From Allocoleopsis franciscana PCC 7113 (lineage in GTDB: Bacteria; Cyanobacteriota; Cyanobacteriia; Cyanobacteriales; Coleofasciculaceae), in the NCBI RefSeq assembly GCF_000317515.1, contig NC_019738.1, positions 4,676,001 through 4,740,000 of the forward strand: a stretch of 64,000 bases of DNA, given 5' to 3'. Position numbers and translations under genes: made by a program. Below the pieces are notes generated by a model. That model ran no database searches and was not told the DNA's origin. It saw only the letters and a list, made by a program, of their open reading frames with translations. This document shows positions 1 through 64,000 of this stretch, one piece after another. Numbering within the stretch: position 1 is the first letter of the stretch; every line of letters starts with the position of its first letter.

Positions 1-120
1 AGGAGTGATAATGGTGCCAGTCCCATCGCCTGCGGACACAATCCCTTGGGCGTGCAGGGTCTTTTCAGAGACAGCAGCAGTCCAGCCGAATACGGCAAGT
101 GTTACGAGAACTTTTTTCAT
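1..120 (-). CDS. Secreted protein, probable two-partner-secretion (filamentous haemagglutinin-type) N-terminus, partial
   Basis: Only the first 40 codons lie in the window; the gene runs off the left edge. The ATG at 118-120 (reverse strand) opens MKKVLVTLAVFGW, a basic then hydrophobic signal peptide, with a plausible cleavage after LHAQ. The mature start, GIVSAGDGTGTIITP, resembles the beginning of the TPS haemagglutination-activity domain of cyanobacterial exoproteins, where a DGTGT-V/I-TP element opens the beta-helix. Such exoproteins are exported by an outer-membrane FhaC/ShlB partner, which is not in the window. The CHASE2 remnant upstream (567-713) is a type of gene often found near such exoprotein loci. 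The signal peptide is seen directly; the family call is inference from a short stretch. Confidence 0.55.
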   Translation of the reverse strand, partial: MKKVLVTLAVFGWTAAVSEKTLHAQGIVSAGDGTGTIITP

Positions 121-393
121 CGTTTAAATCGCTGCACCCAAATTTTAGAGAACTAGCGACATTAAGCCTTCAGCCCCCTTTATAATACTTGCGTTTCTTA
201 TACAATTCTTTCTTTTAAGAGATTGACAAAATAAGTCTGATTGATGATACCCAAGTTTGCTCTAAGCTGAATCTTTGCTCTTCTATCGGTAGAGAGAGAT
301 TGATATTTTCATGTTTTCGTTGAGAAGCTTCTTCGGTCGAATGCAGGCTATAAAAGGTTTGCACATCCAGAATGAATGAAAATCTTTCTGACC

Positions 394-529
394 CTAGTGC
401 AGCGCGGCGAAAATACCCCACTCGTCCAAAAAGGTTAAAAAGCTTACTGTACAAACGTTCTTCCCTCTTGCCTCCTGCCTGATCTCTACTCCTACGGAGA
501 ACGCTACGCGAACGGCCTTCTTGCACTAG
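394..529 (-). mobile_element. MITE-like element, copy 1
   Basis: A 136-bp segment is bounded by perfect 8-bp terminal inverted repeats, CTAGTGCA and TGCACTAG. It has a related copy in the opposite orientation at 7942-8052. On the reverse strand both begin CTAGTGCAAGAAGGC, share an internal GTACAGTAAGCTTTTTAACC-like block (TACAGTAAGCTTTTTAACCT in copy 2), and end with a CGCxGCACTAG block. Copy 1 has an extra insert carrying a cyanobacterial palindrome-type repeat (CTACGGAGAACGCTACGCG). There is no transposase inside; an open frame of about 100 codons across it is accidental. Confidence 0.6.
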
Positions 530-566
530 TTTTTATGATGAGTCCCTATTTTGAACCCTTCATGAT

Positions 567-713
567 ATGAGAGGAATAATACTTGCTTCGATTACTGTCA
601 CAGCCTGGGTATTGGGAATCCGTCATTTCGGCGGATTGCAACCCGTCGAAGTGGCAGCATTTGACCTGATGGTGCGGCTGCGTCCCGATTTCCGCTGTCC
701 ATCCCCAACTTAA
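567..713 (+). pseudogene. CHASE2-domain protein, N-terminal fragment
   Basis: A 48-codon frame starts at ATG 567 (MRGIILASITVTAWVLG...) and ends at TAA 711-713. The first part is a signal/membrane segment followed by LQPVEVAAFDLMVRLRPD, which strongly resembles the beginning of cyanobacterial CHASE2 sensor proteins (typically LQPLELAAFDxMVRLRPDE). The match stops right after RPD, where a whole CHASE2 domain of about 300 residues should follow; instead the frame ends within 10 codons. I read it as the 5' stump of a deleted gene. No kinase or cyclase output domain remains. Confidence 0.6.
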
Positions 714-783
714 TCATTGCGGGCACTCGGCGTTGCCTCGATATATCCCGCTTGCTTTGAAGTTGGGGACTTCCGCGATTCCG

Positions 784-1551
784 TTAAAAAAACAGTTCAC
801 TGAGCCATCGCCCCAAACTTAACCCTGACAAACAGGTTCCCGCCATAATCATAAAAGTATGGGACTTACTAAAAGACTTAATTAATTCCTTCCTCGCCTT
901 AGAGACAGCCCCTACAATAAACCCAGCAATAGCGCCAGCCACAGCCCAAGTCCAAAGAGCACCTCCAGCCAGAAAGGCAAACCCCACCCCAACAGCTACC
1001 CATACCACGCCCCCAACGACAACTCCAGCCAACGCCTCAAACACAAACCAAGCCCAAGCCCAAGCCCAAGCCCAAGCAATCACCACAACCACAATAAAAA
1101 ACTTGCCCGCGCTCATCGCCAACGCAACACGTCCAGCCACTGAGCCAAACACAAACCACGTTATAGCCCCAGTTCCAGAAAAAACAGCTATCGTGATGGC
1201 ACTTCCCAAGCGTCCACGCGGCAAAGTAAAAGCCACATGTCGAGATATCGCCCAAAGAACGAACCAAGCCACAGCCCCAGCCATGCCAGCCCCAGCCACA
1301 GCCCCAGCCAGCCCTGTTCCAGCCTTAGCCACAACCACAAGCCCAACCCAAGCCATAGGCACAATCCCAACCCAAGCCTCAACCCATACAAAAGGCATGA
1401 GTTTTGCCCAAGAACCAATGGCTTCAGCTAACACAAAAGCCACAGCAAAAGCTATAGCCCACAACGGGGTATTGACGAAAAAGAAGCCTGCTGTGGCATA
1501 GCCTAAGAAGCTGCTCAAGAGTTCACTCTCAGGAAGAGATCTGCGTTTCAT
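784..1551 (-). CDS. Low-complexity polytopic membrane protein, unknown function
   Basis: The 255-residue protein is almost wholly hydrophobic and rich in Ala, Val, Trp, Gly and Phe. After a short N-terminus (MKRRSLPESELLSSFLGYA) there are perhaps six to eight membrane segments, including a striking alternating Ala-Trp run near residues 158-168, and a basic patch (SKARKELIKSFSKS) before the C-terminus. The Ala-Trp run is encoded by a hexanucleotide tandem repeat (CAAGCC on the + strand, 1049-1077). Frames on the opposite strand here are mirror images of this composition. It lies on the same strand as the pentapeptide-repeat gene at 1719-2390. I recognise no family; integrity over 255 codons despite extreme composition supports a real gene. 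Confidence 0.65.
   Translation of the reverse strand: MKRRSLPESELLSSFLGYATAGFFFVNTPLWAIAFAVAFVLAEAIGSWAKLMPFVWVEAWVGIVPMAWVGLVVVAKAGTGLAGAVAGAGMAGAVAWFVLWAISRHVAFTLPRGRLGSAITIAVFSGTGAITWFVFGSVAGRVALAMSAGKFFIVVVVIAWAWAWAWAWFVFEALAGVVVGGVVWVAVGVGFAFLAGGALWTWAVAGAIAGFIVGAVSKARKELIKSFSKSHTFMIMAGTCLSGLSLGRWLSELFF
1049..1077. repeat. Hexanucleotide microsatellite (CAAGCC)n inside a coding region
   Basis: Nearly five consecutive copies of CAAGCC on the + strand encode the Ala-Trp run of the reverse-strand membrane protein. Because the unit is six bases, slippage would add or remove Ala-Trp dipeptides without shifting the frame. Confidence 0.85.
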
Positions 1552-1718
1552 AGCTGACCGTGTTACCTATCTCAAAAGAATAAAGCTCATCAGCCGAAAG
1601 GTCTGTCTATGGTAGTTCAGATATTGCAAAGGGTAAGTAGGTTAGTAACACTTTAGAGATGTTTGCATCCAAGTTGCCTATATTCGACTTCAACACAATT
1701 AAGAACGAATAGCACCCT

Positions 1719-2390
1719 CTACACACAATCTCGATTCGATACTTCTCCATCTGGCATAATGGTTTGACAAATCAGCGCACACCTCATGTTGGCTCCCCCT
1801 AAATTGGCATCACTCAGGTTGGCACCGAACAAGTTAGCACTTCTCAAATTGGTCGCCATCAAGTTGGCTCCTGTCAAATCAGCTCCACTTAGGTTAGCAC
1901 TCCTCAAGTTGGCACCAAATAAGTTAGCTTCTCTTAGATAAGCGTGATATAAGTCAGCTTCTCTTAAAAGGGCACTATTTAGATAAGCATGATACAGATC
2001 GGCATACCCCAAAAGCGCCCCACTCAGGTTGGCATGATATAAGTCAGCTCCGCTCAGGTTGGCACCGTTGAGAATCGCACCGTTGAGAATCGCACCCCGC
2101 AGTACAGCACCACAGAGTACGGCACGATTCAGAAAGGCATTACTGAGGAGCGCACTGCTCAAAACAGCTCGATTCAAGACAGCTCGATTCAGGACAGCTC
2201 GACTCAGAATGGCACCTCCCAAGTTGGCATCACTCAAATCAGCACGAGCCAGGTTGGCATCAAACAAATCGGCACCCCTGAAATCGGCACCCCTGAGATC
2301 GGTATCGCTCAGATTAATCCCTTCTAAATTAGGAAAATCAAAAGATCTTTCTCCTGCCGCATAACGCTCCAAAAGCTCGATAGCATTCAT
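1719..2390 (-). CDS. Pentapeptide-repeat protein
   Basis: From ATG 2388-2390 the protein (223 residues) opens MNAIELLERYAAGERSFDF, the usual leader of cyanobacterial pentapeptide-repeat proteins, then runs through some 35 tandem A(D/N/V/I)LXX units to near the C-terminus, ending with a short polar tail. A longer frame begins at a TTG at 2444, but the extra 18 residues do not fit the family. The repeats predict a right-handed quadrilateral beta-helix. Biochemical roles of most such proteins are unknown; some mimic DNA, others act as scaffolds. One block has Val or Ile at the second repeat position (SRAVLNRAVLNRAVL), which looks like recent internal unit duplication. No membrane segment is visible. 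Confidence 0.9.
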   Translation of the reverse strand: MNAIELLERYAAGERSFDFPNLEGINLSDTDLRGADFRGADLFDANLARADLSDANLGGAILSRAVLNRAVLNRAVLSSALLSNAFLNRAVLCGAVLRGAILNGAILNGANLSGADLYHANLSGALLGYADLYHAYLNSALLREADLYHAYLREANLFGANLRSANLSGADLTGANLMATNLRSANLFGANLSDANLGGANMRCALICQTIMPDGEVSNRDCV

Positions 2391-2708
2391 ATATTTGTTT
2401 TGAGGAGTTGACTCTAACTGAATTGTTCCAAAATCCAGTCCCAAACCTAAATGGGCGTTATTGTTGCTCTAGGAGTTAGCATCCAATTCCCCGCATCTGT
2501 CGCTGGATGCTGGGATTATAAAGGGCGATCGCGTCTGGGAATTGCTTTTTTTAGTTGAAATTCAACTGGATTAGAATCATTGACTCTAATATAGAATTGC
2601 TAACTTTCCTAAAAGTCAGGTTTAAAATTTAAATTTACAATCGTTAGTTTACTTCTTTTTAGTAATCACCAGAACGTCTCTGTATATAGATAGAATCAAT
2701 AAATAACC
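2391..2708. other. Intergenic, 318 bp
   Basis: This lies between the divergent pentapeptide gene and ABC permease gene and presumably carries both promoters. It contains a HIP1-like GCGATCGCG and an AT-rich stretch before the permease. I see no small gene or RNA signature. Confidence 0.5.
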
Positions 2709-3401
2709 ATGAATACTTTAATGAAAGCGATAGATTATGCAACTATCAATCTAGATCAATTGATGGCTGCTCTATCTCAACATTTACTACTAGTGGGAAT
2801 GCCAATGGCAATTGGTTTAGGGCTGGGTTTACCCTTAGGGTTTCTCAGTTCGCGATCGCGCTCAGCCTCAACGATATTAATTAACAGCTTTAATGCTTTA
2901 CGGGTAATTCCCAGTTTGGCTATTTTATTTGTTGCCATTCCCTATTTTGGACTCACCTTTACTTCTGCCGCGATCGCACTCACGCTTTTGGTCATGCCTC
3001 CCATTTTGATCAGTACAGATGTTGCGTTTCGCAGTATCGAACCCACCGTTCAAGAAGCCGCCAAAGGCATGGGAATGACACCCCGACAAGTGATACAACA
3101 AGTAGAAATTCCTCTCGCCTTACCTGTAATGATCGCTGGCATCAAAACGGCAACCGTAGAAGTGATCGCTAGCGCAACACTTGCTGCTTTTATTGGTGCT
3201 GGGGGGTTAGGTAGCTTTATTGTGCTGGGCTTTGCCCTTTATGACAAGGCCATTCTTCTGGTTGGAGCAATTCCTGTGGCTTTATTAGCACTCATAGCAG
3301 AGGTGAGTTTGAGTGTTCTACAACGATCGCTACAGCCACCTACAGCCAAGTCGCTGATTGTCCAAAATGCATCTGAGAAGCGCTATATCAATTTGACATA
3401 G
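2709..3401 (+). CDS. Osmoprotectant-type ABC transporter permease (OpuBB/ProW-like)
   Basis: The 230-residue inner-membrane protein belongs to the binding-protein-dependent permease family, glycine-betaine/choline/carnitine subgroup. About five to six membrane segments are visible; the cytoplasmic EAA loop that docks on the ATPase is EAAKGMGMTPRQVIQQVEIP, followed by a typical LALPVMIAGIKTATVEVIASATL stretch. Length fits OpuBB-type permeases (210-230). Start is ATG 2709, with a second ATG at 2721. The gene stands alone: no ATPase, binding protein or second permease lies beside it, so partners must be elsewhere. Its 3' end overlaps the convergent GNAT gene by 19 bp. Substrate is inferred from family only. 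Confidence 0.85.
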   Translation: MNTLMKAIDYATINLDQLMAALSQHLLLVGMPMAIGLGLGLPLGFLSSRSRSASTILINSFNALRVIPSLAILFVAIPYFGLTFTSAAIALTLLVMPPILISTDVAFRSIEPTVQEAAKGMGMTPRQVIQQVEIPLALPVMIAGIKTATVEVIASATLAAFIGAGGLGSFIVLGFALYDKAILLVGAIPVALLALIAEVSLSVLQRSLQPPTAKSLIVQNASEKRYINLT

Positions 3402-4090
3402 ACGCGATCGCACCGCTTTGTCTCCACGCCCGTTGCGGGTTGATAACCACTAGTTTCGTATAACTTGACACCTTCTTTAAGCACACTAGCTGTTTCAATC
3501 CAAATTTCCTGGAAGCCTCGATCTGCGATCGCTTTTTCCAACTGCTGTAACAAATATTTCCCCAAGCCTTGCCCCCGCACAGACGCAGATAGATACATTT
3601 TGCGAATCTCTACCGCCTGATTTCCTCGCTGGATCGGGTAGTAAGCACCAGTTCCTACTAGTTGCCCTTGTTGTTCCACCACCCAAAACTCTCCCCCTAC
3701 AGCAGTGTAAAAGGCTTCTACATCTAAAACATCTCGATCAGCCCCAGTAGGCTCCCAAGGCAAGCCATATTCGGTAAGGGCATCCCTGATAATGGCGGCG
3801 GCTTTCTCGCGATCGCGAGGCTCCCAGGCACGAATCACAAAGTTTTTGTAGGACATTTCCTGTCGTATTTCAGCATACGGGTTGGGGTTGTCTGTGTCAC
3901 TGATGGGCATATCAAAGACGATTTCAAATTTTGAAGCTGGCATGAACCGATGCAAAACTCTCTTGTGATCTTCTGCATCCTGACGATTATAAAAGCGGGC
4001 GACGGTGTAGTGCTTAGCATCAGGTAAAATACATGCAATCGCCCAAGGACGACTACTATCTTCTGTTAATTGGATTCGTTGTTTACTCAT
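3383..4090 (-). CDS. GNAT-family N-acetyltransferase with an extra N-terminal region
   Basis: The 235-residue protein has a C-terminal GNAT fold from about residue 83 (NFVIRAWEPRDREKAAAII) to the end. The acetyl-CoA pyrophosphate loop is visible as VRGQGLGKYLL (Q/R-x-x-G-x-G/A), preceded by the beta-4 strand EIRKMYLSASV and followed by LYETSGYQPA. The first 80 residues (PWAIACILPDAKHYTVARFYNRQDAED) form a separate small domain, perhaps a ligand-binding or dimer module that I do not recognise. Start is ATG 4088-4090. The substrate cannot be told from sequence. It converges on the ABC permease with a short 3' overlap. Confidence 0.85.
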   Translation of the reverse strand: MSKQRIQLTEDSSRPWAIACILPDAKHYTVARFYNRQDAEDHKRVLHRFMPASKFEIVFDMPISDTDNPNPYAEIRQEMSYKNFVIRAWEPRDREKAAAIIRDALTEYGLPWEPTGADRDVLDVEAFYTAVGGEFWVVEQQGQLVGTGAYYPIQRGNQAVEIRKMYLSASVRGQGLGKYLLQQLEKAIADRGFQEIWIETASVLKEGVKLYETSGYQPATGVETKRCDRVYVKLI

Positions 4091-4105
4091 GACACCCTTT
4101 TGGAA

Positions 4106-4306
4106 ATGCTATTTAGAGGAAAGGCGATTACCTTGCACGGGCAAACGTGGGCAATCGCCAATGCTCGTAATCCAGTGAAACCAATACAAATCTCAGATGA
4201 TTTCCGTCTAGGCATCACCTCCTTGAACAATGCAGTTGCTAACCCGCACCAAAGCACAGGCACTACCTCAGAAGGAGTCCCGATAGATATCTATGCGACT
4301 GCTTAA
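4106..4306 (+). CDS. Small hypothetical protein, uncertain
   Basis: A 66-codon frame from ATG 4106 encodes MLFRGKAITLHGQTWAIA..., without recognisable domain, signal or membrane segment. In favour of a real gene: it ends just 16 bp before a stem-loop with a T tract. Against: no clear ribosome binding site, short length and a start only 15 bp from the divergent GNAT start codon. A longer frame would begin at a TTG inside the GNAT gene and is unlikely. Confidence 0.35.
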   Translation: MLFRGKAITLHGQTWAIANARNPVKPIQISDDFRLGITSLNNAVANPHQSTGTTSEGVPIDIYATA

Positions 4307-4322
4307 ATGAGACACTTTTAGG

Positions 4323-4376
4323 AAAGACCAGTCAGCTTGCTCTCTTAAGAAGTTGGTGAAACTGGCTAGTCTTTTT
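4323..4376 (+). terminator. Rho-independent terminator-like hairpin
   Basis: The arms AAAGACCAGTCAG (4323-4335) and CTGGCTAGTCTTT (4362-4374) pair with two mismatches across a 26-nt loop and are followed by a run of T. It could end transcription from 4106-4306 and insulate the XRE gene. Confidence 0.55.
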
Positions 4377-4386
4377 TGCTTACAAC

Positions 4387-4432
4387 CAACACTTTAGTGT
4401 TGATTTGCTTTTGTGTCAACACTAAAGTGTTG
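4387..4432. promoter_or_regulatory. Twin palindromes upstream of XRE regulator, probable operators
   Basis: Two 16-bp dyads, CAACACTTTAGTGTTG (4387-4402) and CAACACTAAAGTGTTG (4417-4432), have identical 7-bp arms (CAACACT/AGTGTTG) and differ only in the two central bases. They lie exactly 30 bp apart, about three helical turns, and the second ends 14 bp before the start of the XRE gene. This is the layout expected for cooperative autoregulatory binding by a dimeric helix-turn-helix repressor. The two elements are also mutually complementary and could form one RNA hairpin. Confidence 0.65.
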
Positions 4433-4446
4433 AAAATCGATGTGCT

Positions 4447-4734
4447 ATGAATTCAGACCGTTCAGAAACCAATTCAGCAGAAATTACCTTGAAAACCCTC
4501 AGAGAAGGTCGAGGGATAACTCAAGGAGAACTGGGGAGTAAGTTAGGTCTGAGCTATCGAGCGATCGCAGAATGGGAAAGTGGTAGAAAACTCCCGCGTT
4601 TTGATAATGCAGTTGCCTTAGCGCGTGAGTTAGGCGTTTCGCTCAAAGTTCTGGCTCAGGCGATGCAAATCGACGTTGAGGGCGTGCGGGATGATGAACT
4701 GCAAAAGGAATGGCCTTTACAGGGAGATAGTTGA
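4447..4734 (+). CDS. XRE-family helix-turn-helix regulator
   Basis: The 95-residue protein has an HTH_3 (Cro/CI) domain at roughly residues 14-70: ITLKTLREGRGITQGELGSK, then LSYRAIAEWESGRKLPRF as recognition region, and a tail (LQKEWPLQGDS) that ends about 25 residues later. Start is ATG 4447. It is a small DNA-binding repressor without sensor domain. The twin palindromes just upstream suggest it controls itself. It converges on the Uma2 gene (gap of 55 bp); no toxin partner is obvious in the operon direction, although HTH/nuclease neighbours are frequent in mobile regions. Confidence 0.85.
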   Translation: MNSDRSETNSAEITLKTLREGRGITQGELGSKLGLSYRAIAEWESGRKLPRFDNAVALARELGVSLKVLAQAMQIDVEGVRDDELQKEWPLQGDS

Positions 4735-4789
4735 GGTGATTTGCGATCGCTTGTGGTTAATTGAGGATGAGTCAGATCCCGCAGACGAT

Positions 4790-5395
4790 TTAATCACCTT
4801 GCTTCTCGGCAAACTCAACATCTTCGTAGAGCAGAGAAAGGGGAAACTTGAATTCGACACTGGCTATCAGGACTTCGCAATCTCCTGCATTCGATTCACT
4901 ATCGTTTACATAAAAGTGAAATAATTCCCAATTTCCTCGTTCGTTGAGTCGATAGCATTCAACACTCATCTGGTCGGGGTCGATTAGCAGATACTCGCGC
5001 AGCGTCTCAATGCGGCGATAGTGTCTAAACTTTTCGCCACGGTCAACGGCTTCTGTACTAGGTGAAAGAACCTCAACAATTAAACAAGGATAGCGAATAA
5101 ATTGACGAGCCAAGCGATCGCGTTCATCACAGGTGACGGAGACATCGGGATAGTGAAATGGCCCTTTGTCAGAAATGCCAACTTTAGCATCACTGGTCAG
5201 TACTTTACAGCCCTTACCTCGCAGGTGAGACTTGAGCAGGGCAGCTAAATTGACAGCGACTTGATTGTGGGGAATCGTCCCCCCAGTCATGGCAAACACA
5301 TTGCCATTAATGTATTCGTAGCGGATGGGCTGCTTTTCCTCCCACGTCAAATAGTCTTGAGGTGTCATTCGTGGAAAGTCAGGACTTGCAACCAT
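4790..5395 (-). CDS. Uma2-family endonuclease (DUF820)
   Basis: The 201-residue protein is typical of the Uma2 PD-(D/E)XK-like family, which is greatly expanded in cyanobacteria. Visible are the leader MTPQDYLTWEEKQPIRYEYI, the strand NGNVFAMTGGTIPHNQV, the acidic site FHYPDVSVTCD, then LIVEVLSPSTEAVDRGEKF and the EYLLIDPD strand. These supply the conserved Asp, Glu and the post-site Lys region. Start is ATG 5393-5395. The biological role of the family is not settled; proposals include restriction-like or mobile-element functions. The frame is intact and of usual length (180-210). Confidence 0.9.
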   Translation of the reverse strand: MVASPDFPRMTPQDYLTWEEKQPIRYEYINGNVFAMTGGTIPHNQVAVNLAALLKSHLRGKGCKVLTSDAKVGISDKGPFHYPDVSVTCDERDRLARQFIRYPCLIVEVLSPSTEAVDRGEKFRHYRRIETLREYLLIDPDQMSVECYRLNERGNWELFHFYVNDSESNAGDCEVLIASVEFKFPLSLLYEDVEFAEKQGD

Positions 5396-5507
5396 AGTTC
5401 TGCAATACCCTCATTTATTTCAACCTTAGCAGGCAAACGGCAGCTTGCTTTCAGGAAGGGATAACCCTCCGGGATGCTACGAAGATCGCTTCTCTCGTTA
5501 TCACACA

Positions 5508-5632
5508 TTAGTTGCCGACAGGTTGAAACCTGCGGCTATACAAACAAAGTGCGCCTACGCGCACTCATGAAATCTCTTAACCCGCGCAGGCGGGTTTGGT
5601 TTGTGTAGACGCGATTTCCAATCGCCATCTAT
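5508..5632. repeat. Palindrome-rich interspersed repeat
   Basis: The segment contains ACAGGTTGAAACCTG, a GTGCGCCTACGCGCAC hairpin, a CCCGCGCAGGCGGG hairpin, and outer arms GCGGCTATACAAAC (near 5531) and GTTTGTGTAGACGC (near 5599) that are imperfect inverted repeats. The sequence type (AACCCGCxxGCGCGGGTTT with GTTTGTGTAG-CGCGATT) is a familiar non-coding repeat in filamentous cyanobacterial genomes. A frame read through it (5555-5764, reverse) is not credible as a gene. Confidence 0.6.
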
Positions 5633-5778
5633 CCTTCGCCTTTTGTACTTCGCCTTTTGTACGGAACAGGGTGCGATCGCATTGTAATTACTCCTAGAAG
5701 ACCGACTTGAAAGCGCGAGCGTCGCATGAGCAGCAAAAGGGTGCAGTACTAAAGCTTTGCTCATTTATCTAGGGTATT

Positions 5779-5985
5779 ATGAATAGATTAATGACCAAGT
5801 TGCTAAATTTACCTGGAGTGATAGTAGAAGATAATCAACAAACAGAAGACACATTAATTTTATTTGTAAAATCGGCTAAAAAAACAGCGGTTTGTCCCCG
5901 TTGTGGTCAAACAAGTCGTCATCTACATCGTTTTCAAGCAAGAGCTTTGCTTTTTTGGCATTTTCCTAAACTTTTAGCACAGTAA
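5779..5985 (+). pseudogene. ISL3-family transposase, N-terminal remnant
   Basis: From ATG 5779 the frame gives MNRLMTKLLNLPGVIVED followed by a zinc-finger segment TAVCPRCGQTSRHLHR, the standard start of ISL3 transposases (about 400 residues). Similarity ends after residue 50; the frame then runs into unrelated sequence and stops at residue 68. The helix-turn-helix and DDE domains are absent, so this is a dead 5' fragment. It lies between two interspersed repeats, marking the stretch 5.4-6.2 kb as an insertion hot spot. Confidence 0.75.
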
Positions 5986-6139
5986 GTACGGAAGAACCAA
6001 CTTGTCAAGATATATTACCTGCGATCGCGCATTTCTTCGCTGTGTAATTGACTTGATTACACAATCCCTGATTGACCCCTCCCCAACCCTCACTAAAGCT
6101 CCGGTCCCCTTATCAAGGGGAGGGAGCAAATCTCCTGTT

Positions 6140-6167
6140 CCCCCCTTAACAAGGGGGGTTAGGGGGG
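6140..6167. repeat. C6/G6 hairpin repeat, copy 1
   Basis: CCCCCC-TTAACAA-GGGGGG is followed by TTA and another GGGGGG. It has the same form as the element at 59589-59616 and related ones near 62932 and 63385. A second, shorter C4/G4 hairpin lies just upstream (CCCCTTATCAAGGGG). The block CACTAAAGCTCCGG (6091-6104) recurs at 62826-62839. Confidence 0.8.
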
Positions 6168-6198
6168 TTCATTCCAATTTGGCAATTTCTACCCTGTT

Positions 6199-6798
6199 TC
6201 AACTATGAATTCTTGGCTCAGAATGCAGCGTTGCCAACAACTCACTCTCCTGAATCGCCAACTCCTCCAACCGCGCTTTAACCACATTCCGCTCAAAATA
6301 AGTATCCGCGAGCACCCAATAAACTCCGTAGTGCCTCGCCTCAGATGCCATCAAACTCCGGTAAAATTCAGCTAACTCGCGATCGGGGCAGTGAGTCGCC
6401 AATAATCCCAACCGCTCGTGAGAGCGAGCTTCAATCAAGCCTGAAACCAGCAACGAATCCAACAATCGTTCCGGTTCATTCCGACGAACTAAAGCTGCTA
6501 ATCCCCCACCATAGGGAGGTGCCGAAAGGGGAGCCAAAGGGATACCAAGCCTTTCCAGCCACTGATTAACCAGCTCAAAGTGTTCCAATTCCTCACGAGC
6601 GATCGCCGTTAACTGACGCACCAGTTGCGTGTTGGATGGATAGCGAAACATCAAATTTAGAGCAACTCCCGCCGCCTTACGCTCACAATGAGAGTGGTCG
6701 AGTAAAATTATGTTTAGGTGAGCGAGTGCTTGCTCAACCCACTCCCAACGAGTAGGCTGCTTCAGGGTGTTAATAACCGACAGTGTGGAAGAAGACAC
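6199..6798 (-). CDS. miaE: tRNA-(ms2io6A)-hydroxylase (MiaE-like)
   Basis: The 199-residue protein has the ferritin-like di-iron fold of MiaE, which hydroxylates the isopentenyl group of ms2i6A37 in tRNA using oxygen. Metal-ligand helices are visible: LLDHSHCERKAAGVAL, REELEHFELVNQWLE, the LIEARSHERLGLLA helix and SEARHYGVYWVLA, giving the paired E-x-x-H pattern. Length fits (about 190-200). The start is a GTG at 6796-6798; no upstream or nearby ATG gives a complete first helix. The gene stands alone between repeats and the phosphatase gene. The i6A modification genes miaA and miaB are not in the window. Confidence 0.85.
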   Translation of the reverse strand: MSSSTLSVINTLKQPTRWEWVEQALAHLNIILLDHSHCERKAAGVALNLMFRYPSNTQLVRQLTAIAREELEHFELVNQWLERLGIPLAPLSAPPYGGGLAALVRRNEPERLLDSLLVSGLIEARSHERLGLLATHCPDRELAEFYRSLMASEARHYGVYWVLADTYFERNVVKARLEELAIQESELLATLHSEPRIHS

Positions 6799-7198
6799 GG
6801 TTTTTCAGAAAATCAACTCAACTTAGAACAGGATAAAGGCTGGCTATGGTCAGGGATGCTCTTCAGTTTAAGGCACTTGAGCTTAAGGAACTATCTTGAC
6901 AGCTTAAAGGTCTTTCAATGAAAGGCACACATCTGCTGCCCTTAAATGCATCATTTTAGAATACAGGGTCTCATGCCAAGCAAGACGTAAAACTTACAGA
7001 TTCTCTCTTAGAATCAGAACTTCGGCTGTTGGCTCCTGTTTTAACTCATAAATAATTACTTTGGCTGAGAATCGTGCGGAATAATTTGGGCATACTGAGA
7101 ACAGTAAGTATGCCTTGGTGTTCCTGACGACACTGACGCAAGCTAACTTCTAAGGGTGCTGCCTGGTATTGGTGCAATTGGATATTAAAAAAGCAAAA
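6799..7198. other. Intergenic, 400 bp
   Basis: This lies between divergent miaE and the phosphatase gene. I see no conserved small gene or RNA, only AT-rich sequence; promoters for both genes must lie here. Confidence 0.45.
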
Positions 7199-7945
7199 AT
7201 GACCCATCGTCGTATTGTTATCGGTGACGTGCATGGTCACTATGACGCCCTGATGTCTTTATTGGATGCGATCGCCCCTACTGGCGACGACCAAGTTTAT
7301 TTCCTCGGTGATTTGATTGACCGGGGGCCTCACAGCGCTAAGGTGGTGGAGTTTGTGAAAGAAAGCCCCTACTTTTGCTTGTTGGGTAACCACGAACAAA
7401 TGTTACTCGATATTTTGGGTGATGGAGAAATCTATGGCCCTGCGCTGCAAGCATGGCTGTACAGTGGCGGTCATAGTACCGTTAACAGCTATGGCGAGGA
7501 AGGTGTACGCCAAGATCATATCGATTGGATGCGGACGCTGCCCACTTATATGGACTTAGGAGATACCTGGTTAGTCCATGCCGGAGTCCATCCCCGAATG
7601 CCCCTAGAGAAGCAAACCTCGGAGCAATTCTGCTGGATTCGTGATGAATTCCACAGTATGCCTCAGCCTTACTTCCCTAATAAACTCATTATCACAGGTC
7701 ATACCATCACCTTTACCCTGCCTGGAGTACTCCCTGGCAAACTGGCCCAAGGACGGGGTTGGCTCGATATCGATACGGGTGCTTATCATCCCAAGAGTGG
7801 CTGGATGACGGCTGTAGACCTCACCAATTCCCTAGTGTATCAAGCCAACGTGTTTCGCCGCCGCCTGCGTAAATTACCCTTGGCGGAAGCGGTGACACGG
7901 GTCGAGCCTTCTAATATCCTCCCACGCCGCTCAGCAGTACGCTAG
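7199..7945 (+). CDS. Calcineurin-type metallophosphoesterase, PPP-like serine/threonine phosphatase
   Basis: From ATG 7199 the protein has 248 residues. All metal-binding blocks of the lambda-phosphatase/PrpE group are present: GDVHGHYDAL, then VYFLGDLIDRGPHS, LLGNHEQMLL, a later His in VHAGVHP, and ITGHTITF. It should bind two metal ions and cleave phosphoester bonds, either on proteins or on small molecules such as dinucleotide polyphosphates; the sequence does not decide. The longer frame from a TTG at 7169 adds MVQLDIKKAK and is less likely because the domain begins directly at MTHRRIVIGD. The cytoplasmic location follows from the absence of signal or membrane segments. Its stop codon abuts the MITE-like element. 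Confidence 0.85.
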   Translation: MTHRRIVIGDVHGHYDALMSLLDAIAPTGDDQVYFLGDLIDRGPHSAKVVEFVKESPYFCLLGNHEQMLLDILGDGEIYGPALQAWLYSGGHSTVNSYGEEGVRQDHIDWMRTLPTYMDLGDTWLVHAGVHPRMPLEKQTSEQFCWIRDEFHSMPQPYFPNKLIITGHTITFTLPGVLPGKLAQGRGWLDIDTGAYHPKSGWMTAVDLTNSLVYQANVFRRRLRKLPLAEAVTRVEPSNILPRRSAVR

Positions 7946-8052
7946 TGCAAGAAGGCAGAAGTCAGGAGGCAGAAGGCAGAAGGGATATTGCTTTTACAGT
8001 AAGCTTTTTAACCTTTTTGAACTGGTGGGTTATTTCCGCCCCGCTGCACTAG
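7942..8052 (+). mobile_element. MITE-like element, copy 2
   Basis: A 111-bp element is bounded by CTAGTGCA and TGCACTAG, the same 8-bp inverted termini as the element at 394-529 but in opposite orientation. Its first bases overlap the stop codon of the phosphatase gene (TAG at 7943-7945). It contains a run of AGGCAGAAG-type short repeats and the shared block TACAGTAAGCTTTTTAACCT. Confidence 0.6.
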
Positions 8053-8107
8053 TGAGTACGGCTGCACTGAAAAAATCCCAAACAAAAGCCAAATTGATTT
8101 GGACATT

Positions 8108-8133
8108 CCCGTCCCTTAGAAGAGACGGGTTTT
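8108..8133 (+). terminator. Possible terminator
   Basis: CCCGTC (8108-8113) and GACGGG (8124-8129) form a six-pair stem followed by TTTT. It could serve the phosphatase transcript. The short stem keeps confidence low. Confidence 0.35.
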
Positions 8134-8145
8134 GCAGGGTGGGTT

Positions 8146-8994
8146 CTATAAGAGAGCGCGTATTTTACTTTTATAAGCGGTTGTATTTAAGCCATCTCCT
8201 GCATTTGCCCTTTGCGAGTCAATAGCTTGCTCTAACTGTTTAATGCGATCTGAGGTTGCCGGGTGACTACTCAAGAAAGTAGGAACAGAACCTCCAGCTT
8301 TAAGCAGCTTTTCCATAAAGGAAACCATCGCCGAGGGCGCATAGCCAGCTTTGGTCAAAGTATCTAATCCCATTTGATCGGCTTCAAACTCGTCCTTACG
8401 GCTGTTGGGACGCTTCAAAGCTAGTTCTACTCCAATATTGACCATCGTATTGCGGTCTAGTCCAGCGGCTGAAGCCACGCCTCTGGCGATCGCGGCCTGC
8501 CGCATTTGCCCAATGGAATGACGCCCAACAATATGACCAATTTCATGGGACATCACACTCGCCAACTCAGCTTCATTATCTGCGGCGGCAATCAAACCCG
8601 CATTGACGTAAACAAATCCCCCCATTGTGGCAAAGGCATTGATACTCTTATCATTAACCACCTGAAAGGTATAAGGGATATCAGGGCGTTTGCTCTGTTG
8701 TGCCAAGCGCTGACCAATGTCATTGACGTAGCGATTAATTTCAGAATTACGATAGAGCCTAATCTCGCTGCCGACTAGCTGGCTATTAATCTGCCTACCA
8801 ATTTGAACTTCCTGATTATTGGAAATATTGGATAGCTGGATGACCTGAATCCCATTAAGAATCAGGTCAAACAAAGACGCTTGCGAGGCTTGGGCGATAC
8901 CCAAGACCAGACTCAGCGACAAGACGAAGGATACGACGGCATATAAAAGGCGATGTCGATAATGATAGGAGCGTGAAGACAAAAACTTAAACAT
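8146..8994 (-). CDS. M48-family zinc metalloprotease, exported
   Basis: Starting at ATG 8992-8994 the protein has 282 residues. An N-terminal basic/hydrophobic signal (LLYAVVSFVLSLSLVLGIAQASQA) predicts export to the periplasm. The zinc site HEIGH is at residues 150-154, continuing IVGRHSIGQM, and the third ligand Glu lies in NSRKDEFEADQMGLDTL. The final third (SVPTFLSSHPATSDRIKQLE) is typical of M48C/BepA/LoiP-like peptidases, with HPATSDRI the usual signature. It lacks the TPR tail of BepA. The role is likely quality control of envelope proteins. A GTG six codons upstream (9012) is an alternative start. Confidence 0.9.
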   Translation of the reverse strand: MFKFLSSRSYHYRHRLLYAVVSFVLSLSLVLGIAQASQASLFDLILNGIQVIQLSNISNNQEVQIGRQINSQLVGSEIRLYRNSEINRYVNDIGQRLAQQSKRPDIPYTFQVVNDKSINAFATMGGFVYVNAGLIAAADNEAELASVMSHEIGHIVGRHSIGQMRQAAIARGVASAAGLDRNTMVNIGVELALKRPNSRKDEFEADQMGLDTLTKAGYAPSAMVSFMEKLLKAGGSVPTFLSSHPATSDRIKQLEQAIDSQRANAGDGLNTTAYKSKIRALL

Positions 8995-9414
8995 GGCGGA
9001 TACGACTAACACAGCTATATTTAATCAGCTTAGAAAACCAAGACGTTCTTTGAGGGCGTTTAGTTGCCATTTTGGCCTGATCTCGTCACGGATTGTGCGG
9101 CGTATCCCAAAAAAAGTTGTTGAGTCGTAGGAGACCTTACTCTGTCCTCAAAACCTAGAGTAGCGACATCGCTTATCTCCTAATTTTTGGATAGGTCTAT
9201 TCTCCCCAAAGCCATCATCGAGTCTGGTGAACCCATACTCTACAGGACGAGAATTTATGCCGCAAGGCAGACCCTATCCTGCTGATCTCTTGTAACAGTC
9301 GTGGTAACTTATCACAGGACTGTGATCATGAGCATCTCGCTAGCCTTTTCATCAATTGTGCTAGAGAATGCTTCTTTGATGGTTCGCTTGGCAAAGACAC
9401 ACGCACGACGTTTC
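8995..9414. other. Intergenic, 420 bp
   Basis: This lies between the divergent M48 protease and DUF4330 genes. The DUF4330 frame stays open back to a GTG at 9301, so part of this stretch might be coding if a longer start is used. No RNA signature seen. Confidence 0.4.
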
Positions 9415-9939
9415 ATGGCTATTTTGGATTCTAAAGGACGTTTATTTGGTAAGGTGAGCATTCTCGACGTGGGTGCTGCCTTGGTGATTTTATTAGTGAT
9501 TGTGGGTATCTTTTTCTTTCCCGGCACCACCGGATCTGTAGCGCAAATTGGCGGTGCAACGAAACCCGTAGAAGTGGATTTGATTGTTCGGGGTCTTTCT
9601 GTTCGCGATCCCGACGCCTTACTCAAGCAATTTGCGGAGCAAAAGACGACTAATATCATCATTCGCAATCAACCCTACGGTCAGGTTGATATTAAGTCTG
9701 TAAAGACACTGCCATCAATGTTAGCCGTACCACAGCCAGATGGCTCTGTCAAAGAGCTACCCGATCCGAGGTCTAACTCTTTTAGTACTGATCTGACGAT
9801 GACCTTGGTCGGTAAAGGACAAATTACCAAAGATGGGCCAGTGTTGGGTAATAGCAAAATTAAAATTGGCACGCCAGTGGAGTTGGAGGGCATGGATTAC
9901 AACTTCAGAGCTAGCGTCATTGAAGTCAGAGTGAAGTAA
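9415..9939 (+). CDS. DUF4330-family membrane-anchored protein
   Basis: From ATG 9415 (MAILDSKGRLFGKVSILDVG) the protein has 174 residues, the common length and start of cyanobacterial DUF4330 proteins. One membrane helix (AALVILLVIVGIFFF, about residues 20-36) anchors a periplasmic beta-rich domain with repeated segments (VEVDLIVRGLSVRDPDAL, STDLTMTLVGKGQITKDGPV, LEGMDYNFRASVIEV). Function is unknown. Upstream in-frame starts exist (GTG 9301, ATG 9328, ATG 9379), but the family consensus begins at 9415. It converges on the hydrolase-like gene across a long inverted repeat. Confidence 0.8.
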   Translation: MAILDSKGRLFGKVSILDVGAALVILLVIVGIFFFPGTTGSVAQIGGATKPVEVDLIVRGLSVRDPDALLKQFAEQKTTNIIIRNQPYGQVDIKSVKTLPSMLAVPQPDGSVKELPDPRSNSFSTDLTMTLVGKGQITKDGPVLGNSKIKIGTPVELEGMDYNFRASVIEVRVK

Positions 9940-9947
9940 AAAAAGCT

Positions 9948-10045
9948 AAAGAATGAAGATGAAGGATGAAGTATTAGTTTTCTGGGTTAACAATTTGCCA
10001 TAGGCTTAGCCTGTAGACCACTTCATACTTCGTCCTTTATTCTTT
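9948..10045. terminator. Long inverted repeat between convergent genes, probable bidirectional terminator
   Basis: The left arm AAAGAATGAAGATGAAGGAT (continuing GAAGT) pairs, with several mismatches, with the right arm ending CTTCGTCCTTTATTCTTT. The arms are about 25 nt, separated by about 47 nt. The GAATGAAG-type hairpin is a common intergenic element in cyanobacteria. Its position between two stop codons fits termination in both directions. Confidence 0.5.
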
Positions 10046-10046
10046 T

Positions 10047-10958
10047 CTAATCCCCAGCCGTGGAATCAAGAGATTTTAAATATCGCCGAATTAAACCAAT
10101 GGTTACCGCAGGCAGTTCTAACTGAGGTGTCAACCCAACATCATCAAGAGTTTGAAAAATGCGGATAGCTTTTGGATTGAGTGAGGCAAGGCGTTGACCA
10201 ATTTCTGGTCCTGTAAATTGGGATTTTTGTCCCCAAATCATGGCAGTGGGGGTAGTCAATTGTGGTATGTATAGCGATAAGTCAAAGCATAAATCTCCGC
10301 GCACAAAGGCCAGTGCAGCATATTCAGCATTCGGCTGCTGGGCTGATTCTAAATAGGCGTTAACGATTTCTTCGTAAACTCGGTTACTTTGGGCAAATTG
10401 CCGACCTTCTAAGAAGCTGCGAATTCCAGTGCTGTTGGCAACACCTGTGCTGTAGATAATACGGTCAAGAATTGGGGTGCTGACCAACTGAGCAAAAAAG
10501 CTGCGCGTGTAGTTTTCCCCAAAATCTGATAATCCTGCGGGTGTCGTGAGAATTAGGCATTTAAATAGCTCAGGACGAGCAATCGCCGCTCGAATTGTAA
10601 ACGCGGCTGTCAACGAAGAGGCGACAACAGGCGTTGGTGCTGTACAAGTCTGTTCAATGAACTCTATGATTGTAGTAATGTAGTCATCTATTTTGTAATT
10701 CCGTTCAGGGTGCGCTGAACGACCCCAACCGATTAAATCGGGTGCAAGAATTTTATACTCAGTCGCAAAGGCTGGGTATACCTTTGACCATTCATAGGCA
10801 GATGAACCACCGCCAAAGCCATGCAAGAACACTAAGGATGGCCGATCGGGGTCGGCGGCTTCGGGTTCCTGCCAGGGTTCCCCATCGGCGGTGTAATACA
10901 CCATTCGTCCCAGGGAGGTCACCACGGAGTGCTGCTTAAAACCATTTGGCTCAATCAT
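10047..10958 (-). CDS. Alpha/beta-hydrolase-fold protein with altered catalytic residues
   Basis: From ATG 10956-10958 the protein has 303 residues and the full alpha/beta-hydrolase layout: oxyanion strand LVFLHGFGGGSSAYEW, core strand YKILAPDLIGWGRSAHP, and a nucleophile elbow VVASSLTAAFTIRAA. The elbow reads A-S-S-L-T rather than G-x-S-x-G, though a Ser sits at the centre. The region where the catalytic His normally occurs (GHxPxxE) reads VGLTPQLELPAVT, so His is replaced by Leu. I therefore expect weak, altered or absent hydrolase activity; a binding role is possible. I recall similar cyanobacterial proteins sharing this tail, which would make the change family-wide. A TTG two codons upstream is an alternative start. 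Confidence 0.75.
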   Translation of the reverse strand: MIEPNGFKQHSVVTSLGRMVYYTADGEPWQEPEAADPDRPSLVFLHGFGGGSSAYEWSKVYPAFATEYKILAPDLIGWGRSAHPERNYKIDDYITTIIEFIEQTCTAPTPVVASSLTAAFTIRAAIARPELFKCLILTTPAGLSDFGENYTRSFFAQLVSTPILDRIIYSTGVANSTGIRSFLEGRQFAQSNRVYEEIVNAYLESAQQPNAEYAALAFVRGDLCFDLSLYIPQLTTPTAMIWGQKSQFTGPEIGQRLASLNPKAIRIFQTLDDVGLTPQLELPAVTIGLIRRYLKSLDSTAGD

Positions 10959-11378
10959 GCCCAAACCTCATCACTACTGCCATCATCCCTGATTTTGGCG
11001 TAAGACCACTTCTTACTCTTGGTTGATTCTTGGACACAACTAGAGTAGGGGAACTTGGAACACTAACATTTCATCAAAATATTTTAGAGGAGTGAGAGCT
11101 TGTCCTAAAAAAGTACTAACTCAAATCAGTAATTCTTTCAAAGACTGTTGTAGTCTTGAGTGTCGGCTTTTTTCCGGAACAGTATTTTCTTGCCAAGGAA
11201 AATAAATCAGAATGAATAAAATCTTTCCCCAATGCTGATTTGAGAAGTTGGATGATGCAAAGATGTTTCTGGCTTGAGGGATGGCTGGCTCACGTAAAAA
11301 CAAAAAATGTTCGCTGGTTCCGCGTCAACTCCGTTGACGGTCATGCGGTTTTTGAGAAAGTGCATTCATATTAGTGCT
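10959..11378. other. Intergenic, 420 bp
   Basis: This lies between the divergent hydrolase-like and 11379 genes. There is a small stem (AAGACT/AGTCTT near 11141-11157) with a TTTTTT run 10 bases later, a weak terminator candidate with no gene to serve. Nothing else recognised. Confidence 0.35.
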
Positions 11379-11960
11379 ATGGCAATACAGTGCAGTATCC
11401 AGTTGGATGAAGTCAGCAATTCTAATATTTTTGACTCGGAAACTGACTTAAAGGAGCCGCAAGCCGTAATTGCTTCTCCGGATTGGGACGTAGCTGAATT
11501 TGACTCTAATTTAGTCGTGATAAGACCTTCTAGCATCTGTCTTAACCTGGAAGACTTAAAATGCTTTGAAGTTGTGGATCGCCAGTTTCACCACTATGGG
11601 ATCACCTTTGAAAATGCGATCGCTCTACAGCCCTCAAACCCAGCCTATCCTCCCCCCCAGACTGGGACTACGGTACTCATGGGAGCGCCTAAAAGTGGTT
11701 GGCTGGAAGTCGCCTTTTTAAACCCTGTTCATCAGTTCTGCTGCCATGTCACTAGTTCTCAGCGGATGCTGCTATCTGCCTACGATCACCAGAACAAACT
11801 CCTGATTCGGAGCTCTCTGAGCAAAGCCAACTTAGCCGGTTCTGATTCGCCCATTCCCCCCAATGCCTCATTCAAAATCGAGGTACCCAATATTTCTCGG
11901 ATTACCTTCTATGCCTTCGATGGTCAACTGACTTTATCTGACTTAAGTTTTTCTCTATAA
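11379..11960 (+). CDS. Hypothetical protein, predicted beta-sandwich
   Basis: From ATG 11379 (MAIQCSIQLDEVSN) the protein has 193 residues; the frame extends to an ATG at 11307, but the extra 24 residues look non-family. There is no signal peptide or membrane helix. The composition suggests an all-beta fold: FEVVDRQFHHYGITFENAIAL, SGWLEVAFLNPVHQFCCHVT, ISRITFYAFDGQLTLSDLSF. This order (a strand introducing an anomalous-feature sentence-like GITFENA block, then a DxxLxxSDLSF end) resembles the beta-sandwich part of some cyanobacterial PEP-CTERM proteins, but no sorting tail is present. Function unknown. Confidence 0.65.
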   Translation: MAIQCSIQLDEVSNSNIFDSETDLKEPQAVIASPDWDVAEFDSNLVVIRPSSICLNLEDLKCFEVVDRQFHHYGITFENAIALQPSNPAYPPPQTGTTVLMGAPKSGWLEVAFLNPVHQFCCHVTSSQRMLLSAYDHQNKLLIRSSLSKANLAGSDSPIPPNASFKIEVPNISRITFYAFDGQLTLSDLSFSL

Positions 11961-12102
11961 CCTATATTTCGCAACCTTCTTGGAGGATAGCGTCTCCCAC
12001 TCCGCTCATTGATCGAACCGACCCGCTTATCGCCTATGATTAATTTGATTACTAGGGTGGGAGCAACTCCTCCACTCAAGCGAAAGTATTGAAAGTTGGT
12101 TG

Positions 12103-12816
12103 ATGGCAAAAGTCAAAAGTCGAACGTTTAAGCCTCTTAATCCAAGACAGTTACGTGAACCTGGGGGCTGGCTGGTTGGTCTAGTCGTTGTTGTAGCAAT
12201 GCTTTTTTTGCATTGGAAGCTTCTGCTGGCGACAAGTATCGGTGCGTTGGTCATGATGCTAGTCTACAGGATGCAAGAGTGGGACTGGCAACGTTACTGG
12301 TCGAGTTTAAGCCAGTTTCTGAGTGGCTATAATCAGCCGTTAACTCTAGCTGTTGGTAGTGGTGCGATGGCTACCCTTAGTACCTACATGGTAATTTCCA
12401 TTTGGGTGGACTCTGATAGCCCTTGGATTGCAGCGAGTACAATTCTTCAAATTTTGGGCACCCTAACCATTCTCACCCTGTTCGTTTGGCAATCGCTCAA
12501 CCGCCCAGCGAGTCAGAATGGGGTTAACCGGGATCAGATGCTTAGTGATCTCACCGATGCTAACCCAGTTAAGCGCTTAGTCGCCGTGCAACAGCTAAGC
12601 CAGTGGGGAAAAGACCCCTTCTTACACCCGTCAGAACGCTGTATCGTAGCTGATTGTTTTCGCTTGATGTTAACTCACGAGCAGGAAGCCGTCATTCGAG
12701 GAGCTGTTCTCGATGGTCTTCAGGTACTAGACCATAACCGGATGTTAGGGAAAGGCTCTCAGCCTTTGCAAGTCCCCATGGCTTTGAAGCCCTCTGCTGA
12801 TAAACTCCATCGCTAA
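12103..12816 (+). CDS. Membrane protein with C-terminal helical (armadillo-like) domain, cyanobacterial conserved
   Basis: From ATG 12103 (MAKVKSRTFKPLNPRQLREP) the protein has 237 residues. Three or four membrane helices occupy residues 25-140 (GLVVVVAMLFLHWKLLLA, LTLAVGSGAMATLSTYMVIS, ILQILGTLTILTLFVW). The cytoplasmic C-terminal part, NRDQMLSDLTDANPVKRLVA and on, looks like one or two HEAT/armadillo helix pairs. I recall it as a cyanobacterial family without assigned function. A TTG directly before the ATG is an alternative start. Confidence 0.7.
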   Translation: MAKVKSRTFKPLNPRQLREPGGWLVGLVVVVAMLFLHWKLLLATSIGALVMMLVYRMQEWDWQRYWSSLSQFLSGYNQPLTLAVGSGAMATLSTYMVISIWVDSDSPWIAASTILQILGTLTILTLFVWQSLNRPASQNGVNRDQMLSDLTDANPVKRLVAVQQLSQWGKDPFLHPSERCIVADCFRLMLTHEQEAVIRGAVLDGLQVLDHNRMLGKGSQPLQVPMALKPSADKLHR

Positions 12817-12896
12817 TCAATGGGATCAATTAGAGATTCGATTTTACTTTGCCCCCTCCCTGCTTCCATCAGGGTTTGGATGGGGTGATTCGAGAA

Positions 12897-13448
12897 TTAC
12901 TGTATCGGCTCAGCTTTGGTCACAGAGGCATTGTTAACTCCCAGAGTGAGCTGCAAAGGTTTACGGGAAGGATAGGCTCTGGCGACCTGTCGGTAAACAT
13001 CGTAGTTAGTCGGTAGTGTTACCGTCTGTTCATCTTGTTGATAAGTCATTTCATACTTCACAGTACGTAATAGTTCCGGTTTGCTTGGCTCTTCCCCAGG
13101 CTTTTGCCGTTGTTCGACTTCATCGATACTGGGTCGTGGCGGCAGCTTCGACCACCATAACCCTTTGTCATCCGGTCCAATGACCGCCTCTTTGGGTTTC
13201 TCGCCATTGCGGTTGAGTAGGGAATTTGAGGCAAACTCTTCAAATCGCGGCTGCTTTTCATTCCCAGGGCTAGTAGAATACTGGACTTGCCAGGTCAAGG
13301 TGGTGAGTGCAGTGGCTTCATACTGATTGGTGGTCACCGTGTCACAACTGCTCAGAGTGACTGCCACACAGCAGCTCACCAAAAACCAAAAAAGCTGGCG
13401 ATACTTTAGGTAACGGCTGACGCTGAAATTAAGACTCTCTAACTTCAC
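12897..13448 (-). CDS. Predicted lipoprotein, unknown function
   Basis: The 183-residue protein begins at a GTG (13446-13448) and has a signal with the lipobox TLSSC (Cys at about residue 34), so it should be lipid-modified and periplasm-facing. The mature part is charged and proline-rich (RPSIDEVEQRQKPGEEPSKP), then ends with beta-type sequence (LLRTVKYEMTYQQDEQTVTL). No domain recognised. It is divergent from the polysaccharide deacetylase gene with 32 bp between start codons, so both share a very short promoter region and may be co-regulated at the cell envelope. Confidence 0.75.
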   Translation of the reverse strand: MKLESLNFSVSRYLKYRQLFWFLVSCCVAVTLSSCDTVTTNQYEATALTTLTWQVQYSTSPGNEKQPRFEEFASNSLLNRNGEKPKEAVIGPDDKGLWWSKLPPRPSIDEVEQRQKPGEEPSKPELLRTVKYEMTYQQDEQTVTLPTNYDVYRQVARAYPSRKPLQLTLGVNNASVTKAEPIQ

Positions 13449-13480
13449 CTGACCTCTAGTAACTCAGAAAAAACAACCGA

Positions 13481-14185
13481 ATGCAGCTTGCTCCGCTTTA
13501 CCCTATTGTGTACAAAATTCTTCAACCGTTGTTTCCCAGTTGTCTTTGGGCGGGAACGAGCGAGTCGCGAACCATCGCCCTGACCTTTGATGATGGCCCC
13601 CATCCCCAGTACACCATAGAACTCCTGCAAGTTCTAGACCACTACAACATTAAAGCGAGTTTTTTTTGGTTGGGTGCTTGTGTCGAGCGGGCACCTAGCG
13701 TTGCTCAAGCCGTTTATCAGCGGGATCACTGGATTGGGTTACATGGATATTACCATCACTCTTTTCCCTTGCTCTCGCCGGAGGCACTCCAGCAGAGTTT
13801 GGCGAAAACTCAAGAAGCGATTCGCGCCGCGCTGGCGACTGCGACAGATGACACGAAAGCTTGCTACTTCGACCCCGACAACATTCGAGACGTTCGCCCT
13901 CCCAATGGTTTGTTTACCCCCCAGACTTTGAGTTTATTGCACCAGTGGAATTATCGACCCGTCATGTGGAGCGTTGTACCGGAAGATTGGGAGCGTCCTG
14001 GCATTGATGTCGTCGTGCAGCGAGTTTTACGGCAGGTTCGCAACGGGTCGCTGATTGTCTTACACGATGGTTATTACGGAGGACCGGATGTGGCTGAAAC
14101 AACAGCTCAGTTAATTCCTCGGTTATTACAGCAAGGTTATGATTTCATCACAATCGACCAATTATGGCAACGTTCTCCTGTCTAA
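13481..14185 (+). CDS. Polysaccharide deacetylase (NodB/CE4 family)
   Basis: The 234-residue protein has the CE4 catalytic blocks: motif 1 TFDDGP (residues 35-40; Asp37 base, Asp38 metal ligand), motif 2 GLHGYYH (His88 and His92), motif 3 RPPNG, and later SVVPEDWERPG and LIVLHDGYYG for motifs 4 and 5. It should remove acetyl groups from N-acetylglucosamine polymers such as peptidoglycan or extracellular polysaccharide. No clear signal peptide is present, though the N-terminus (LYPIVYKILQPLFPSCLW) is hydrophobic enough to be a membrane anchor. Start is ATG 13481. Length is slightly larger than a minimal NodB domain. It is divergent from a lipoprotein gene. Confidence 0.85.
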   Translation: MQLAPLYPIVYKILQPLFPSCLWAGTSESRTIALTFDDGPHPQYTIELLQVLDHYNIKASFFWLGACVERAPSVAQAVYQRDHWIGLHGYYHHSFPLLSPEALQQSLAKTQEAIRAALATATDDTKACYFDPDNIRDVRPPNGLFTPQTLSLLHQWNYRPVMWSVVPEDWERPGIDVVVQRVLRQVRNGSLIVLHDGYYGGPDVAETTAQLIPRLLQQGYDFITIDQLWQRSPV

Positions 14186-15087
14186 GGTGAAGTCATTTTT
14201 GTCATGTTGAAGCTATTCACAATTTTTTTTACTCCCGATCTTGACCCAAGTGCTAAGTTTGTGTGTTAGAACAGTTGTTTTACGGATGTCTTACACAAAC
14301 ACATCTTTGTTGGAACTGTACCTGTCTCCAGTTAGAGAAAAATGTCCCCACGTCGAAAATTTTCGCTAACGTAGTTACAGAAGAGGTCAAAATAGAACAT
14401 TTGTACCATAAAACTCGTATCACTATGGATTTCAAGCTCTCCTCTTACTGTCATCTATCCTCTGAATTCATTAAAATGGCTTAGTGTATTTCAGCTATTT
14501 ATCTGGGGTCATCAAGATTGAAGCTAGAGTAAATTTAGGAAATATTGGCCCCCCAAGGAGAGAGTACTCCAATTTCCGAACCGAAAGGCTACCCGAAAAG
14601 TAGCGACAACCCTCCCATTACATTTGATAATGATAATGATCTCGAATCAGCTTGTGAACACAGCATAGGAGAATCGGAACCTATCTAACACCTGCCGAGC
14701 GAGTATTTGGCGCAAGCCCAGGACAAGGGAACTCAAGCAAAAGGAATTGACGATGGGTGCATTAATTCCAGTGACATTAGCTTTGTGTAAAAGCAATTTG
14801 TAAATTAGATTCATCACCTTGAAGATTGAAGCTAAAACCCAAGTCCAAATTTGGTAATTAAGGCTACAATCAAAAAGTCTCAAGAGAAGCCAGCATTCAA
14901 ACTTACTGTAAGCGAGCATTCGCGAGAACGTTGAGAAGCGAAAGTAGATACCGAATCTAACGGGTCGAACTCAGCGATCAAAGAAGACCTAGAATGCTAC
15001 AGAAAGTGACTCACTGGCTACGCTATGTAAGTAGATTAACAAACACTATCTACTGGTCTTTAATTGAAGGAGCATGAGGAAAAAGGC
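14186..15087. other. Long upstream region of rpoD, 900 bp without a confident gene
   Basis: This is the longest gene-free interval here. It includes an AT-rich half with short hairpins (GTGTGTTAG and TTACACAAACAC near 14260-14300) and a Fur-box-like array at 14624-14643. Two short frames (14263-14484 +, 14647-14919 -) lack conserved features. Long multi-promoter leaders are known for cyanobacterial principal sigma genes; that is the simplest explanation. Confidence 0.5.
14624..14643. promoter_or_regulatory. Fur-box-like array
   Basis: TTGATAATGATAATGATCTC contains three consecutive GATAAT/GATAATGAT-type hexamers, matching most of the 19-bp Fur consensus (GATAATGATAATCATTATC) in its first 15 positions. 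It is 445 bp upstream of rpoD. A single match of this AT-rich pattern can arise by chance. Confidence 0.35.
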
Positions 15088-16209
15088 ATGACCCAGGCAA
15101 ACGACGTACTCGCAACACTAACTCAACCCGAAAACGAGTTTGAATTCTTGATCGAGGATGAAGCGAACCGAGACGAGCTAGTGGACGCTCAACCGGATGA
15201 GGAAGACGGTAAGCCTGGAAAGGTGCGCTCTACCCGTCGTCGCGCACAAGCAAAGAAAAAACACTATACAGAAGATTCAATTCGCCTGTATCTGCAAGAA
15301 ATCGGTCGAATTCGGTTATTGCGAGCAGATGAAGAAATTGAGTTGGCTCGTAAAATTGCGGACTTATTAGAGTTAGAGCGTATACGCGATCGCTTGTCTG
15401 ATCAATTAGAGCGAGAGCCACAAGATAGCGAATGGGCAACCGAGGTGAACATGCCTCTGCAAGCCTTCCGCCACCGCCTTTATGTAGGGCGCAGAGCGAA
15501 GGACAAAATGGTACAGTCTAACCTGCGTTTGGTTGTTTCCATTGCCAAAAAATACATGAATCGAGGGCTTTCATTCCAAGACTTGATTCAAGAAGGTTCT
15601 CTGGGTTTAATTCGCGCCGCTGAGAAGTTTGATCATGAAAAAGGATACAAGTTCTCCACCTATGCAACTTGGTGGATTAGGCAGGCCATAACCCGTGCGA
15701 TTGCCGATCAGTCCCGCACGATCCGCTTACCTGTTCACCTGTACGAGACGATCTCGCGGATCAAAAAAACCACTAAAATCCTCTCTCAAGAAATGGGTCG
15801 TAAGCCCACTGAAGAAGAAATTGCTGATCGCATGGAAATGACGATCGAGAAGCTGCGATTCATTGCTAAATCAGCCCAACTCCCCATCTCCCTCGAAACA
15901 CCGATCGGGAAAGAAGAAGACTCCCGCCTTGGAGACTTCATTGAAGCCGATGGCGAAACCCCAGAAGATCAAGTCTCCAAAAATCTGCTTCGGGAAGACC
16001 TCGAAAGCGTTCTTGACACCCTTAGCCCCCGTGAACGTGATGTTCTCCGCTTGCGTTACGGGTTAGATGATGGACGCATGAAGACCTTAGAAGAAATCGG
16101 TCAAATTTTCAACGTCACTCGCGAACGAATTCGGCAAATTGAAGCCAAAGCGCTCCGCAAACTGCGCCATCCCAATCGCAACAGTATTCTCAAAGAATAC
16201 ATTCGCTAA
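15088..16209 (+). CDS. rpoD: RNA polymerase principal sigma factor RpoD/SigA
   Basis: From ATG 15088 ([18 protein letters not shown]) the protein has 373 residues, matching cyanobacterial group 1 sigma factors. Order: acidic N-terminal part, region 1.2 ([19 protein letters not shown]), region 2 ([20 protein letters not shown], then [20 protein letters not shown] for -10 recognition), region 3 ([19 protein letters not shown]), and region 4 with [23 protein letters not shown] ending [19 protein letters not shown] sequence lies 8 bases before the ATG; a TTG at 15064 opens a longer but unlikely frame. It directs transcription of housekeeping genes. A strong terminator follows. Confidence 0.95.
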
Positions 16210-16238
16210 ATAGCGGGTCACGAAACTGGTGCTAAACG

Positions 16239-16270
16239 AGAGGAGCGACTTTAATGCCGCTCCTCTTTAT
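16239..16270 (+). terminator. Terminator of rpoD
   Basis: AGAGGAGCG (16239-16247) pairs perfectly with CGCTCCTCT (16258-16266) around a 10-nt loop and is followed by TTATT. It lies 30 bp after the rpoD stop. Confidence 0.8.
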
Positions 16271-16488
16271 TAATTATTAATTAATCCTGTACAATAATCT
16301 ATCAAACATTGAACTTGCATAGAGGTAACCGCTAACATCCTGAACCACACAGGGGTTTGCTTTTTTCACTTTTTGATATTTTTCCTAGGCTTGCCCAAAA
16401 AGCGAATTACCAACAAGAAAACTGGGTGCTTGCTAATAAACACCCAGCCAACGAATTGAGATTGACTCCAGATTGTGTGCTGTAGGGA

Positions 16489-16641
16489 TTACAGCAGACC
16501 CCAGAAGTGCAATACACCTTGACCTGTAACGAACTCAGTAATTAGAGCGGCAACGAAGCCAATCATGGCTAAACGACCGTTCCAATTCTCTGCTTGAGGA
16601 GTAAAGCCGAATTTGGCATCGTTGCGACTTTCGCCTTGCAT
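16489..16641 (-). CDS. hli: High-light-inducible protein (Hli/SCP/one-helix LHC-like)
   Basis: This 50-residue gene is easily overlooked because of its size. Translation from ATG 16639-16641 gives [20 protein letters not shown], then [20 protein letters not shown] and [10 protein letters not shown]. The chlorophyll-binding signature of Hli proteins, A-E-x-W-N-G-R-x-A-M-I-G-F, is complete, with Glu and Asn/Arg ligands in a single transmembrane helix. Such proteins bind chlorophyll and carotenoid in thylakoids, and work in photosystem II assembly and photoprotection. An HLR1 sequence lies just upstream. It is convergent with rpoD and transcribed as a single gene. Confidence 0.95.
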
Positions 16642-16675
16642 AGTTTTTGCTCCGTTGGTAACTTTTGTAAACTTG

Positions 16676-16693
16676 TATGTAAACTAATGTAAC
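16676..16693 (-). promoter_or_regulatory. HLR1 element (RpaB binding site) of the hli gene
   Basis: On the coding strand of hli the sequence GTTACATTAGTTTACATA is an exact match to the published HLR1 consensus: two (G/T)TTACA(T/A)(T/A) repeats separated by two bases. It ends 35 bp before the start codon. A further half site, TTTACAAA, lies four bases downstream. RpaB, the response regulator that binds HLR1, would repress at low light and release at high light when the site sits at or downstream of the promoter, as its position here suggests. Confidence 0.8.
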
Positions 16694-16802
16694 CAATGGT
16701 TGGCAAAACGGCAAGGATCTGGTCTGTCAATCTGAATAGATTCTGTTTAAGGTATGCATAAAGGTTGAGATAGGTGATTGCCTACAAGAGCCACTGCTCT
16801 AG

Positions 16803-19800
16803 ATGCCGCGACTTATCAAGAAAGGGATTATGTCTATCATCGCTTCCCAACTACCCGCTCGATTGGACTATTACTACCACCAATTTAAGGCGGTCATCCT
16901 AAAACGCCAAAACCCGATAACGGGTTTATTGCCCGCCAGTACAGCGATTAATGCCCACGGCGACTACACCGACGCCTGGGTACGGGATAACGTTTACAGT
17001 ATTTTGGCGGTTTGGGGACTAGCCTTGGCGTACCGCAAACTCGATGCAGACGGTGGGCGTACCTTTGAACTGGAACACAACGTTGTCAAACTGATGCGGG
17101 GACTGCTGTTCTGCATGATGCGGCAAGCTCACAAAGTGGAACGATTTAAAGAAACTCAATCCCTAATGGACGCCCTGCACGCCAAGTACAATACCAGCAC
17201 CGGCGACGTGGTGGTGGGCGATGACCAGTGGGGTCACTTGCAACTCGATGCAACGTCCCTGTTCTTGCTAATGCTGGCTCAAATGACAGCATCAGGACTG
17301 TACATCATCTATACCATCGACGAAGTTAGCTTTGTCCAAAACCTTGTTTATTACATCGGTCGGGCGTATCGTACACCCGATTACGGCATCTGGGAGCGAG
17401 GAAATAAGGTCAATCATGGCAATCCGGAACTCAACGCGAGTTCGGTTGGGATGGCCAAAGCGGCATTAGAAGCAATTAATGGCTTAGATTTATTCGGTGT
17501 TCGGGGTTCAGCCGCGTCTGTGATTCATGTATTACCCGATGAAATGGCGCGATCGCGGATTACACTAGAATATCTCCTGCCCCGTGAGTCCGGTTCCAAA
17601 GAAACCGATGCGGCTCTTTTAAGTGTGATTGGGTTCCCCGCCTTTGCCATCGAAGACGCCGAACTCATCGAACGCACCAAGAACGACATCGTCAAGAAGC
17701 TAGGGGGAGGATACGGCTGTAAACGCTTCCTGCGAGATGGTCACCAAACCGTTTTAGAAGATACCACACGCCTGCACTACGACCCCTGGGAACTGCAAAA
17801 GTTTGAGCATATCGAGTGCGAGTGGCCTTTATTTTTCTCCTATCTTGTTCTCGATGGGCTATTTCGGGGAGACACCGAACAAGTTCAGAACTATCAAGCG
17901 CGTTTAGAAAGTTTGTTAGTTGAGCGAGACGGACTCAAACTGCTCCCCGAATTGTATTACGTGCCCCAGGAGAATATCGAAGCAGAGCGAAAGTCTCCTC
18001 GTAGCCAAAAGCGTGTTCCTAACGAAAATGTGCCTTTGGTGTGGGCGCAGAGTTTGTACTACTTGGGTCAGATGCTGAGTGAAGGGCTAATCGCACCTGG
18101 AGACATTGACCCCTTGGGGCGTCATTTATGCATCGGGCGTCATCAAGACCCGGTGGTACAAATTTCTCTACTCGCTGAGGATGAAGATTTACAGGCTGAA
18201 CTAGCCACTTACGGGATTGCCACGCAAACCCCCAAACAGGTAGAGCCAATGCAGGTGCGTCAGGCGATTGAGTTGTCAACGGTTTATGCTCAAATGGGGC
18301 ATTGTGATGCACTCTCGTTAACAGGACGCCCGGTGCGACGTTTGCGAAGTCTGACAACGTCGAGAATCTTTCGGATTGGGCAAGAGACGATTGTGTTTCT
18401 ACCTGCGTTTTTGGATCAGCAGCAGTTTTATCTGACTCTGGATTACCATTTTCTGGTGGATCAGATTAAAAGTGAACTCGCCTACATTCAGCGCCACTGG
18501 AGTGAGCTCGGTCGTCCAACGATGACGCTGTTGTTAACTCATACAATGTGGGAAACCAGCCGGGAAGCGGTGGAGGATAGGCACAGAGGAACAGAGGAAG
18601 AAAATTTCTCAATTTCCCCTCCGAAATTCCAAGATTCACCCCTTTTAGAGCTAATTCAGCAGCTAAAAGAAGGTTGGTGTGACGGCGTTCGGGTCAAGTT
18701 AGGGCGTCTTAATCAATTGTTACTCACCGCTGGAATTGAGCGCATTGATTTTCTACAAGAGTTTGAATTTACCCAATCAGCAGTCAAAGATGCGATTCCG
18801 CGTCAATATTACCTCACCAGTCGTCCTGGAAAACATGGGCCATTAGGTCATACTCAGGAATTTTTACTGGAGTGTGAAACGAATCTGGGGTTATTGCTGG
18901 ATAGTTTGCGGGAATCGGATAACCTCTATGAACAAATCGAGTTGTTGCGTACCCTGAAACGTCTGCGGGGATTAGATTTCGATACGGGATTTGGCGGGCC
19001 AGGACCACGGGTGACGGTGGCGGATTTGCTGAATGAAGTTTACCTCAAAGCGGGTACGGAATCGGTTTCTCCTTACTGGGCGGTGGTGCGTCAAGCCGCT
19101 GGTTTGCTGAACAAGGCGGATATCAGTCTGTCGGATGCGGTGACGGAGATGTTGGTGCGCGGGAAGCAGATTACGGTGGGAAGAGCTTATAGTGAGGCAT
19201 CGCTGATTAAAAATCCCATGTCGCACTTGGAACTTCAAGCGAAGATTGATGAATTCTGTCGGGAAGATATTCGCGATCGCGTTTTGACCCAAGAAATTCT
19301 GATCTATCTGGGTATCATTATCAAGGCAGAACCCTCTTTACTCAAGGGTTTGCTCACGCTACGAGTGGGGTACCTGATTCTACTCTTAACCAGCGAACTG
19401 GCGGCTGAATTAGGGGTGACTCAAGATGAAGCTTATGAGCGACTCATGCACTTAAGTCCGTTTGAAATCAAGATGCGGTTACGCTCTTGTTTAGTGGGAT
19501 ATGAGGGCATGAACCAAAAGCTGCGTCAACAAGAATCATTACACGTCAAGCGGCTTAATCAAGAGATTAATTGGGGTGTCCTATCGGGCGAAAGGGAGGA
19601 GACGGAGGAGACACCCACCGTTGGCAGTTGGGTGAGAAAGCGGCAGTTAGATGGTGCAGCCGGTCGGGTTCCCAAAAACTTCTATCCTAGTGTTTGGCTC
19701 GTGATGAAACATTGTAGGGGTTTGGTGATTGGGGATAAGTTAGAGCGTCGTAATCGCTTGGACAGCGCCCCGATCCTCTCCGAGATGACACCAGGGGAAA

Positions 19801-20132
19801 AGAATTTTGCCTTGCGGGTGGAGCATTTGCTCAATAAGATTGAAGCGCCAGAATATCGGCAAGTCAATATTGAGGCATTGATGGAACTGGCGGCGATCGC
19901 AGAACGCAATCCTGAGTTACAAGTGGAAGAGTATATTGTGTTCGATGTTCTCATCGGTCATGCTGTACGCTTGGCCTGGTTGGAGCGATTCCCCGAAAAA
20001 GCAGATCGATATGATGAGTATAAGGCGGCGGCTTGGCGTGCCTTTTACGATACTTCACCCACTGAGTGTGCGGGACATATCCTGAAGGCGTTCCGTTTCT
20101 TGACTCAGGTGGGACAAGCAACGGCTGTTTAA
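16803..20132 (+). CDS. Glycoside hydrolase family 15 / phosphorylase-kinase-alpha-like protein
   Basis: The 1109-residue protein has an N-terminal (alpha/alpha)6-barrel related to GH15 glucoamylases and to the alpha/beta regulatory subunits of phosphorylase kinase. Marks are NPITGLLPASTAINAHGDY, DAWVRDNVYSILAVWGLA (the D-x-W-x-R-D block), QLDATSLFLLMLAQM, GIWERGNK and, near residue 340, HYDPWELQKFEHIECEWPLF. The C-terminal half is long and helical without a recognised enzyme domain. Activity and substrate are not evident; a glycogen-related role is inference. Residues near 590-605 (VEDRHRGTEEENF) and 925-937 (GEREETEETP) look like translated short repeats. Start could be ATG 16803 or ATG 16830. 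Confidence 0.85.
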   Translation: MPRLIKKGIMSIIASQLPARLDYYYHQFKAVILKRQNPITGLLPASTAINAHGDYTDAWVRDNVYSILAVWGLALAYRKLDADGGRTFELEHNVVKLMRGLLFCMMRQAHKVERFKETQSLMDALHAKYNTSTGDVVVGDDQWGHLQLDATSLFLLMLAQMTASGLYIIYTIDEVSFVQNLVYYIGRAYRTPDYGIWERGNKVNHGNPELNASSVGMAKAALEAINGLDLFGVRGSAASVIHVLPDEMARSRITLEYLLPRESGSKETDAALLSVIGFPAFAIEDAELIERTKNDIVKKLGGGYGCKRFLRDGHQTVLEDTTRLHYDPWELQKFEHIECEWPLFFSYLVLDGLFRGDTEQVQNYQARLESLLVERDGLKLLPELYYVPQENIEAERKSPRSQKRVPNENVPLVWAQSLYYLGQMLSEGLIAPGDIDPLGRHLCIGRHQDPVVQISLLAEDEDLQAELATYGIATQTPKQVEPMQVRQAIELSTVYAQMGHCDALSLTGRPVRRLRSLTTSRIFRIGQETIVFLPAFLDQQQFYLTLDYHFLVDQIKSELAYIQRHWSELGRPTMTLLLTHTMWETSREAVEDRHRGTEEENFSISPPKFQDSPLLELIQQLKEGWCDGVRVKLGRLNQLLLTAGIERIDFLQEFEFTQSAVKDAIPRQYYLTSRPGKHGPLGHTQEFLLECETNLGLLLDSLRESDNLYEQIELLRTLKRLRGLDFDTGFGGPGPRVTVADLLNEVYLKAGTESVSPYWAVVRQAAGLLNKADISLSDAVTEMLVRGKQITVGRAYSEASLIKNPMSHLELQAKIDEFCREDIRDRVLTQEILIYLGIIIKAEPSLLKGLLTLRVGYLILLLTSELAAELGVTQDEAYERLMHLSPFEIKMRLRSCLVGYEGMNQKLRQQESLHVKRLNQEINWGVLSGEREETEETPTVGSWVRKRQLDGAAGRVPKNFYPSVWLVMKHCRGLVIGDKLERRNRLDSAPILSEMTPGEKNFALRVEHLLNKIEAPEYRQVNIEALMELAAIAERNPELQVEEYIVFDVLIGHAVRLAWLERFPEKADRYDEYKAAAWRAFYDTSPTECAGHILKAFRFLTQVGQATAV

Positions 20133-20148
20133 AGCCAATGATATTGAG

Positions 20149-20174
20149 GAGGGTGAGGGAGTAACCTCACTCTC
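20149..20174. terminator. Stem-loop between convergent genes
   Basis: GAGGGTGAGG and CCTCACTCTC pair with one mismatch around a 6-nt loop, between the GH15-like and DUF4079 stop codons. A T-rich run follows about 12 bases later on the + strand, so termination is possible in one or both directions. Confidence 0.4.
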
Positions 20175-20189
20175 CAATACCGAAAATTT

Positions 20190-20852
20190 TTATTTGGCAA
20201 GCCCTTTGTAAAACGCAATTTCAAACAAGTCTCGCGTGCCGGTCATCCCCTGCCCCATAAATAGAAGCAACGCAATGCAGTTCAAAATAATGTGAACATT
20301 ACGCCAGCGATTGGATCGGTCTTGATAAATATCTTCCACAATGGCTAACGAGAACACCATCAGCAACGCGGCAGTGATCCCAATATAGTAATGAGACCAA
20401 TACCACTCATTCGTGCGGCGAAACACTCCATCCTGGCAGCCGAGAACGACTAAACCCATACCCGTGAGAGTGGCAAAAATTCCTCGCCAGTGTTTCTCTC
20501 TAGCACGATACAGAAATACCAAAGACGCAATCGTAGCTGCAAACATCAGCCCAATGAAGATCACCTGAGCAGGGTTTTTGCTCCAGAGTTGATGCTCGAT
20601 CAAGCTTTTAAACACAATCGCATAAGCTAGCCCCACCCACGTAACGCCCACAACCGCACCCGTGAGCCAACGTCCGAGCTTAACATGTTCACGTCCAACC
20701 ACAGGCGGGATTTGGCTTTTACTTCCACCAACGCTTTGCAACCGTCGTTGGCGAGTCTGCCATGCGAAGTGAGTCACAATACCCAGAATAGGGAAGACCA
20801 CGATAATGGCGAGAATAGGATGGATTAAGGCAAGAAAGTCAGCAATTTCCAT
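20190..20852 (-). CDS. DUF4079 membrane protein
   Basis: The 220-residue protein begins MEIADFLALIHPILAIIVVF, as DUF4079 proteins of cyanobacteria and plant plastids do. Six membrane helices are apparent (IHPILAIIVVFPILGIV, LTGAVVGVTWVGLAYAIVF, VIFIGLMFAATIASLVFLY, GIFATLTGMGLVVLGC, GITAALLMVFSLAIV, VHIILNCIALLLFMGQGMTG), with His residues in helices 1, 5 and 6 (HPILA, HYYIG, NVHIILN) that could coordinate a haem; this layout is cytochrome b561-like, which is inference. Start is ATG 20850-20852. Function not established. Confidence 0.8.
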   Translation of the reverse strand: MEIADFLALIHPILAIIVVFPILGIVTHFAWQTRQRRLQSVGGSKSQIPPVVGREHVKLGRWLTGAVVGVTWVGLAYAIVFKSLIEHQLWSKNPAQVIFIGLMFAATIASLVFLYRAREKHWRGIFATLTGMGLVVLGCQDGVFRRTNEWYWSHYYIGITAALLMVFSLAIVEDIYQDRSNRWRNVHIILNCIALLLFMGQGMTGTRDLFEIAFYKGLAK

Positions 20853-21189
20853 AGAGCAAGAGCAACCTTTTTGGAGAAACGGACTTTAACGCATATCTGT
20901 CGAGTGCGTGTCCACGCCCTCTAATTTATTGACTATTGTTCAGGATTCTGCGAGCAGCAACATGAGTTGTAGCTGAGAAATCCCTTGAAAAATTCTGTTG
21001 TTTGCCTCAGAGAATCCTAATGTTAATTTTTTAATCTGTAAATAAAGTTTTTATAAAAAAGCCTGACTGATCACTCGTTCTCAGCGTGACACTATTTGGG
21101 CATAGCATTTTGCTTGTAATTTTTATGTGAATTTTATTAAATATATGTTGATTGTCTTAACATATAAGAAAAGCCTCACAACGGAAACC
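20853..21189. other. Intergenic, 337 bp
   Basis: This is the divergent promoter region of the DUF4079 and cellulose-synthase-like genes. It is AT-rich toward the synthase. No RNA element or clear operator seen. Confidence 0.45.
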
Positions 21190-23514
21190 ATGACAGTTTC
21201 AGAGTTGACCTCTCAAAACTCAAGGCGTCCTTTTCTCCTACGAGTTCTCCGATTGAGAATAGCCACACTCGTTCTGTTGGGGATTATTGTTGCTGTTAGC
21301 ACCATCACCATTAAATGGTTTATGGGTGAAAGTAGGGTAACGCAGCTATTTTCCCAATTACAATTCCTACAAGAAAATCCACCCATCTGGCTAGACGTGC
21401 CAAGCGTTAGTCATGAATATTATTTACTCATCCCAACGGTAGCATTATGTTTAATTTATCAAGCGCTCGTTAAAATTTATCCCCAACCTCGAACAACATC
21501 GCGGGTGATTGTCGTATGCCTCTTGTTGGTTTTGACGCTGCGTTACCTCTTATGGCGATCGCTATCCACCCTAAATTTATCGAACCCCTTAGATGGCTTA
21601 TTTAGTTTGGGGTTGTTTTTCATGGAACTATTCGTCATTTTGGGTCATAGTTTCCAATGGTATTTAAATCTAAAAATAAAACCTAGGCATCGCGAAGCTG
21701 ACATCATGGCGGTGGCTGTAAGAGAAGGACGCTTTATACCAACCGTCGATATTTTAATTCCTACTTACAATGAGCCTACAACTATTCTCCGACGAACAAT
21801 TATTGGCTGTCAAGCCTTAGATTATCCCCACAAAAAAATCTATCTTTTGGATGATACACGGCGAGCAGAGATGAAAAGAATGGCGCAAGAATTGGGATGT
21901 GAGTATATAACCCGCCCGGACAATCGCCATGCTAAAGCAGGGAACTTAAATCATGCGATCGCCCAAACTAATGGTGAACTCATCGTCGTATTCGATGCTG
22001 ATTTTGTCCCGACTCAAAACTTCCTGAATCGTACTGTCGGCTTTTTTCAAAATCCAGAAATAGGACTCGTTCAAACCCACCAAAGCTTTTATAATCCCGA
22101 TCCAATTGCCCGTAATTTAGGTTTGGAATGTGAGCTGACACCAGAAGTGGAGATTTTTTCGCGTTACTATCAGCTACTGCGCGATGGTATAGAAACAGCC
22201 TTGTGCTATGGTAGTTCCTTCGTTGTTCGACGCAGTTCTCTTGAGGCAGTTGGCGGTTTTGTCACCGATTCTTTAAGTGAAGATTACTTTACTGGCGTTT
22301 GCCTATCAGCCCAAGGCTATCGGGTGATTTACCTGGGCGAACGTTTAAGTGCAGGCTTGTCCGCTGAAAATATGGCTGGTTATGTCACCCAACGCTTGCG
22401 GTGGGCACGCGGCAGCTTACAGGCATTTTTCATTCCGGAGAATCCCTTAACCATTCCCGGACTCGGATGTTTACAACGACTAGCTCATTTAGAAGGCTTA
22501 TTTCAGTGGTTTACCAGCGTATTCCGTTTAGGATTTATGCTGATGCCCATAGCCTCATCCTTTCTGGGTATCATCCCCTTGCGGGCCACCCTTGTTGAAT
22601 CACTTTATTTCTTTCTTCCTTACTACATCGCTCAGTTATTGACCTTTTCGTGGTTAAACAACCGCAGTCGGTCTGCATTAGTTTCTGATATCTACGCGGT
22701 GGCGCAATGTGTTCCCGTTTCACTCGCGGTGATTCAAACAATGCTGAGTCCCTTTTCTCAAGGATTTAAGGTAACACCGAAAGGAGTCAGACGAGATGGT
22801 TTTACCTTCAACTGGGCTTTAGCTTGGCCATTGATTCTGTTATTAATCGTAACTGCTGTGAGTTTATGGCAAAATTTAGACTGGGCGTTTTGGGGTAGTA
22901 TGTCGATTTCAGGAGAGCCTAAGTTAGCAGAAGGAAGGGCTTTGGCTTGGATTTGGAGTGCTTATAACTTATTCATTATCAGTATTGCTCTGTTAATTTT
23001 GCTAGATGTGCCAAAACCCGATCCATCGGAGTGGTTAAACTTGCAGCGAGTCGTGCGAATTCAAGTAAACAGTGCATCGAAATCATCTGACATTGATAAT
23101 GGTGAATTGCCAATACCTATTCCAAACTTAGACCAAAATTTATGGGGGGTAACGACCATTATTTCAGAAGGAGGAATCGAAGTTGCCTTGACTCAGGATA
23201 CTGTTCCAAAGCTACTGGAACAGCTAGCCGTCAAAGTAGAAATTATGGAAGAGAAATTAGAATTAACGGGGCAGATTACTCATGTTAGTTTCAGCGATCA
23301 GATGCCACGAGTTCGTGTGATGTTTAAATCGTTAAACCTCTCGCAATATCGACAGTTGGTAGAGTTTTTATTCTGTCGTCCAGGACGTTGGAAGCGTCAA
23401 AATACACCAGGGGAGTTGCAATCTTTAAGGTTGTTATTCAGGATATTAGTCAAACCCAAAGTTTTGTTTAACCGGAAGTCTAAAGTGAGTGCGATCGCAG
23501 TTTCTCAAGTTTAG
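21190..23514 (+). CDS. Cellulose-synthase-like processive glycosyltransferase (GT2, BcsA type)
   Basis: From ATG 21190 (MTVSELTSQNSRRPFLLRVL) the protein has 774 residues; GTG 21127 and ATG 21145 are alternatives. After membrane helices comes the GT2 domain: TVDILIPTYNEPT, YLLDDTRRAEMK, VVFDADFVPTQNF (DxD), LVQTHQSFYNPD, then SLSEDYFTG (TED equivalent) and QRLRWARGSLQ, the Q-x-x-R-W acceptor motif. More helices follow, then a PilZ-like part with IISEGGIEVAL. The PilZ c-di-GMP motif R-x-x-x-R is not clear: only QRVVRIQVN is seen. It likely makes cellulose or a related glucan at the plasma membrane. The neighbouring diguanylate cyclase is converging, 43 bp away. bcsB and bcsZ are absent. Confidence 0.9.
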   Translation: MTVSELTSQNSRRPFLLRVLRLRIATLVLLGIIVAVSTITIKWFMGESRVTQLFSQLQFLQENPPIWLDVPSVSHEYYLLIPTVALCLIYQALVKIYPQPRTTSRVIVVCLLLVLTLRYLLWRSLSTLNLSNPLDGLFSLGLFFMELFVILGHSFQWYLNLKIKPRHREADIMAVAVREGRFIPTVDILIPTYNEPTTILRRTIIGCQALDYPHKKIYLLDDTRRAEMKRMAQELGCEYITRPDNRHAKAGNLNHAIAQTNGELIVVFDADFVPTQNFLNRTVGFFQNPEIGLVQTHQSFYNPDPIARNLGLECELTPEVEIFSRYYQLLRDGIETALCYGSSFVVRRSSLEAVGGFVTDSLSEDYFTGVCLSAQGYRVIYLGERLSAGLSAENMAGYVTQRLRWARGSLQAFFIPENPLTIPGLGCLQRLAHLEGLFQWFTSVFRLGFMLMPIASSFLGIIPLRATLVESLYFFLPYYIAQLLTFSWLNNRSRSALVSDIYAVAQCVPVSLAVIQTMLSPFSQGFKVTPKGVRRDGFTFNWALAWPLILLLIVTAVSLWQNLDWAFWGSMSISGEPKLAEGRALAWIWSAYNLFIISIALLILLDVPKPDPSEWLNLQRVVRIQVNSASKSSDIDNGELPIPIPNLDQNLWGVTTIISEGGIEVALTQDTVPKLLEQLAVKVEIMEEKLELTGQITHVSFSDQMPRVRVMFKSLNLSQYRQLVEFLFCRPGRWKRQNTPGELQSLRLLFRILVKPKVLFNRKSKVSAIAVSQV

Positions 23515-23557
23515 GATTAGAGTCGGGTGCGTTAAAGGATATCTGACCTGATAGTTC

Positions 23558-25228
23558 TTAGTCTGAGGAGCATGAATGAACCTCTAATTCTAAAGCTGAG
23601 GTAGACGCAACCGCCACGCGATCGCGCCCCAACTTTTTGGCGTGATATAAAGCCATATCTGCTGCCTGGATGATAGCCTCACCCGTCAAACCTTCCTCCG
23701 GAAAGCACGCCACCCCCAGGGAAATGGTAATCCGATTCAGGAGTTGATGATGATACTCAACCTGAAGTTGCTTCACTCCTTGTCGAAGTTGCTCAGCTCG
23801 GTGCTGAGTATCAGCTAAAGAGGCATCTGGCAAAATCAGAAGTAATTCCTCACCTCCATAGCGACAAGCAATATCTGAATTCCGGATATTGATTTGCAAA
23901 AAACTTGCTAATTCTCGTAAAACTTTATCCCCTGCATCATGCCCAAAGGTGTCGTTAAATTGCTTAAAGTGGTCAATATCAATCATAATGACACCCACAG
24001 ATTGCTCCTGACGATGAGCGCGGAAAATCTCGCGTTTCAGGGATTCTTCCATGTAACGTCGATTAAATAAACCCGTCAGGGGGTCGTGAATGCTCTCATG
24101 TTTTAAAGTTTCTCGGAGTTTTAAATTACTGATAGCCAGCGTTAGATGTTCTGCCACCGTAGCCGCTAATTTTTGTTTTGTATTCGTTAAGCGCCCTGGC
24201 TCTGGTGAACTTAAATAGAGTAGACCCAACACTTTTCCTTCTGTCATCATCGGGACACAAAGGGATTCATTGGGAGCAGGATCAGCCTGAATATGTTGGC
24301 ACTGTAATTTAGAATGAGTATGCTGCACAAAACGAGAGCGACGCCGTCGTAGTGCCCAACATTCTTTTAAAGAAAACTCAATTTTACTTTTGAGATCGAG
24401 ACCCCAAGTTGCTACCGCCTCTAGCTGATTTTGGGTTGTATCCAGCACAAATACTCCGCCCGAACTACCCAAAAAGATTGGCTGTACTAAGGTGGCTAGG
24501 GCGCTGTAGGCATCTTCAACGGTCACGCAAGTTTGTAAAAAATCACTCATTTTGCCCAACCGCGCCATCTCTTGATTGCGTTGTTCTAGTTCGTCCACCC
24601 AACGAATCAGCTTCTCGTTAGCTTGTTGCAATTCGTCTTCACTCCGGCGCAGTGCTGCTTCGGCTCGCCTGCGCTCAATTAATTCTTCTCTTAACAGTGC
24701 ATTTGATTCACACAATTGAACCGTTCTCTCTTGCACTCGTTTTCCTAATTCTTCATGAGATTGACGTAGAGCCTCCTGTACAATTTTGCGGTCTGTAATG
24801 TCACGGCAGCTATAAAGTCGGGTTCCGCCCTGAATTTCTACACGTTTCACGTTAATTAGGATCGTGTGGCTTCTACCAGCTTTATCCCTAATCGTCCATT
24901 CAAGATTACAGATTTCTCTGGAGTTATTGAATTTATCAATCTCAAAAAAATCATTTCCTAACAGATTGGTAATATTCCCTAATTCTTGGGCTTCCTGGGA
25001 AGAATAACCAAAAATACATTTTATATTGGGGCAAATATAAGTAAATGCCCCAGTCTCATCGGTAATCAGAACCGTATCAGAAAGATTATTCAAAATGAGT
25101 CGGTGGAGTTTTTCGGATTCCCGTAGCTTGGCTTCAACTGGGCAAAATTTTTCCTGAATACTCATCATTTGAGTTTTTTTAGAACAGCTTAATTTTGATG
25201 ATAGGTGCAGTTCAGTATATTTTCCCAT
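23558..25228 (-). CDS. PAS-GAF-GGDEF diguanylate cyclase
   Basis: The 556-residue protein has PAS near residues 38-150 (LHRLILNNLSDTVLITDETG, ending SCRDITDRK), a coiled coil with REELIERRRAEAALRR about 150-220, a GAF domain about 225-375 (LCVPMMTEGKVLGLLYLSSP), and C-terminal GGDEF. The GGDEF signature is HDPLTGLFNRRYMEE, then IDIDHFKQFNDTFGHDAGD, with active site RYGGEELLL at about 455-462. The inhibitory site RNSD lies exactly five residues before GGEEL, so product feedback by c-di-GMP is expected. No EAL domain. The protein should be cytoplasmic and make c-di-GMP; its place next to a cellulose-synthase-like gene suggests local control of polysaccharide output. Confidence 0.9.
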   Translation of the reverse strand: MGKYTELHLSSKLSCSKKTQMMSIQEKFCPVEAKLRESEKLHRLILNNLSDTVLITDETGAFTYICPNIKCIFGYSSQEAQELGNITNLLGNDFFEIDKFNNSREICNLEWTIRDKAGRSHTILINVKRVEIQGGTRLYSCRDITDRKIVQEALRQSHEELGKRVQERTVQLCESNALLREELIERRRAEAALRRSEDELQQANEKLIRWVDELEQRNQEMARLGKMSDFLQTCVTVEDAYSALATLVQPIFLGSSGGVFVLDTTQNQLEAVATWGLDLKSKIEFSLKECWALRRRRSRFVQHTHSKLQCQHIQADPAPNESLCVPMMTEGKVLGLLYLSSPEPGRLTNTKQKLAATVAEHLTLAISNLKLRETLKHESIHDPLTGLFNRRYMEESLKREIFRAHRQEQSVGVIMIDIDHFKQFNDTFGHDAGDKVLRELASFLQINIRNSDIACRYGGEELLLILPDASLADTQHRAEQLRQGVKQLQVEYHHQLLNRITISLGVACFPEEGLTGEAIIQAADMALYHAKKLGRDRVAVASTSALELEVHSCSSD

Positions 25229-25300
25229 TTGTTCGTTCGGTAAAGCTTAAATCTTCTCCAATGCTTTTTTTATAGCTATCTAAATCCTCATAATCAAAGC

Positions 25301-25344
25301 CAAAAAGAAAACATCCCCCTCGCGATTCATTTCTGATGAGGGGG
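25301..25344 (-). terminator. Terminator-like hairpin downstream of 25444-25800
   Basis: CCCCCTC (25315-25321) and GAGGGGG (25338-25344) form a seven-pair stem; read on the reverse strand it is followed by ATGTTTTCTTTTT. A second inverted repeat (GAATTGA-CTC/GAGTCAATTC, 25357-25391) lies between it and the gene. Confidence 0.6.
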
Positions 25345-25443
25345 CGGGAATTTTGATTGAATTGAACTCAACGTCTATGAGTCAATTCAATTCCTTACGC
25401 TTCGGTCAAACTTGCTCAGTAAAGTGTAAGACATTACCTGCCC

Positions 25444-25800
25444 TTAGCCAAACCAGTGGGAAGGCGTAGAGCAAGAGTCAACTTCTTCAGTTGTGGTTCG
25501 ACTGACACATTCAGATTTTTGCTGGATGATATAAGCGATTTCCTGACGGATTAGATTTTGAATATGTATCTTGTCCTCTAGAGACAGTTGCAAATGATCA
25601 GAGCTACTGGCTGCTTTTTCTTTTTGCTCTCCACTAGGATGCCAATTCGATAACTGGCTCAGGACACGAGTGTTCAAATGACGGCGGAGTTCTGGATTAT
25701 GCAAGGCTTTTTGATAGGGATAATCCGGATAAGTTTCTAATAGTTGGTTTAGAAGTTCATCAATCACCGACAACATACGATCATCAATTATTTTTGACAT
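25444..25800 (-). CDS. Hypothetical protein, small helical
   Basis: I choose ATG 25798-25800 (MSKIIDDRMLSVIDELLNQL, 118 residues) because the sequence just before it, GGAGGCAGCA, is a near-perfect ribosome binding site; the ATG at 25812 would place that site inside the coding region. The protein is predicted largely helical and polar (ELLNQLLETYPDYPYQKALH, then LEDKIHIQNLIRQEIAYIIQ), with a Ser/Thr-rich tail ending STPSHWFG. No domain, signal or membrane segment recognised. It lies upstream of and co-directional with the GGDEF gene, but a terminator and 215 bp separate them. Confidence 0.65.
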   Translation of the reverse strand: MSKIIDDRMLSVIDELLNQLLETYPDYPYQKALHNPELRRHLNTRVLSQLSNWHPSGEQKEKAASSSDHLQLSLEDKIHIQNLIRQEIAYIIQQKSECVSRTTTEEVDSCSTPSHWFG

Positions 25801-26421
25801 TGCTGCCTCCATTTAGGAAGGATGTGAATTCTTGAAAACCAAGGATTTTTCTTAGGTCAATAAATGGTATTAAAAAAAACTAAAAGGCAGGCTCAAGTCC
25901 TGCAAGCTTTTGGTTCATTAAGTGCCAGATCTAAAGACCTTCACGCCCTAATCTTGTTAAAGCTTGTAAAGGCTTTTAACGTTAACTTTATCTCGTTTAA
26001 TTATCTCTTACGTAGAAAGTAATACATTGATAAATTTACAAATTTTTAAATTAAAAATTATGAGGACACTTTTAAATAAATGGCATTGAATTCGTCAGGT
26101 AAGACGAATGGCACTGATACAAGGGACGATCGCAAAACTCTCTCTTCAAGCTAGGGTGAGAATCGGTGCTACGTTGCCATCCACGCCTGAGGAATACTCC
26201 GACAAAGCATCAAAAATGCTCAGGATTTACTCGTAAATCGCTAACCCGGTACAGGTATGGCAGGGTTGTCCAGACAAGATTGGGGAACGGCATAGAGGAT
26301 GGATTGGGGTCGAGTCTGAACTAGGAGGATGAACGGCTATCACAGTACGATGAAGATTAGCGAACCCATTTCCAACAACTGCATCCAGCGAGTGAATAAT
26401 TTTCGACCCCTCCAAACCATA
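25801..26421. other. Intergenic, 620 bp, AT-rich
   Basis: The central part (25980-26090) is strongly AT-rich and may carry promoters for the divergent genes. A reverse frame at 26227-26415 and the 5' extension of the nuclease frame to 26329 are not convincing. AGGAGG directly precedes the ATG at 26329 without spacing and so does not support that start. Confidence 0.4.
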
Positions 26422-26997
26422 ATGTCCTTTCGACTGATACCCAAATCTTTTCTATGGCTGAGCGCCACTATCCTAATTATTACTTTAGGAGGATGCGAAG
26501 CTCTTCAGAACTTATTGGGAGGAAGTAGCTATCCCGTAAAACGAGTGTCTGATGGAGACACAATCACCGTCACCGACTCCTCTGGCAAAAACATCAGTGT
26601 GCGCTTCGCCTGTGTAGATGCACCGGAAGTTCCTCATAAGGTAGAGGAGAGGAAAAGCAGAAAATTGGTGGATAAAAGCCAATTTAAGTGGGGAGAAAAA
26701 GCTCAGCAGCGAGTGCAACAGTTGGTCAAACAAGGTGGCGATCGCGTCAAATTGACGGTCACGGATACAGACCAATATGGACGTAAAATCAGTGAAGTTC
26801 GTCTCACCGATGGCACTTTTATTCAGCAGGTTTTAGTAACTGAAGGACTCGCGCAAGTCTATCGACCATACTTAAAAAACTGCCCCAGTGCAGCCATTAT
26901 AGATGCGGCAGAAGCCGATGCTAAGAAGCGACGTGTGGGAGTTTGGAGTGATAAAAAATATGTCTCTGCTTGGGAGTGGCGGCGCAACAATAAGTAA
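26422..26997 (+). CDS. Thermonuclease-like (SNase) lipoprotein
   Basis: From ATG 26422 (MSFRLIPKSFLWLSATILII) the protein has 191 residues. A signal with lipobox LGGC (Cys about residue 24) predicts a lipid-anchored, surface or periplasmic protein. The SNase fold follows: VKRVSDGDTITVTD, VRFACVDAPEVPH, KLTVTDTDQYGRKISEVRL and LVTEGLAQVYRPYLKNC. Conserved DGDT, the catalytic Arg in VRF, and the DxYGR block are present, so calcium-dependent cleavage of DNA or RNA is likely. A longer frame from ATG 26329 would bury the signal. Similar lipoproteins are common in cyanobacteria, with possible roles in nutrient recovery or competence control. Confidence 0.85.
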   Translation: MSFRLIPKSFLWLSATILIITLGGCEALQNLLGGSSYPVKRVSDGDTITVTDSSGKNISVRFACVDAPEVPHKVEERKSRKLVDKSQFKWGEKAQQRVQQLVKQGGDRVKLTVTDTDQYGRKISEVRLTDGTFIQQVLVTEGLAQVYRPYLKNCPSAAIIDAAEADAKKRRVGVWSDKKYVSAWEWRRNNK

Positions 26998-27086
26998 GAG
27001 GTTGAAGGTTGAAAGTTATAAGATTAAAAATTTTAACGTTCAGACTGACCACTGTACCCGAATTGAGGCTCATGCTGCATCGATAT

Positions 27087-30000
27087 TCATTGACAACGTT
27101 GTTGATAAATTTGAGCTACCTTATCTCTTGGGTTTAGGCGTAAACACTCAGAAAACAATTGTTTAGCTTTCCTGAAGTGACGGGAATTATAGTTATGCAA
27201 GGCTTCTATAAATATTTGGAAAGTAGTTAGCTTTCCTTCTCTTACTTCTGGTGGATCAGCGTCAAAGACTTCATAAACAGCTACCACTTCTGATTTTCCC
27301 TTAACTTTAACGCGATCAATAGGACGAATAGCATAGACAGGTTCGTTCAATTGTAAAAAAGTTTGGTGAGTAATTAACAACGATACCCCATAATTTTTTG
27401 TTAGATTTTCCACACGCGAGGCTAAATTCACGGCATCACTAATCACCGTACCATCCATCCGATTGTATCCTCCCACCGTTCCTAGCATTAAAGAACCTGT
27501 ATTGATGCCAATTCCAATTTGGATCGGCATATAACCCGATTTCATTCGTTGTTGATTATATTCCGTAAGGCGGTGTAGCATAGAAATTCCCGCTTTGAGT
27601 GCATTATCTGCCTCACCGCTAAACAGCGCCATAATTGCATCGCCAATGTATTTATCAATAAATCCTTGATGCTCAATAATGGCGGGTTCCATGCGAGAGA
27701 GATAAGCATTAATAAATTTAAAATTATCTTGAGGAGTCATCCTTTCTGACAGAGTCGTGAAGTCACGAATATCAGAAAACAATACCGACATTTCCTGCTG
27801 TACGGCATCCCCTAACTGGACATCAATAATACTTTCTTTATCTAACAATTGGAGAAATTGACGAGGCACAAAACGGGAAAAAGATTGATTGAGTTGAAAC
27901 AGCTTAGCTGTAAACTTTTCCCGTTCTATTTCAGCTTTTTTCCGCTCGGTAATATCTTGTAAGGCGACAATTGCATAAGCAATATTCCCTTTCTCATCAT
28001 AGATTGGGGTACCCCAAGTTTCTATAGGAATAATTTTATCTTCTCGATGAATTTCTATATCATTAATTCTCACACTCTCACCTTTTAAGGCTCTTACAGC
28101 AGGTAATTTTTCTGTAGGGTATTCTTGAGCGGTTCCTGCTTTATAAACGTGATGAATTTTGGAGATCTCTTCTATTGTAGTTTCCGGGATAACACCTTTA
28201 CCAAATAACTGATAAGTGATCCGATTAGAGTAGCAGGGTTTGCCAGTGGTATCGAACACGGCTACACCCACGGGTACACCTTCTAGAAATTGGTTCAACC
28301 GACTTTCACTGGCTCGTACCTCTGTATACAGTTTGGCATTTTCGATCGAAATAGCAGCTTGAGACGATAAGAGTTTTAATAGTGCCAATCGTTCTGGAGT
28401 AAAAGCACCTGTGGTGAGGTTATTTTCTAAATAAACAATACTGATAAGTTTCCCTTGGTTAATCAGAGGTACACACAAAATCGATTTAGGCTGATGCGCT
28501 TTGATATAGGGATCGAGAGTAAATTGGCCCTCATGGGTGGCATCATTTAGAAGTACGCTTTCTTGAGTTCTGGCAACATAATTGATAATAGTCGATGAAA
28601 CCATCACACTGTTTTCAACGGGAAGTGACTGCAACACAGTCACTTGATTAAGACCTACATCACCAGAGGCTTCAATTAATCGTTTACCTTCAGTTTCTAG
28701 TATCAATAATCCTTTTTGAGCACCAGCATTTTCGATGAGTATTTTCATTAAGGAAGCAAGTAATTTATCTAGTATAATTTCACCGGAAATAGCTTGAGAG
28801 GCTTTCATAACAGAAGCCAAATCCAAAGATTCGATGGATCTGCTACTCGTTGAAATACTTGTCGTTTTTGTAATAGTGTTTTTCCGCCGATTAGCTATTA
28901 CTGATTTACTGATTAACTGAGGGTATCTTTTTTCTAAGTCCTTAACTTTCGCTAAAGCTTGCCAACAACTGTACCCATAGTAAGCTTTAGTCATATAAGT
29001 TTGAGCAATTTCCTCCATCCCACAGTCTAAATAAAACTCTGCTGCTAACTCATAAGCTAAGGCTTCTTCTTGAATGTACCCGTTCTTTCGAGCGCTTTGA
29101 ATTGCTTGTTTATAAAGCTCTGCGGCTTGCCATTTTTTCCCAAGCACTTTTGCTTTTTCCGCTTCTACCAGTTCGTATTTATGCTGGAAGTTACATGGAG
29201 CATGTTTTGCCCAATGTTTCATTAGTTTTTGATTGGTTGATACGAGCTGAATTCCTTTTCTTTGTTCTTTTTTGGTAAACTGAGGATAGTGAGATAACAA
29301 GACTAAAGAATAATAAAAATTGTGTACGCTATATTTAAATAATCCAACACTCCCTTCTTTGTATCTTTCAGCTAATCTAGCATTCTCTAGAGCTTCATCT
29401 TTATTTTTAAATAAATAACAAAGTAAAGTTTTAGCTAAATATACAGAGAAAATAAATAAAACTGTATTATCTCGCCTGAAAATTGGTAACATTTCAGTTT
29501 CATTAAAACATTCACCAATCAAACTGTATTGTTCCAGGTTGGGGTCAAGTAGCTTTAATCCGAGCTGTCTCCATATATTGATATAATGAGAAGAGAAATC
29601 CTGATTAATTTTTTCAATTAGGTCACCATACTGACTAAATTTTTGTTCCAAAAATTCTAAATTTTCTCCACTAAAAAATAGGTGGATGCAATATTCGGCG
29701 GATGCATAACCCGCATATTCTACCTCTCCAGTTTCTAGTCCGGCTTGAACCGTTTCTTGCAAAGGAATGATTGTTTCCCTGAGAGGCTCTTTCCAAAATC
29801 TGACATGGGAGTTAAAAACCTGGAAAACTTTACTTTTAAGTTCTCTGGCATCAAATTGTTCTAAGATTCTTAAGGAAAGTTGACCGAATCGATAGCCAGA
29901 ATCCAGAGTTTTTGGAGAATTACACAGCATTAATCCATAAAGACCATAAGCATAAGCTGCCCACGGCGAGTTACCATATTCAATACATAAATTCACCATC

Positions 30001-32909
30001 TTTAAGGCAACCAGAGGTAGCAAAGCTGGATTCACGTTATAAGCAGGAGCAGCAAGATTCATTAAAATTCGCATTGCAGCTATTTTATGGGAATCTATTA
30101 AAAATGGTAAAGTCTTTAAATCTGCAATTGGCTTACCCAGAAGTTGTAATTTTGTCCAAAACTGTGCTGACCAAAAATTTAGCTTGTTCGGATGATGAGG
30201 TAAGGAAACTCCTAGCATTTTTATAACTTGTAATCCGGTCTGTAACGCTTCTTGGAGTTTATTTTGCGAAATCTCAGACTGGATTTCAATTTCATAAACT
30301 CTGACTTTTTCTAACAATGTCTTAGCCTGGTGCTTCACAACAGCAGAAAGCATTGCAGAGCGTTCATAATTCGTGTTCAAATATTCAACTTCTACAGCTT
30401 CAATGTGCAAATCGAGTGCTAATTCATACTGGGTTTCCCAGCTATTGTCTGGCAATAGTTTGAATCCTGCATTCAGATACTTGATTGCTACTCCATAAGC
30501 TGTCGCTGCTTTGGCTCTTTGGCCTGCCCTTAAATTTAATTTAGCGATTTTATCTCGCTCTTCTGGCTTGGTAATCATCTCAATACCCATATTGAAATGA
30601 TCGACGATTTTAAATATCTTCTCTGATAAACCATCTGGCGCAGCATTTTGCAATAGCAGGCGGCCAATTTGTAAATGTATGATTTTTTTATCTTCTTCAT
30701 TAATTAAAGCATAGGCGGCTTGTTGTATTCGGTCATGGGAAAACTTATATTTTTGAATCAAAAGTTGAGAATCCAACTGTGATATAGCTAGAATTAATTC
30801 GGATTGAATAGCTGGAATGAGTTCAAAAGAAACTTGTAAAGTTGATTTTTCACAAATAATAGAAAGGGTCTTCAAGTCAAATTCAAAACCTACACAAGCT
30901 GCTAATCGTAAAACTTGCTGTGTAAATTCAGGCAACTTTTTTAACTTGCCAAGCATTAATTCAAGTACATTATCCGTGATACTAATTGCCTGAATTTGTT
31001 CAATATCCCAACTCCATGGTGAATTTTGAGGATGATTAATGTTAGACTCAAATTCTGAAGTAGCAGGTAAGTTAAACCTGATTAAGTTTTCTGCGTACAA
31101 TGTTTTCAGAAATTCATTGCTAAAAAAAGGATTGCCGCCAGTTTTCCGAAGTACTAGTTCCGCTAATGATTTTACCGAGCTAAGGTCGCTGTGTAACGTG
31201 TCGGCAATCAGGTCGGTAATATGTTTGAGTTCTAAAGGTGCTAAGGTAATTTGGTTGATAATCGCTCCTTGTTGACGCATTTCTTCAAGAGCGATCGCTA
31301 AGGGATGGATAGAATTGACTTCATTATCTCGATACGCTCCAATAAAAAATAAGTGTTGTGATTTTTTAAAAGTGGGCATCTCCCCTGTTGTGCCTGTTAC
31401 CCCTTCTGTCATCATCAGTTTGATCAACTTTAGTGTTGCGGAATCAGCCCACTGGAGATCATCGATAAATATAACTAAAGGATGCTTTTTGGAACCAAAA
31501 ACTTTAATAAAGTTTTGAAAAACTAAATTAAAACGATTCTGTGACTCAGTAGCACCTAAAGTGGGGACGGGTGATTGAGAACCAACAATCAGTTCAACCT
31601 CAGGAATCACATCAATAATTACCTGTCCATTAGCACCAAAAGCTTGTAATAACTTGTCTCGCCATTGCTGAAGCTCAGCTTCACTTTCTGTTAACACTTG
31701 GCGGACTAATTCAGTCAAGGATTGAATTACTGCGCTGTAGGGAACATCCCGCTGAAACGGGTCAAATTTACCTCGGATGAAATAACCCCGTTTTTGAGTT
31801 ATCGGTTTATACAATTCTTGGACTAATACGGATTTACCAATCCCGGAATAACCCGCGACTAGCATCATTTCAATATGAGATTTTTCCGGGGACACTTGAG
31901 AAACCAAAGCTTCAGATTTCTCTTTTTCTACCTCGATTTCCCCAGTCGCAACTCGCTCAAAAGCTCTCAGTAAAACTTCAACTTCTCGTTCTCGACCATA
32001 AAGTTTTTGAGGAATCTGAAACCGAGAAGAAATATCAGCACTCGCGAGCAGAAAAGTTGATATCTTTCCTGTGTGTTGTAATTGATGCCAACACTCGGCT
32101 AAATCCCTGTGAATTCCCCAAGCACTTTGATAGCGTTCCTCTGCTGTCTTCGCCATCAATTTCATCACGATATCGGAAATTATTTTAGGGATATCTGGCT
32201 CAAGAACATGGGGAGGTACAGGCTGTTTCGCAATATGACAATGGACTAACTCTAGAGCCTCCTCTGTCTGGAAAGGAAGCTGATGAGTCAATAGTTCATA
32301 AAAGGTGACTCCAAGGGAATAAAAATCCGTGCGGTAATCTAGGGAACGGTTCATTCTTCCGGTTTGCTCCGGAGAAATATAAGCCAAGGTTCCTTCTAAC
32401 AGTTGAGGACTGGTGAGGCTGGGGTTTTCCCGTGCTAAAACCGTAGAAATGCCAAAATCAATCAGTTTAACTTGTCCGGTTTGAGGGTTAAAAACGAGAT
32501 TCGAGGGATTAATATCTTTATGAATAATATTGTGATGATGAACTTGTCCTAAACTTTGAGTAATTTGCAGGGCAATGGGTAGAAATTCTGATAAGGAGAA
32601 GGGTTTTTGAGAGAGCCATCTCTTCAAGGATTCCCCGCCAAAATCCTCTAACAGTATGACAAGGGTATTTTGATAGTTTTGTAAGTCGTAGACTTTCACT
32701 ACCCCCTCTAGGTTGAGCTGACGAGTGATTTCATATTCCCGTTGATAGCGGCTCAGGTCGTCAGGCGTGGGATAATCTTGTTTGAGCATTTTCAAGATAA
32801 TCGGTTGCCCATCCGATTCTCGGAACCCTCGATAAACCAATGAGTTGACACTTTCATAAATTTGTGATTTAAATGTAATACCTGTAATATCGACAGTAAT
32901 ACGATTCAT
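27087..32909 (-). CDS. Giant serine/threonine kinase - AAA/ATPase - GAF - PAS - adenylate cyclase
   Basis: The 1940-residue signalling protein has, in order: a protein kinase domain (10-275; Lys40, HKDINPSN at 130-137, DFG at 151-153), an AAA/STAND-type ATPase (GYSGIGKS Walker A at 353-360; VIFIDDLQWAD Walker B), a long TPR-like helical region, GAF (about 1330-1480; ILCVPLINQGKLISIVYLEN), PAS (about 1500-1610) and a class III cyclase near residues 1700-1890. The cyclase keeps both metal-binding Asp (VLFSDIRDFT, DKYIGDAIMALF), the Lys of FIDKYIGD and the Asp in ISDAVNLASR, expected for ATP rather than GTP. It likely integrates several signals into phosphorylation and cAMP. The kinase catalytic loop has Asn where Lys is usual; I recall that as common in this family. 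Confidence 0.9.
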   Translation of the reverse strand: MNRITVDITGITFKSQIYESVNSLVYRGFRESDGQPIILKMLKQDYPTPDDLSRYQREYEITRQLNLEGVVKVYDLQNYQNTLVILLEDFGGESLKRWLSQKPFSLSEFLPIALQITQSLGQVHHHNIIHKDINPSNLVFNPQTGQVKLIDFGISTVLARENPSLTSPQLLEGTLAYISPEQTGRMNRSLDYRTDFYSLGVTFYELLTHQLPFQTEEALELVHCHIAKQPVPPHVLEPDIPKIISDIVMKLMAKTAEERYQSAWGIHRDLAECWHQLQHTGKISTFLLASADISSRFQIPQKLYGREREVEVLLRAFERVATGEIEVEKEKSEALVSQVSPEKSHIEMMLVAGYSGIGKSVLVQELYKPITQKRGYFIRGKFDPFQRDVPYSAVIQSLTELVRQVLTESEAELQQWRDKLLQAFGANGQVIIDVIPEVELIVGSQSPVPTLGATESQNRFNLVFQNFIKVFGSKKHPLVIFIDDLQWADSATLKLIKLMMTEGVTGTTGEMPTFKKSQHLFFIGAYRDNEVNSIHPLAIALEEMRQQGAIINQITLAPLELKHITDLIADTLHSDLSSVKSLAELVLRKTGGNPFFSNEFLKTLYAENLIRFNLPATSEFESNINHPQNSPWSWDIEQIQAISITDNVLELMLGKLKKLPEFTQQVLRLAACVGFEFDLKTLSIICEKSTLQVSFELIPAIQSELILAISQLDSQLLIQKYKFSHDRIQQAAYALINEEDKKIIHLQIGRLLLQNAAPDGLSEKIFKIVDHFNMGIEMITKPEERDKIAKLNLRAGQRAKAATAYGVAIKYLNAGFKLLPDNSWETQYELALDLHIEAVEVEYLNTNYERSAMLSAVVKHQAKTLLEKVRVYEIEIQSEISQNKLQEALQTGLQVIKMLGVSLPHHPNKLNFWSAQFWTKLQLLGKPIADLKTLPFLIDSHKIAAMRILMNLAAPAYNVNPALLPLVALKMVNLCIEYGNSPWAAYAYGLYGLMLCNSPKTLDSGYRFGQLSLRILEQFDARELKSKVFQVFNSHVRFWKEPLRETIIPLQETVQAGLETGEVEYAGYASAEYCIHLFFSGENLEFLEQKFSQYGDLIEKINQDFSSHYINIWRQLGLKLLDPNLEQYSLIGECFNETEMLPIFRRDNTVLFIFSVYLAKTLLCYLFKNKDEALENARLAERYKEGSVGLFKYSVHNFYYSLVLLSHYPQFTKKEQRKGIQLVSTNQKLMKHWAKHAPCNFQHKYELVEAEKAKVLGKKWQAAELYKQAIQSARKNGYIQEEALAYELAAEFYLDCGMEEIAQTYMTKAYYGYSCWQALAKVKDLEKRYPQLISKSVIANRRKNTITKTTSISTSSRSIESLDLASVMKASQAISGEIILDKLLASLMKILIENAGAQKGLLILETEGKRLIEASGDVGLNQVTVLQSLPVENSVMVSSTIINYVARTQESVLLNDATHEGQFTLDPYIKAHQPKSILCVPLINQGKLISIVYLENNLTTGAFTPERLALLKLLSSQAAISIENAKLYTEVRASESRLNQFLEGVPVGVAVFDTTGKPCYSNRITYQLFGKGVIPETTIEEISKIHHVYKAGTAQEYPTEKLPAVRALKGESVRINDIEIHREDKIIPIETWGTPIYDEKGNIAYAIVALQDITERKKAEIEREKFTAKLFQLNQSFSRFVPRQFLQLLDKESIIDVQLGDAVQQEMSVLFSDIRDFTTLSERMTPQDNFKFINAYLSRMEPAIIEHQGFIDKYIGDAIMALFSGEADNALKAGISMLHRLTEYNQQRMKSGYMPIQIGIGINTGSLMLGTVGGYNRMDGTVISDAVNLASRVENLTKNYGVSLLITHQTFLQLNEPVYAIRPIDRVKVKGKSEVVAVYEVFDADPPEVREGKLTTFQIFIEALHNYNSRHFRKAKQLFSECLRLNPRDKVAQIYQQRCQ

Positions 32910-33277
32910 GTTCGGCTAAGATTTTTAGATGGTGAAACCTTACCAACCTATTTGCTGTTGAGGTTGACGGAATTAGCATCACTGAAACTACGCCTAGCCA
33001 TCTGCTCCCAAAGTCTTGGGTTCAGTGCTTCCCCTGTGGCGCTATACCTGTACCAAAACTAGTTGTTTTCTAAATTCCTCCTGAAATCTACCTCCTTCTG
33101 GGCTGACTATAGGACAGTTTAACCTTGCACCTGAATGCAAGTACAGGCTGGTGTAACGCCAAAGGTGAGGGGATTGTTTTTATCCGTCCATTCAATCTAC
33201 AGCTCTGGCATGACTTTCCTGGTATAGTCCAGAATATAATCGAAAAAAAGCGATCGCGCTCAATCCATTTTCTTGAG
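32910..33277. other. Intergenic between the two giant kinase genes, 368 bp
   Basis: Both flanking genes run on the reverse strand, so this holds the promoter of the 1940-residue protein and the 3' end environment of its upstream paralogue. It includes a HIP1 site (GCGATCGCG near 33250). No hairpin terminator clearly seen. Confidence 0.4.
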
Positions 33278-36200
33278 CTAAATCATTGAATTCCGTTCTC
33301 TACAGCATTGTTGATAAAATTGAGCAACCTTATCATTGGGATTGAGGCGTAAACATTCCAAAAGAAGTTTTTCGGCTTCTTTCCAGTTTTGGGAATGATT
33401 GTGAAACAACGCTTCTTTAAATAGTTCTAGAGTTGCTAACTTAGCTTCTTGGATTTCAGACAAATCTGCATCAAATACTTCATAGACTGTGACTAATTCA
33501 GACTTACCCTTAACTTTAACTTCGTCTATTTTGCGAATTTTATAATCAGATGGATTGCTCAAACGCAAAAAAGTTTGATGAGTAATTAATAACGGTATAC
33601 CATATATTTTGGTCAGGCTTTCTACACGGGAAGCTAAGTTTACTGCATCACTAATGACTGTGCCATCCATCCGGTTATAGCCTCCCACAGTTCCCAACAT
33701 TAAAGAACCTGTATGGATACCAATCCCAATTTGAATCGGCTCATAGCCCGATTTCATGCGGTTTTGATTATATTCAGTGAGGCGATGCAGCATGGCAATT
33801 CCCGCTTTTAGTGCATTATCCGCCGCACCACTAAACAGTGCCATAATTGCATCTCCAATGTATTTATCAATAAACCCTTGATTTTCTCGAATCGCGGGTT
33901 CCATACGAGACAAATAGCTATTAATAAATTTAAAATTATCTTGGGGAGTCATACTTTCCGATAAAGTAGTGAAGTCACGAATATCGGAAAATAGCACTGA
34001 CATTTCTTGCTGAATTTGGTCGCCTAGTTGTACATCAATAATGCTTTTTTTGTCTAAAAATTGTAAAAATTGACGAGGGACAAAGCGCTCGTAAGCTGTA
34101 TTGAGTGCTGCCATATTGCTGTAGAGACGGGCATTTTCAATAGAAATTGCGGCTTGAGCTGACAGTATACTTAACATCTCTATTCGCTTTGGGGTAAAAG
34201 CACCTGTGGTTAGATTATTTTCTAGATAAACAATTCCACTGAGCTTCCCCTGATTCATCAACGGCGTACAGAGAACTGATTTGGCTTGATGAGTTTTGAT
34301 ATAGGAATCATTAATAAATTGACCCTCACGGGTAGCATCATTTAATACAACACTTTCTTGTGTTCGGACAACATAATTAATCAGAGTGGATGAAAGGAGA
34401 GGCGTCTGATTATATTCTTCTACAGATTCAATAGGGATGGATTGCAAAACGGTAACTTTTTCAGAATCCACCTGTCCAGAAGCTTCGATTCGCAGTTTAC
34501 CCTTGCTTTCCAAAATTAGAAACCCCTTTTGTGCCCCTGCATTTTCAATCAAAATCTTCATCAAGCTTTCTAGCAACTTATCCAATACAATTTCACCCGA
34601 AATTGCTTGTGTTGCCTTCATGATTGTGGCTAAATCCAACGCCTCACCCGAACTCTGGTTAGTCGATTTTGAGATAAATTTACCGTTTTTAATTCCGGAT
34701 TTGGTTGCCGCCAGTAACTGAGGATACGTTTCCTCTAAATGCCTTACCTTGCGAGTAGCTCCCCATTTAAGATAGCAATAACGTGCCTCCTGCATATAGG
34801 CTTTGCTAATAACGTCTTTGCCTTTGGATATATAATACTGGGCGGCTAATTCATAAGCCAAAGCTTTTTCTTGGATATAGCCATTTTCTTCGGCACCTGC
34901 TATAGAGTAATCATACCATTCTATTGCTTTAGTCTCTTGGCCTATAACCCTACAGCGTTCTGCCTCCACAAGGTAAAATTTATGCAGAAAATTTGCTGGT
35001 GCATAGTGCGCCCATTTCTTCATTTTTTTCTGGTTAGCTCTCACTTTCCGTAAGATGCGCTTTTGTACAGACGTTTTGCTGGAAGGATAAATAGCCAACA
35101 GCGCTAAAGAATCGTAAAAATGGAAAAGAGGAACTGTTACCACTCCTAAGCCACCATCCAAATATCTTTCGGTTATGGCAGCATTTTTTACAGCTTCTTG
35201 ATATTCAGTAAATAGATAGCAAAGAACGAGTTTGTTGAAATATAAGATAAAGATTGCTGTTCTATCATTCGCTTCTTGATGAAGAGACAGCATTTTTTCT
35301 TCATCATAGACTTCGCCGATTAAACGGCACTGATGTTCAGTCCGGCCTAATAAGGTAAGAACTGTCTGCCGCCATATTTTTAGTAAATAAAGTGTTGTTT
35401 CTTGCTTAAGCTTACCAATAACCTCACTATAGATTGCCATCTCTTGTTCAAGTTCACCTAGTTCCTTCCCAATAAAATAGGCATGGTAAACGTAAGCATT
35501 GATGGATAAAGCTGCAAACTCTAAATCTCCGGTTTCTATTCCACTTTCAAAGGAGTCAATCAAAGCTGGTAAGGTTTCTCCAAGATGCTCTTTCCAATGT
35601 CTAATCAGGTCATTAACGACTAGAAATGTTTTTGCCTTAAGCTTTTTGGCATTGAACTTATCAAGCAAACTGAGCGCCAGTTGACCCAATTGATAGCCAG
35701 AATCGATAGCTCCTATTATTCCACATAGAATTGTTCCATAACCCGCATACCCAGAGGCTGATTCAGAAGCATTGCCATATTTAATCGATAAATTGACCAT
35801 CTTAAAGGCCAGCAACGGAATCAATTCAGGAACAGCTAAATAGGCAGCATAACTAATACTCCACATGAGGCGCATGGCGGCTAAAGCAATTGGATCAGTC
35901 ATGTCAGGTAGGTCTATTAAATCCTTAATATTTTTTCTGAATAAAGTTAATTTAATTCTAATAAGACTAAATATAATATTCAAAATTTTAGGTTTTTCTG
36001 GAAACTGTAATCCTAAAAGTCTAAGAATTTTTATACCTGTATCTATAGCCTCCAATAATCGATTTTGTGATATAAGAGATTGGATTAAAATTTCGTAAAT
36101 TTTAATTTTATCTAGCAGTGTTATAGCCTGCATCAACACCACTTCAGCTAATTTCTCCATCTGCTCAAAGTTTGTGCTGAGGTAGGCGGCTTCTGCGGCT

Positions 36201-38731
36201 TCTACATAAAGTTCGAGTGTCAAGTTATACTGCCTCTGCCAGCTAGACTGGTCTAGCGGAGATTGAGGAGGATTAAAAAGTTCAATACCAAAAATCAAGT
36301 ATTTAAATGCAGGTTCATAGGCTATTGAAGCTTTGGCTTTTTTGCCAGCCATCAGGTTTAATTTGGCGAGTTCATCTCGTTCTGATTGGTCACTAATCAG
36401 TTCAATACCTAAATTCAGTTGATTAACGATATCAAAGATTTTCTCTTCTCGCTGATTTGCTGGAATATTTTGTAGAAGCAGTTGGCCCACTTGTCGGTGT
36501 GTACGAGCACGACAATGTCGTACCTCGACATCTTCAGAAATCAGAGAATATACAGCTTGCTGAATTCGATCATGGATAAACTTATATTCAACGGGGATTG
36601 GTGATTGGTAATCGGTAATTGGTAATTGGTCATTGGTCATTGAACTTTCCCAGTCTCCAATCACCTCATAGGCATCACTGAGAGGCAAGATTAGACCTTC
36701 TACAACGGCAGAGTGCAGGTTCACCGCTGTTTCTTGTGGCGACTTTTCTGAGACAACTGCCAAGGTTTTTAGCTCAAATCGACTACCTATACAAGCAGCC
36801 AACTTCAACACCTGTTGCGTGGATTCTGGTAACTTTTGAATCTTGGCTGCCATTAGTTCGACAACATTTTCGGTAATTCCCCGTGCTTTAATTTGTTCTA
36901 AATCCCATCGCCATTCTCCCCGTTCAAGGGTAGGCTGAGGGGGAATAAAATTAAGTAAATTTTCTGCATAAAGAGATTTTAAAAACTCATTTACAAAGAA
37001 GGGATTACCCTCAGTTTTTGCCAGCACTAGTTCCGCTAGCGGCAGAGTGCGCTTACCGCTACAGTTGAGGGTATCGGAAATTAGCTGATTTACTGTAATT
37101 AAGTCTAAAGGCTTAAGAAAAATTTTATTAACAATTGTTCCAGTATTTTTTATGTCTTTAAGAGTAAGCCTCAATGGATGAGCCGAGCTAACTTCATTAT
37201 CCCGATAGGCCCCAATTAAAAAGAGTCCGGGTTCTGAAGAAGTCATCAGCAATTCCATGAGTTTTAAAGATGGTCTATCGGCCCACTGCAAATCGTCTAA
37301 AAATATCACTAGAGGATGTAATGGACTGACAAAAACTGCAATGAAATTCTGAAAAACTAAATTAAAGCGATTCTGAGATTCGGTAGCACCTAAAGTGGGG
37401 ACGGGTGATTGAAAACCAACAATCAGCTCAACTTCAGGAATCACATCAATAATCACCTGTCCATTAGAACCGAGAGACTGTAATAACTTTTCTCGCCATT
37501 GCTGAAGCTGAACTTCACTTTCTGCTAACAGTTGTCGGACTAATTCAGTCAAGGCTTGAATTACCGCACTGTAAGGAACATTTCGCTGAAGCTGCTCAAA
37601 TTTACCTCGAATAAAATAACCCCGCCTTTGAGTTATCGGTTGATAAAGCTCTTGGACTAAGACAGATTTACCAATCCCGGAATAACCCTCAACTAGCATC
37701 ATTTCAATGTGAGATTTCCCCTTGGGATTTTGAGATATAACCTGCTCAGAGTTCTCTTCCTCTGTATCCACCCTCCCCGTCGCAACTCGCTCAAATGCTC
37801 GGAGTAAAATTTCGACTTCCCGCTCCCTACCATAAAGTTTTTGGGGAATCTGAAACCGAGAAGAAATATCAGCACTAGCCAGGATAAATGTTGATATCTT
37901 TCCCCTCTGTTGTAATTGATGCCAACACTCGGCTAAATCCCTGTGAATTCCCCAAGCACTTTGATAGCGTTCCTCTGCTGTCTTCGCCATCAATTTCATC
38001 ACGATATCGGAAATTATTTTAGGGATATCTGGCTCAAGAACATGGGGAGGTACAGGCTGTTTCGCAATATGACAATGGACTAACTCTAGAGCCTCCTCTG
38101 TCTGGAAAGGAAGCTGATGAGTCAGCAGTTCATAAAAGGTGACTCCAAGGGAATAAAAATCCGTGCGGTAATCTAGGGAACGGTTCATCCTTCCGGTTTG
38201 CTCCGGAGAAATATAAGCCAAGGTTCCTTCTAACAGTTGAGGACTGGTGAGGCTGGGGTTTTCCCGTGCTAAAACCGTAGAAATGCCAAAATCAATCAGT
38301 TTAACTTGTCCGGTTTGAGGGTTAAAAACGAGATTCGAGGGATTAATATCTTTATGAATAATATTGTGATGATGAACTTGTCCTAAACTTTGAGTAATTT
38401 GCAGGGCAATGGGCAGAAATTCTGATAAAGAGAAAGATTTTTCACCAAGCCATCTCTTCAAGGATTCTCCGCCAAAATCCTCTAACAGTATGACAAGGGT
38501 ATTTTGATAGTTCTGTAAGTTGTAGACTTTCACTACCCCCTCTAGGTCGAGTTTCCGCAGAATTTCATACTCTTGTCGGTAGTGAATCAGTTGGCTGGGG
38601 GTAGGATAGTCTTCTTTAAGCAGTTTCAAGATAATCGGTTGCTGATCAAATTGCCTTATTCCTCGATAAACTAAGGAATTAGCACTTTCATGAATTTGTG
38701 TAATAACTGTAAGACCAGGAAATTTAATCAT
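33278..38731 (-). CDS. Giant serine/threonine kinase - AAA/ATPase - GAF - adenylate cyclase (paralogue)
   Basis: The 1817-residue paralogue of the neighbouring protein has the same order (kinase, ATPase with GYSGIGKS, helical TPR-like region, GAF with VLCTPLMNQGKLSGIVYLEN, cyclase with VLFSDIRDFT and DKYIGDAIMALF) but lacks the PAS domain. Catalytic and metal residues of kinase and cyclase agree with the paralogue. Its kinase-coding DNA between 37908 and 38430 is nearly identical to 32074-32596, whereas the helical region is widely diverged. Two short segments absent from the paralogue look like inserted repeats (36501-36523 and 36596-36642). Start is ATG 38729-38731. Confidence 0.9.
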   Translation of the reverse strand: MIKFPGLTVITQIHESANSLVYRGIRQFDQQPIILKLLKEDYPTPSQLIHYRQEYEILRKLDLEGVVKVYNLQNYQNTLVILLEDFGGESLKRWLGEKSFSLSEFLPIALQITQSLGQVHHHNIIHKDINPSNLVFNPQTGQVKLIDFGISTVLARENPSLTSPQLLEGTLAYISPEQTGRMNRSLDYRTDFYSLGVTFYELLTHQLPFQTEEALELVHCHIAKQPVPPHVLEPDIPKIISDIVMKLMAKTAEERYQSAWGIHRDLAECWHQLQQRGKISTFILASADISSRFQIPQKLYGREREVEILLRAFERVATGRVDTEEENSEQVISQNPKGKSHIEMMLVEGYSGIGKSVLVQELYQPITQRRGYFIRGKFEQLQRNVPYSAVIQALTELVRQLLAESEVQLQQWREKLLQSLGSNGQVIIDVIPEVELIVGFQSPVPTLGATESQNRFNLVFQNFIAVFVSPLHPLVIFLDDLQWADRPSLKLMELLMTSSEPGLFLIGAYRDNEVSSAHPLRLTLKDIKNTGTIVNKIFLKPLDLITVNQLISDTLNCSGKRTLPLAELVLAKTEGNPFFVNEFLKSLYAENLLNFIPPQPTLERGEWRWDLEQIKARGITENVVELMAAKIQKLPESTQQVLKLAACIGSRFELKTLAVVSEKSPQETAVNLHSAVVEGLILPLSDAYEVIGDWESSMTNDQLPITDYQSPIPVEYKFIHDRIQQAVYSLISEDVEVRHCRARTHRQVGQLLLQNIPANQREEKIFDIVNQLNLGIELISDQSERDELAKLNLMAGKKAKASIAYEPAFKYLIFGIELFNPPQSPLDQSSWQRQYNLTLELYVEAAEAAYLSTNFEQMEKLAEVVLMQAITLLDKIKIYEILIQSLISQNRLLEAIDTGIKILRLLGLQFPEKPKILNIIFSLIRIKLTLFRKNIKDLIDLPDMTDPIALAAMRLMWSISYAAYLAVPELIPLLAFKMVNLSIKYGNASESASGYAGYGTILCGIIGAIDSGYQLGQLALSLLDKFNAKKLKAKTFLVVNDLIRHWKEHLGETLPALIDSFESGIETGDLEFAALSINAYVYHAYFIGKELGELEQEMAIYSEVIGKLKQETTLYLLKIWRQTVLTLLGRTEHQCRLIGEVYDEEKMLSLHQEANDRTAIFILYFNKLVLCYLFTEYQEAVKNAAITERYLDGGLGVVTVPLFHFYDSLALLAIYPSSKTSVQKRILRKVRANQKKMKKWAHYAPANFLHKFYLVEAERCRVIGQETKAIEWYDYSIAGAEENGYIQEKALAYELAAQYYISKGKDVISKAYMQEARYCYLKWGATRKVRHLEETYPQLLAATKSGIKNGKFISKSTNQSSGEALDLATIMKATQAISGEIVLDKLLESLMKILIENAGAQKGFLILESKGKLRIEASGQVDSEKVTVLQSIPIESVEEYNQTPLLSSTLINYVVRTQESVVLNDATREGQFINDSYIKTHQAKSVLCTPLMNQGKLSGIVYLENNLTTGAFTPKRIEMLSILSAQAAISIENARLYSNMAALNTAYERFVPRQFLQFLDKKSIIDVQLGDQIQQEMSVLFSDIRDFTTLSESMTPQDNFKFINSYLSRMEPAIRENQGFIDKYIGDAIMALFSGAADNALKAGIAMLHRLTEYNQNRMKSGYEPIQIGIGIHTGSLMLGTVGGYNRMDGTVISDAVNLASRVESLTKIYGIPLLITHQTFLRLSNPSDYKIRKIDEVKVKGKSELVTVYEVFDADLSEIQEAKLATLELFKEALFHNHSQNWKEAEKLLLECLRLNPNDKVAQFYQQCCRERNSMI
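36596..36642. repeat. ATTGGTAATTGGTxATTGG-type repeat inside a coding region
   Basis: A run of GATTGGT/AATTGGT/CATTGGT units lies in frame within the 1817-residue kinase gene, coding for SSMTNDQLPITDYQSPIPVE. The paralogue lacks these residues at the same place. The same kind of sequence is a familiar non-coding repeat between cyanobacterial genes. Confidence 0.7.
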
Positions 38732-39202
38732 CTTTCAGCTCTTGATTGTTCAATTGTGAAATCTTGCCAACCTCTTTTGAGAATGGGCAGAGACAGCAGG
38801 GGAAATAGATTTTCACCAAGAGGTGGCGGCGATGCCGCCATGATGCCTAACCTGATAATCGGGAGTATAGATAAAGAAACAGACTTATCTCATTTATAGT
38901 GATGGACTCGTCTTCATGGAGTCTCGGCAAAAGTTAAGTTTTGCTACCGATATATAATACTTATCACTGTTTTTGTTGCCCTTTATGCAACAAGGAGCAG
39001 CGTTAAATAGTGCAGGAAGTTATATTTTTTCTTAAATCCTGATGATACAAGACTTTCAGCCTATTAACGCCCCACAGAGCTGGGATTTACCAAGGAGATT
39101 GAGGGCTTAATCAGCCTATTAGCCTACGCTCTAGACTGTAACTGTAACAATTTGTAAGTTATATTCGTTTTGAATTTTTCCCTACTCCCACATCCCGTGG
39201 AA
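38732..39202. other. Intergenic, 471 bp
   Basis: This is the upstream region of the 1817-residue kinase gene. It contains a perfect hairpin, TGGCGGC-GAT-GCCGCCA (38824-38840), and otherwise AT-rich sequence. No small gene or RNA family recognised. Confidence 0.45.
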
Positions 39203-39457
39203 TTAGAAATCCTCGTCTTCTTCGTAATATCTCTCCCGTTGCCCATTAGCAAGTTGCCATAATACAGGCGCAATTGCTCCAGCAATCGCCCCAATCCCCA
39301 CACTAAAAGCCAGGATAATGCCTAGAGGCATTTCTATGGTTTGAAACACAAGGAACTTTAGGGATATCAGCCTGATATTTTGGATAGAAAGAATCGCGAT
39401 CGCCGCAATCCAAGCCGCTAGGATAATGGAAGTCAGTAAATTAGCAATCGTTTTCAT
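39203..39457 (-). CDS. LapA-domain-like (DUF1049) membrane protein
   Basis: From ATG 39455-39457 (MKTIANLLTSIILAAWIAAI) the protein has 84 residues. Two membrane helices (ILAAWIAAIAILSIQN and LGIILAFSVGIGAIAGAIAP) with the intervening loop, plus an acidic tail (RERYYEEDEDF), match LapA-domain proteins of cyanobacteria. In enterobacteria LapA relates to lipopolysaccharide assembly control; in cyanobacteria the role is unknown. A TTG ten codons upstream is a less likely start. It follows the phosphohexomutase gene on the same strand by 59 bp and may be co-transcribed. Confidence 0.75.
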   Translation of the reverse strand: MKTIANLLTSIILAAWIAAIAILSIQNIRLISLKFLVFQTIEMPLGIILAFSVGIGAIAGAIAPVLWQLANGQRERYYEEDEDF

Positions 39458-39516
39458 GATTAAAATCACAGATAAACGCAGATGCAATCATCCACGTTTA
39501 TCTGGGTGTAGGTAGG

Positions 39517-40956
39517 TTAAGCTTCTACAGGTTCAAGTCGGTTAATCATCAACTCCATAATTTCAGCAATCTGAGCTTGTTTTTCGGGAGAATTCGTCTC
39601 CATATAAACACGCATCAAGGGTTCAGTTCCCGATGGGCGCAACAACACCCAACTGCCGTCTTCTAAATAGAGTTTGATGCCGTCTTTACGACCAATTTCC
39701 TTCACTTTGATTCCGGCAATGTCACCGGGGGGATTTTTAGTGAAGGAATCTAGAACGGCGACCTTATGGTCATCCTCTAAGTGTAAGTCGAGACGCTTGT
39801 TGTAGAGAGGGCCATCGGCTTCTGCGATCGCTTCTTCCACGAGCTGACTCAACGGTTTCCCTTCATAGGCGATCGCTTCAGCCACCAGCATATCAGCCAA
39901 AATCCCATCTTTTTCCGGGATATGCCCAATAATGCTCAATCCACCGGATTCCTCGCCCCCAATCAGGACTTCCGTTTCGCGCATTTTCTCACCGATGTAC
40001 TTGAAGCCAACGGCTGTCTCATAAATTTGCAAGCCATACTTAGCCGCAAAATTATCCAGCAGGTGGGTGGTGGCAACCGTCCGGACAATGGCACCCGTCT
40101 TGCCTTTATTTTTAATCAAGTGACGCGCCAGCAACAGCAGCACCGTATTGGGCGTGAGAACATTTCCCTGTTCATCCACAATACCAAAGCGATCGCTATC
40201 CCCATCGGTCGCTAGACCCAAATCGGCTTTATCACTGGTAACCGCCTCAACCAGTTCCACCAACTGTTCGCCCTTGGGTTCCGGCATCCCCCCCCCAAAC
40301 AACACATCACGAGTGGTATGGAAAGACTCCGTTTGACATCCACAATGCTCTAGAACCGTATCCAAATAACCGCGAGAGGTGGAGTAGAGGGCGTCGTACT
40401 TCACCTTAAGCTGAGCACTGCGAATCCGCTCGACATCCAGCAGGGTATAAATAAACTGTAAATAATCGGGTTTGGGGTCAAACGTCGAGATCTGTTGGCT
40501 GTTCTTACCCGTCGGCGGGGCATCATCAGCCCCTTCAATATTGGCAACAATCGTATCCGTAATTTCGGGCGTCGCAGGGCCGGCATAATCCGGAATGTAC
40601 TTAATGCCGCAATAAGGTGCAGGGTTATGACTCGCAGTAAACATCAATGCCCCAGCCGAGTTCAGCAGACGGGCATTGTAGGCGATAACCGGCGTTGGGC
40701 AATCCCGATCCACAATTTTCACCGTCCAACCTAAGTCTGCCAGAACTTCAGCGGCAGTCTGAGCAAACTGGTCAGCCAGAAAGCGGGTATCATAAGCCAC
40801 TAAAACCGGTCGGTCTTTGGAATAGGCTGTTTCTAGATAACTTGCGATCGCCCGGGTTACCTTACACACATTTGAGAAGGTAAAGTCATCCGCGATGATC
40901 CCGCGCCAGCCATCGGTGCCAAACTTGATTTTTTTGTCGCTACTTGCTGCACTCAT
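39517..40956 (-). CDS. Phosphoglucomutase/phosphomannomutase family enzyme
   Basis: From ATG 40954-40956 (MSAASSDKKIKFGTDGWRGI) the protein has 479 residues, typical for alpha-D-phosphohexomutases. All four signature loops are seen: phosphoserine TASHNPAPYCGIK, metal loop ATDGDSDRFGI, sugar-binding GGEESGGLS and phosphate-binding RPSGTEPLMRVYME. It interconverts hexose 1- and 6-phosphates to supply nucleotide-sugar and glycogen synthesis; glucose versus mannose preference is not decided by these motifs. A GTG-initiated frame to 41091 adds 45 residues that do not fit the family. Confidence 0.9.
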   Translation of the reverse strand: MSAASSDKKIKFGTDGWRGIIADDFTFSNVCKVTRAIASYLETAYSKDRPVLVAYDTRFLADQFAQTAAEVLADLGWTVKIVDRDCPTPVIAYNARLLNSAGALMFTASHNPAPYCGIKYIPDYAGPATPEITDTIVANIEGADDAPPTGKNSQQISTFDPKPDYLQFIYTLLDVERIRSAQLKVKYDALYSTSRGYLDTVLEHCGCQTESFHTTRDVLFGGGMPEPKGEQLVELVEAVTSDKADLGLATDGDSDRFGIVDEQGNVLTPNTVLLLLARHLIKNKGKTGAIVRTVATTHLLDNFAAKYGLQIYETAVGFKYIGEKMRETEVLIGGEESGGLSIIGHIPEKDGILADMLVAEAIAYEGKPLSQLVEEAIAEADGPLYNKRLDLHLEDDHKVAVLDSFTKNPPGDIAGIKVKEIGRKDGIKLYLEDGSWVLLRPSGTEPLMRVYMETNSPEKQAQIAEIMELMINRLEPVEA

Positions 40957-41418
40957 TTCGGCTACTTTCTCTAAATTCAACTCAATCTTAATCGAAGGCG
41001 ATCGAGTTATGAGGATACGGCTCAGTCTGTTATTAAATTGCCAAATCCAGAAAATTTCCCGCCTTCTCTTGGGAGCATCCCAAATGTACACGCTTTAAAA
41101 AAGGGTGAGGAGAGTTTATCTCTAGAATGCTCCCCCACTCCCCCACTCCCCCACTCCCCCACTCCCCCTCTCCCCAACTCCACCACCAAAATTGATCAGA
41201 ATCATCAAAAAAAAGCCCATATACCGTGCCATTTACTCAATGCAAATGGTAAATTAGCTGCATCAGGAGTTTGATGCACCCCATGTCTGACGGTATGCTA
41301 GGCTGTATCACTTCTCTCCTGTAATCGTCCCTTACTACGTAAGCCTGCATAGCCCCAGCGACCCCGCCCGTTCGCTTAAGCTACTGGGAGTACCCTATTA
41401 TCGGAGCCGTAAGCCATC
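40957..41418. other. Intergenic with CTCCCCCA tandem repeats, 462 bp
   Basis: This is the divergent region between the phosphohexomutase and coiled-coil genes. At 41129-41175 the 8-mer CTCCCCCA is repeated about five times in tandem, giving a strongly strand-asymmetric C-rich run. A frame across it (41038-41274) is not a gene. Confidence 0.55.
41129..41175. repeat. Tandem 8-mer repeat CTCCCCCA
   Basis: Four to five consecutive copies of CTCCCCCA are followed by degenerate C-rich units. The opposite strand has regularly spaced runs of five G and could fold as a G-quadruplex. Confidence 0.8.
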
Positions 41419-41967
41419 GTGATCCAGACTGAAACCCCAACCCTACATGCGGTTCAAGCTGAAGTTTCTCGTCTGCGAGAAGAGTTGCAACTGAGAGACC
41501 AGCTTGTGCAGCAGCTGTCTCAAGAATTATTTCGTCTTGTCAAGGGCAACGCTAACTTCACTCCTCCGGCGGAGGTTTCAGAGCGTCACCAGGCGCAGAT
41601 GCGTGTCTTACGCGAACAGCTACAAGATGTTGAGCAGCAGGTGACGTTCTACCAAGACCAGATTACCACCCGTGATGATGAAATTTATCAACTGCGGCAA
41701 TCGGTACAGGAGTTAACCGAGCGATCCCGCATGTTAGAACAGGTGGTACAAGAACTGCCCAAGATTTACCGCCAGAAATTTGCCGAGCGCATGGTGCCGG
41801 TACGGGAGAAAGTAGCCATGTTGCAACGGGAAAATCGCCAGCTCCACGCGGAGTTACAAAGTGTGAGCTATCGCCTTGCCGTGAGAAGCCGTAACACTAC
41901 ACGGGTCGATTTACCATCGTTCTCGCGCCCAAGCGGTGGCCCGATTCCTACCTTTGGCAGTATTTAG
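41419..41967 (+). CDS. Coiled-coil protein, conserved in cyanobacteria
   Basis: The 182-residue protein starts at GTG 41419. It is almost entirely coiled coil (LREELQLRDQLVQQLSQELF, MRVLREQLQDVEQQVTFYQD, EIYQLRQSVQELTERSRMLE, then AMLQRENRQLHAELQSVSYR) with a short Pro/Gly-rich tail ending PIPTFGSI. I recall near-identical proteins across filamentous cyanobacteria under the label Npun_F5560 family, with no known function. A cytoskeletal or scaffold role would be conjecture. No signal or membrane segment is present. Confidence 0.8.
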   Translation: MIQTETPTLHAVQAEVSRLREELQLRDQLVQQLSQELFRLVKGNANFTPPAEVSERHQAQMRVLREQLQDVEQQVTFYQDQITTRDDEIYQLRQSVQELTERSRMLEQVVQELPKIYRQKFAERMVPVREKVAMLQRENRQLHAELQSVSYRLAVRSRNTTRVDLPSFSRPSGGPIPTFGSI

Positions 41968-42213
41968 GAGTCTAATGATTGTCGCCGCTCAGTGAGAGTT
42001 GAGGCCGAAGCGATCGCATGGAAGGGGGAGATCCGGGTGTATTTAGACCCACTCTGCCCCTTTTTTGTCAAGTTTGCGATCGCCGTAAGAAGTGAGCGCC
42101 GATGGCATGTACAGGCGTCCGGTAGGGCTTAACAGGTCAGCCAATGGTGAGATTGACAAAAATGCTTTTTTGTGAAAAATAAGACTTTAGATTCCAGCCG
42201 GATGGAGAACCAA

Positions 42214-43524
42214 TCAAAAGCGATCGCGTTCTAAATCAAAAATCACCTTCTCCAAATACCAATTCTCCGGCATACCCGGATTTTTGCGCCTCGCCAGTTC
42301 AATCAGTCGTTCGGCGACACCCCAATACCCTCCTACTAGGGTGAGGAGTCGGTTTTGTAATTCGCGAGTCGATTTAGTATTTGACCAAACGGGTTTTTCT
42401 TGATAACTAAATATTACGTCCGGACCCGATGAAGCAGCTCGTCTGGAGCTAGTAGAGCGGACTCGTGCTTCTTCACGCTTAATCTTGTCCAAGATTTGTT
42501 GATAACTCGCCCAATCGTGTTGATCCAAATAAATATTGGCAGCGCTTTGATAATCATCAACGGCTCCCTGGTAATCGGTTAAATCGGATCTTACAGCCGC
42601 CCGATGGCAATATAATTCAGCATGATCGGGTTTAAGGCTGAGGGCTGTTGAATAATCCGCGATCGCTTGGCTAAAATCCTTGTACTTGCGATAGGCATGA
42701 CCTCGGTTAATATACGCCTCAATATTGTGCGGATTGCTTTGGATTAACTGGCTAAAATCCTCAATCGCGCCCCGATAATCTCCCAATTCCAGGCGAACAA
42801 GTCCCCGCTGGTTAAGCACTTGAGCATCTTGGGGATTCAATTGCAGCGCTTGAGCCAGGTCTCGCATCGCTTCCTGATAATGACCCAGTTTAGAATAAAC
42901 TATCCCTCGATAACACAGCGCTTGAGCATGACGAGGCTCAACCTGGAGCAACCAGTTTAAATCTTCGAGTGCGGCTCGGTACTGCCCTTGCTTGATTTTA
43001 CTGAGCGCTGACTCCAAGAAATTGGCAATCTCCGTTACCATCACCGCACGTCTCTGAGTTGCCTGCATTTGGCTGATACTCTCTAAGCACCGACGGCAGT
43101 TGACAGTATCCTTTTGCTCCAGATAAAGTTGTGCTGCATTCTTCAAACTAGCGATCGCCGCTTGAGTATCTCCCAACTGACGGTAAGCTGTTCCCTGAAG
43201 GCTATAAGCAGGAGTATGGTTAGGCTTAAGGTTGAGGATATGCTTGACATCCGCCAGAGCTTTTTGAGGCTCACTTAGCGCCAACCAAGCCAGAGCTCGC
43301 CCAAAATAACTTTCAATACTCTCACAATTGAGTTGCAAAGCCAGGGTATAGTCCTCGATCGCACCTTGTCGATCACCTAAGTCAAAACGAACCACACCCC
43401 GTCTGTAATAAGCTTCAGTAAAGTGAGGATTAATCTGCAAAGCATGATCAAAGTCCTGAATCGCTCCTTCCAGGTTTCCTTGAAGTACCTTTTCTAAGCC
43501 TTGGTTATAAAATTCTTGCTCCAT
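42214..43524 (-). CDS. TPR-repeat protein
   Basis: The 436-residue protein starts at ATG 43522-43524. It contains about eight to nine tetratricopeptide repeats in two blocks (residues 5-150: GNLEGAIQDFDHALQINPHF, GDRQGAIEDYTLALQLN; and 175-335: GHYQEAMRDLAQALQLNPQD, KDFSQAIADYSTALSLKPDH). The blocks are split by a variable helical spacer. A C-terminal segment of about 90 residues, including ELQNRLLTLVGGYWGVAERL and PENWYLEKVIFDLERDRF, is a separate domain that I do not recognise but that resembles small helical tails in other cyanobacterial TPR proteins. No enzyme domain; a scaffold for protein assembly is the usual role. Confidence 0.85.
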   Translation of the reverse strand: MEQEFYNQGLEKVLQGNLEGAIQDFDHALQINPHFTEAYYRRGVVRFDLGDRQGAIEDYTLALQLNCESIESYFGRALAWLALSEPQKALADVKHILNLKPNHTPAYSLQGTAYRQLGDTQAAIASLKNAAQLYLEQKDTVNCRRCLESISQMQATQRRAVMVTEIANFLESALSKIKQGQYRAALEDLNWLLQVEPRHAQALCYRGIVYSKLGHYQEAMRDLAQALQLNPQDAQVLNQRGLVRLELGDYRGAIEDFSQLIQSNPHNIEAYINRGHAYRKYKDFSQAIADYSTALSLKPDHAELYCHRAAVRSDLTDYQGAVDDYQSAANIYLDQHDWASYQQILDKIKREEARVRSTSSRRAASSGPDVIFSYQEKPVWSNTKSTRELQNRLLTLVGGYWGVAERLIELARRKNPGMPENWYLEKVIFDLERDRF

Positions 43525-43778
43525 TGCTTCTAAATTCTGTAAGCAGCAAGCCCTACCTTAGGTAATCATCATAACTTACCCTCTCCTAAGCTGCGGCGCA
43601 TCTAAATTGGATATAAAAATTTTTGAAAGGGGTGTGCGGTGTAGGGTGTGGGGTGTGAAGGTATACAAATTAAATGCGTAACAGCTTATTCAACTCCTGA
43701 CCCGCTTTGGATCGCACAGTAGCGCCAATCCAGAATGCCGTCGAAAATGGATGTAACTGGAGCCGTTTCCCTGCTCTT

Positions 43779-45662
43779 ATGAGTTATTGCCTCAATCCCA
43801 AATGTCAGAAACCCCAGAACCCCAGTAATGCTAAGTTTTGCTCAACCTGTGGGGCGAGATTGCTCTTAGGCGATCGCTACCGTGCTTTGCAACTCGTCAG
43901 TCAAGGGGGTATTGGTCGCACCTTTCTCGCCATCGATGAACATGATAGCTCTCAATCTCGCTGCATCATCAAGCAACTTTCCCCTCAAAACCAGGGTACC
44001 CACAACCCCACAAAAGCCATTGAATTGTTCCGTCAAGAAGTAACGCGACTGATGGAACTTAGGGGACATCCTCAGATTCCTCAACTTTTGGCTTATTTTG
44101 AATCACAAGAGCCAAGAAATACAGGAGGAATGTTCACTCCTCCCATTTCTACACCCACACTGGTACACACCTGGATCGAAGGGCAAAGCTTAGCTCAACA
44201 ACTCGAAGCCGAGGGTGCATTCAGCGAAACTCAGATACGGCAAATTCTCACTGAATTACTGCCAGTATTACAGTTTGTTCACGACCGCAGCGTGATTCAC
44301 CGAGATATTAATCCCGAAAATATTATCCGTCGTCCCAGCGATCGCCAACTCGTTCTCGTCGATTTTAGTGCCGCCAAATTCACCAGCAAAACCGCCCTAC
44401 GCAAAACCGGAACCCTGATCGGTTCTGCTGCCTACACCGCACCTGAACAACTCATGGGCAAAGCGGAAACTAGTAGTGATTTATACAGTTTGGCGGTGAC
44501 TTGCATTCATTTACTCACTCACATTCACCCCTTTGACCTGTTTAATAGCCTAGAAGGAATTTGGGTTTGGCAAGATTACTTAACCAATCCGGTGAGTGAT
44601 TCACTTTGTCAGATTTTGAACAAAATGCTGGAAGGTGCTGTTAAGAATCGTTACCCATCTGCACAAGATATTCTGAACGACCTAACTCCTGATGCAAAGA
44701 CAAAAATCTGGGTGAAATCAGCTCAAGTTACAAGTTGTTCATCTCCAACAGCACCCATTTCTCTAATTCCCACCTGGCATTGTGTACGCACACTCACGGG
44801 ACATCACAGCTCAATTCATGGGTTAGCGTTTCGTGGGGATGGAACGATATTGGCTAGTAGCAGTGCAGACCGAACGGTCAAACTCTGGAACCCAGATCGC
44901 AGAATCCCACGCGCTACCTTGTCCGGGCATTCTAGCTTAATTGAAGCGATCGCCTGGACGCCAGATGGACGCATCCTCGTTAGTGGCAGTTGGGATTACG
45001 CGATTAAAATTTGGGATGTAGAAACCGCAGAACTAATTCATACGTTCTGTGCACACTCTGGTTGGATTAAGTCTCTAGCCATCAGTCCCGATGCCAAAAT
45101 ACTGGTTAGCGCGAGTGCAGACAGAACCATCAAACTCTGGAACTTGCAAACGAAAGAACTACAGAATACATTGTGTGGTCATTCCGGTGCTGTTCACTGC
45201 GTTGCTATCAGTTCAGATGGACAAACCCTAGCCAGTGGTGGTGCGGATCAGACGATTAAAATTTGGGATTTAGACAACCCAGAAGTACAGCAAACCCTGG
45301 AGGGACATGCCGATACTGTTAATACCCTCACCTTTAGCCCAAGCGGTCAATTCCTGATCAGTGGTAGTGCCGATCAGACGATTAAAATTTGGGATTTAAG
45401 GAATAAAATGCTGCCCTATACCCTCGATGGGCATTCAGGAGCTATTAATTCAATTGTCATCAATGCTCAAGGCGATCTGCTGATTAGTGGCAGTGCGGAC
45501 AAGACGGTTAAAATCTGGCATCCCAGTAGCGGGAAACAACTCTATACTCTATGTGAGCATTCAGCCGGAGTGACGGCTGTTGCCATCCATTCTAATAGTG
45601 GTAAGATTGCCAGCGGTTCGCAGGACAAAACGATCAAGATTTGGCAGTTTGAGTTGTTGTGA
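43779..45662 (+). CDS. Zinc-ribbon / serine-threonine kinase (probably impaired) / WD40 protein
   Basis: From ATG 43779 (MSYCLNPKCQKPQNPSNAKF) the protein has 627 residues: zinc ribbon with C-x4-C and C-x2-C, kinase domain about 32-300, linker, then seven WD40 repeats forming one beta-propeller. The kinase has a Gly-rich loop SQGGIGRTFLA and the ATP-binding Lys in CIIKQL, but the catalytic loop is HRDINPEN (Asn for the usual Lys) and the metal motif is DFS instead of DFG. These changes suggest low or absent activity. The next gene is a canonical paralogue. A longer frame from 43707 is unlikely because the zinc ribbon begins at MSYC. Confidence 0.85.
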   Translation: MSYCLNPKCQKPQNPSNAKFCSTCGARLLLGDRYRALQLVSQGGIGRTFLAIDEHDSSQSRCIIKQLSPQNQGTHNPTKAIELFRQEVTRLMELRGHPQIPQLLAYFESQEPRNTGGMFTPPISTPTLVHTWIEGQSLAQQLEAEGAFSETQIRQILTELLPVLQFVHDRSVIHRDINPENIIRRPSDRQLVLVDFSAAKFTSKTALRKTGTLIGSAAYTAPEQLMGKAETSSDLYSLAVTCIHLLTHIHPFDLFNSLEGIWVWQDYLTNPVSDSLCQILNKMLEGAVKNRYPSAQDILNDLTPDAKTKIWVKSAQVTSCSSPTAPISLIPTWHCVRTLTGHHSSIHGLAFRGDGTILASSSADRTVKLWNPDRRIPRATLSGHSSLIEAIAWTPDGRILVSGSWDYAIKIWDVETAELIHTFCAHSGWIKSLAISPDAKILVSASADRTIKLWNLQTKELQNTLCGHSGAVHCVAISSDGQTLASGGADQTIKIWDLDNPEVQQTLEGHADTVNTLTFSPSGQFLISGSADQTIKIWDLRNKMLPYTLDGHSGAINSIVINAQGDLLISGSADKTVKIWHPSSGKQLYTLCEHSAGVTAVAIHSNSGKIASGSQDKTIKIWQFELL

Positions 45663-45678
45663 GACACGAGAAATGACT

Positions 45679-45864
45679 CTACTGGTCAACCGAAGAATTG
45701 TTCGCTTCATGAGTTTCAAACTGGCGTTGAACTCTTTCTAGGCGTTGCGTAATCCGATCAATTCTTTGCTTAACCTTTGCAGGGTCAATATTTGACCAAA
45801 TCTCCGGACGACAAAACTTGTTCTTTTCCTTGTCCTTGCCTTGGTAATACACGTAATACCTCAA
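45679..45864 (-). CDS. Small hypothetical protein, uncertain
   Basis: A 61-codon frame starts with TTG at 45862-45864 (MRYYVYYQGKDKEKNKFCRP) and ends with a charged amphipathic helix (PAKVKQRIDRITQRLERVQR). It lies antisense-oriented between two kinase genes. The heptad-like helix and polar composition are protein-like, but the unusual start, the small size and lack of family recognition keep confidence low. Confidence 0.4.
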   Translation of the reverse strand: MRYYVYYQGKDKEKNKFCRPEIWSNIDPAKVKQRIDRITQRLERVQRQFETHEANNSSVDQ

Positions 45865-46116
45865 ATGTCAAGATTAATTAATTAAATTTTCCTAAACTTT
45901 TATTGTTCTCACGTCATTCAGAAGATAGAACTAGCGGTCACTCCCCCAGGGGAAAAGCCAAATTCAACGCGACTGAACCGAATTGGGTTTAAACTTGCCA
46001 CAGGGGAATGTTAGAACATTTCCCAGGGTAAAGCATTCAAAATCCAAGATTTTATAACAGAGGGCAATTGTGAGCAAGAAAGACTATATTCAAGTAGCAG
46101 CCGATTTTTCTTTGGT

Positions 46117-48237
46117 ATGAGCTACTGCCTGAATCCTGATTGCCAGAAGCCTCATAATCCCAGTGATGCTAAATTTTGCCTAAAGTGTGGGACAAAGTTA
46201 CTATTAGGCGATCGTTACCGTTCCATCGAACTGATGGGTCAAGGCCGCTTTGGCAGAACGTTATTGGCTGTGGATGAATGCAAACCATCCAAACCAAACT
46301 GCATCGTTAAGCAGTTTTTCTCCCAAGCACAGGGGACTGAGAATGCCGAAGAAGCGGCGCAGTTATTTGAACAAAAAGCTGTACGGTTGGAAGAATTAGG
46401 TACCCATCCTCAGATTCCAGAATTACTCGCCCATTTCGCCCAAAATCAGTATCACTATTTAGTCCAAGACTTTATCGATGGGCAAAATTTAGCCCAAGAC
46501 CTGGAATCTCATGGAGCCTTCAATGAATTCCAGATTCGACAATTGTTAAAGGACATACTGCCCGTTTTACAGTTTGTCCATGAAAGAAACGTGATTCACC
46601 GAGATATCAAACCCAAAAATATTATTCGGCGCATCACCTCAAGCATCCAGACCCCTGCCAACAGTATCTCATCTGAACTAACAGAGGCAGAGGGGACAAT
46701 CGCGAATCCACTGGTTCTTGTCGATTTTGGAGCCGCTAAATTTGCCACAGACAATCTGTTGCCCCCCACAGGAACCGTGATTGGCACCTCTGGATTTGTC
46801 GCTCCAGAACAAGCCCTCGGCAAAGGCACATTTGCCAGTGATATTTACAGTCTAGGTGTAACCTGCATCCATCTGCTGACTCAAAAAAGCCCCTTTGAGT
46901 TGTATTCCGTCAGTGAAGGCGGTTGGGTTTGGCGAGAGCATGTGAGCAATCCGGTCACTCAGGGGTTAGGGCGAATCCTCGATAAGATGTTGGAAAATGC
47001 TACAAAGCGACGTTATCAGAATGCAGGGGATGTTCTCGATGAGGTCAATCTTTTAGAGAGTGCATCCGCCGCCGCCACAATTTCTATAACACCGCCAAAA
47101 TCAAGCCCCCAACTACAGCCATCTGTCCCAGTTCAACCTGAGCCATTAGTTGCAACGGAACCTGAGTTACAAGTTCCATCCCAAACTGAGCCATTAGTTG
47201 CAACGGAACCTGAGTTACAAGTTCCATCCCAAACTGAGCCATTAGTGGCAACGGAACCTGAGCCAAAGCATCTAGCTATAGCCGAGCCAGCCGCCGCACC
47301 TCTATCGCAGAATTGGAAGTGTGTTCAAACTCTCACTGGACATTCCGATGGAGGTTTAGATTGGTACGCAGGGGTTACATGCCTTGCCTTCAATCCTGCT
47401 GAAAAATGGATTGTCAGTGGCAGTGAAGACCACACTATTAAGGTCTGGGAACTCAGTACTGGCAAAGAACTTCGCACCCTCGCTGGACATGCCGGGTTTT
47501 TTGTGAGGTCAATCGCCATCAGACCCGATGAAGAACTCTTAGCGAGTGCTGGTGATGACATTATCAAGCTATGGGACTTGGAAACGGGGGAAGAAATTCG
47601 TACCCTGTCGGGGCATTCATCCGTGATTCAGCGCCTTGTTTTCAGTCCGGATGGACAGGTGCTCATTAGTGCCGGGAATGACAAAACGATTAAGATATGG
47701 AACCCAGACACTGGGGAAGTCATGCGAACGCTAGGTGGAAACCACCTCATTGAAGCACTGAGTATCAGCCCAGATGGACAAATTATCGCCAGTGGGGATG
47801 GAGACCTTAAAGCCAAGCTGTATACGGTCAAGCTGTGGAACTTCAATACGGGGGAAGAAATCCGCACATTTTCCGGGCATTCTAACACCATTCGTGCTGT
47901 TGCTTTCAGCCCCGACGGGCAACTTCTCGCCTCCGGCAGTTGTGATAAAACTATCAAAATCTGGCAGGTGGAAACAGGAGCATTGCTTCACACACTCACG
48001 GGTCATTCGGGTTGGTTTGCAGCGGTGAATTCGGTTGCCTTTAGTCCTGATGGCAAAATTCTCGCCAGTGGTAGTGATGACAAAACCATTAAACTCTGGA
48101 ATACCGAAACAGGAAAAACCATACTGACTCTTTCCAGGCATTCTAAGGGTGTAAATTCAGTTGTCTTCAGTGCCGATGGGCAAACCCTAGCGAGTGGCAG
48201 TGGGGACAAAACCGTTAAGATTTGGCGGTGTGATTGA
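46117..48237 (+). CDS. Zinc-ribbon / serine-threonine kinase / WD40 protein (canonical kinase)
   Basis: The 706-residue paralogue of the preceding gene starts at ATG 46117 and has the same layout: zinc ribbon (CLNPDCQKPHNPSDAKFC and CGTK), kinase about 32-310, a linker, and seven WD40 repeats. Its kinase is canonical: GQGRFGRTLLA, Lys in CIVKQF, HRDIKPKN and DFGAAKF. The linker is a Pro/Glu-rich spacer with a 16-residue unit (EPLVATEPELQVPSQT) in about 2.5 tandem copies, encoded by a 48-bp repeat. The WD40 propeller should bind partners or substrates. tsaB overlaps its stop codon (TGATG). Confidence 0.9.
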   Translation: MSYCLNPDCQKPHNPSDAKFCLKCGTKLLLGDRYRSIELMGQGRFGRTLLAVDECKPSKPNCIVKQFFSQAQGTENAEEAAQLFEQKAVRLEELGTHPQIPELLAHFAQNQYHYLVQDFIDGQNLAQDLESHGAFNEFQIRQLLKDILPVLQFVHERNVIHRDIKPKNIIRRITSSIQTPANSISSELTEAEGTIANPLVLVDFGAAKFATDNLLPPTGTVIGTSGFVAPEQALGKGTFASDIYSLGVTCIHLLTQKSPFELYSVSEGGWVWREHVSNPVTQGLGRILDKMLENATKRRYQNAGDVLDEVNLLESASAAATISITPPKSSPQLQPSVPVQPEPLVATEPELQVPSQTEPLVATEPELQVPSQTEPLVATEPEPKHLAIAEPAAAPLSQNWKCVQTLTGHSDGGLDWYAGVTCLAFNPAEKWIVSGSEDHTIKVWELSTGKELRTLAGHAGFFVRSIAIRPDEELLASAGDDIIKLWDLETGEEIRTLSGHSSVIQRLVFSPDGQVLISAGNDKTIKIWNPDTGEVMRTLGGNHLIEALSISPDGQIIASGDGDLKAKLYTVKLWNFNTGEEIRTFSGHSNTIRAVAFSPDGQLLASGSCDKTIKIWQVETGALLHTLTGHSGWFAAVNSVAFSPDGKILASGSDDKTIKLWNTETGKTILTLSRHSKGVNSVVFSADGQTLASGSGDKTVKIWRCD
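47140..47262 (+). repeat. 48-bp tandem repeat in kinase linker
   Basis: Two nearly identical 48-bp units (47140-47187 and 47188-47235) and a partial third encode EPLVATEPELQVPSQT. Being a multiple of three, copy-number change would alter linker length only. Confidence 0.9.
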
Positions 48238-48914
48238 TGCCCAGTAGCCTAGAGCCAAGAAAATATGGTTTCGCTCTTCACAGCAGCAGCGCTCAGTTAG
48301 GTTTGGCATTGAGCAATTTTGCCGATGAAAGTCGCTGCCAAACCTGGAATTTAGGGCGGGATCTATCGACTCATTTACATCAATATCTCGCTGAGTTTCT
48401 CAATCCACAAACTTGGGAAGAATTAGCGTTTATGGCGGTAGCTAAAGGGCCAGGAAGTTTTACTAGCACTCGGATTGGTATGGTTACGGCTCGGACTTTG
48501 GCGCAGCAATTGGATATTCCTCTCTGGTCAATTTCGACATTGGCAGCGGTCGCTTGGCACCAATATCGGGAGTTAGGAATTCAGGAAAATTCACCAACCC
48601 TCTCAAATCGAACCATCGCTCTACAAATGCCGGCTCAACGGGGTCAACTATTCGCCGCGATTTACCAGCCATCTTCATTCAATTCAGGACTAACCCCGCT
48701 GTTTCCAGATGCAGTGCTAACTCCAGGAGATTGGCAAAAAACTTTAGAGAATTGGCCAACGTCCTATCAGCTCATTGATATTCCTGCCGATAGGGGTTTG
48801 GGTACATCGGTTTCCAGTTTGTTAGAACTGGCTTATTTGGATTGGCAACAGGACAAGCGCCCTCACTGGTCAGAAGCATTGCCATTTTATGGTCAGCATC
48901 CGGTAGAAAATTAA
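48237..48914 (+). CDS. tsaB: tRNA threonylcarbamoyladenosine biosynthesis protein TsaB
   Basis: From ATG 48237 the protein has 225 residues. Its ASKHA-type fold is evident from KYGFALHSSSAQLGLALS, where the family has a DTS-x(n) phosphate-like loop, and from the highly typical AVAKGPGSFTSTRIGMVTA. TsaB partners TsaD and TsaE in making t6A37 on ANN-decoding tRNAs; it is structural rather than catalytic. The stop of the WD40 kinase and the start overlap as TGATG, implying translational coupling. Pairing with a signalling kinase looks incidental, but the coupling is real in the sequence. A terminator follows 84 bp after the stop. Confidence 0.9.
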   Translation: MPSSLEPRKYGFALHSSSAQLGLALSNFADESRCQTWNLGRDLSTHLHQYLAEFLNPQTWEELAFMAVAKGPGSFTSTRIGMVTARTLAQQLDIPLWSISTLAAVAWHQYRELGIQENSPTLSNRTIALQMPAQRGQLFAAIYQPSSFNSGLTPLFPDAVLTPGDWQKTLENWPTSYQLIDIPADRGLGTSVSSLLELAYLDWQQDKRPHWSEALPFYGQHPVEN

Positions 48915-48997
48915 TGCCTTTGAGAAATCCTTGTGCATAAGTGCCATGTCCTCTAGAGATATAAGCAGGTAGTGATGAATCCTTCAAAGTTCAGGTC

Positions 48998-49032
48998 AAA
49001 GCCCCTCGTTTTTACCTAGAGGGGCTTTTTTC
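48998..49032. terminator. Strong terminator hairpin
   Basis: AAAGCCCCTC (48998-49007) and GAGGGGCTTT (49019-49028) pair perfectly around an 11-nt loop and are followed by more T. It is well placed for tsaB on the + strand; its A-rich left side lets it also act for the convergent zinc-ribbon gene. Confidence 0.85.
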
Positions 49033-49095
49033 CTTGAGATCCTGTTGCCAGGATGGGACTCAAGCAGACAACGACCAGAAGTCCGTTACGGCGAT

Positions 49096-49242
49096 TTACT
49101 CTACGTTCGTGGGTGCTTCTTCTGCTGGGCCAAGCTCGTCAGCATCACAGCCAATACAGTACCACCCAACTTCAGAATCTTCAGTTAGTTTGATTTGAAC
49201 CAAATCGGCTCCACATCGGTGACATTTCGGTACGTCCATCAT
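49096..49242 (-). CDS. Small zinc-ribbon protein (48 residues)
   Basis: Reading the reverse strand from ATG 49240-49242 gives MMDVPKCHRCGADLVQIKLT, then EDSEVGWYCIGCDADELGPA and EEAPTNVE. Two C-x2-C pairs (CHRC and CIGC) spaced by 19 residues form a zinc ribbon, with a glycine after the first pair. A GGGAG ribosome binding site lies 5 bases before the start. The function is unknown; small zinc ribbons often act as protein- or nucleic-acid-binding modules. It is convergent with tsaB across the terminator. Confidence 0.7.
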   Translation of the reverse strand: MMDVPKCHRCGADLVQIKLTEDSEVGWYCIGCDADELGPAEEAPTNVE

Positions 49243-49905
49243 TTGCTCCCTGATAATTTGGCCTATCTTTAACCTTACTTTTTCCTGGAATCACCTCTTC
49301 TATTTATTTTTTGGGTCATTACATCCTACTAATGGGTGAACCGATTGAGTGAATTCCTAATCATCCTCTTGGATGAACTCAATTGGTGAGGTAAGGGTGG
49401 GGACATTCACAATAATCTGGAACTAGTCAAACACATCCATGCTCTACTGAGTGAACAACAGCAGACGACCTGCTGCCTTCACGGCAAAGTCCTCAATGGC
49501 TATAAGGGCGGGTTTTACACGATTGAGGCAGCCGCCTCCGCCTGGGCGGTTGAAGTCAAACCCGCCTCTACCTCCAATAGACTTGAGAAATCAGCGCTTT
49601 TGCACTCTTGACTTGCGTTTTCTACTCAGCCAAAAGCAAGGACACCAGTTCTGTCACCAGGGTGCTTTGCCAGTAGTCACTGACAGAGAATTTAATTTCT
49701 CTTAAACTAAAAAAACAAAGAGTAATCTGCTCTTAAGAAATTTACAAGTTTTTCCTCTCTAGACCGAATCCATCAACGCCTTACCAGAGAATAGATTGGT
49801 CTTAAGTCGTTGCTGAAGTGGATTTTAGGATAACTTAAAATAAGGATAGCAAAAGAAATTTTTCTTTACATATAATCCTGCTCACCGATTGACAGGGGGA
49901 CAACA
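49243..49905. other. Intergenic, 663 bp
   Basis: This lies upstream of the HlyD-RND operon. There is a short GC-rich stretch (49500-49590) flanked by AT-rich sequence; a forward frame at 49451-49705 has no protein-like features. The last 100 bases carry the probable operon promoter. Nothing else recognised. Confidence 0.45.
49852..49876 (+). promoter_or_regulatory. Probable promoter with palindrome before the efflux operon
   Basis: A consensus -10 box TATAAT lies at 49871-49876, 30 bp before the GTG start of the HlyD gene; the -35 region (near 49847) is weak. Between them is a perfect 7-bp-arm palindrome, AAAGAAA-TT-TTTCTTT (49852-49867), placed where a repressor would block polymerase. Confidence 0.45.
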
Positions 49906-51477
49906 GTGACCAATCGAGTTCCAGACCAAGAACCATCTCAGTTAAATGGCTCTGCGACAGTCGCTGAGTCTGCCCTGGAAGAACGGGATTTAGTGCCCTT
50001 ACCCATCGCCGAACCGGAAATTAAAAAAGCACCTCGAACCTGGTTATCCGGTGGGCGGGGCGTGATCATCGGTATAGGAATTGGAGTTGTGCTGGCAGTG
50101 GGAGGTACACGCTTATTGAGTTCTCAACCCACGAAAGCTCCTGCCAAGTCCCCTGAAGCGACCCCCTCTGCTGCACCCGTCTCGGCTCAAAGTGTTACCG
50201 TTGCCACGGTGGAAGCCTCCCAGGTGAATCGTACCTTAGAAGCCACCGGTAGCGTCGCTGCCTTGGAGATGATTCCCGTGTCGTCCCAAGCGACGGGATT
50301 ACAGATTAAGCAAATCCTAGTAGACCGGAACGATGTGGTGAAGGTGGGACAGGTGATGGCACGGTTGGATGATGCCATTCTCCAGGCACAATTGACGCAA
50401 GCCAAAGCCTCCGTAGCCCAAGCTGAAGCCCGTTTAGCAGAACTGCGGACGGGGACACGAAAAGAAGAAATTGCTCAGGCACAAGCCCGCTTAGACCAAG
50501 CCCAAGCCCGTCTAAATCAGGCAAAAGCCAGTATCCCCAGACAGATCGAGCAAACTCAAGCCCAAGTGGAATCAGCGCAAGCGCGGTTAACACTAGCGGA
50601 AAATCGTTACAAGAGCTATCAATCGTTGGTAGACCAAGGGGCTGTTACCCGCGATCGCTTTAATGAGACACTCAGTGAGTATCGCAGTGCTCAGGCCAAT
50701 TTATCGGAAGCCCAACAACGCCTACAGCAAGCCCGAAATACGAATAACCCAGAAATTGACCAGTTAGCCGCTTCTGTGAGAGAAGCTGAACAGCAGCTTC
50801 AGCAACTACGTGCAGGTTCCCGTCAAGAGGTGATTACTCAAGCCGAAGCCCAACTGGCTCAAGCCAAGGGACAACAGCAAGCAATCGCGGCACAACTGGG
50901 AAATACTAAGATCGTGGCTCCTGCTAGTGGTAAGGTGGCTGAACGCAATGCCCGTGTGGGTGATGTTACCTCATCCTCTCAACCTCTGTTCAAGATTATC
51001 GACAAAGGGCGCTTGGAACTGTTATTGAAAGTTCCGGAAACTCAACTGCCGCAAATTCGCCCTGGACAAAGTGTCAAGATCACCTCAGACAAGGACAGCA
51101 AGCTGAGCTTTGAAGGGAAAGTGCGAGAAATTGACCCCCTTGTTGATGAACAGTCTCGTCAGGCAACCGTCAAAGTGGATTTACCGGAGGCGGACTCTTT
51201 AAAACCTGGGATGTTTTTACGGGCAGCGATTGTTACCTCCTCTGCATCCGGTCTAACGGCACCCGCCAAAGCCATACTACCCCAAGCCGATGGCAGCGCG
51301 ATCGTGTATCGCTTACAAGGGGATGGCACCGTTAAGGCACAGCGGGTGCAGGTGGGAGAACCAATGCCCGGTGAGCGAGTGGAAATTAAAAGCGGTTTAT
51401 CCCCAAGCGATCGCATCGTGGTTAAAGGTGCCCCTTATCTCAAAGAGGGCGACAAAGTTGAGGTCGTCAAGGAGTGA
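49906..51477 (+). CDS. RND efflux periplasmic adaptor (HlyD/MFP family)
   Basis: The 523-residue protein starts at GTG 49906, with AGGGGGA 6 bases upstream. Residues 1-50 are cytoplasmic, with a membrane anchor GVIIGIGIGVVLAVGG at about 50-66. A barrel-sandwich (lipoyl) half (VNRTLEATGSVAALEMIPV and IKQILVDRNDVVKVGQVMARL) is followed by a long coiled-coil hairpin rich in AQAR/QAKA repeats, the second lipoyl half (TKIVAPASGKVAERNARVGD), and beta-barrel and membrane-proximal domains. It bridges the inner-membrane pump and an outer-membrane channel. It is followed after 56 bp by the RND pump; no outer-membrane factor is in the operon. Substrate not known. Confidence 0.9.
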   Translation: MTNRVPDQEPSQLNGSATVAESALEERDLVPLPIAEPEIKKAPRTWLSGGRGVIIGIGIGVVLAVGGTRLLSSQPTKAPAKSPEATPSAAPVSAQSVTVATVEASQVNRTLEATGSVAALEMIPVSSQATGLQIKQILVDRNDVVKVGQVMARLDDAILQAQLTQAKASVAQAEARLAELRTGTRKEEIAQAQARLDQAQARLNQAKASIPRQIEQTQAQVESAQARLTLAENRYKSYQSLVDQGAVTRDRFNETLSEYRSAQANLSEAQQRLQQARNTNNPEIDQLAASVREAEQQLQQLRAGSRQEVITQAEAQLAQAKGQQQAIAAQLGNTKIVAPASGKVAERNARVGDVTSSSQPLFKIIDKGRLELLLKVPETQLPQIRPGQSVKITSDKDSKLSFEGKVREIDPLVDEQSRQATVKVDLPEADSLKPGMFLRAAIVTSSASGLTAPAKAILPQADGSAIVYRLQGDGTVKAQRVQVGEPMPGERVEIKSGLSPSDRIVVKGAPYLKEGDKVEVVKE

Positions 51478-51533
51478 GGAGTTCCCTGCTCCGATAGCTC
51501 TGATCGCTCCTCTGCACTTCAACCCTTGAACAA

Positions 51534-54500
51534 ATGTCTCTTAACCTCTCGTCTTGGTCAATTAAAAGCCCAGTTCCCACCATTGTTTTATTCCTAATTT
51601 TGGGAGTAGTGGGTCTAATGTCGTTTTTCCAATTGGGGATTAACGATAACCCCAATATTGATATCCCAGCCGTGTCGGTGACGGTAACCCAGTCAGGGGC
51701 AGGCCCAGAAGAACTGGAATCTCAGGTAACCAAGAAGATTGAAGACGCGGTGGCGGGAATCGGGAATATTGACGAACTGAAATCCGTTGTCACAGAGGGA
51801 AAGTCGGAAACCACGATTAGTTTTGTCCTGGGAACGGATAGCGATCGCGCCACCAACGATGTCCGCAACGCCGTTGCCCAGATTCGGCAAAACTTACCTC
51901 CAGATATTAACGAACCCATTGTCAAGCGATTGGAGTTTGCCGGGGGTTCGATCATGACCTATGTGGTGTCATCCGAACAGCGCTCTGTGGAACAGTTGAG
52001 CGACTTGGTTGACCGCACCATCAGCCGTGCCCTGTTAAGTGTACCAGGGGTTGCTCAAATTGACCGACTCGGAGGAGTAGACCGGGAAATCAGGGTTGAC
52101 CTTGACCCCAGCCGTCTACAAGCCTACGGGATTACAGCAACACAAGTTAACGACCAAATTCGTAATTTTAATATCAACTTACCTGGGGGACGGGCGGAAG
52201 TTGGGGGCAGTGAGCAAAACGTCCGCACACTGGGAAGTGCGAAGACGGTTGAGGACTTACAAGGTTATCGCATTGTCCTCCCTGGCGGTGCGACGGTTCC
52301 TTTATCAAGTTTGGGTAAAGTTGAAGACCGTTTTGCCGATCCCCGGAAAGCAGCTCATTTTGATGGGAAGTCGGTCGTCGCGTTTGCGGTGCGGCGCAGT
52401 ACGGGAAGTACCTTGGTGACGGTGGAAGAGGGTGTGCGAGAGGCCGCGAAAACGCTTCAAAAAACGCTGCCTCAAGATGTCCAATTAAGTTTGGTGTTCA
52501 CCCGTGCTGATGCCATTCGTGACTCTTACCAAGCCACCATCGACTCGATCATTATCGGTTCTATCCTCACCGTGATCGTCGTGGGAGTATTTATCCGCAA
52601 CTGGCGGGTAACGTTGATTACGGCAATGGCGCTGCCTTTATCGATTATCCCCACCTTTATGGTGATGAAGATGCTGGGCTATACCCTTGACAGCATGACG
52701 CTCTTAGCCTTAGCCCTGGCGATTGGTAACTTGGTAGATGATGCCATCTGCATGATTGAAAATATCGATCAGCACTTGGATATGGGGAAGAAACCCTTTA
52801 ATGCGGCGTTGGATGCCGCTAGCGAAATTGGTTTAGCCGTGGTAGCAACAACGGCAACCATTGTCGCCGTGTTTTTGCCGGTGGCATTTATGGGAGGCAT
52901 TCCCGGTCAGTTTTTCCAACCGTTTGGGGTTACGGTTGCGGTTTCCACCATGTTTTCCACGCTGGTGGCTTGCACCATGACACCGATGATGAGTGCTTAC
53001 TTGCTCAAACCCAAGAAGAGCAAGGCATCATTGAACGGCAACGGAAAAAATGGTCAATTCCAACACAATGGCAAAGCGCCTAATGCTAAATCCTTACGTC
53101 AGCAAAAGTCTAATGAAGCGTTCAGAGAGGAGCTCAACCAAACACTTCACCCGTCGCCAAGGCGGCGTATCCAACCGTATCGAGGGTTGCTGACGTGGGC
53201 GCTGAGACATCGTATTACTACCCTGCTGATTGCCGTTGCTTTCTTTATTGGCAGTTTGCAGTTAATTCCGTTTATTCCCAAAGGGTTGTTTGATAACGGG
53301 GATATAGGATTAAGTACGATTTCGATTGAGTTGCCGCCTGGGTCTACCCTAAGTGAAACCGAGGACGTGATGCGGCAATTAAATCAGTTGTTGCAGGATA
53401 AGCCAGAAGTCAAAAATGTTTTAGCGACGGCAGGAAACGTAAATTCAGCAACGGTTTTCGTGAACTTGGTGCCCAAAGACAAGCGGCAACTTTCCCAAAA
53501 GGAATTTGAGCAACAGATGCGGCAGGAATTTGCGGCGATTCCAGGTACGCGCATTAGTTTTGCCAGTTCCGGTGCAGGGGGAAGTAATAAGGATTTATCC
53601 ATTGTTCTTAAGAGTGAAAATCCAGAATCATTGAAGAAAACGGCTGATGCCCTAGAACGGCAGATGCGTCAAATTCCGGGTTTGGTGGAAGTTACGTCGA
53701 GTTTGAGTCTGGTGAAACCGGAACTGGTGATTGAGCCAAAGCCTGATCGGGCAAGCGATTTGGGGGTTTCAGTTAATGCGATCGCCCGCACGGCATTTCT
53801 GGCATTGATTGGAGACAATGAGGCGAATCTAGCTAAGTTTAATTTACCCGATCGCCAAATTCCCATTCGCGTTCAGCTTGACCCGAAAGCCCGAAACGAC
53901 CTCGATACTGTCAAAAATCTTCGGGTTCCCACTCAAGATGGTAAGCTAGTTCCCCTCAGTGCAGTGGCAGATATTCGTTTTGGCAGTGGGCCGGCACAGA
54001 TTGACCGCTTTGACCGCACGCGTCAGGTGTTGGTGGAAGGGAACTTGCAAGGCGTTTCATTGGGTGACGCGATGGAAAAGGTGAGGGCATTGCCCGCGCT
54101 AAATCCCCTGCCTCCGGATGTTTCTGAAGAACCCTTTGGGGATGCCAAGATTATGCGGGATATTTTCAGCCGTTTTGCGGGAGCATTAGGGTTGGCAGTC
54201 CTGTCAATTTATGCCATTCTTGTCTTGCTTTACAACAATTTTCTCTATCCTTTTGGGATTTTGGTGGCGTTACCCTTGTCCATCGGTGGGGCTTTGCTGG
54301 GCTTGTTGATTATGCAGAAGGAGTTGGGGTTATTTGCCCTAATTGGGATTGTCCTGCTGATGGGATTGGTGACGAAAAACGCAATTCTGTTGGTGGACTT
54401 TGCGTTGGCGGCGATGAAGGAAGGGAAACCGCAGTTTAAAGCTGTGACTGAGGCGGGTGTTACTCGTTTACGCCCCATTCTCATGACTTCTTTTTCCACC

Positions 54501-54755
54501 ATTGCTGGCATGATCCCGATTGCTATGGAATTGGGGGCAGGTTCAGAGGTTCGCAGTCCGATGGCAATTTCCGTGATTGGGGGTTTTACAACGTCCACCT
54601 TGCTAACGCTGGTGGTGGTGCCAGTCCTGTTTACGTATGTGGATAACCTCGTGCGTGGGATTATGCGGCTATTGGGTGGTGAGGATAAGCCTCAGGTAGC
54701 CATGGCGGGGGCAAGTGGAGGGGATACGGATGCAAATGTGACTCGTCAGGATTAG
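51534..54755 (+). CDS. RND-family efflux pump, inner-membrane transporter (AcrB/HAE1-like)
   Basis: The 1073-residue protein has the duplicated RND layout with 12 membrane helices and two large periplasmic loops. Proton-relay residues in helix 4 are kept: LALAIGNLVDDAICMIENID contains the paired Asp, and Lys in VTKNAILLVDFAL of helix 10. Porter-domain features are PGGAEV-like (NLPGGRAEVGGSEQNVRT). An unusual, hydrophilic insertion (about residues 495-545: KKSKASLNGNGKNGQFQHN and on) joins the two halves and is not part of the classical fold. Substrate could be drugs, dyes or endogenous lipophiles. It is transcribed with the upstream adaptor. Confidence 0.9.
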   Translation: MSLNLSSWSIKSPVPTIVLFLILGVVGLMSFFQLGINDNPNIDIPAVSVTVTQSGAGPEELESQVTKKIEDAVAGIGNIDELKSVVTEGKSETTISFVLGTDSDRATNDVRNAVAQIRQNLPPDINEPIVKRLEFAGGSIMTYVVSSEQRSVEQLSDLVDRTISRALLSVPGVAQIDRLGGVDREIRVDLDPSRLQAYGITATQVNDQIRNFNINLPGGRAEVGGSEQNVRTLGSAKTVEDLQGYRIVLPGGATVPLSSLGKVEDRFADPRKAAHFDGKSVVAFAVRRSTGSTLVTVEEGVREAAKTLQKTLPQDVQLSLVFTRADAIRDSYQATIDSIIIGSILTVIVVGVFIRNWRVTLITAMALPLSIIPTFMVMKMLGYTLDSMTLLALALAIGNLVDDAICMIENIDQHLDMGKKPFNAALDAASEIGLAVVATTATIVAVFLPVAFMGGIPGQFFQPFGVTVAVSTMFSTLVACTMTPMMSAYLLKPKKSKASLNGNGKNGQFQHNGKAPNAKSLRQQKSNEAFREELNQTLHPSPRRRIQPYRGLLTWALRHRITTLLIAVAFFIGSLQLIPFIPKGLFDNGDIGLSTISIELPPGSTLSETEDVMRQLNQLLQDKPEVKNVLATAGNVNSATVFVNLVPKDKRQLSQKEFEQQMRQEFAAIPGTRISFASSGAGGSNKDLSIVLKSENPESLKKTADALERQMRQIPGLVEVTSSLSLVKPELVIEPKPDRASDLGVSVNAIARTAFLALIGDNEANLAKFNLPDRQIPIRVQLDPKARNDLDTVKNLRVPTQDGKLVPLSAVADIRFGSGPAQIDRFDRTRQVLVEGNLQGVSLGDAMEKVRALPALNPLPPDVSEEPFGDAKIMRDIFSRFAGALGLAVLSIYAILVLLYNNFLYPFGILVALPLSIGGALLGLLIMQKELGLFALIGIVLLMGLVTKNAILLVDFALAAMKEGKPQFKAVTEAGVTRLRPILMTSFSTIAGMIPIAMELGAGSEVRSPMAISVIGGFTTSTLLTLVVVPVLFTYVDNLVRGIMRLLGGEDKPQVAMAGASGGDTDANVTRQD

Positions 54756-54791
54756 TGGATCACAACCAAATCCTTACCCCCTAAACCTGAA

Positions 54792-55694
54792 TCAACCACC
54801 GAGTGAGGAACTGATACAGGTTCTAACTTCAACCACCCATTGAATCGCCTGGAAATAAGACTCACCCCCTAATTCCCCCACATTGTGATGTCCTGCCTCT
54901 GGTACCAACAGCAGTTTTTTCGGTTCAGAGGCGGCTTCAAATAGGCGTTGGCTCATCTGTGCCGGAATCAGTGTATCGTCAGTTCCGTGAATAAACAGAA
55001 CTGGCATGGAGAGAGATCGAACCTTTTTCAAAGAATCAAACTTTTGGTGCAATAGCCAATCTACCGGAAATATCCCAAACTGACGATAGAGATGATCGAC
55101 CATTGACCGCATGGTTGTGAATGAACCTTCTACAGCTAATCCACCCATTTCTGGGTGTTTTAGAGCCAATTCGATTGCCAGTGCCCCCCCTAAAGAATGA
55201 CCGTATACAAAAATTTGTGCGGGTGGAATCTGTCGAGTTTGAGTTAAGTATTTCCAGGCGGCTTCTACATCTGCATAAACACTCGACTCTGTGGGAAATT
55301 TCCCTTGGCTATGACCATATCCCCGATAATCGATCAGTAGGCAGGAAAATCCTAGCTGATGAAACCAAAATGCTCGCTTCACTTCATCGCCAATGGTGGA
55401 ACCATTGCCATGGAGAAACAGCCATACGGGTGCGTCTGGGGTAGTGGCAGGAACCCACCAGCCGTGAATGGGGCTGATCTGACCTGAAGCCGTTGAAACC
55501 GATAACCAGACCTCCTGATACTCCAAGTTAAAGGCGGCGGGTGTCGTGCGGATAACAGTTGGAGGTTTAAAAATGAAGTACTGTTGCCGGAGTAAGAGGT
55601 AGAGGCAAGCGCTTAAATAGGCGATCGCTAACACTCCAACCCCAATGTAGAGGAGCCTTACCACGAGTGATAGGGAAAAATCAATCAAATTCAT
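54792..55694 (-). CDS. Membrane-anchored alpha/beta hydrolase
   Basis: The 300-residue protein starts at ATG 55692-55694 with a membrane helix (LLYIGVGVLAIAYLSACLYL). The hydrolase domain has oxyanion motif WLFLHGNGSTIGDE, nucleophile elbow FVYGHSLGGALAIELA, acid in FIHGTDDTLIPAQM, and His in VPEAGHHNVGELG; the triad is complete. It resembles the ABHD13/BEM46 group of serine hydrolases with unknown substrates, frequently lipids or acylated molecules. It converges on the RND pump gene with 36 bp between stop codons; a functional link is not implied. Confidence 0.88.
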   Translation of the reverse strand: MNLIDFSLSLVVRLLYIGVGVLAIAYLSACLYLLLRQQYFIFKPPTVIRTTPAAFNLEYQEVWLSVSTASGQISPIHGWWVPATTPDAPVWLFLHGNGSTIGDEVKRAFWFHQLGFSCLLIDYRGYGHSQGKFPTESSVYADVEAAWKYLTQTRQIPPAQIFVYGHSLGGALAIELALKHPEMGGLAVEGSFTTMRSMVDHLYRQFGIFPVDWLLHQKFDSLKKVRSLSMPVLFIHGTDDTLIPAQMSQRLFEAASEPKKLLLVPEAGHHNVGELGGESYFQAIQWVVEVRTCISSSLGG

Positions 55695-55953
55695 AACTCA
55701 AAATATTTGTCAAGCCTTATGCTTCACACTGGATACGGCAAACAGAAGGGCGCAGTTGTAGGAAAGCGAGTGTTGTGCTTGAAGCACTCTAGAGGTGGGG
55801 TAACGTCATATCATACTTCAGCCTTTTGTTGATTCACACCCTACATACTGACATCTAGAAATTTCTTCCGCTTGTGAGTAGAGAAAGCAACATGATAGTT
55901 TGATAGGCTCATACAACTGATATATAAGGAAGGAAAAGCAGGAGATAGATGTT

Positions 55954-56259
55954 ATGCCTACATCAGGAAAGTTAGAACTCACCATTAAAATCAACGAAAT
56001 GCCAACCGATATTCGTACTGTCGAGAACGGATGGAAGGAATTTGATCTCGACTGCGACGGTCAACTCGTTAGGGTGAAAATCAAACCGAAGGTCTTTAAA
56101 AAACTTGAGCAGGCACAAGAAAACTATCCCATGTGGGTGGCGGCAATTGCAGGCCGGATGGGTGAACCACTGCAAGGGGGATTTGTGTTGGATCAGCCCA
56201 ATATCCAAGTTTTTGAGCGCAAGCCTAAAGAACCCAAACCCGAAACAGCCTCAGTTTAA
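55954..56259 (+). CDS. Small conserved cyanobacterial protein
   Basis: The 101-residue protein from ATG 55954 opens MPTSGKLELTIKINEMPTDI and contains NGWKEFDLDCDGQLVRVKI, then a helix (PKVFKKLEQAQENYPMWVAA) and an end rich in Lys/Glu/Pro (FERKPKEPKPETA). I recall close relatives in many cyanobacteria, some bearing the automated label FinO-like (fertility inhibition), but no FinO/ProQ motif is apparent to me here. It is soluble, with no signal peptide. An RNA-binding role would be speculation. An AGGAAGG sequence about 25 bases upstream, and GGAGAT near 55940, may serve translation. Confidence 0.75.
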   Translation: MPTSGKLELTIKINEMPTDIRTVENGWKEFDLDCDGQLVRVKIKPKVFKKLEQAQENYPMWVAAIAGRMGEPLQGGFVLDQPNIQVFERKPKEPKPETASV

Positions 56260-56447
56260 GTACACATAACCCTCGTGGGGTACGGAATCATACGGTGTTG
56301 ATGAACAAGGTTAGCTTAACGCCGGAAGCCCCACGCCGTCAGCAAGGCGGCCCTGGGATGGTTATTGCGGGTTGGCTCCATACTTACGCCAACCCCTAAA
56401 GACTTAGGGAATACCGACAATTTCCCTAAATATAATAGGATAAGTTC
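56260..56447. other. Left flank of the tnpB element
   Basis: GC-rich sequence with a CGCC-GTCAGCAA-GGCG hairpin (near 56331) and GTTGGCTCC is of the kind found at the left end of IS200/IS605-type elements. The exact left end cannot be defined from one copy. Confidence 0.4.
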
Positions 56448-57710
56448 ATGCTGACATTAACTTACCGCTATCGTATTTACCCAAACGCCGAACAACAAGT
56501 CCAGATGCTCGAATGGCTGGAAACTTGTCGGCGCGTCTATAACTATGCGGTAAGGGAACGCAAAGATTGGATAAAGTCCAGGAAATGCGATGTTAATGTC
56601 TGCTCTGTCCAGTCCGAGTACATCATCGCCGCAGATGCGCCATATCCTGACTACTACAAACAGAAAAAGGCGTTAACTGAGGCGAAGAAGTCCAGTCCAC
56701 AGATGAAAGCCGTATACTCTCAAACACTTCAAGATGTCATTGGCACACTTGACTCTGCTTTTGCATTCATGAAACACAGAGGATACGGTTTTCCGCGTTT
56801 TAAGAAGTTTGGGCAGTTCAAATCATTCTTGTTCCCTCAAATGAGCAACGACGCCATTCAAGGGAACCAGATTAAACTGCCCAAGATTGGACTAGTCACT
56901 ATCAATCTGCATCGACCGATACCAGATGGCTTCAAACTGAAAACAACTCGAATCGTCCGTAAGGCATCTGGCTGGTATGCCATGTTAACATTGCAGCTTG
57001 ACGTGCAGATTCCTGATGTTGTGCCCCACGGGCAAGCAATTGGGATAGATGTAGGACTGGAGTACTTCCTATCTACTTCGGATGGCGAACAAGTTTCACG
57101 TCCCCGCTTTTTCAACAGACTGCACAGGAAGCTGGAATTGCTCCAACGCAGGCTAAAGAATCAGAAGAAAGGGTCGAAGAATCGTCGCAAACTCAATCAG
57201 AAGATAGGTAGAGTTCACGAACAAATTGCCAATTGTAGACGTGACTTTCACCTAAAACTAGCTCATAAGTTGTGTGACCGAGCTGGCATGATATTTGTGG
57301 AAGATTTGGACTTCCGCATCATGGCTAAAGGTATGCTGGGAAAACACGGCTTGGATGCTGCCCTAGGGCAATTTGTGAATCAAGTTTTACCTTGGGTCTG
57401 TTGGAAACGGGATGTTTATTACGGCAAAGTTGATGCCAATGGTACATCTCAAGAATGCCCTGATTGTGGAGCATCTGTTAAAAAAGACCTGAGTGTAAGG
57501 ATTCATCATTGTCCTGAGTGTGGCTCAACTAAATCTAGAGATATTGCCAGTTCTCAAGTGATAGTTAAACGTGGTCTTACTGCCGTTGGACAAACGGTAG
57601 AGGAAATTGCCTGTGGAGGGGACGGGACGGGGGCAACAATGCCTATTTACCACCCGTTGAAGCAGGAACTTCTTGGAGCGATTCAAGGAAGCCCGCGCTG
57701 GAATGCCTAG
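56448..57710 (+). CDS. tnpB: TnpB, RNA-guided nuclease of IS200/IS605-type transposon
   Basis: The 420-residue protein starts at ATG 56448 with the TnpB leader MLTLTYRYRIYPNAEQQVQM and LEWLETCRRVYNYAVRERKD. The RuvC site is complete by position: Asp201 (GIDVGLEYF), Glu285 (IFVEDLDF) and Asp365 (KSRDIASSQV). Between the last two is a zinc finger (CPDCG and CPECG, with HH before). The third block reads SRDIASS rather than the usual DRDxNAA, keeping Asp but losing Asn. TnpB cleaves DNA guided by an RNA encoded at the element's right end. There is no tnpA, so this is a solitary copy. The extended C-terminus (HPLKQELLGAIQGSPRWNA) reaches into the right-end hairpin. Confidence 0.9.
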   Translation: MLTLTYRYRIYPNAEQQVQMLEWLETCRRVYNYAVRERKDWIKSRKCDVNVCSVQSEYIIAADAPYPDYYKQKKALTEAKKSSPQMKAVYSQTLQDVIGTLDSAFAFMKHRGYGFPRFKKFGQFKSFLFPQMSNDAIQGNQIKLPKIGLVTINLHRPIPDGFKLKTTRIVRKASGWYAMLTLQLDVQIPDVVPHGQAIGIDVGLEYFLSTSDGEQVSRPRFFNRLHRKLELLQRRLKNQKKGSKNRRKLNQKIGRVHEQIANCRRDFHLKLAHKLCDRAGMIFVEDLDFRIMAKGMLGKHGLDAALGQFVNQVLPWVCWKRDVYYGKVDANGTSQECPDCGASVKKDLSVRIHHCPECGSTKSRDIASSQVIVKRGLTAVGQTVEEIACGGDGTGATMPIYHPLKQELLGAIQGSPRWNA

Positions 57711-57724
57711 CCGTCAGCGTCGGG
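57692..57724 (+). ncRNA. Candidate right-end stem-loop of the TnpB guide RNA
   Basis: CCCGCGCTG (57692-57700) and CAGCGTCGGG (57715-57724) pair with one bulge, spanning the tnpB stop codon. Overlap of the tnpB 3' end with a hairpin is the known arrangement of omega/reRNA scaffolds; the guide would be the sequence just past the element's right end, which I cannot fix precisely. Confidence 0.45.
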
Positions 57725-57795
57725 AGTGTCACGATTTCCGAACCCCATACTCAAGGGATGCTAGATTCCGCTTGCATTTCAGGCGGGGGAGAATG

Positions 57796-58071
57796 TCACA
57801 AATCACGCCTGATTTTCCGATTTCGCTTTAACGAAAGCGCTGTTGCTTCCAGTCTCTCAGCGATATGATCATCATTCTCTTGTTCAGCCGCAATATTCGC
57901 CATCGCGGTCAGAATGTCTAGCCAGCCAATGTCCTGCCGTTCTAATTTGGCAATGACTGTTCTTAATTTTTCTGTTATATTGTTACAGTCAGGATAAATT
58001 GGCGTTGTGATAAAACTCTGATGAGTTGTTTCCAGGATTGGAGTTTGGTAAGTTTCTAGAGTTTGGGTCAT
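57796..58071 (-). CDS. Hypothetical protein, small
   Basis: The 91-residue protein starts at ATG 58069-58071 (MTQTLETYQTPILETTHQSF). The first 35 residues look unstructured; the rest is probably helical (ITEKLRTVIAKLERQDIGWL and DDHIAERLEATALSLKRNRK). No known domain, signal or membrane segment. It sits between the solitary tnpB and lpxD with no operon partner. Confidence 0.6.
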   Translation of the reverse strand: MTQTLETYQTPILETTHQSFITTPIYPDCNNITEKLRTVIAKLERQDIGWLDILTAMANIAAEQENDDHIAERLEATALSLKRNRKIRRDL

Positions 58072-58369
58072 TGCTTTTTCACTATGCGACGCTACCCAGT
58101 AGGATCTTTCGCTGCTCAGGAAAAAAGAACATCTCTCTGACGATTGAGTTCCATTTCAAGAATGCTTCTACTTTCTGCGCCAAGCAGCAGTAATCCGTAA
58201 AGATAGTATTTTGGTCTGACTGGGTAATTAAGAAAAAGTAGCGCTGGATGCGATCGCCCTGTGATGAAGCGCCATCAGATTAGGTATTAAGGAAGCCATT
58301 ACTATATACGTAGAGATGCATCGGTGACTACTTATAGGAAGTTGCGCTCCAAACTCTCAACTTAAAAAA
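58072..58369. other. Intergenic, about 300 bp
   Basis: This region, between the hypothetical gene start and the terminator of lpxD, has a HIP1-like GCGATCGC near 58250 and no other recognisable element. Confidence 0.4.
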
Positions 58370-58392
58370 ATCCCAGGTGCAACACCTGGGAT
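58363..58392 (-). terminator. Terminator of lpxD
   Basis: ATCCCAGGTG (58370-58379) and CACCTGGGAT (58383-58392) are perfect 10-bp arms with a 3-nt loop. Read on the reverse strand, the stem is followed by seven T, a textbook intrinsic terminator 10 bp after the lpxD stop. Confidence 0.9.
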
Positions 58393-58402
58393 GAGTGAAT
58401 TT

Positions 58403-59452
58403 TTATTTCTTCTCCTCTAAGCGTCGCTGTAGCTGCTTTATGGTTTGATAAAGTTCCGGCAGACGGCTATAGACAGCGGCAACTTTGAGAAAGTGTTTGT
58501 GAGGTAGGGCGGGAATGCCACTGACGATCGCTCCAGGTTCGACATCATTATGGATACCGGCTTTGGCACTGGCGATCGCACCATCTCCAATTTTCGCTTG
58601 ATTGGCAATTCCGGATTGACCGGCGAGAATCACGCGATTGCCCACTTTAACGCCACCCGCCATCCCGGATTGCCCTGCTAATGCACAGTTTGCGCCAATT
58701 TGGCAACCATGACCAATTTGTACCAAGTTGTCAATCTTCGTATTCCGACCGACTCGCGTTTCGCCAACGGCGGGGCGGTCTATGCTGGTATTGCAACCCA
58801 CTTCTACCCCATCTTCCAGTACAGTACAGCCAGACTGGGGCATTTTGAACCAGCCTTCAGCGACAGGTACAAAACCAAACCCTTCCGCACCAATTACTGC
58901 ACCGCTATGGATGACACAATCGGTACCCAGGCGAGTTCGTTCGTGGATGGTACAGTTCGCGTGTAAGATTGTGCGATCGCCAATTTGCGCCTCTGGATAA
59001 ATTACGACATTGGGATGAATACACACCCCATTACCAATTTTTACTCCCGGTTGAATCACAACATGAGCACCGATGTAAACATCTTTGCCAATCTCCGCTG
59101 AAGGATGAATCACAGCCGTAGGATGAATGTCCGGTGCGGGGTGGAAGGGTTGGTAAAAAAGTGCGATCGCTTGGGCGAATAACAATCTTGGTTCAGAAGC
59201 GGCAATCCAAGCAATCCCTCTTTCCGTTGCTTGTGCCTGTAACGCTTCATTCAACGGCAAAACCAAGGCACTCGCCGCCGTTTTCCCCACCCAAGCGGCA
59301 AATTTTGCTCCCTCGATGTAACTCATCGTACCAGGGGAGGTGTCTTCAATCGGTACAATACTGGCAATTTCTGGATTAAGGTTGGGATGGGTTGTTAGGC
59401 TATTGCACTGAGCCGCACCGCTTAGTTTTTCAACAATTTCGCTAAACTTCAT
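58403..59452 (-). CDS. lpxD: UDP-3-O-acylglucosamine N-acyltransferase LpxD
   Basis: The 349-residue protein starts at ATG 59450-59452. An N-terminal uridine-binding domain (1-100; DTSPGTMSYIEGAKFAAW, ALVLPLNEALQ) is followed by the left-handed parallel beta-helix of hexapeptide repeats (HPTAVIHPSAEIGKDVYIGA and onward), with the conserved GAVIGAEGFGFV segment and flanking His. It ends with a helical tail (YSRLPELYQTIKQLQRRLEE). It adds the second fatty acyl chain in lipid A biosynthesis in the cytoplasm. Neighbours lpxA, lpxC and fabZ are not adjacent. It ends in a strong terminator. Confidence 0.93.
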   Translation of the reverse strand: MKFSEIVEKLSGAAQCNSLTTHPNLNPEIASIVPIEDTSPGTMSYIEGAKFAAWVGKTAASALVLPLNEALQAQATERGIAWIAASEPRLLFAQAIALFYQPFHPAPDIHPTAVIHPSAEIGKDVYIGAHVVIQPGVKIGNGVCIHPNVVIYPEAQIGDRTILHANCTIHERTRLGTDCVIHSGAVIGAEGFGFVPVAEGWFKMPQSGCTVLEDGVEVGCNTSIDRPAVGETRVGRNTKIDNLVQIGHGCQIGANCALAGQSGMAGGVKVGNRVILAGQSGIANQAKIGDGAIASAKAGIHNDVEPGAIVSGIPALPHKHFLKVAAVYSRLPELYQTIKQLQRRLEEKK

Positions 59453-59588
59453 TAGGTTTTCTCTATAGAACTTGGGTTTATCTCATATCTTGCATCTGAC
59501 TTGTGGGATTTTAGTTACCCCCGAACTACGTCCTGCTTTGCTATAAGTTTTCTCATGCTTTGGGAGAAGCCCATCTTCATTTCTTGTT

Positions 59589-59616
59589 CCCCCCTTCATA
59601 AGGGGGGTTAGGGGGG
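59589..59616. repeat. C6/G6 hairpin repeat, copy 2
   Basis: CCCCCC-TTCATAA-GGGGGG-TTA-GGGGGG is the same form as 6140-6167. It lies between lpxD and the TPR-CHAT gene. Confidence 0.85.
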
Positions 59617-59666
59617 TGTGCAAGATGTAAGTTTACTCGACAGTTGTACCGGGAAAAGCGTTCCAC

Positions 59667-62654
59667 TTACAAGCCATTGCCAATTAAAATAAACGGTGCC
59701 CAATAATAAGGATGACTCAGATTCGAGGCGACCCTTGGCGATAAACTACTCTGAATTCGTTGCTGTACTCCCAGTCCTCGCTGTTGACCTAATGCCCTAT
59801 AATCGCCCGTAATCAGGGCAATTTGTGCTTGGCGCAAGGCTTCAGCTTTTGTGGGTTGGCTATCTTGCCCAACTTCCTTCGATTCCAACGCGGCATAGAA
59901 GGCATCCATCAAAGCTTGGGTACCGCCATCATCTACTGTCCATAAGGATGCGATCGCCGCTCTTGCCCCTGCCCTCTGCATCTGGTAGCCTAAGCCGAGA
60001 ATCTCTTCCCCGTTCCCCAGTTTTCCACCTAATCCAGTTTCACAGGCAGAAAGCACGACTAAATCAACGTTTTTGAGGCTCCACTTTTGGATGTCTCGCA
60101 GGGTGATGCGTTCTCCATTACCAAACAGAATAAAGGAATCGTCCGGTGTCCCCACGACAAAGGCGGCATGAGTAGCGAGATGCACGACAGTGTAGTCGTC
60201 CATTTTGGGAACGGTGACTTCGGGGGTGAAGGCTTTATCGATGAGTTTGGTTGTAGTAGGAACGGTGTTGGCTAAATTCTCCACCTCAGTTCCCGCAAAA
60301 GGCAACCCGGCAAAGTCAAAAGATTGTTCACCAACCTTGAAGCTGTAGCGTCCGGTGGCAAAGGCACCTGCTAAGACTTGCATTTTGCGTTGGGGTTTGG
60401 TGTTGAGATCGGTGAGGGAAGCGGCGGTAATATTATTGATGCGGTAGCGTTGCACTAACCATTGTTGCCCGTCGTACAACGCGGCTAAGGGGATGTAACG
60501 CAGTTGAGCGTCGGGTGCGTAGATAATCGTTTGGGCGTCTGCGGCTTTGAGTTCTGCTTCTAGGGGTTTAATCAGCCAGTTGTAGAGTTGTTGTGCGGGG
60601 GGCTTGGCATCGGATGTGCGATCGAGTAATGCGCTGCGAAAGGCGGCAATTGTCTGGTTGAGTTGTTTCTTGGGAACTTGGACAGTGCGCCGAATGGGGG
60701 GAGAATCGGGGGTGGTGAGGATGAGTTCGATGCGATCGTCCAGAATTAAGGGGTAGAGGAGGACGGCATTTTGTTGCAGATTCTTGAGGTTATCTTGTAA
60801 GGCGTTGAAGTTTCCCATTTGCAGCAGCAAATCCTGAGAAAGGGTTTCGGGACTTTTTTGTGTCACCAATGCTATTACTTCTGGACTTCTGGTGAAGTTG
60901 TTAAATTCTTCTCTAATCGTTTCTTGGGCTTTCAGCAGTTGGGCGATACGCTGTTCTTGAGTAGGGGTAAGAGTGCCATTTTGTTTTTTAAGCTGTCGCA
61001 GTTGGGTGAGTTCTTTGCCAATTTCAACAGCTTTGTTGAGAATTGCCTGATAACTCTCCCATGTCTGTTGTTCGGGTAGGAGATTCGGCAATCCTTGAGC
61101 AGTATTGTTATTGCCGCGCACGTTGTTTAGGTAATCGTCGAGTTCTTGGACTTTGAGCAAGTCGAGGACTCGTTGTGCTTCGAGGATTCGGTCTTGTTTG
61201 AGGAGGAGATCGGCTAGACTGCGGTAGGTGTCAGCAACAGTTTCGGTGAATGATTGCTGTTGCTCTTTTGGCAGTACTCGTAAATCTTTGCGAATCTCCT
61301 CTATGACATTGACAGATTGCTTGTAGAAGACGACCGCTAATTCTGGCTGGTTCTGTTTCTCAAATAAGGAACCGAGATTGCTAAGCGTGATTTGTTCAAT
61401 AGCACGATTACCAACTTCTCTCTCGATTGCTAGCGCCTGCTGATAAAACTCTAACGCTTGGGGATACCGACCTAGACTTGCATATACTGTTCCCAGGCTA
61501 TCAAGAGTATTGCCCTCGCCAGCTCGGTCGCCCAAGTCCCTAAAAATTCTCAATGCTTGCTGGAGGGGTTTTAATCCTTGAGATGGTTTACCCAGTTGGT
61601 CGTAAATTAATCCGATATTATTGAGGGTTGTGCCAATGCCTGTAAGGTCTCCCGCCACTCGGCGAACTGCTAAAGCTTGCTGATATAACTCCAGTGCTTG
61701 AGAAGCCTGACCTTGCTTATAATAAACTAACCCAATATTGTTAAGGGTTGCCCCTTCACCTAGCTTATCGCCAGTTTGTCTACGGATAGCTAGGGCGCGT
61801 TGGTAAAACTCTAATGCTTGAGAATATTGTCCCAGTTCATTATAAGTAACACCTAGGTTATGAAGGGTTGCTCCTACGCTTCTCCGTAGCCACTCAAATA
61901 CATCTCCTATATCTTCAGTAAGATTGAATACATTAAACAGAGTGTTAGTAGATTCAGAAATCATCAAAGCTTCTGTAGCATCACTAGGACTCGCGAACTG
62001 AAAACCAGAATCTGTATATGGAGTTTGAAGTGCTTCCAGAGCTTTCTGATAGCGTTCTATTGCCTGAGAGTATTGACCTAAATTACGACAAACTTCTCCA
62101 ATATTATTGTGAATAATTCCTTCTAAAATTTTCATGCAATAGACTAAAAAACTATTTGAGGAATTGCTGTTTATCTCCTCAATATTTTTTTCATTAAGGG
62201 CTAATGCTTTATTATATAATTCTAACGCTTGAGGATACTGACCCTGACTTTTATAGACAATACCTATGTTATTGAGTGTGATTACTTGAATGAATTTGTC
62301 TTCACTAGCCGCCTCAAATGCTTTCTGGTAATACTCCAGAGATTGAGAATAGTGACCTAAATTCCAGTAAACCGTCCCTATATTGTTAAGAGTAATTGCA
62401 ACATAATCCTGTTTACCAGCTTTTCTGTAATTTGCTAAGGCTTGTTGATATTCTTCTAAAGCTGCTTGAAACTGACTATCATCAACTTGCTTGTCACCCT
62501 CTCGCTTTAACCAGCCCGCTTCATCTTTGCGGTCTTGAATCGTTTGCGCCTGTGCTGTAAGAGATAGGTGAGAAGAACGGGGTAACAGGGGAGATGTCAG
62601 CGACAGCAGTAGACTAGCAGTGGCAAGGCTGAGAGATTTGAGACGGTAGTCCAT
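59667..62654 (-). CDS. TPR-CHAT domain protein (caspase-like), exported
   Basis: From ATG 62652-62654 (MDYRLKSLSLATASLLLSLT) the protein has 995 residues with a signal peptide (to about residue 38); GAGAGGA upstream fits as a ribosome binding site. About ten TPR units follow, including YNKALALNEK, YQRALAIRRQTGD and YQQALAVRRVAGD, with spacing 40 rather than 34, like Kinesin-light-chain TPRs. A helical spacer leads to the C-terminal CHAT domain with catalytic His (VVHLATHAAF) and Cys (VVLSACETGLGG). CHAT proteins are caspase/separase relatives; the bacterial CHAT-TPR set includes immune proteases, but an exported one is different. A longer start at 62735 is unlikely. Confidence 0.9.
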   Translation of the reverse strand: MDYRLKSLSLATASLLLSLTSPLLPRSSHLSLTAQAQTIQDRKDEAGWLKREGDKQVDDSQFQAALEEYQQALANYRKAGKQDYVAITLNNIGTVYWNLGHYSQSLEYYQKAFEAASEDKFIQVITLNNIGIVYKSQGQYPQALELYNKALALNEKNIEEINSNSSNSFLVYCMKILEGIIHNNIGEVCRNLGQYSQAIERYQKALEALQTPYTDSGFQFASPSDATEALMISESTNTLFNVFNLTEDIGDVFEWLRRSVGATLHNLGVTYNELGQYSQALEFYQRALAIRRQTGDKLGEGATLNNIGLVYYKQGQASQALELYQQALAVRRVAGDLTGIGTTLNNIGLIYDQLGKPSQGLKPLQQALRIFRDLGDRAGEGNTLDSLGTVYASLGRYPQALEFYQQALAIEREVGNRAIEQITLSNLGSLFEKQNQPELAVVFYKQSVNVIEEIRKDLRVLPKEQQQSFTETVADTYRSLADLLLKQDRILEAQRVLDLLKVQELDDYLNNVRGNNNTAQGLPNLLPEQQTWESYQAILNKAVEIGKELTQLRQLKKQNGTLTPTQEQRIAQLLKAQETIREEFNNFTRSPEVIALVTQKSPETLSQDLLLQMGNFNALQDNLKNLQQNAVLLYPLILDDRIELILTTPDSPPIRRTVQVPKKQLNQTIAAFRSALLDRTSDAKPPAQQLYNWLIKPLEAELKAADAQTIIYAPDAQLRYIPLAALYDGQQWLVQRYRINNITAASLTDLNTKPQRKMQVLAGAFATGRYSFKVGEQSFDFAGLPFAGTEVENLANTVPTTTKLIDKAFTPEVTVPKMDDYTVVHLATHAAFVVGTPDDSFILFGNGERITLRDIQKWSLKNVDLVVLSACETGLGGKLGNGEEILGLGYQMQRAGARAAIASLWTVDDGGTQALMDAFYAALESKEVGQDSQPTKAEALRQAQIALITGDYRALGQQRGLGVQQRIQSSLSPRVASNLSHPYYWAPFILIGNGL

Positions 62655-62937
62655 TGGCAAGTCCTCTCTTGAGCTAGGAAAGCAGATTGCTGACTCAATG
62701 CATGTATATCTCTCATGAGGGGAGAAATTATGCAATAGGTTTTGCGATTTGTTTGGCTGGCTGGAGGAACGTGATTATCTCCGGGGAGATCCCCCCAATC
62801 TCCAGACTTCGTCTCGCTTCGCTATCACTAAAGCTCCGGCTTAAAAAGGGGGGCTTAATACATGAGGAATTTGCGTTTCACAGGAATAGGGGATCGCTCT
62901 TTACTTAAGCTCTGGCTTGAATCTTAATTCTCCCCCC
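62655..62937. other. Repeat-rich intergenic region, 283 bp
   Basis: It contains the block CACTAAAGCTCCGG (62826-62839), AAAAAGGGGGGCTT (near 62845) and CCCCCCTTAAAAAGGGGGG (from 62932), the latter reaching into the end of the DUF559 gene. It has no credible gene. Confidence 0.55.
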
Positions 62938-62961
62938 TTAAAAAGGGGGGCTGGGGGGGAT
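62932..62961. repeat. C6/G6 hairpin repeat, copy 3
   Basis: CCCCCCTT-AAA-AAGGGGGG, followed by CTGGGGGGG. The last codons and stop of the DUF559 gene (IPPSPPF-stop) lie in this repeat. Confidence 0.85.
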
Positions 62962-63333
62962 CATCTCCGCAATACACTGACACACCCCCTCCCACTCCTT
63001 CAACACTTCATCATTCCTAAATCTGACTACTTTCAACCCATAGCCTTCTAAAACTTGCGTTCTTTCCCTGTCATAATCTTTGCCCTCACTCGTAAAGTGA
63101 CTCTCTCCATCAACTTCTATCACTAACTTCAAATGAGCGCAGTAAAAGTCAACAATAAAGTTATCAATAGGCTTTTGCCTTAAAACTCGAAATGGGAAAT
63201 CTTTTAGGTAGCCGTACCAGAGTTTTCTCTCGGCTGCTGTCATGTTCTTACGTAGTTCCTTTGCTTTCTCTACAAGTTTTGGGTTGTAGGGAAGGTGAAA
63301 GTCAGTCACAATTAAATCTTTTTTATTCGGCAT
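62938..63333 (-). CDS. DUF559-family endonuclease-like protein
   Basis: From ATG 63331-63333 (MPNKKDLIVTDFHLPYNPKL) the protein has 131 residues. The DUF559 core shows LRKNMTAAERKLWYGYLKDF, RVLRQKPIDNFIVDFYCAHL and KLVIEVDGESHF, with the Asp-x-Glu-x-Asp arrangement of very-short-patch-repair-like PD-(D/E)XK nucleases, and an EGYGLKVVRFRNDEVL end. An upstream frame extends to 63456 through a C/G-rich repeat and reads as Pro-rich noise, so I exclude it. The C-terminus, too, is supplied by a repeat. An HTH gene precedes it on the same strand. Confidence 0.85.
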   Translation of the reverse strand: MPNKKDLIVTDFHLPYNPKLVEKAKELRKNMTAAERKLWYGYLKDFPFRVLRQKPIDNFIVDFYCAHLKLVIEVDGESHFTSEGKDYDRERTQVLEGYGLKVVRFRNDEVLKEWEGVCQCIAEMIPPSPPF

Positions 63334-63384
63334 ACGATCCCCCCCAACCCCCGGACAACAAAAAGCGCAAGCAACATCTGGCTT

Positions 63385-63412
63385 CCCCCTTTTTAAGGGG
63401 GATGGGAGGGGG
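63385..63412. repeat. C5/G5 hairpin repeat, copy 4
   Basis: CCCCC-TTTTTAA-GGGGG followed by ATGGGAGGGGG lies between the DUF559 and XRE genes. Further C-rich runs lie near 63341-63356. Confidence 0.75.
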
Positions 63413-63442
63413 ATCTCAAAAGGGGGGAGAATATAATTCGCA

Positions 63443-63688
63443 TCACTCAATATCATCAGGCAACTCCTTGATCGGAAGCCCTGCCTGTTCCATTAGTTCA
63501 ACTAACTTCCTCACCTGCGTCAAAGAAAGCTGAAGCCGTTGATGTTTACCACTTTCGTAATCGATCACTGTTCTCCTTGATATGCCTACAGCTTGGGCGA
63601 ACTGCTCCTGAGTCATCCCCAGGCGATCGCGAACTTGCTTCAAAGTTGGCACGTTGGGGTTGAAATTTGAATCTTGATTGTTTACCAT
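63443..63688 (-). CDS. XRE-family helix-turn-helix regulator
   Basis: From ATG 63686-63688 (MVNNQDSNFNPNVPTLKQVR) the protein has 81 residues. The HTH_3 domain is clear: LKQVRDRLGMTQEQFAQAVG, then ISRRTVIDYESGKHQRLQLS and LTQVRKLVELMEQAGL. The TTG-initiated extension to 63727 is not needed. It lies upstream of the DUF559 gene on the same strand (110 bp gap with a hairpin repeat), so the two may be co-transcribed. No palindromic operator as clear as at 4387-4432 is seen here. Confidence 0.85.
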   Translation of the reverse strand: MVNNQDSNFNPNVPTLKQVRDRLGMTQEQFAQAVGISRRTVIDYESGKHQRLQLSLTQVRKLVELMEQAGLPIKELPDDIE

Positions 63689-63935
63689 CTTATCAGCGAT
63701 GTGAAACCCTTTCACATTGACGACCAAAAAACACAGGGGAAACGGTGGCGGTGGTTAGTGCTGTGGTTTCCCCTTTCTGAAGATATGTCATAGCCACTCA
63801 TCTTGCTTTGCAACCCAGTCTGCATGGCTGCGGTGTGGTGTCGATATGTTTTTTGTAATTTCTGTGAACGCTGAAAAAGTGATCGCGTCTTTGGTGCGAT
63901 CGCTCAATCTCCTATCCTCACTTACCCAAACTCCT

Positions 63936-64000
63936 ATGAAACATTCAAAATGGCTCCAACTCCACCAACAAGGCGAAAAAATTTGCTCTGTCCTTCGCCA
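63936..64000 (+). CDS. Possible gene start, truncated by window edge
   Basis: An open frame begins at ATG 63936 (MKHSKWLQLHQQGEKICSVL) and runs off the right edge after 21 codons. No signal or domain can be judged. A HIP1-type GCGATCGC lies 30 bp upstream. Confidence 0.35.
   Translation, partial: MKHSKWLQLHQQGEKICSVLR

Follow-up and report, generated by a model that had tools for sequence, protein, structure and literature searches.

Three segments of a kinase–cyclase protein encoded in the window (the whole stretch of DNA analysed, 64,000 nucleotides) are read in frame from repeats that are dispersed through the genome, and all three have counterparts in a congener. We consider it likely that such repeats propagate independently of the genes, with selection keeping the in-frame, stop-free copies that lie in tolerant loops, three of which were captured here. 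An earlier note, drawn up from the sequence alone, had described two of these segments as non-coding elements that became protein sequence within 150 bp. The capture of non-coding repeats in frame stands, and in fact occurred three times within ~400 bp, but it is neither a unique accident, as the heptamer loop has received repeats recurrently across genera, nor a recent insertion.

The host gene and its repeat-derived segments

The host gene (Table 1) has the domains Pkinase, AAA_16, GAF and adenylate/guanylate cyclase, and the best PDB match of its product in a fold comparison was the STAND ATPase 6mfv. The unbroken ORF and the domains rule out that it is a pseudogene. The product of the tandem paralogue P0002 is 65% identical to the host protein and, as had been claimed, the segments at sites 1 and 2 are both extra in the intact 1817-aa ORF relative to this paralogue. 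A separate observation concerns the kinase catalytic segment of the two paralogues (37892-38434 and its counterpart within 27087-32909; residues ~100-280), where DNA identity is 98-100%, compared with ~50-85% outside it, which points to recent gene conversion between them.

Table 1. Features of the host locus, in window coordinates
Feature	Positions	Strand	Description	Basis
Host gene	33278-38731	(-)	1817 aa; Ser/Thr kinase, STAND-type AAA_16 ATPase with predicted winged helix and helical repeats, GAF, cyclase	intact ORF, domains, fold match
Tandem paralogue P0002	27087-32909	(-)	without the three segments	comparison
Wing-tip loop	36587-36679	(-)	residues 685-715; length hypervariable in homologues	
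Site 1	36597-36642	(-)	TTACCAA-type heptamer array coding MTNDQLPITDYQSPI	pattern counts
Site 2	36501-36529	(-)	29-nt REP-like palindrome coding VEVRHCRAR	consensus GTAGGGGCACGACATTGTCGTGCCCCTAC
Site 3	36242-36274	(-)	relic of CCCCTTnTTAAGGGGGG-type repeat coding NPPQSPLDQSS	congener comparison, genome pattern counts

Counts of repeats inside and outside genes were obtained from pattern matches and the flanking DNA of the matches in the genome of the window (7.97 Mb in nine contigs, the first of 7,470,429 bases), genes being called by a codon-usage script trained on the window and not taken from annotation.

The site-1 array is 46 nt long (~6.6 copies), and its core pattern has four matches in the window, every one of them inside the array, whereas shuffles lead one to expect 0.04. 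Thirteen of the 14 other heptamer arrays of the genome lie outside called genes, and those of related genomes likewise lie mostly outside genes. The sole exception (C1:7337114) is found in a histidine-kinase gene, with NHRLPITNYQSPT in the same coding orientation; this array (locus L153, G000:C1:7335100-7339100, near 1980-2045) is in frame and adjoins the ATPase N-box. A 573-aa ORF of a related genome (L292) also has an in-frame heptamer array (1498-1531, SVTNYQLPITHSQNP), again in the stop-free orientation.

The palindrome reported at 36501-36523 is present at site 2, but is better delimited as a 29-nt element that extends to 36529. It matches the intergenic consensus GTAGGGGCACGACATTGTCGTGCCCCTAC at 24/29 positions (random P ~1e-10 per position); in the site-2 frame, this consensus encodes VGARHCRAP, and the window copy VEVRHCRAR. 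The 17-nt core of the palindrome occurs at 19 sites in the genome, versus one site for a reversed-pattern control. Sixteen of the 18 other sites are intergenic, and the two inside genes are both weak matches, so the description of both repeat types as normally intergenic is confirmed by the counts. The net gain at site 2 relative to other homologues is five residues, i.e. 15 nt and not 29 nt, and no simple clean insertion is seen, so that one must suppose either that the element took the place of existing sequence or that it was shortened afterwards.

The relic at site 3 was missed in the earlier note. Other homologues have little sequence at this position, and the segment is absent from all aligned homologues outside the genus. 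The congener (G001) carries a fuller copy, which reads NPPQSPLVKGGSEGGSS and is encoded by CCCCTCAATCCCCTCTTGTTAAGGGGGGGAGCGAAGGAGG; the window copy falls 18 nt short of it, probably as the result of a deletion. The repeat pattern has 76 + 79 matches in the genome of the window and 33 + 30 in that of the congener (control 0-1), and the congener site-3 copy (C13:117234) is itself among the latter.

Other repeats were observed in the window. The CCCCCTTnnnAAGGGGGG-type repeat, which represents the family to which the site-3 relic belongs, occurs four times, at 6130-6168, 59579-59617, 62922-62960 and 63374-63412, and an inverted repeat of 75 nt (394-468 / 7978-8052; 83% complementary) has its two parts 7.5 kb apart.

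Age and structural setting of the segments

The DNA of the congener is 81% identical across the locus, and related segments are present at all three sites. Comparison with sister strains lacking the repeats had been proposed, but the congener is not without the segments: it has a decayed heptamer-like array at site 1 (weak match, 17/21), material of the same length at site 2 (ALGGRHCRIRI) and the fuller repeat at site 3. The elements are therefore older than the split of the two species, and a recent strain-specific insertion was rejected.

In the congener the left part of the palindrome is kept (16/19 positions; right part 4/10), and in the window the right part (17/19 positions; left part 7/10). 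The two species differ at 23/52 residues of the three segments, compared with 187/1458 in the remaining aligned protein (Fisher P = 6e-8), and this faster divergence argues for little constraint since the split.

A structure model of residues 300-900, built from 58 aligned sequences (mean pLDDT 90, pTM 0.87), has four low-pLDDT stretches. Three of these coincide with the repeat segments, each of which is predicted as a surface loop of low confidence in a model that is confident elsewhere. Site 1 (block pLDDT 61-68) is placed at the tip of a hairpin, between the two strands of the wing of a domain that we read as a winged helix from the order of its helices and strands, site 2 at the start of a helix after HDRIQQAVYSLI (pLDDT 71), and site 3 in a loop between helices (pLDDT 70). 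The fourth stretch (residues 320-339) is the kinase–ATPase linker, in which several homologues have tandem arrays, and which is apparently another permissive site. Long tandem repeats occur in this linker in loci L066 and L169 (84-nt and 60-nt units).

The wing-tip loop and the origin of its repeats

Homologues were gathered for their similarity in protein and DNA sequence, irrespective of whether they contained repeats. The median length of their wing loops is 21 residues (5th-95th percentile ~7-48, with the loop start set by a pattern that fails for some rows), and the longest loops contain repeats, several of which were verified as dispersed in their own genomes. This verification extends to four other genomes or genome groups, in which the loops contain (i) GGGCTAAAGCCCAACTACG, present twice in that of L035 (286 + 269 genome matches, control 0), (ii) TGCGCTACGCGCACGCTACGG, in that of L180 (33 + 23 genome matches, control 0), (iii) GACGCGG-type units (55 + 43 matches for L083 and 198 + 180 in the genome of L272), or (iv) CTYCTGCC-type units (681 + 663 in the genome of L280 and 323 + 333 in that of L258). 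In different genera, the wing loop has been filled by unrelated dispersed repeats.

Analysis with TRF detected 24 short-period arrays in 211 homologous genes, ten of them in the wing loop versus 1.0 expected (P = 2e-8), and ten arrays in 75 longer loci from named genomes, three of them in the wing loop versus 0.25 expected (P = 0.002); both P values are calculated as if related genes were independent, with the window gene counted in.

The heptamer is also found in the wing loop of a second gene of the window's genome (L200, C1:3618090). When heptamer loops were compared for orientation and INDEPENDENCE, eight loops in coding orientation had at least 17/21 TTACCAA matches; none did so in the reverse orientation, nor did any control stretch (0/1283). 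Read forward, a TTACCAA array encodes YQLPITN in all three frames, whereas the reverse reading meets a stop at every seventh codon.

It had been argued that the same residues in orthologues of distant genera would mark the segments as ancestral. The site-2 insertion is absent from every aligned homologue outside the genus, whereas LPITxYxxP-like residues are present at site 1 in several other genera. In a tree built without the loop (227 columns; quickly built, with many weak forks), the eight heptamer genes need ~6 changes, at least three of which are forced by strong branches. Recurrent capture therefore explains the site-1 residues better than a single ancestral sequence, and an origin of all heptamers of the family from a single ancestral insertion is not favoured. 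The loops of L233, L095, L017 and their relatives may go back to a common older event. Heptamer arrays seem to have entered the wing loop on several occasions, each time in the one orientation that is free of stops.

We propose that repeats would arise and, presumably, move by their own means, landing at many places. Three of different kinds, a tandem heptamer array, a REP-like palindrome and a palindrome rich in G/C, entered the host gene before the two sampled species split. The copies surviving within genes would be those with a net length that is a multiple of three, a frame and strand without a stop, and a flexible surface loop as their site. The captured sequence would then decay as an ordinary, weakly constrained loop, and the captured peptides are presumably without function. 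The wing tip would be the most permissive site in the STAND kinase–cyclase family, so that unrelated repeats have come to occupy it in many lineages, each time independently; its being a hotspot would be due to selection and not to a preference in insertion.

A preference for inserting at a particular feature of the DNA that encodes the wing loop, with selection for tolerance being of little weight, would also produce a strong concentration of arrays in one loop, and tandem heptamers could grow by slippage from a C/A-rich seed already there. We regard this as unlikely: the same loop is used by repeats of quite different sequence, other arrays occupy other variable linkers of the protein, and the bias in orientation agrees with the prediction from coding constraint. 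It is scarcely conceivable that ordinary variable-loop residues, by chance or ancestry, happen to look like repeats. The LPITxYxxP-like residues of several genera could be taken in this sense, but the match at the DNA level extends over 46 nt at site 1 and 24/29 nt at site 2, no control stretch reaches the heptamer threshold, and the site-2 insertion is confined to the genus among the aligned homologues.

The winged-helix domain is regulatory in STAND ATPases. Recurrence in such a domain, and the presence of a heptamer array in the same loop of L200, would fit an adaptive recruitment in which captured peptides alter the length or flexibility of the wing, tune the kinase–cyclase and are kept for that reason. 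This is nevertheless highly improbable, given that divergence is much faster in the inserted segments than in the remaining protein, that the palindrome is decaying in both species and that loop length varies widely. We also think it very unlikely that the wing loop is an evolvable slot, into which repeats are recruited repeatedly and in which heptamer slippage changes wing length and tunes signalling; if it were, non-coding repeats would be a supply of regulatory protein variation.

Comparison with known repeat families

In the literature searched, whose coverage is incomplete, we found no account of a single structural loop that unrelated repeat families, heptamers among them, have colonised time and again, nor of a YQLPITN-type peptide. 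Elhai et al. are said to have described, in 2008, small dispersed repeats as very short, apparently mobile elements of cyanobacteria, to which the present repeats bear a likeness by description.

The cyanobacterial STRR (short tandemly repeated repetitive) heptamers (Mazel et al. 1990, cited in PMC2670836) are described as mainly intergenic (PMC2670836, PMC4692102). The site-1 family resembles these accounts by description, as it likewise consists of tandem 7-nt units, present at several loci per genome and mainly intergenic, in filamentous cyanobacteria. Unlike the heptamers so described, it is read here as the heptad peptide YQLPITN in a protein loop, in one orientation only.

The best-known case of in-frame insertion is that of the Rickettsia palindromic elements (RPE; Ogata et al. 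2000), which according to a review occupy fold-compatible positions in many protein genes (PMC10969869). Site 2 is similar to the RPE of this account in that a dispersed palindrome is translated in frame in a protein gene; here the ORF is intact and the congener shares the insertion. The elements studied here differ from the RPE so described (~100-150 bp, Rickettsia) in comprising ~29 nt and short tandem units, in being unrelated to them in sequence and in being mostly intergenic.

GTAG/CGTC REPs encode residues inside many ORFs, some genes having two; two Xanthomonas species carry different REPs at much the same position of recB, and cyanobacteria also have GTAG REP families (PMC3733652). Like the ORF-located REPs, the site-2 family is a dispersed palindrome within the range of 20-40 bp (29 nt), mostly intergenic, with a minority of copies translated inside ORFs. 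The GTAG tetranucleotide, which in GTAG REPs lies at one end of the stem, is found in about half of the intergenic copies (~7/16, directly beside the stem on one strand; the window copy is without it). Unlike in GTAG REPs, an associated RAYT (REP-associated tyrosine transposase) was not found in the genome: the single intact Y1_Tnp hit, which carries YIRNQAQHH, resembling subclass 1.2, has flanks without the palindrome. Mobilisation by a resident RAYT was rejected, as no unit of this kind was found in the genome.

In-frame insertions of REPs and RPEs are already known, and the apparent novelty lies in the fact that unrelated repeat families recur in a single loop. This links the dispersal of non-coding repeats in bacteria with the evolution of proteins at a traceable site: one loop of a widespread protein family records several independent captures in which the constraints of frame, strand and fold are visible. 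The wing loop is thereby a natural experiment on the frequency with which repeat DNA turns into protein and on whether such protein is ever useful. Unlike the ORF-located REPs (PMC3733652), the repeats described here include a REP-like palindrome that shares its gene with a heptamer array and a further repeat, and they have one favoured loop that is common to unrelated repeat families over many genera.
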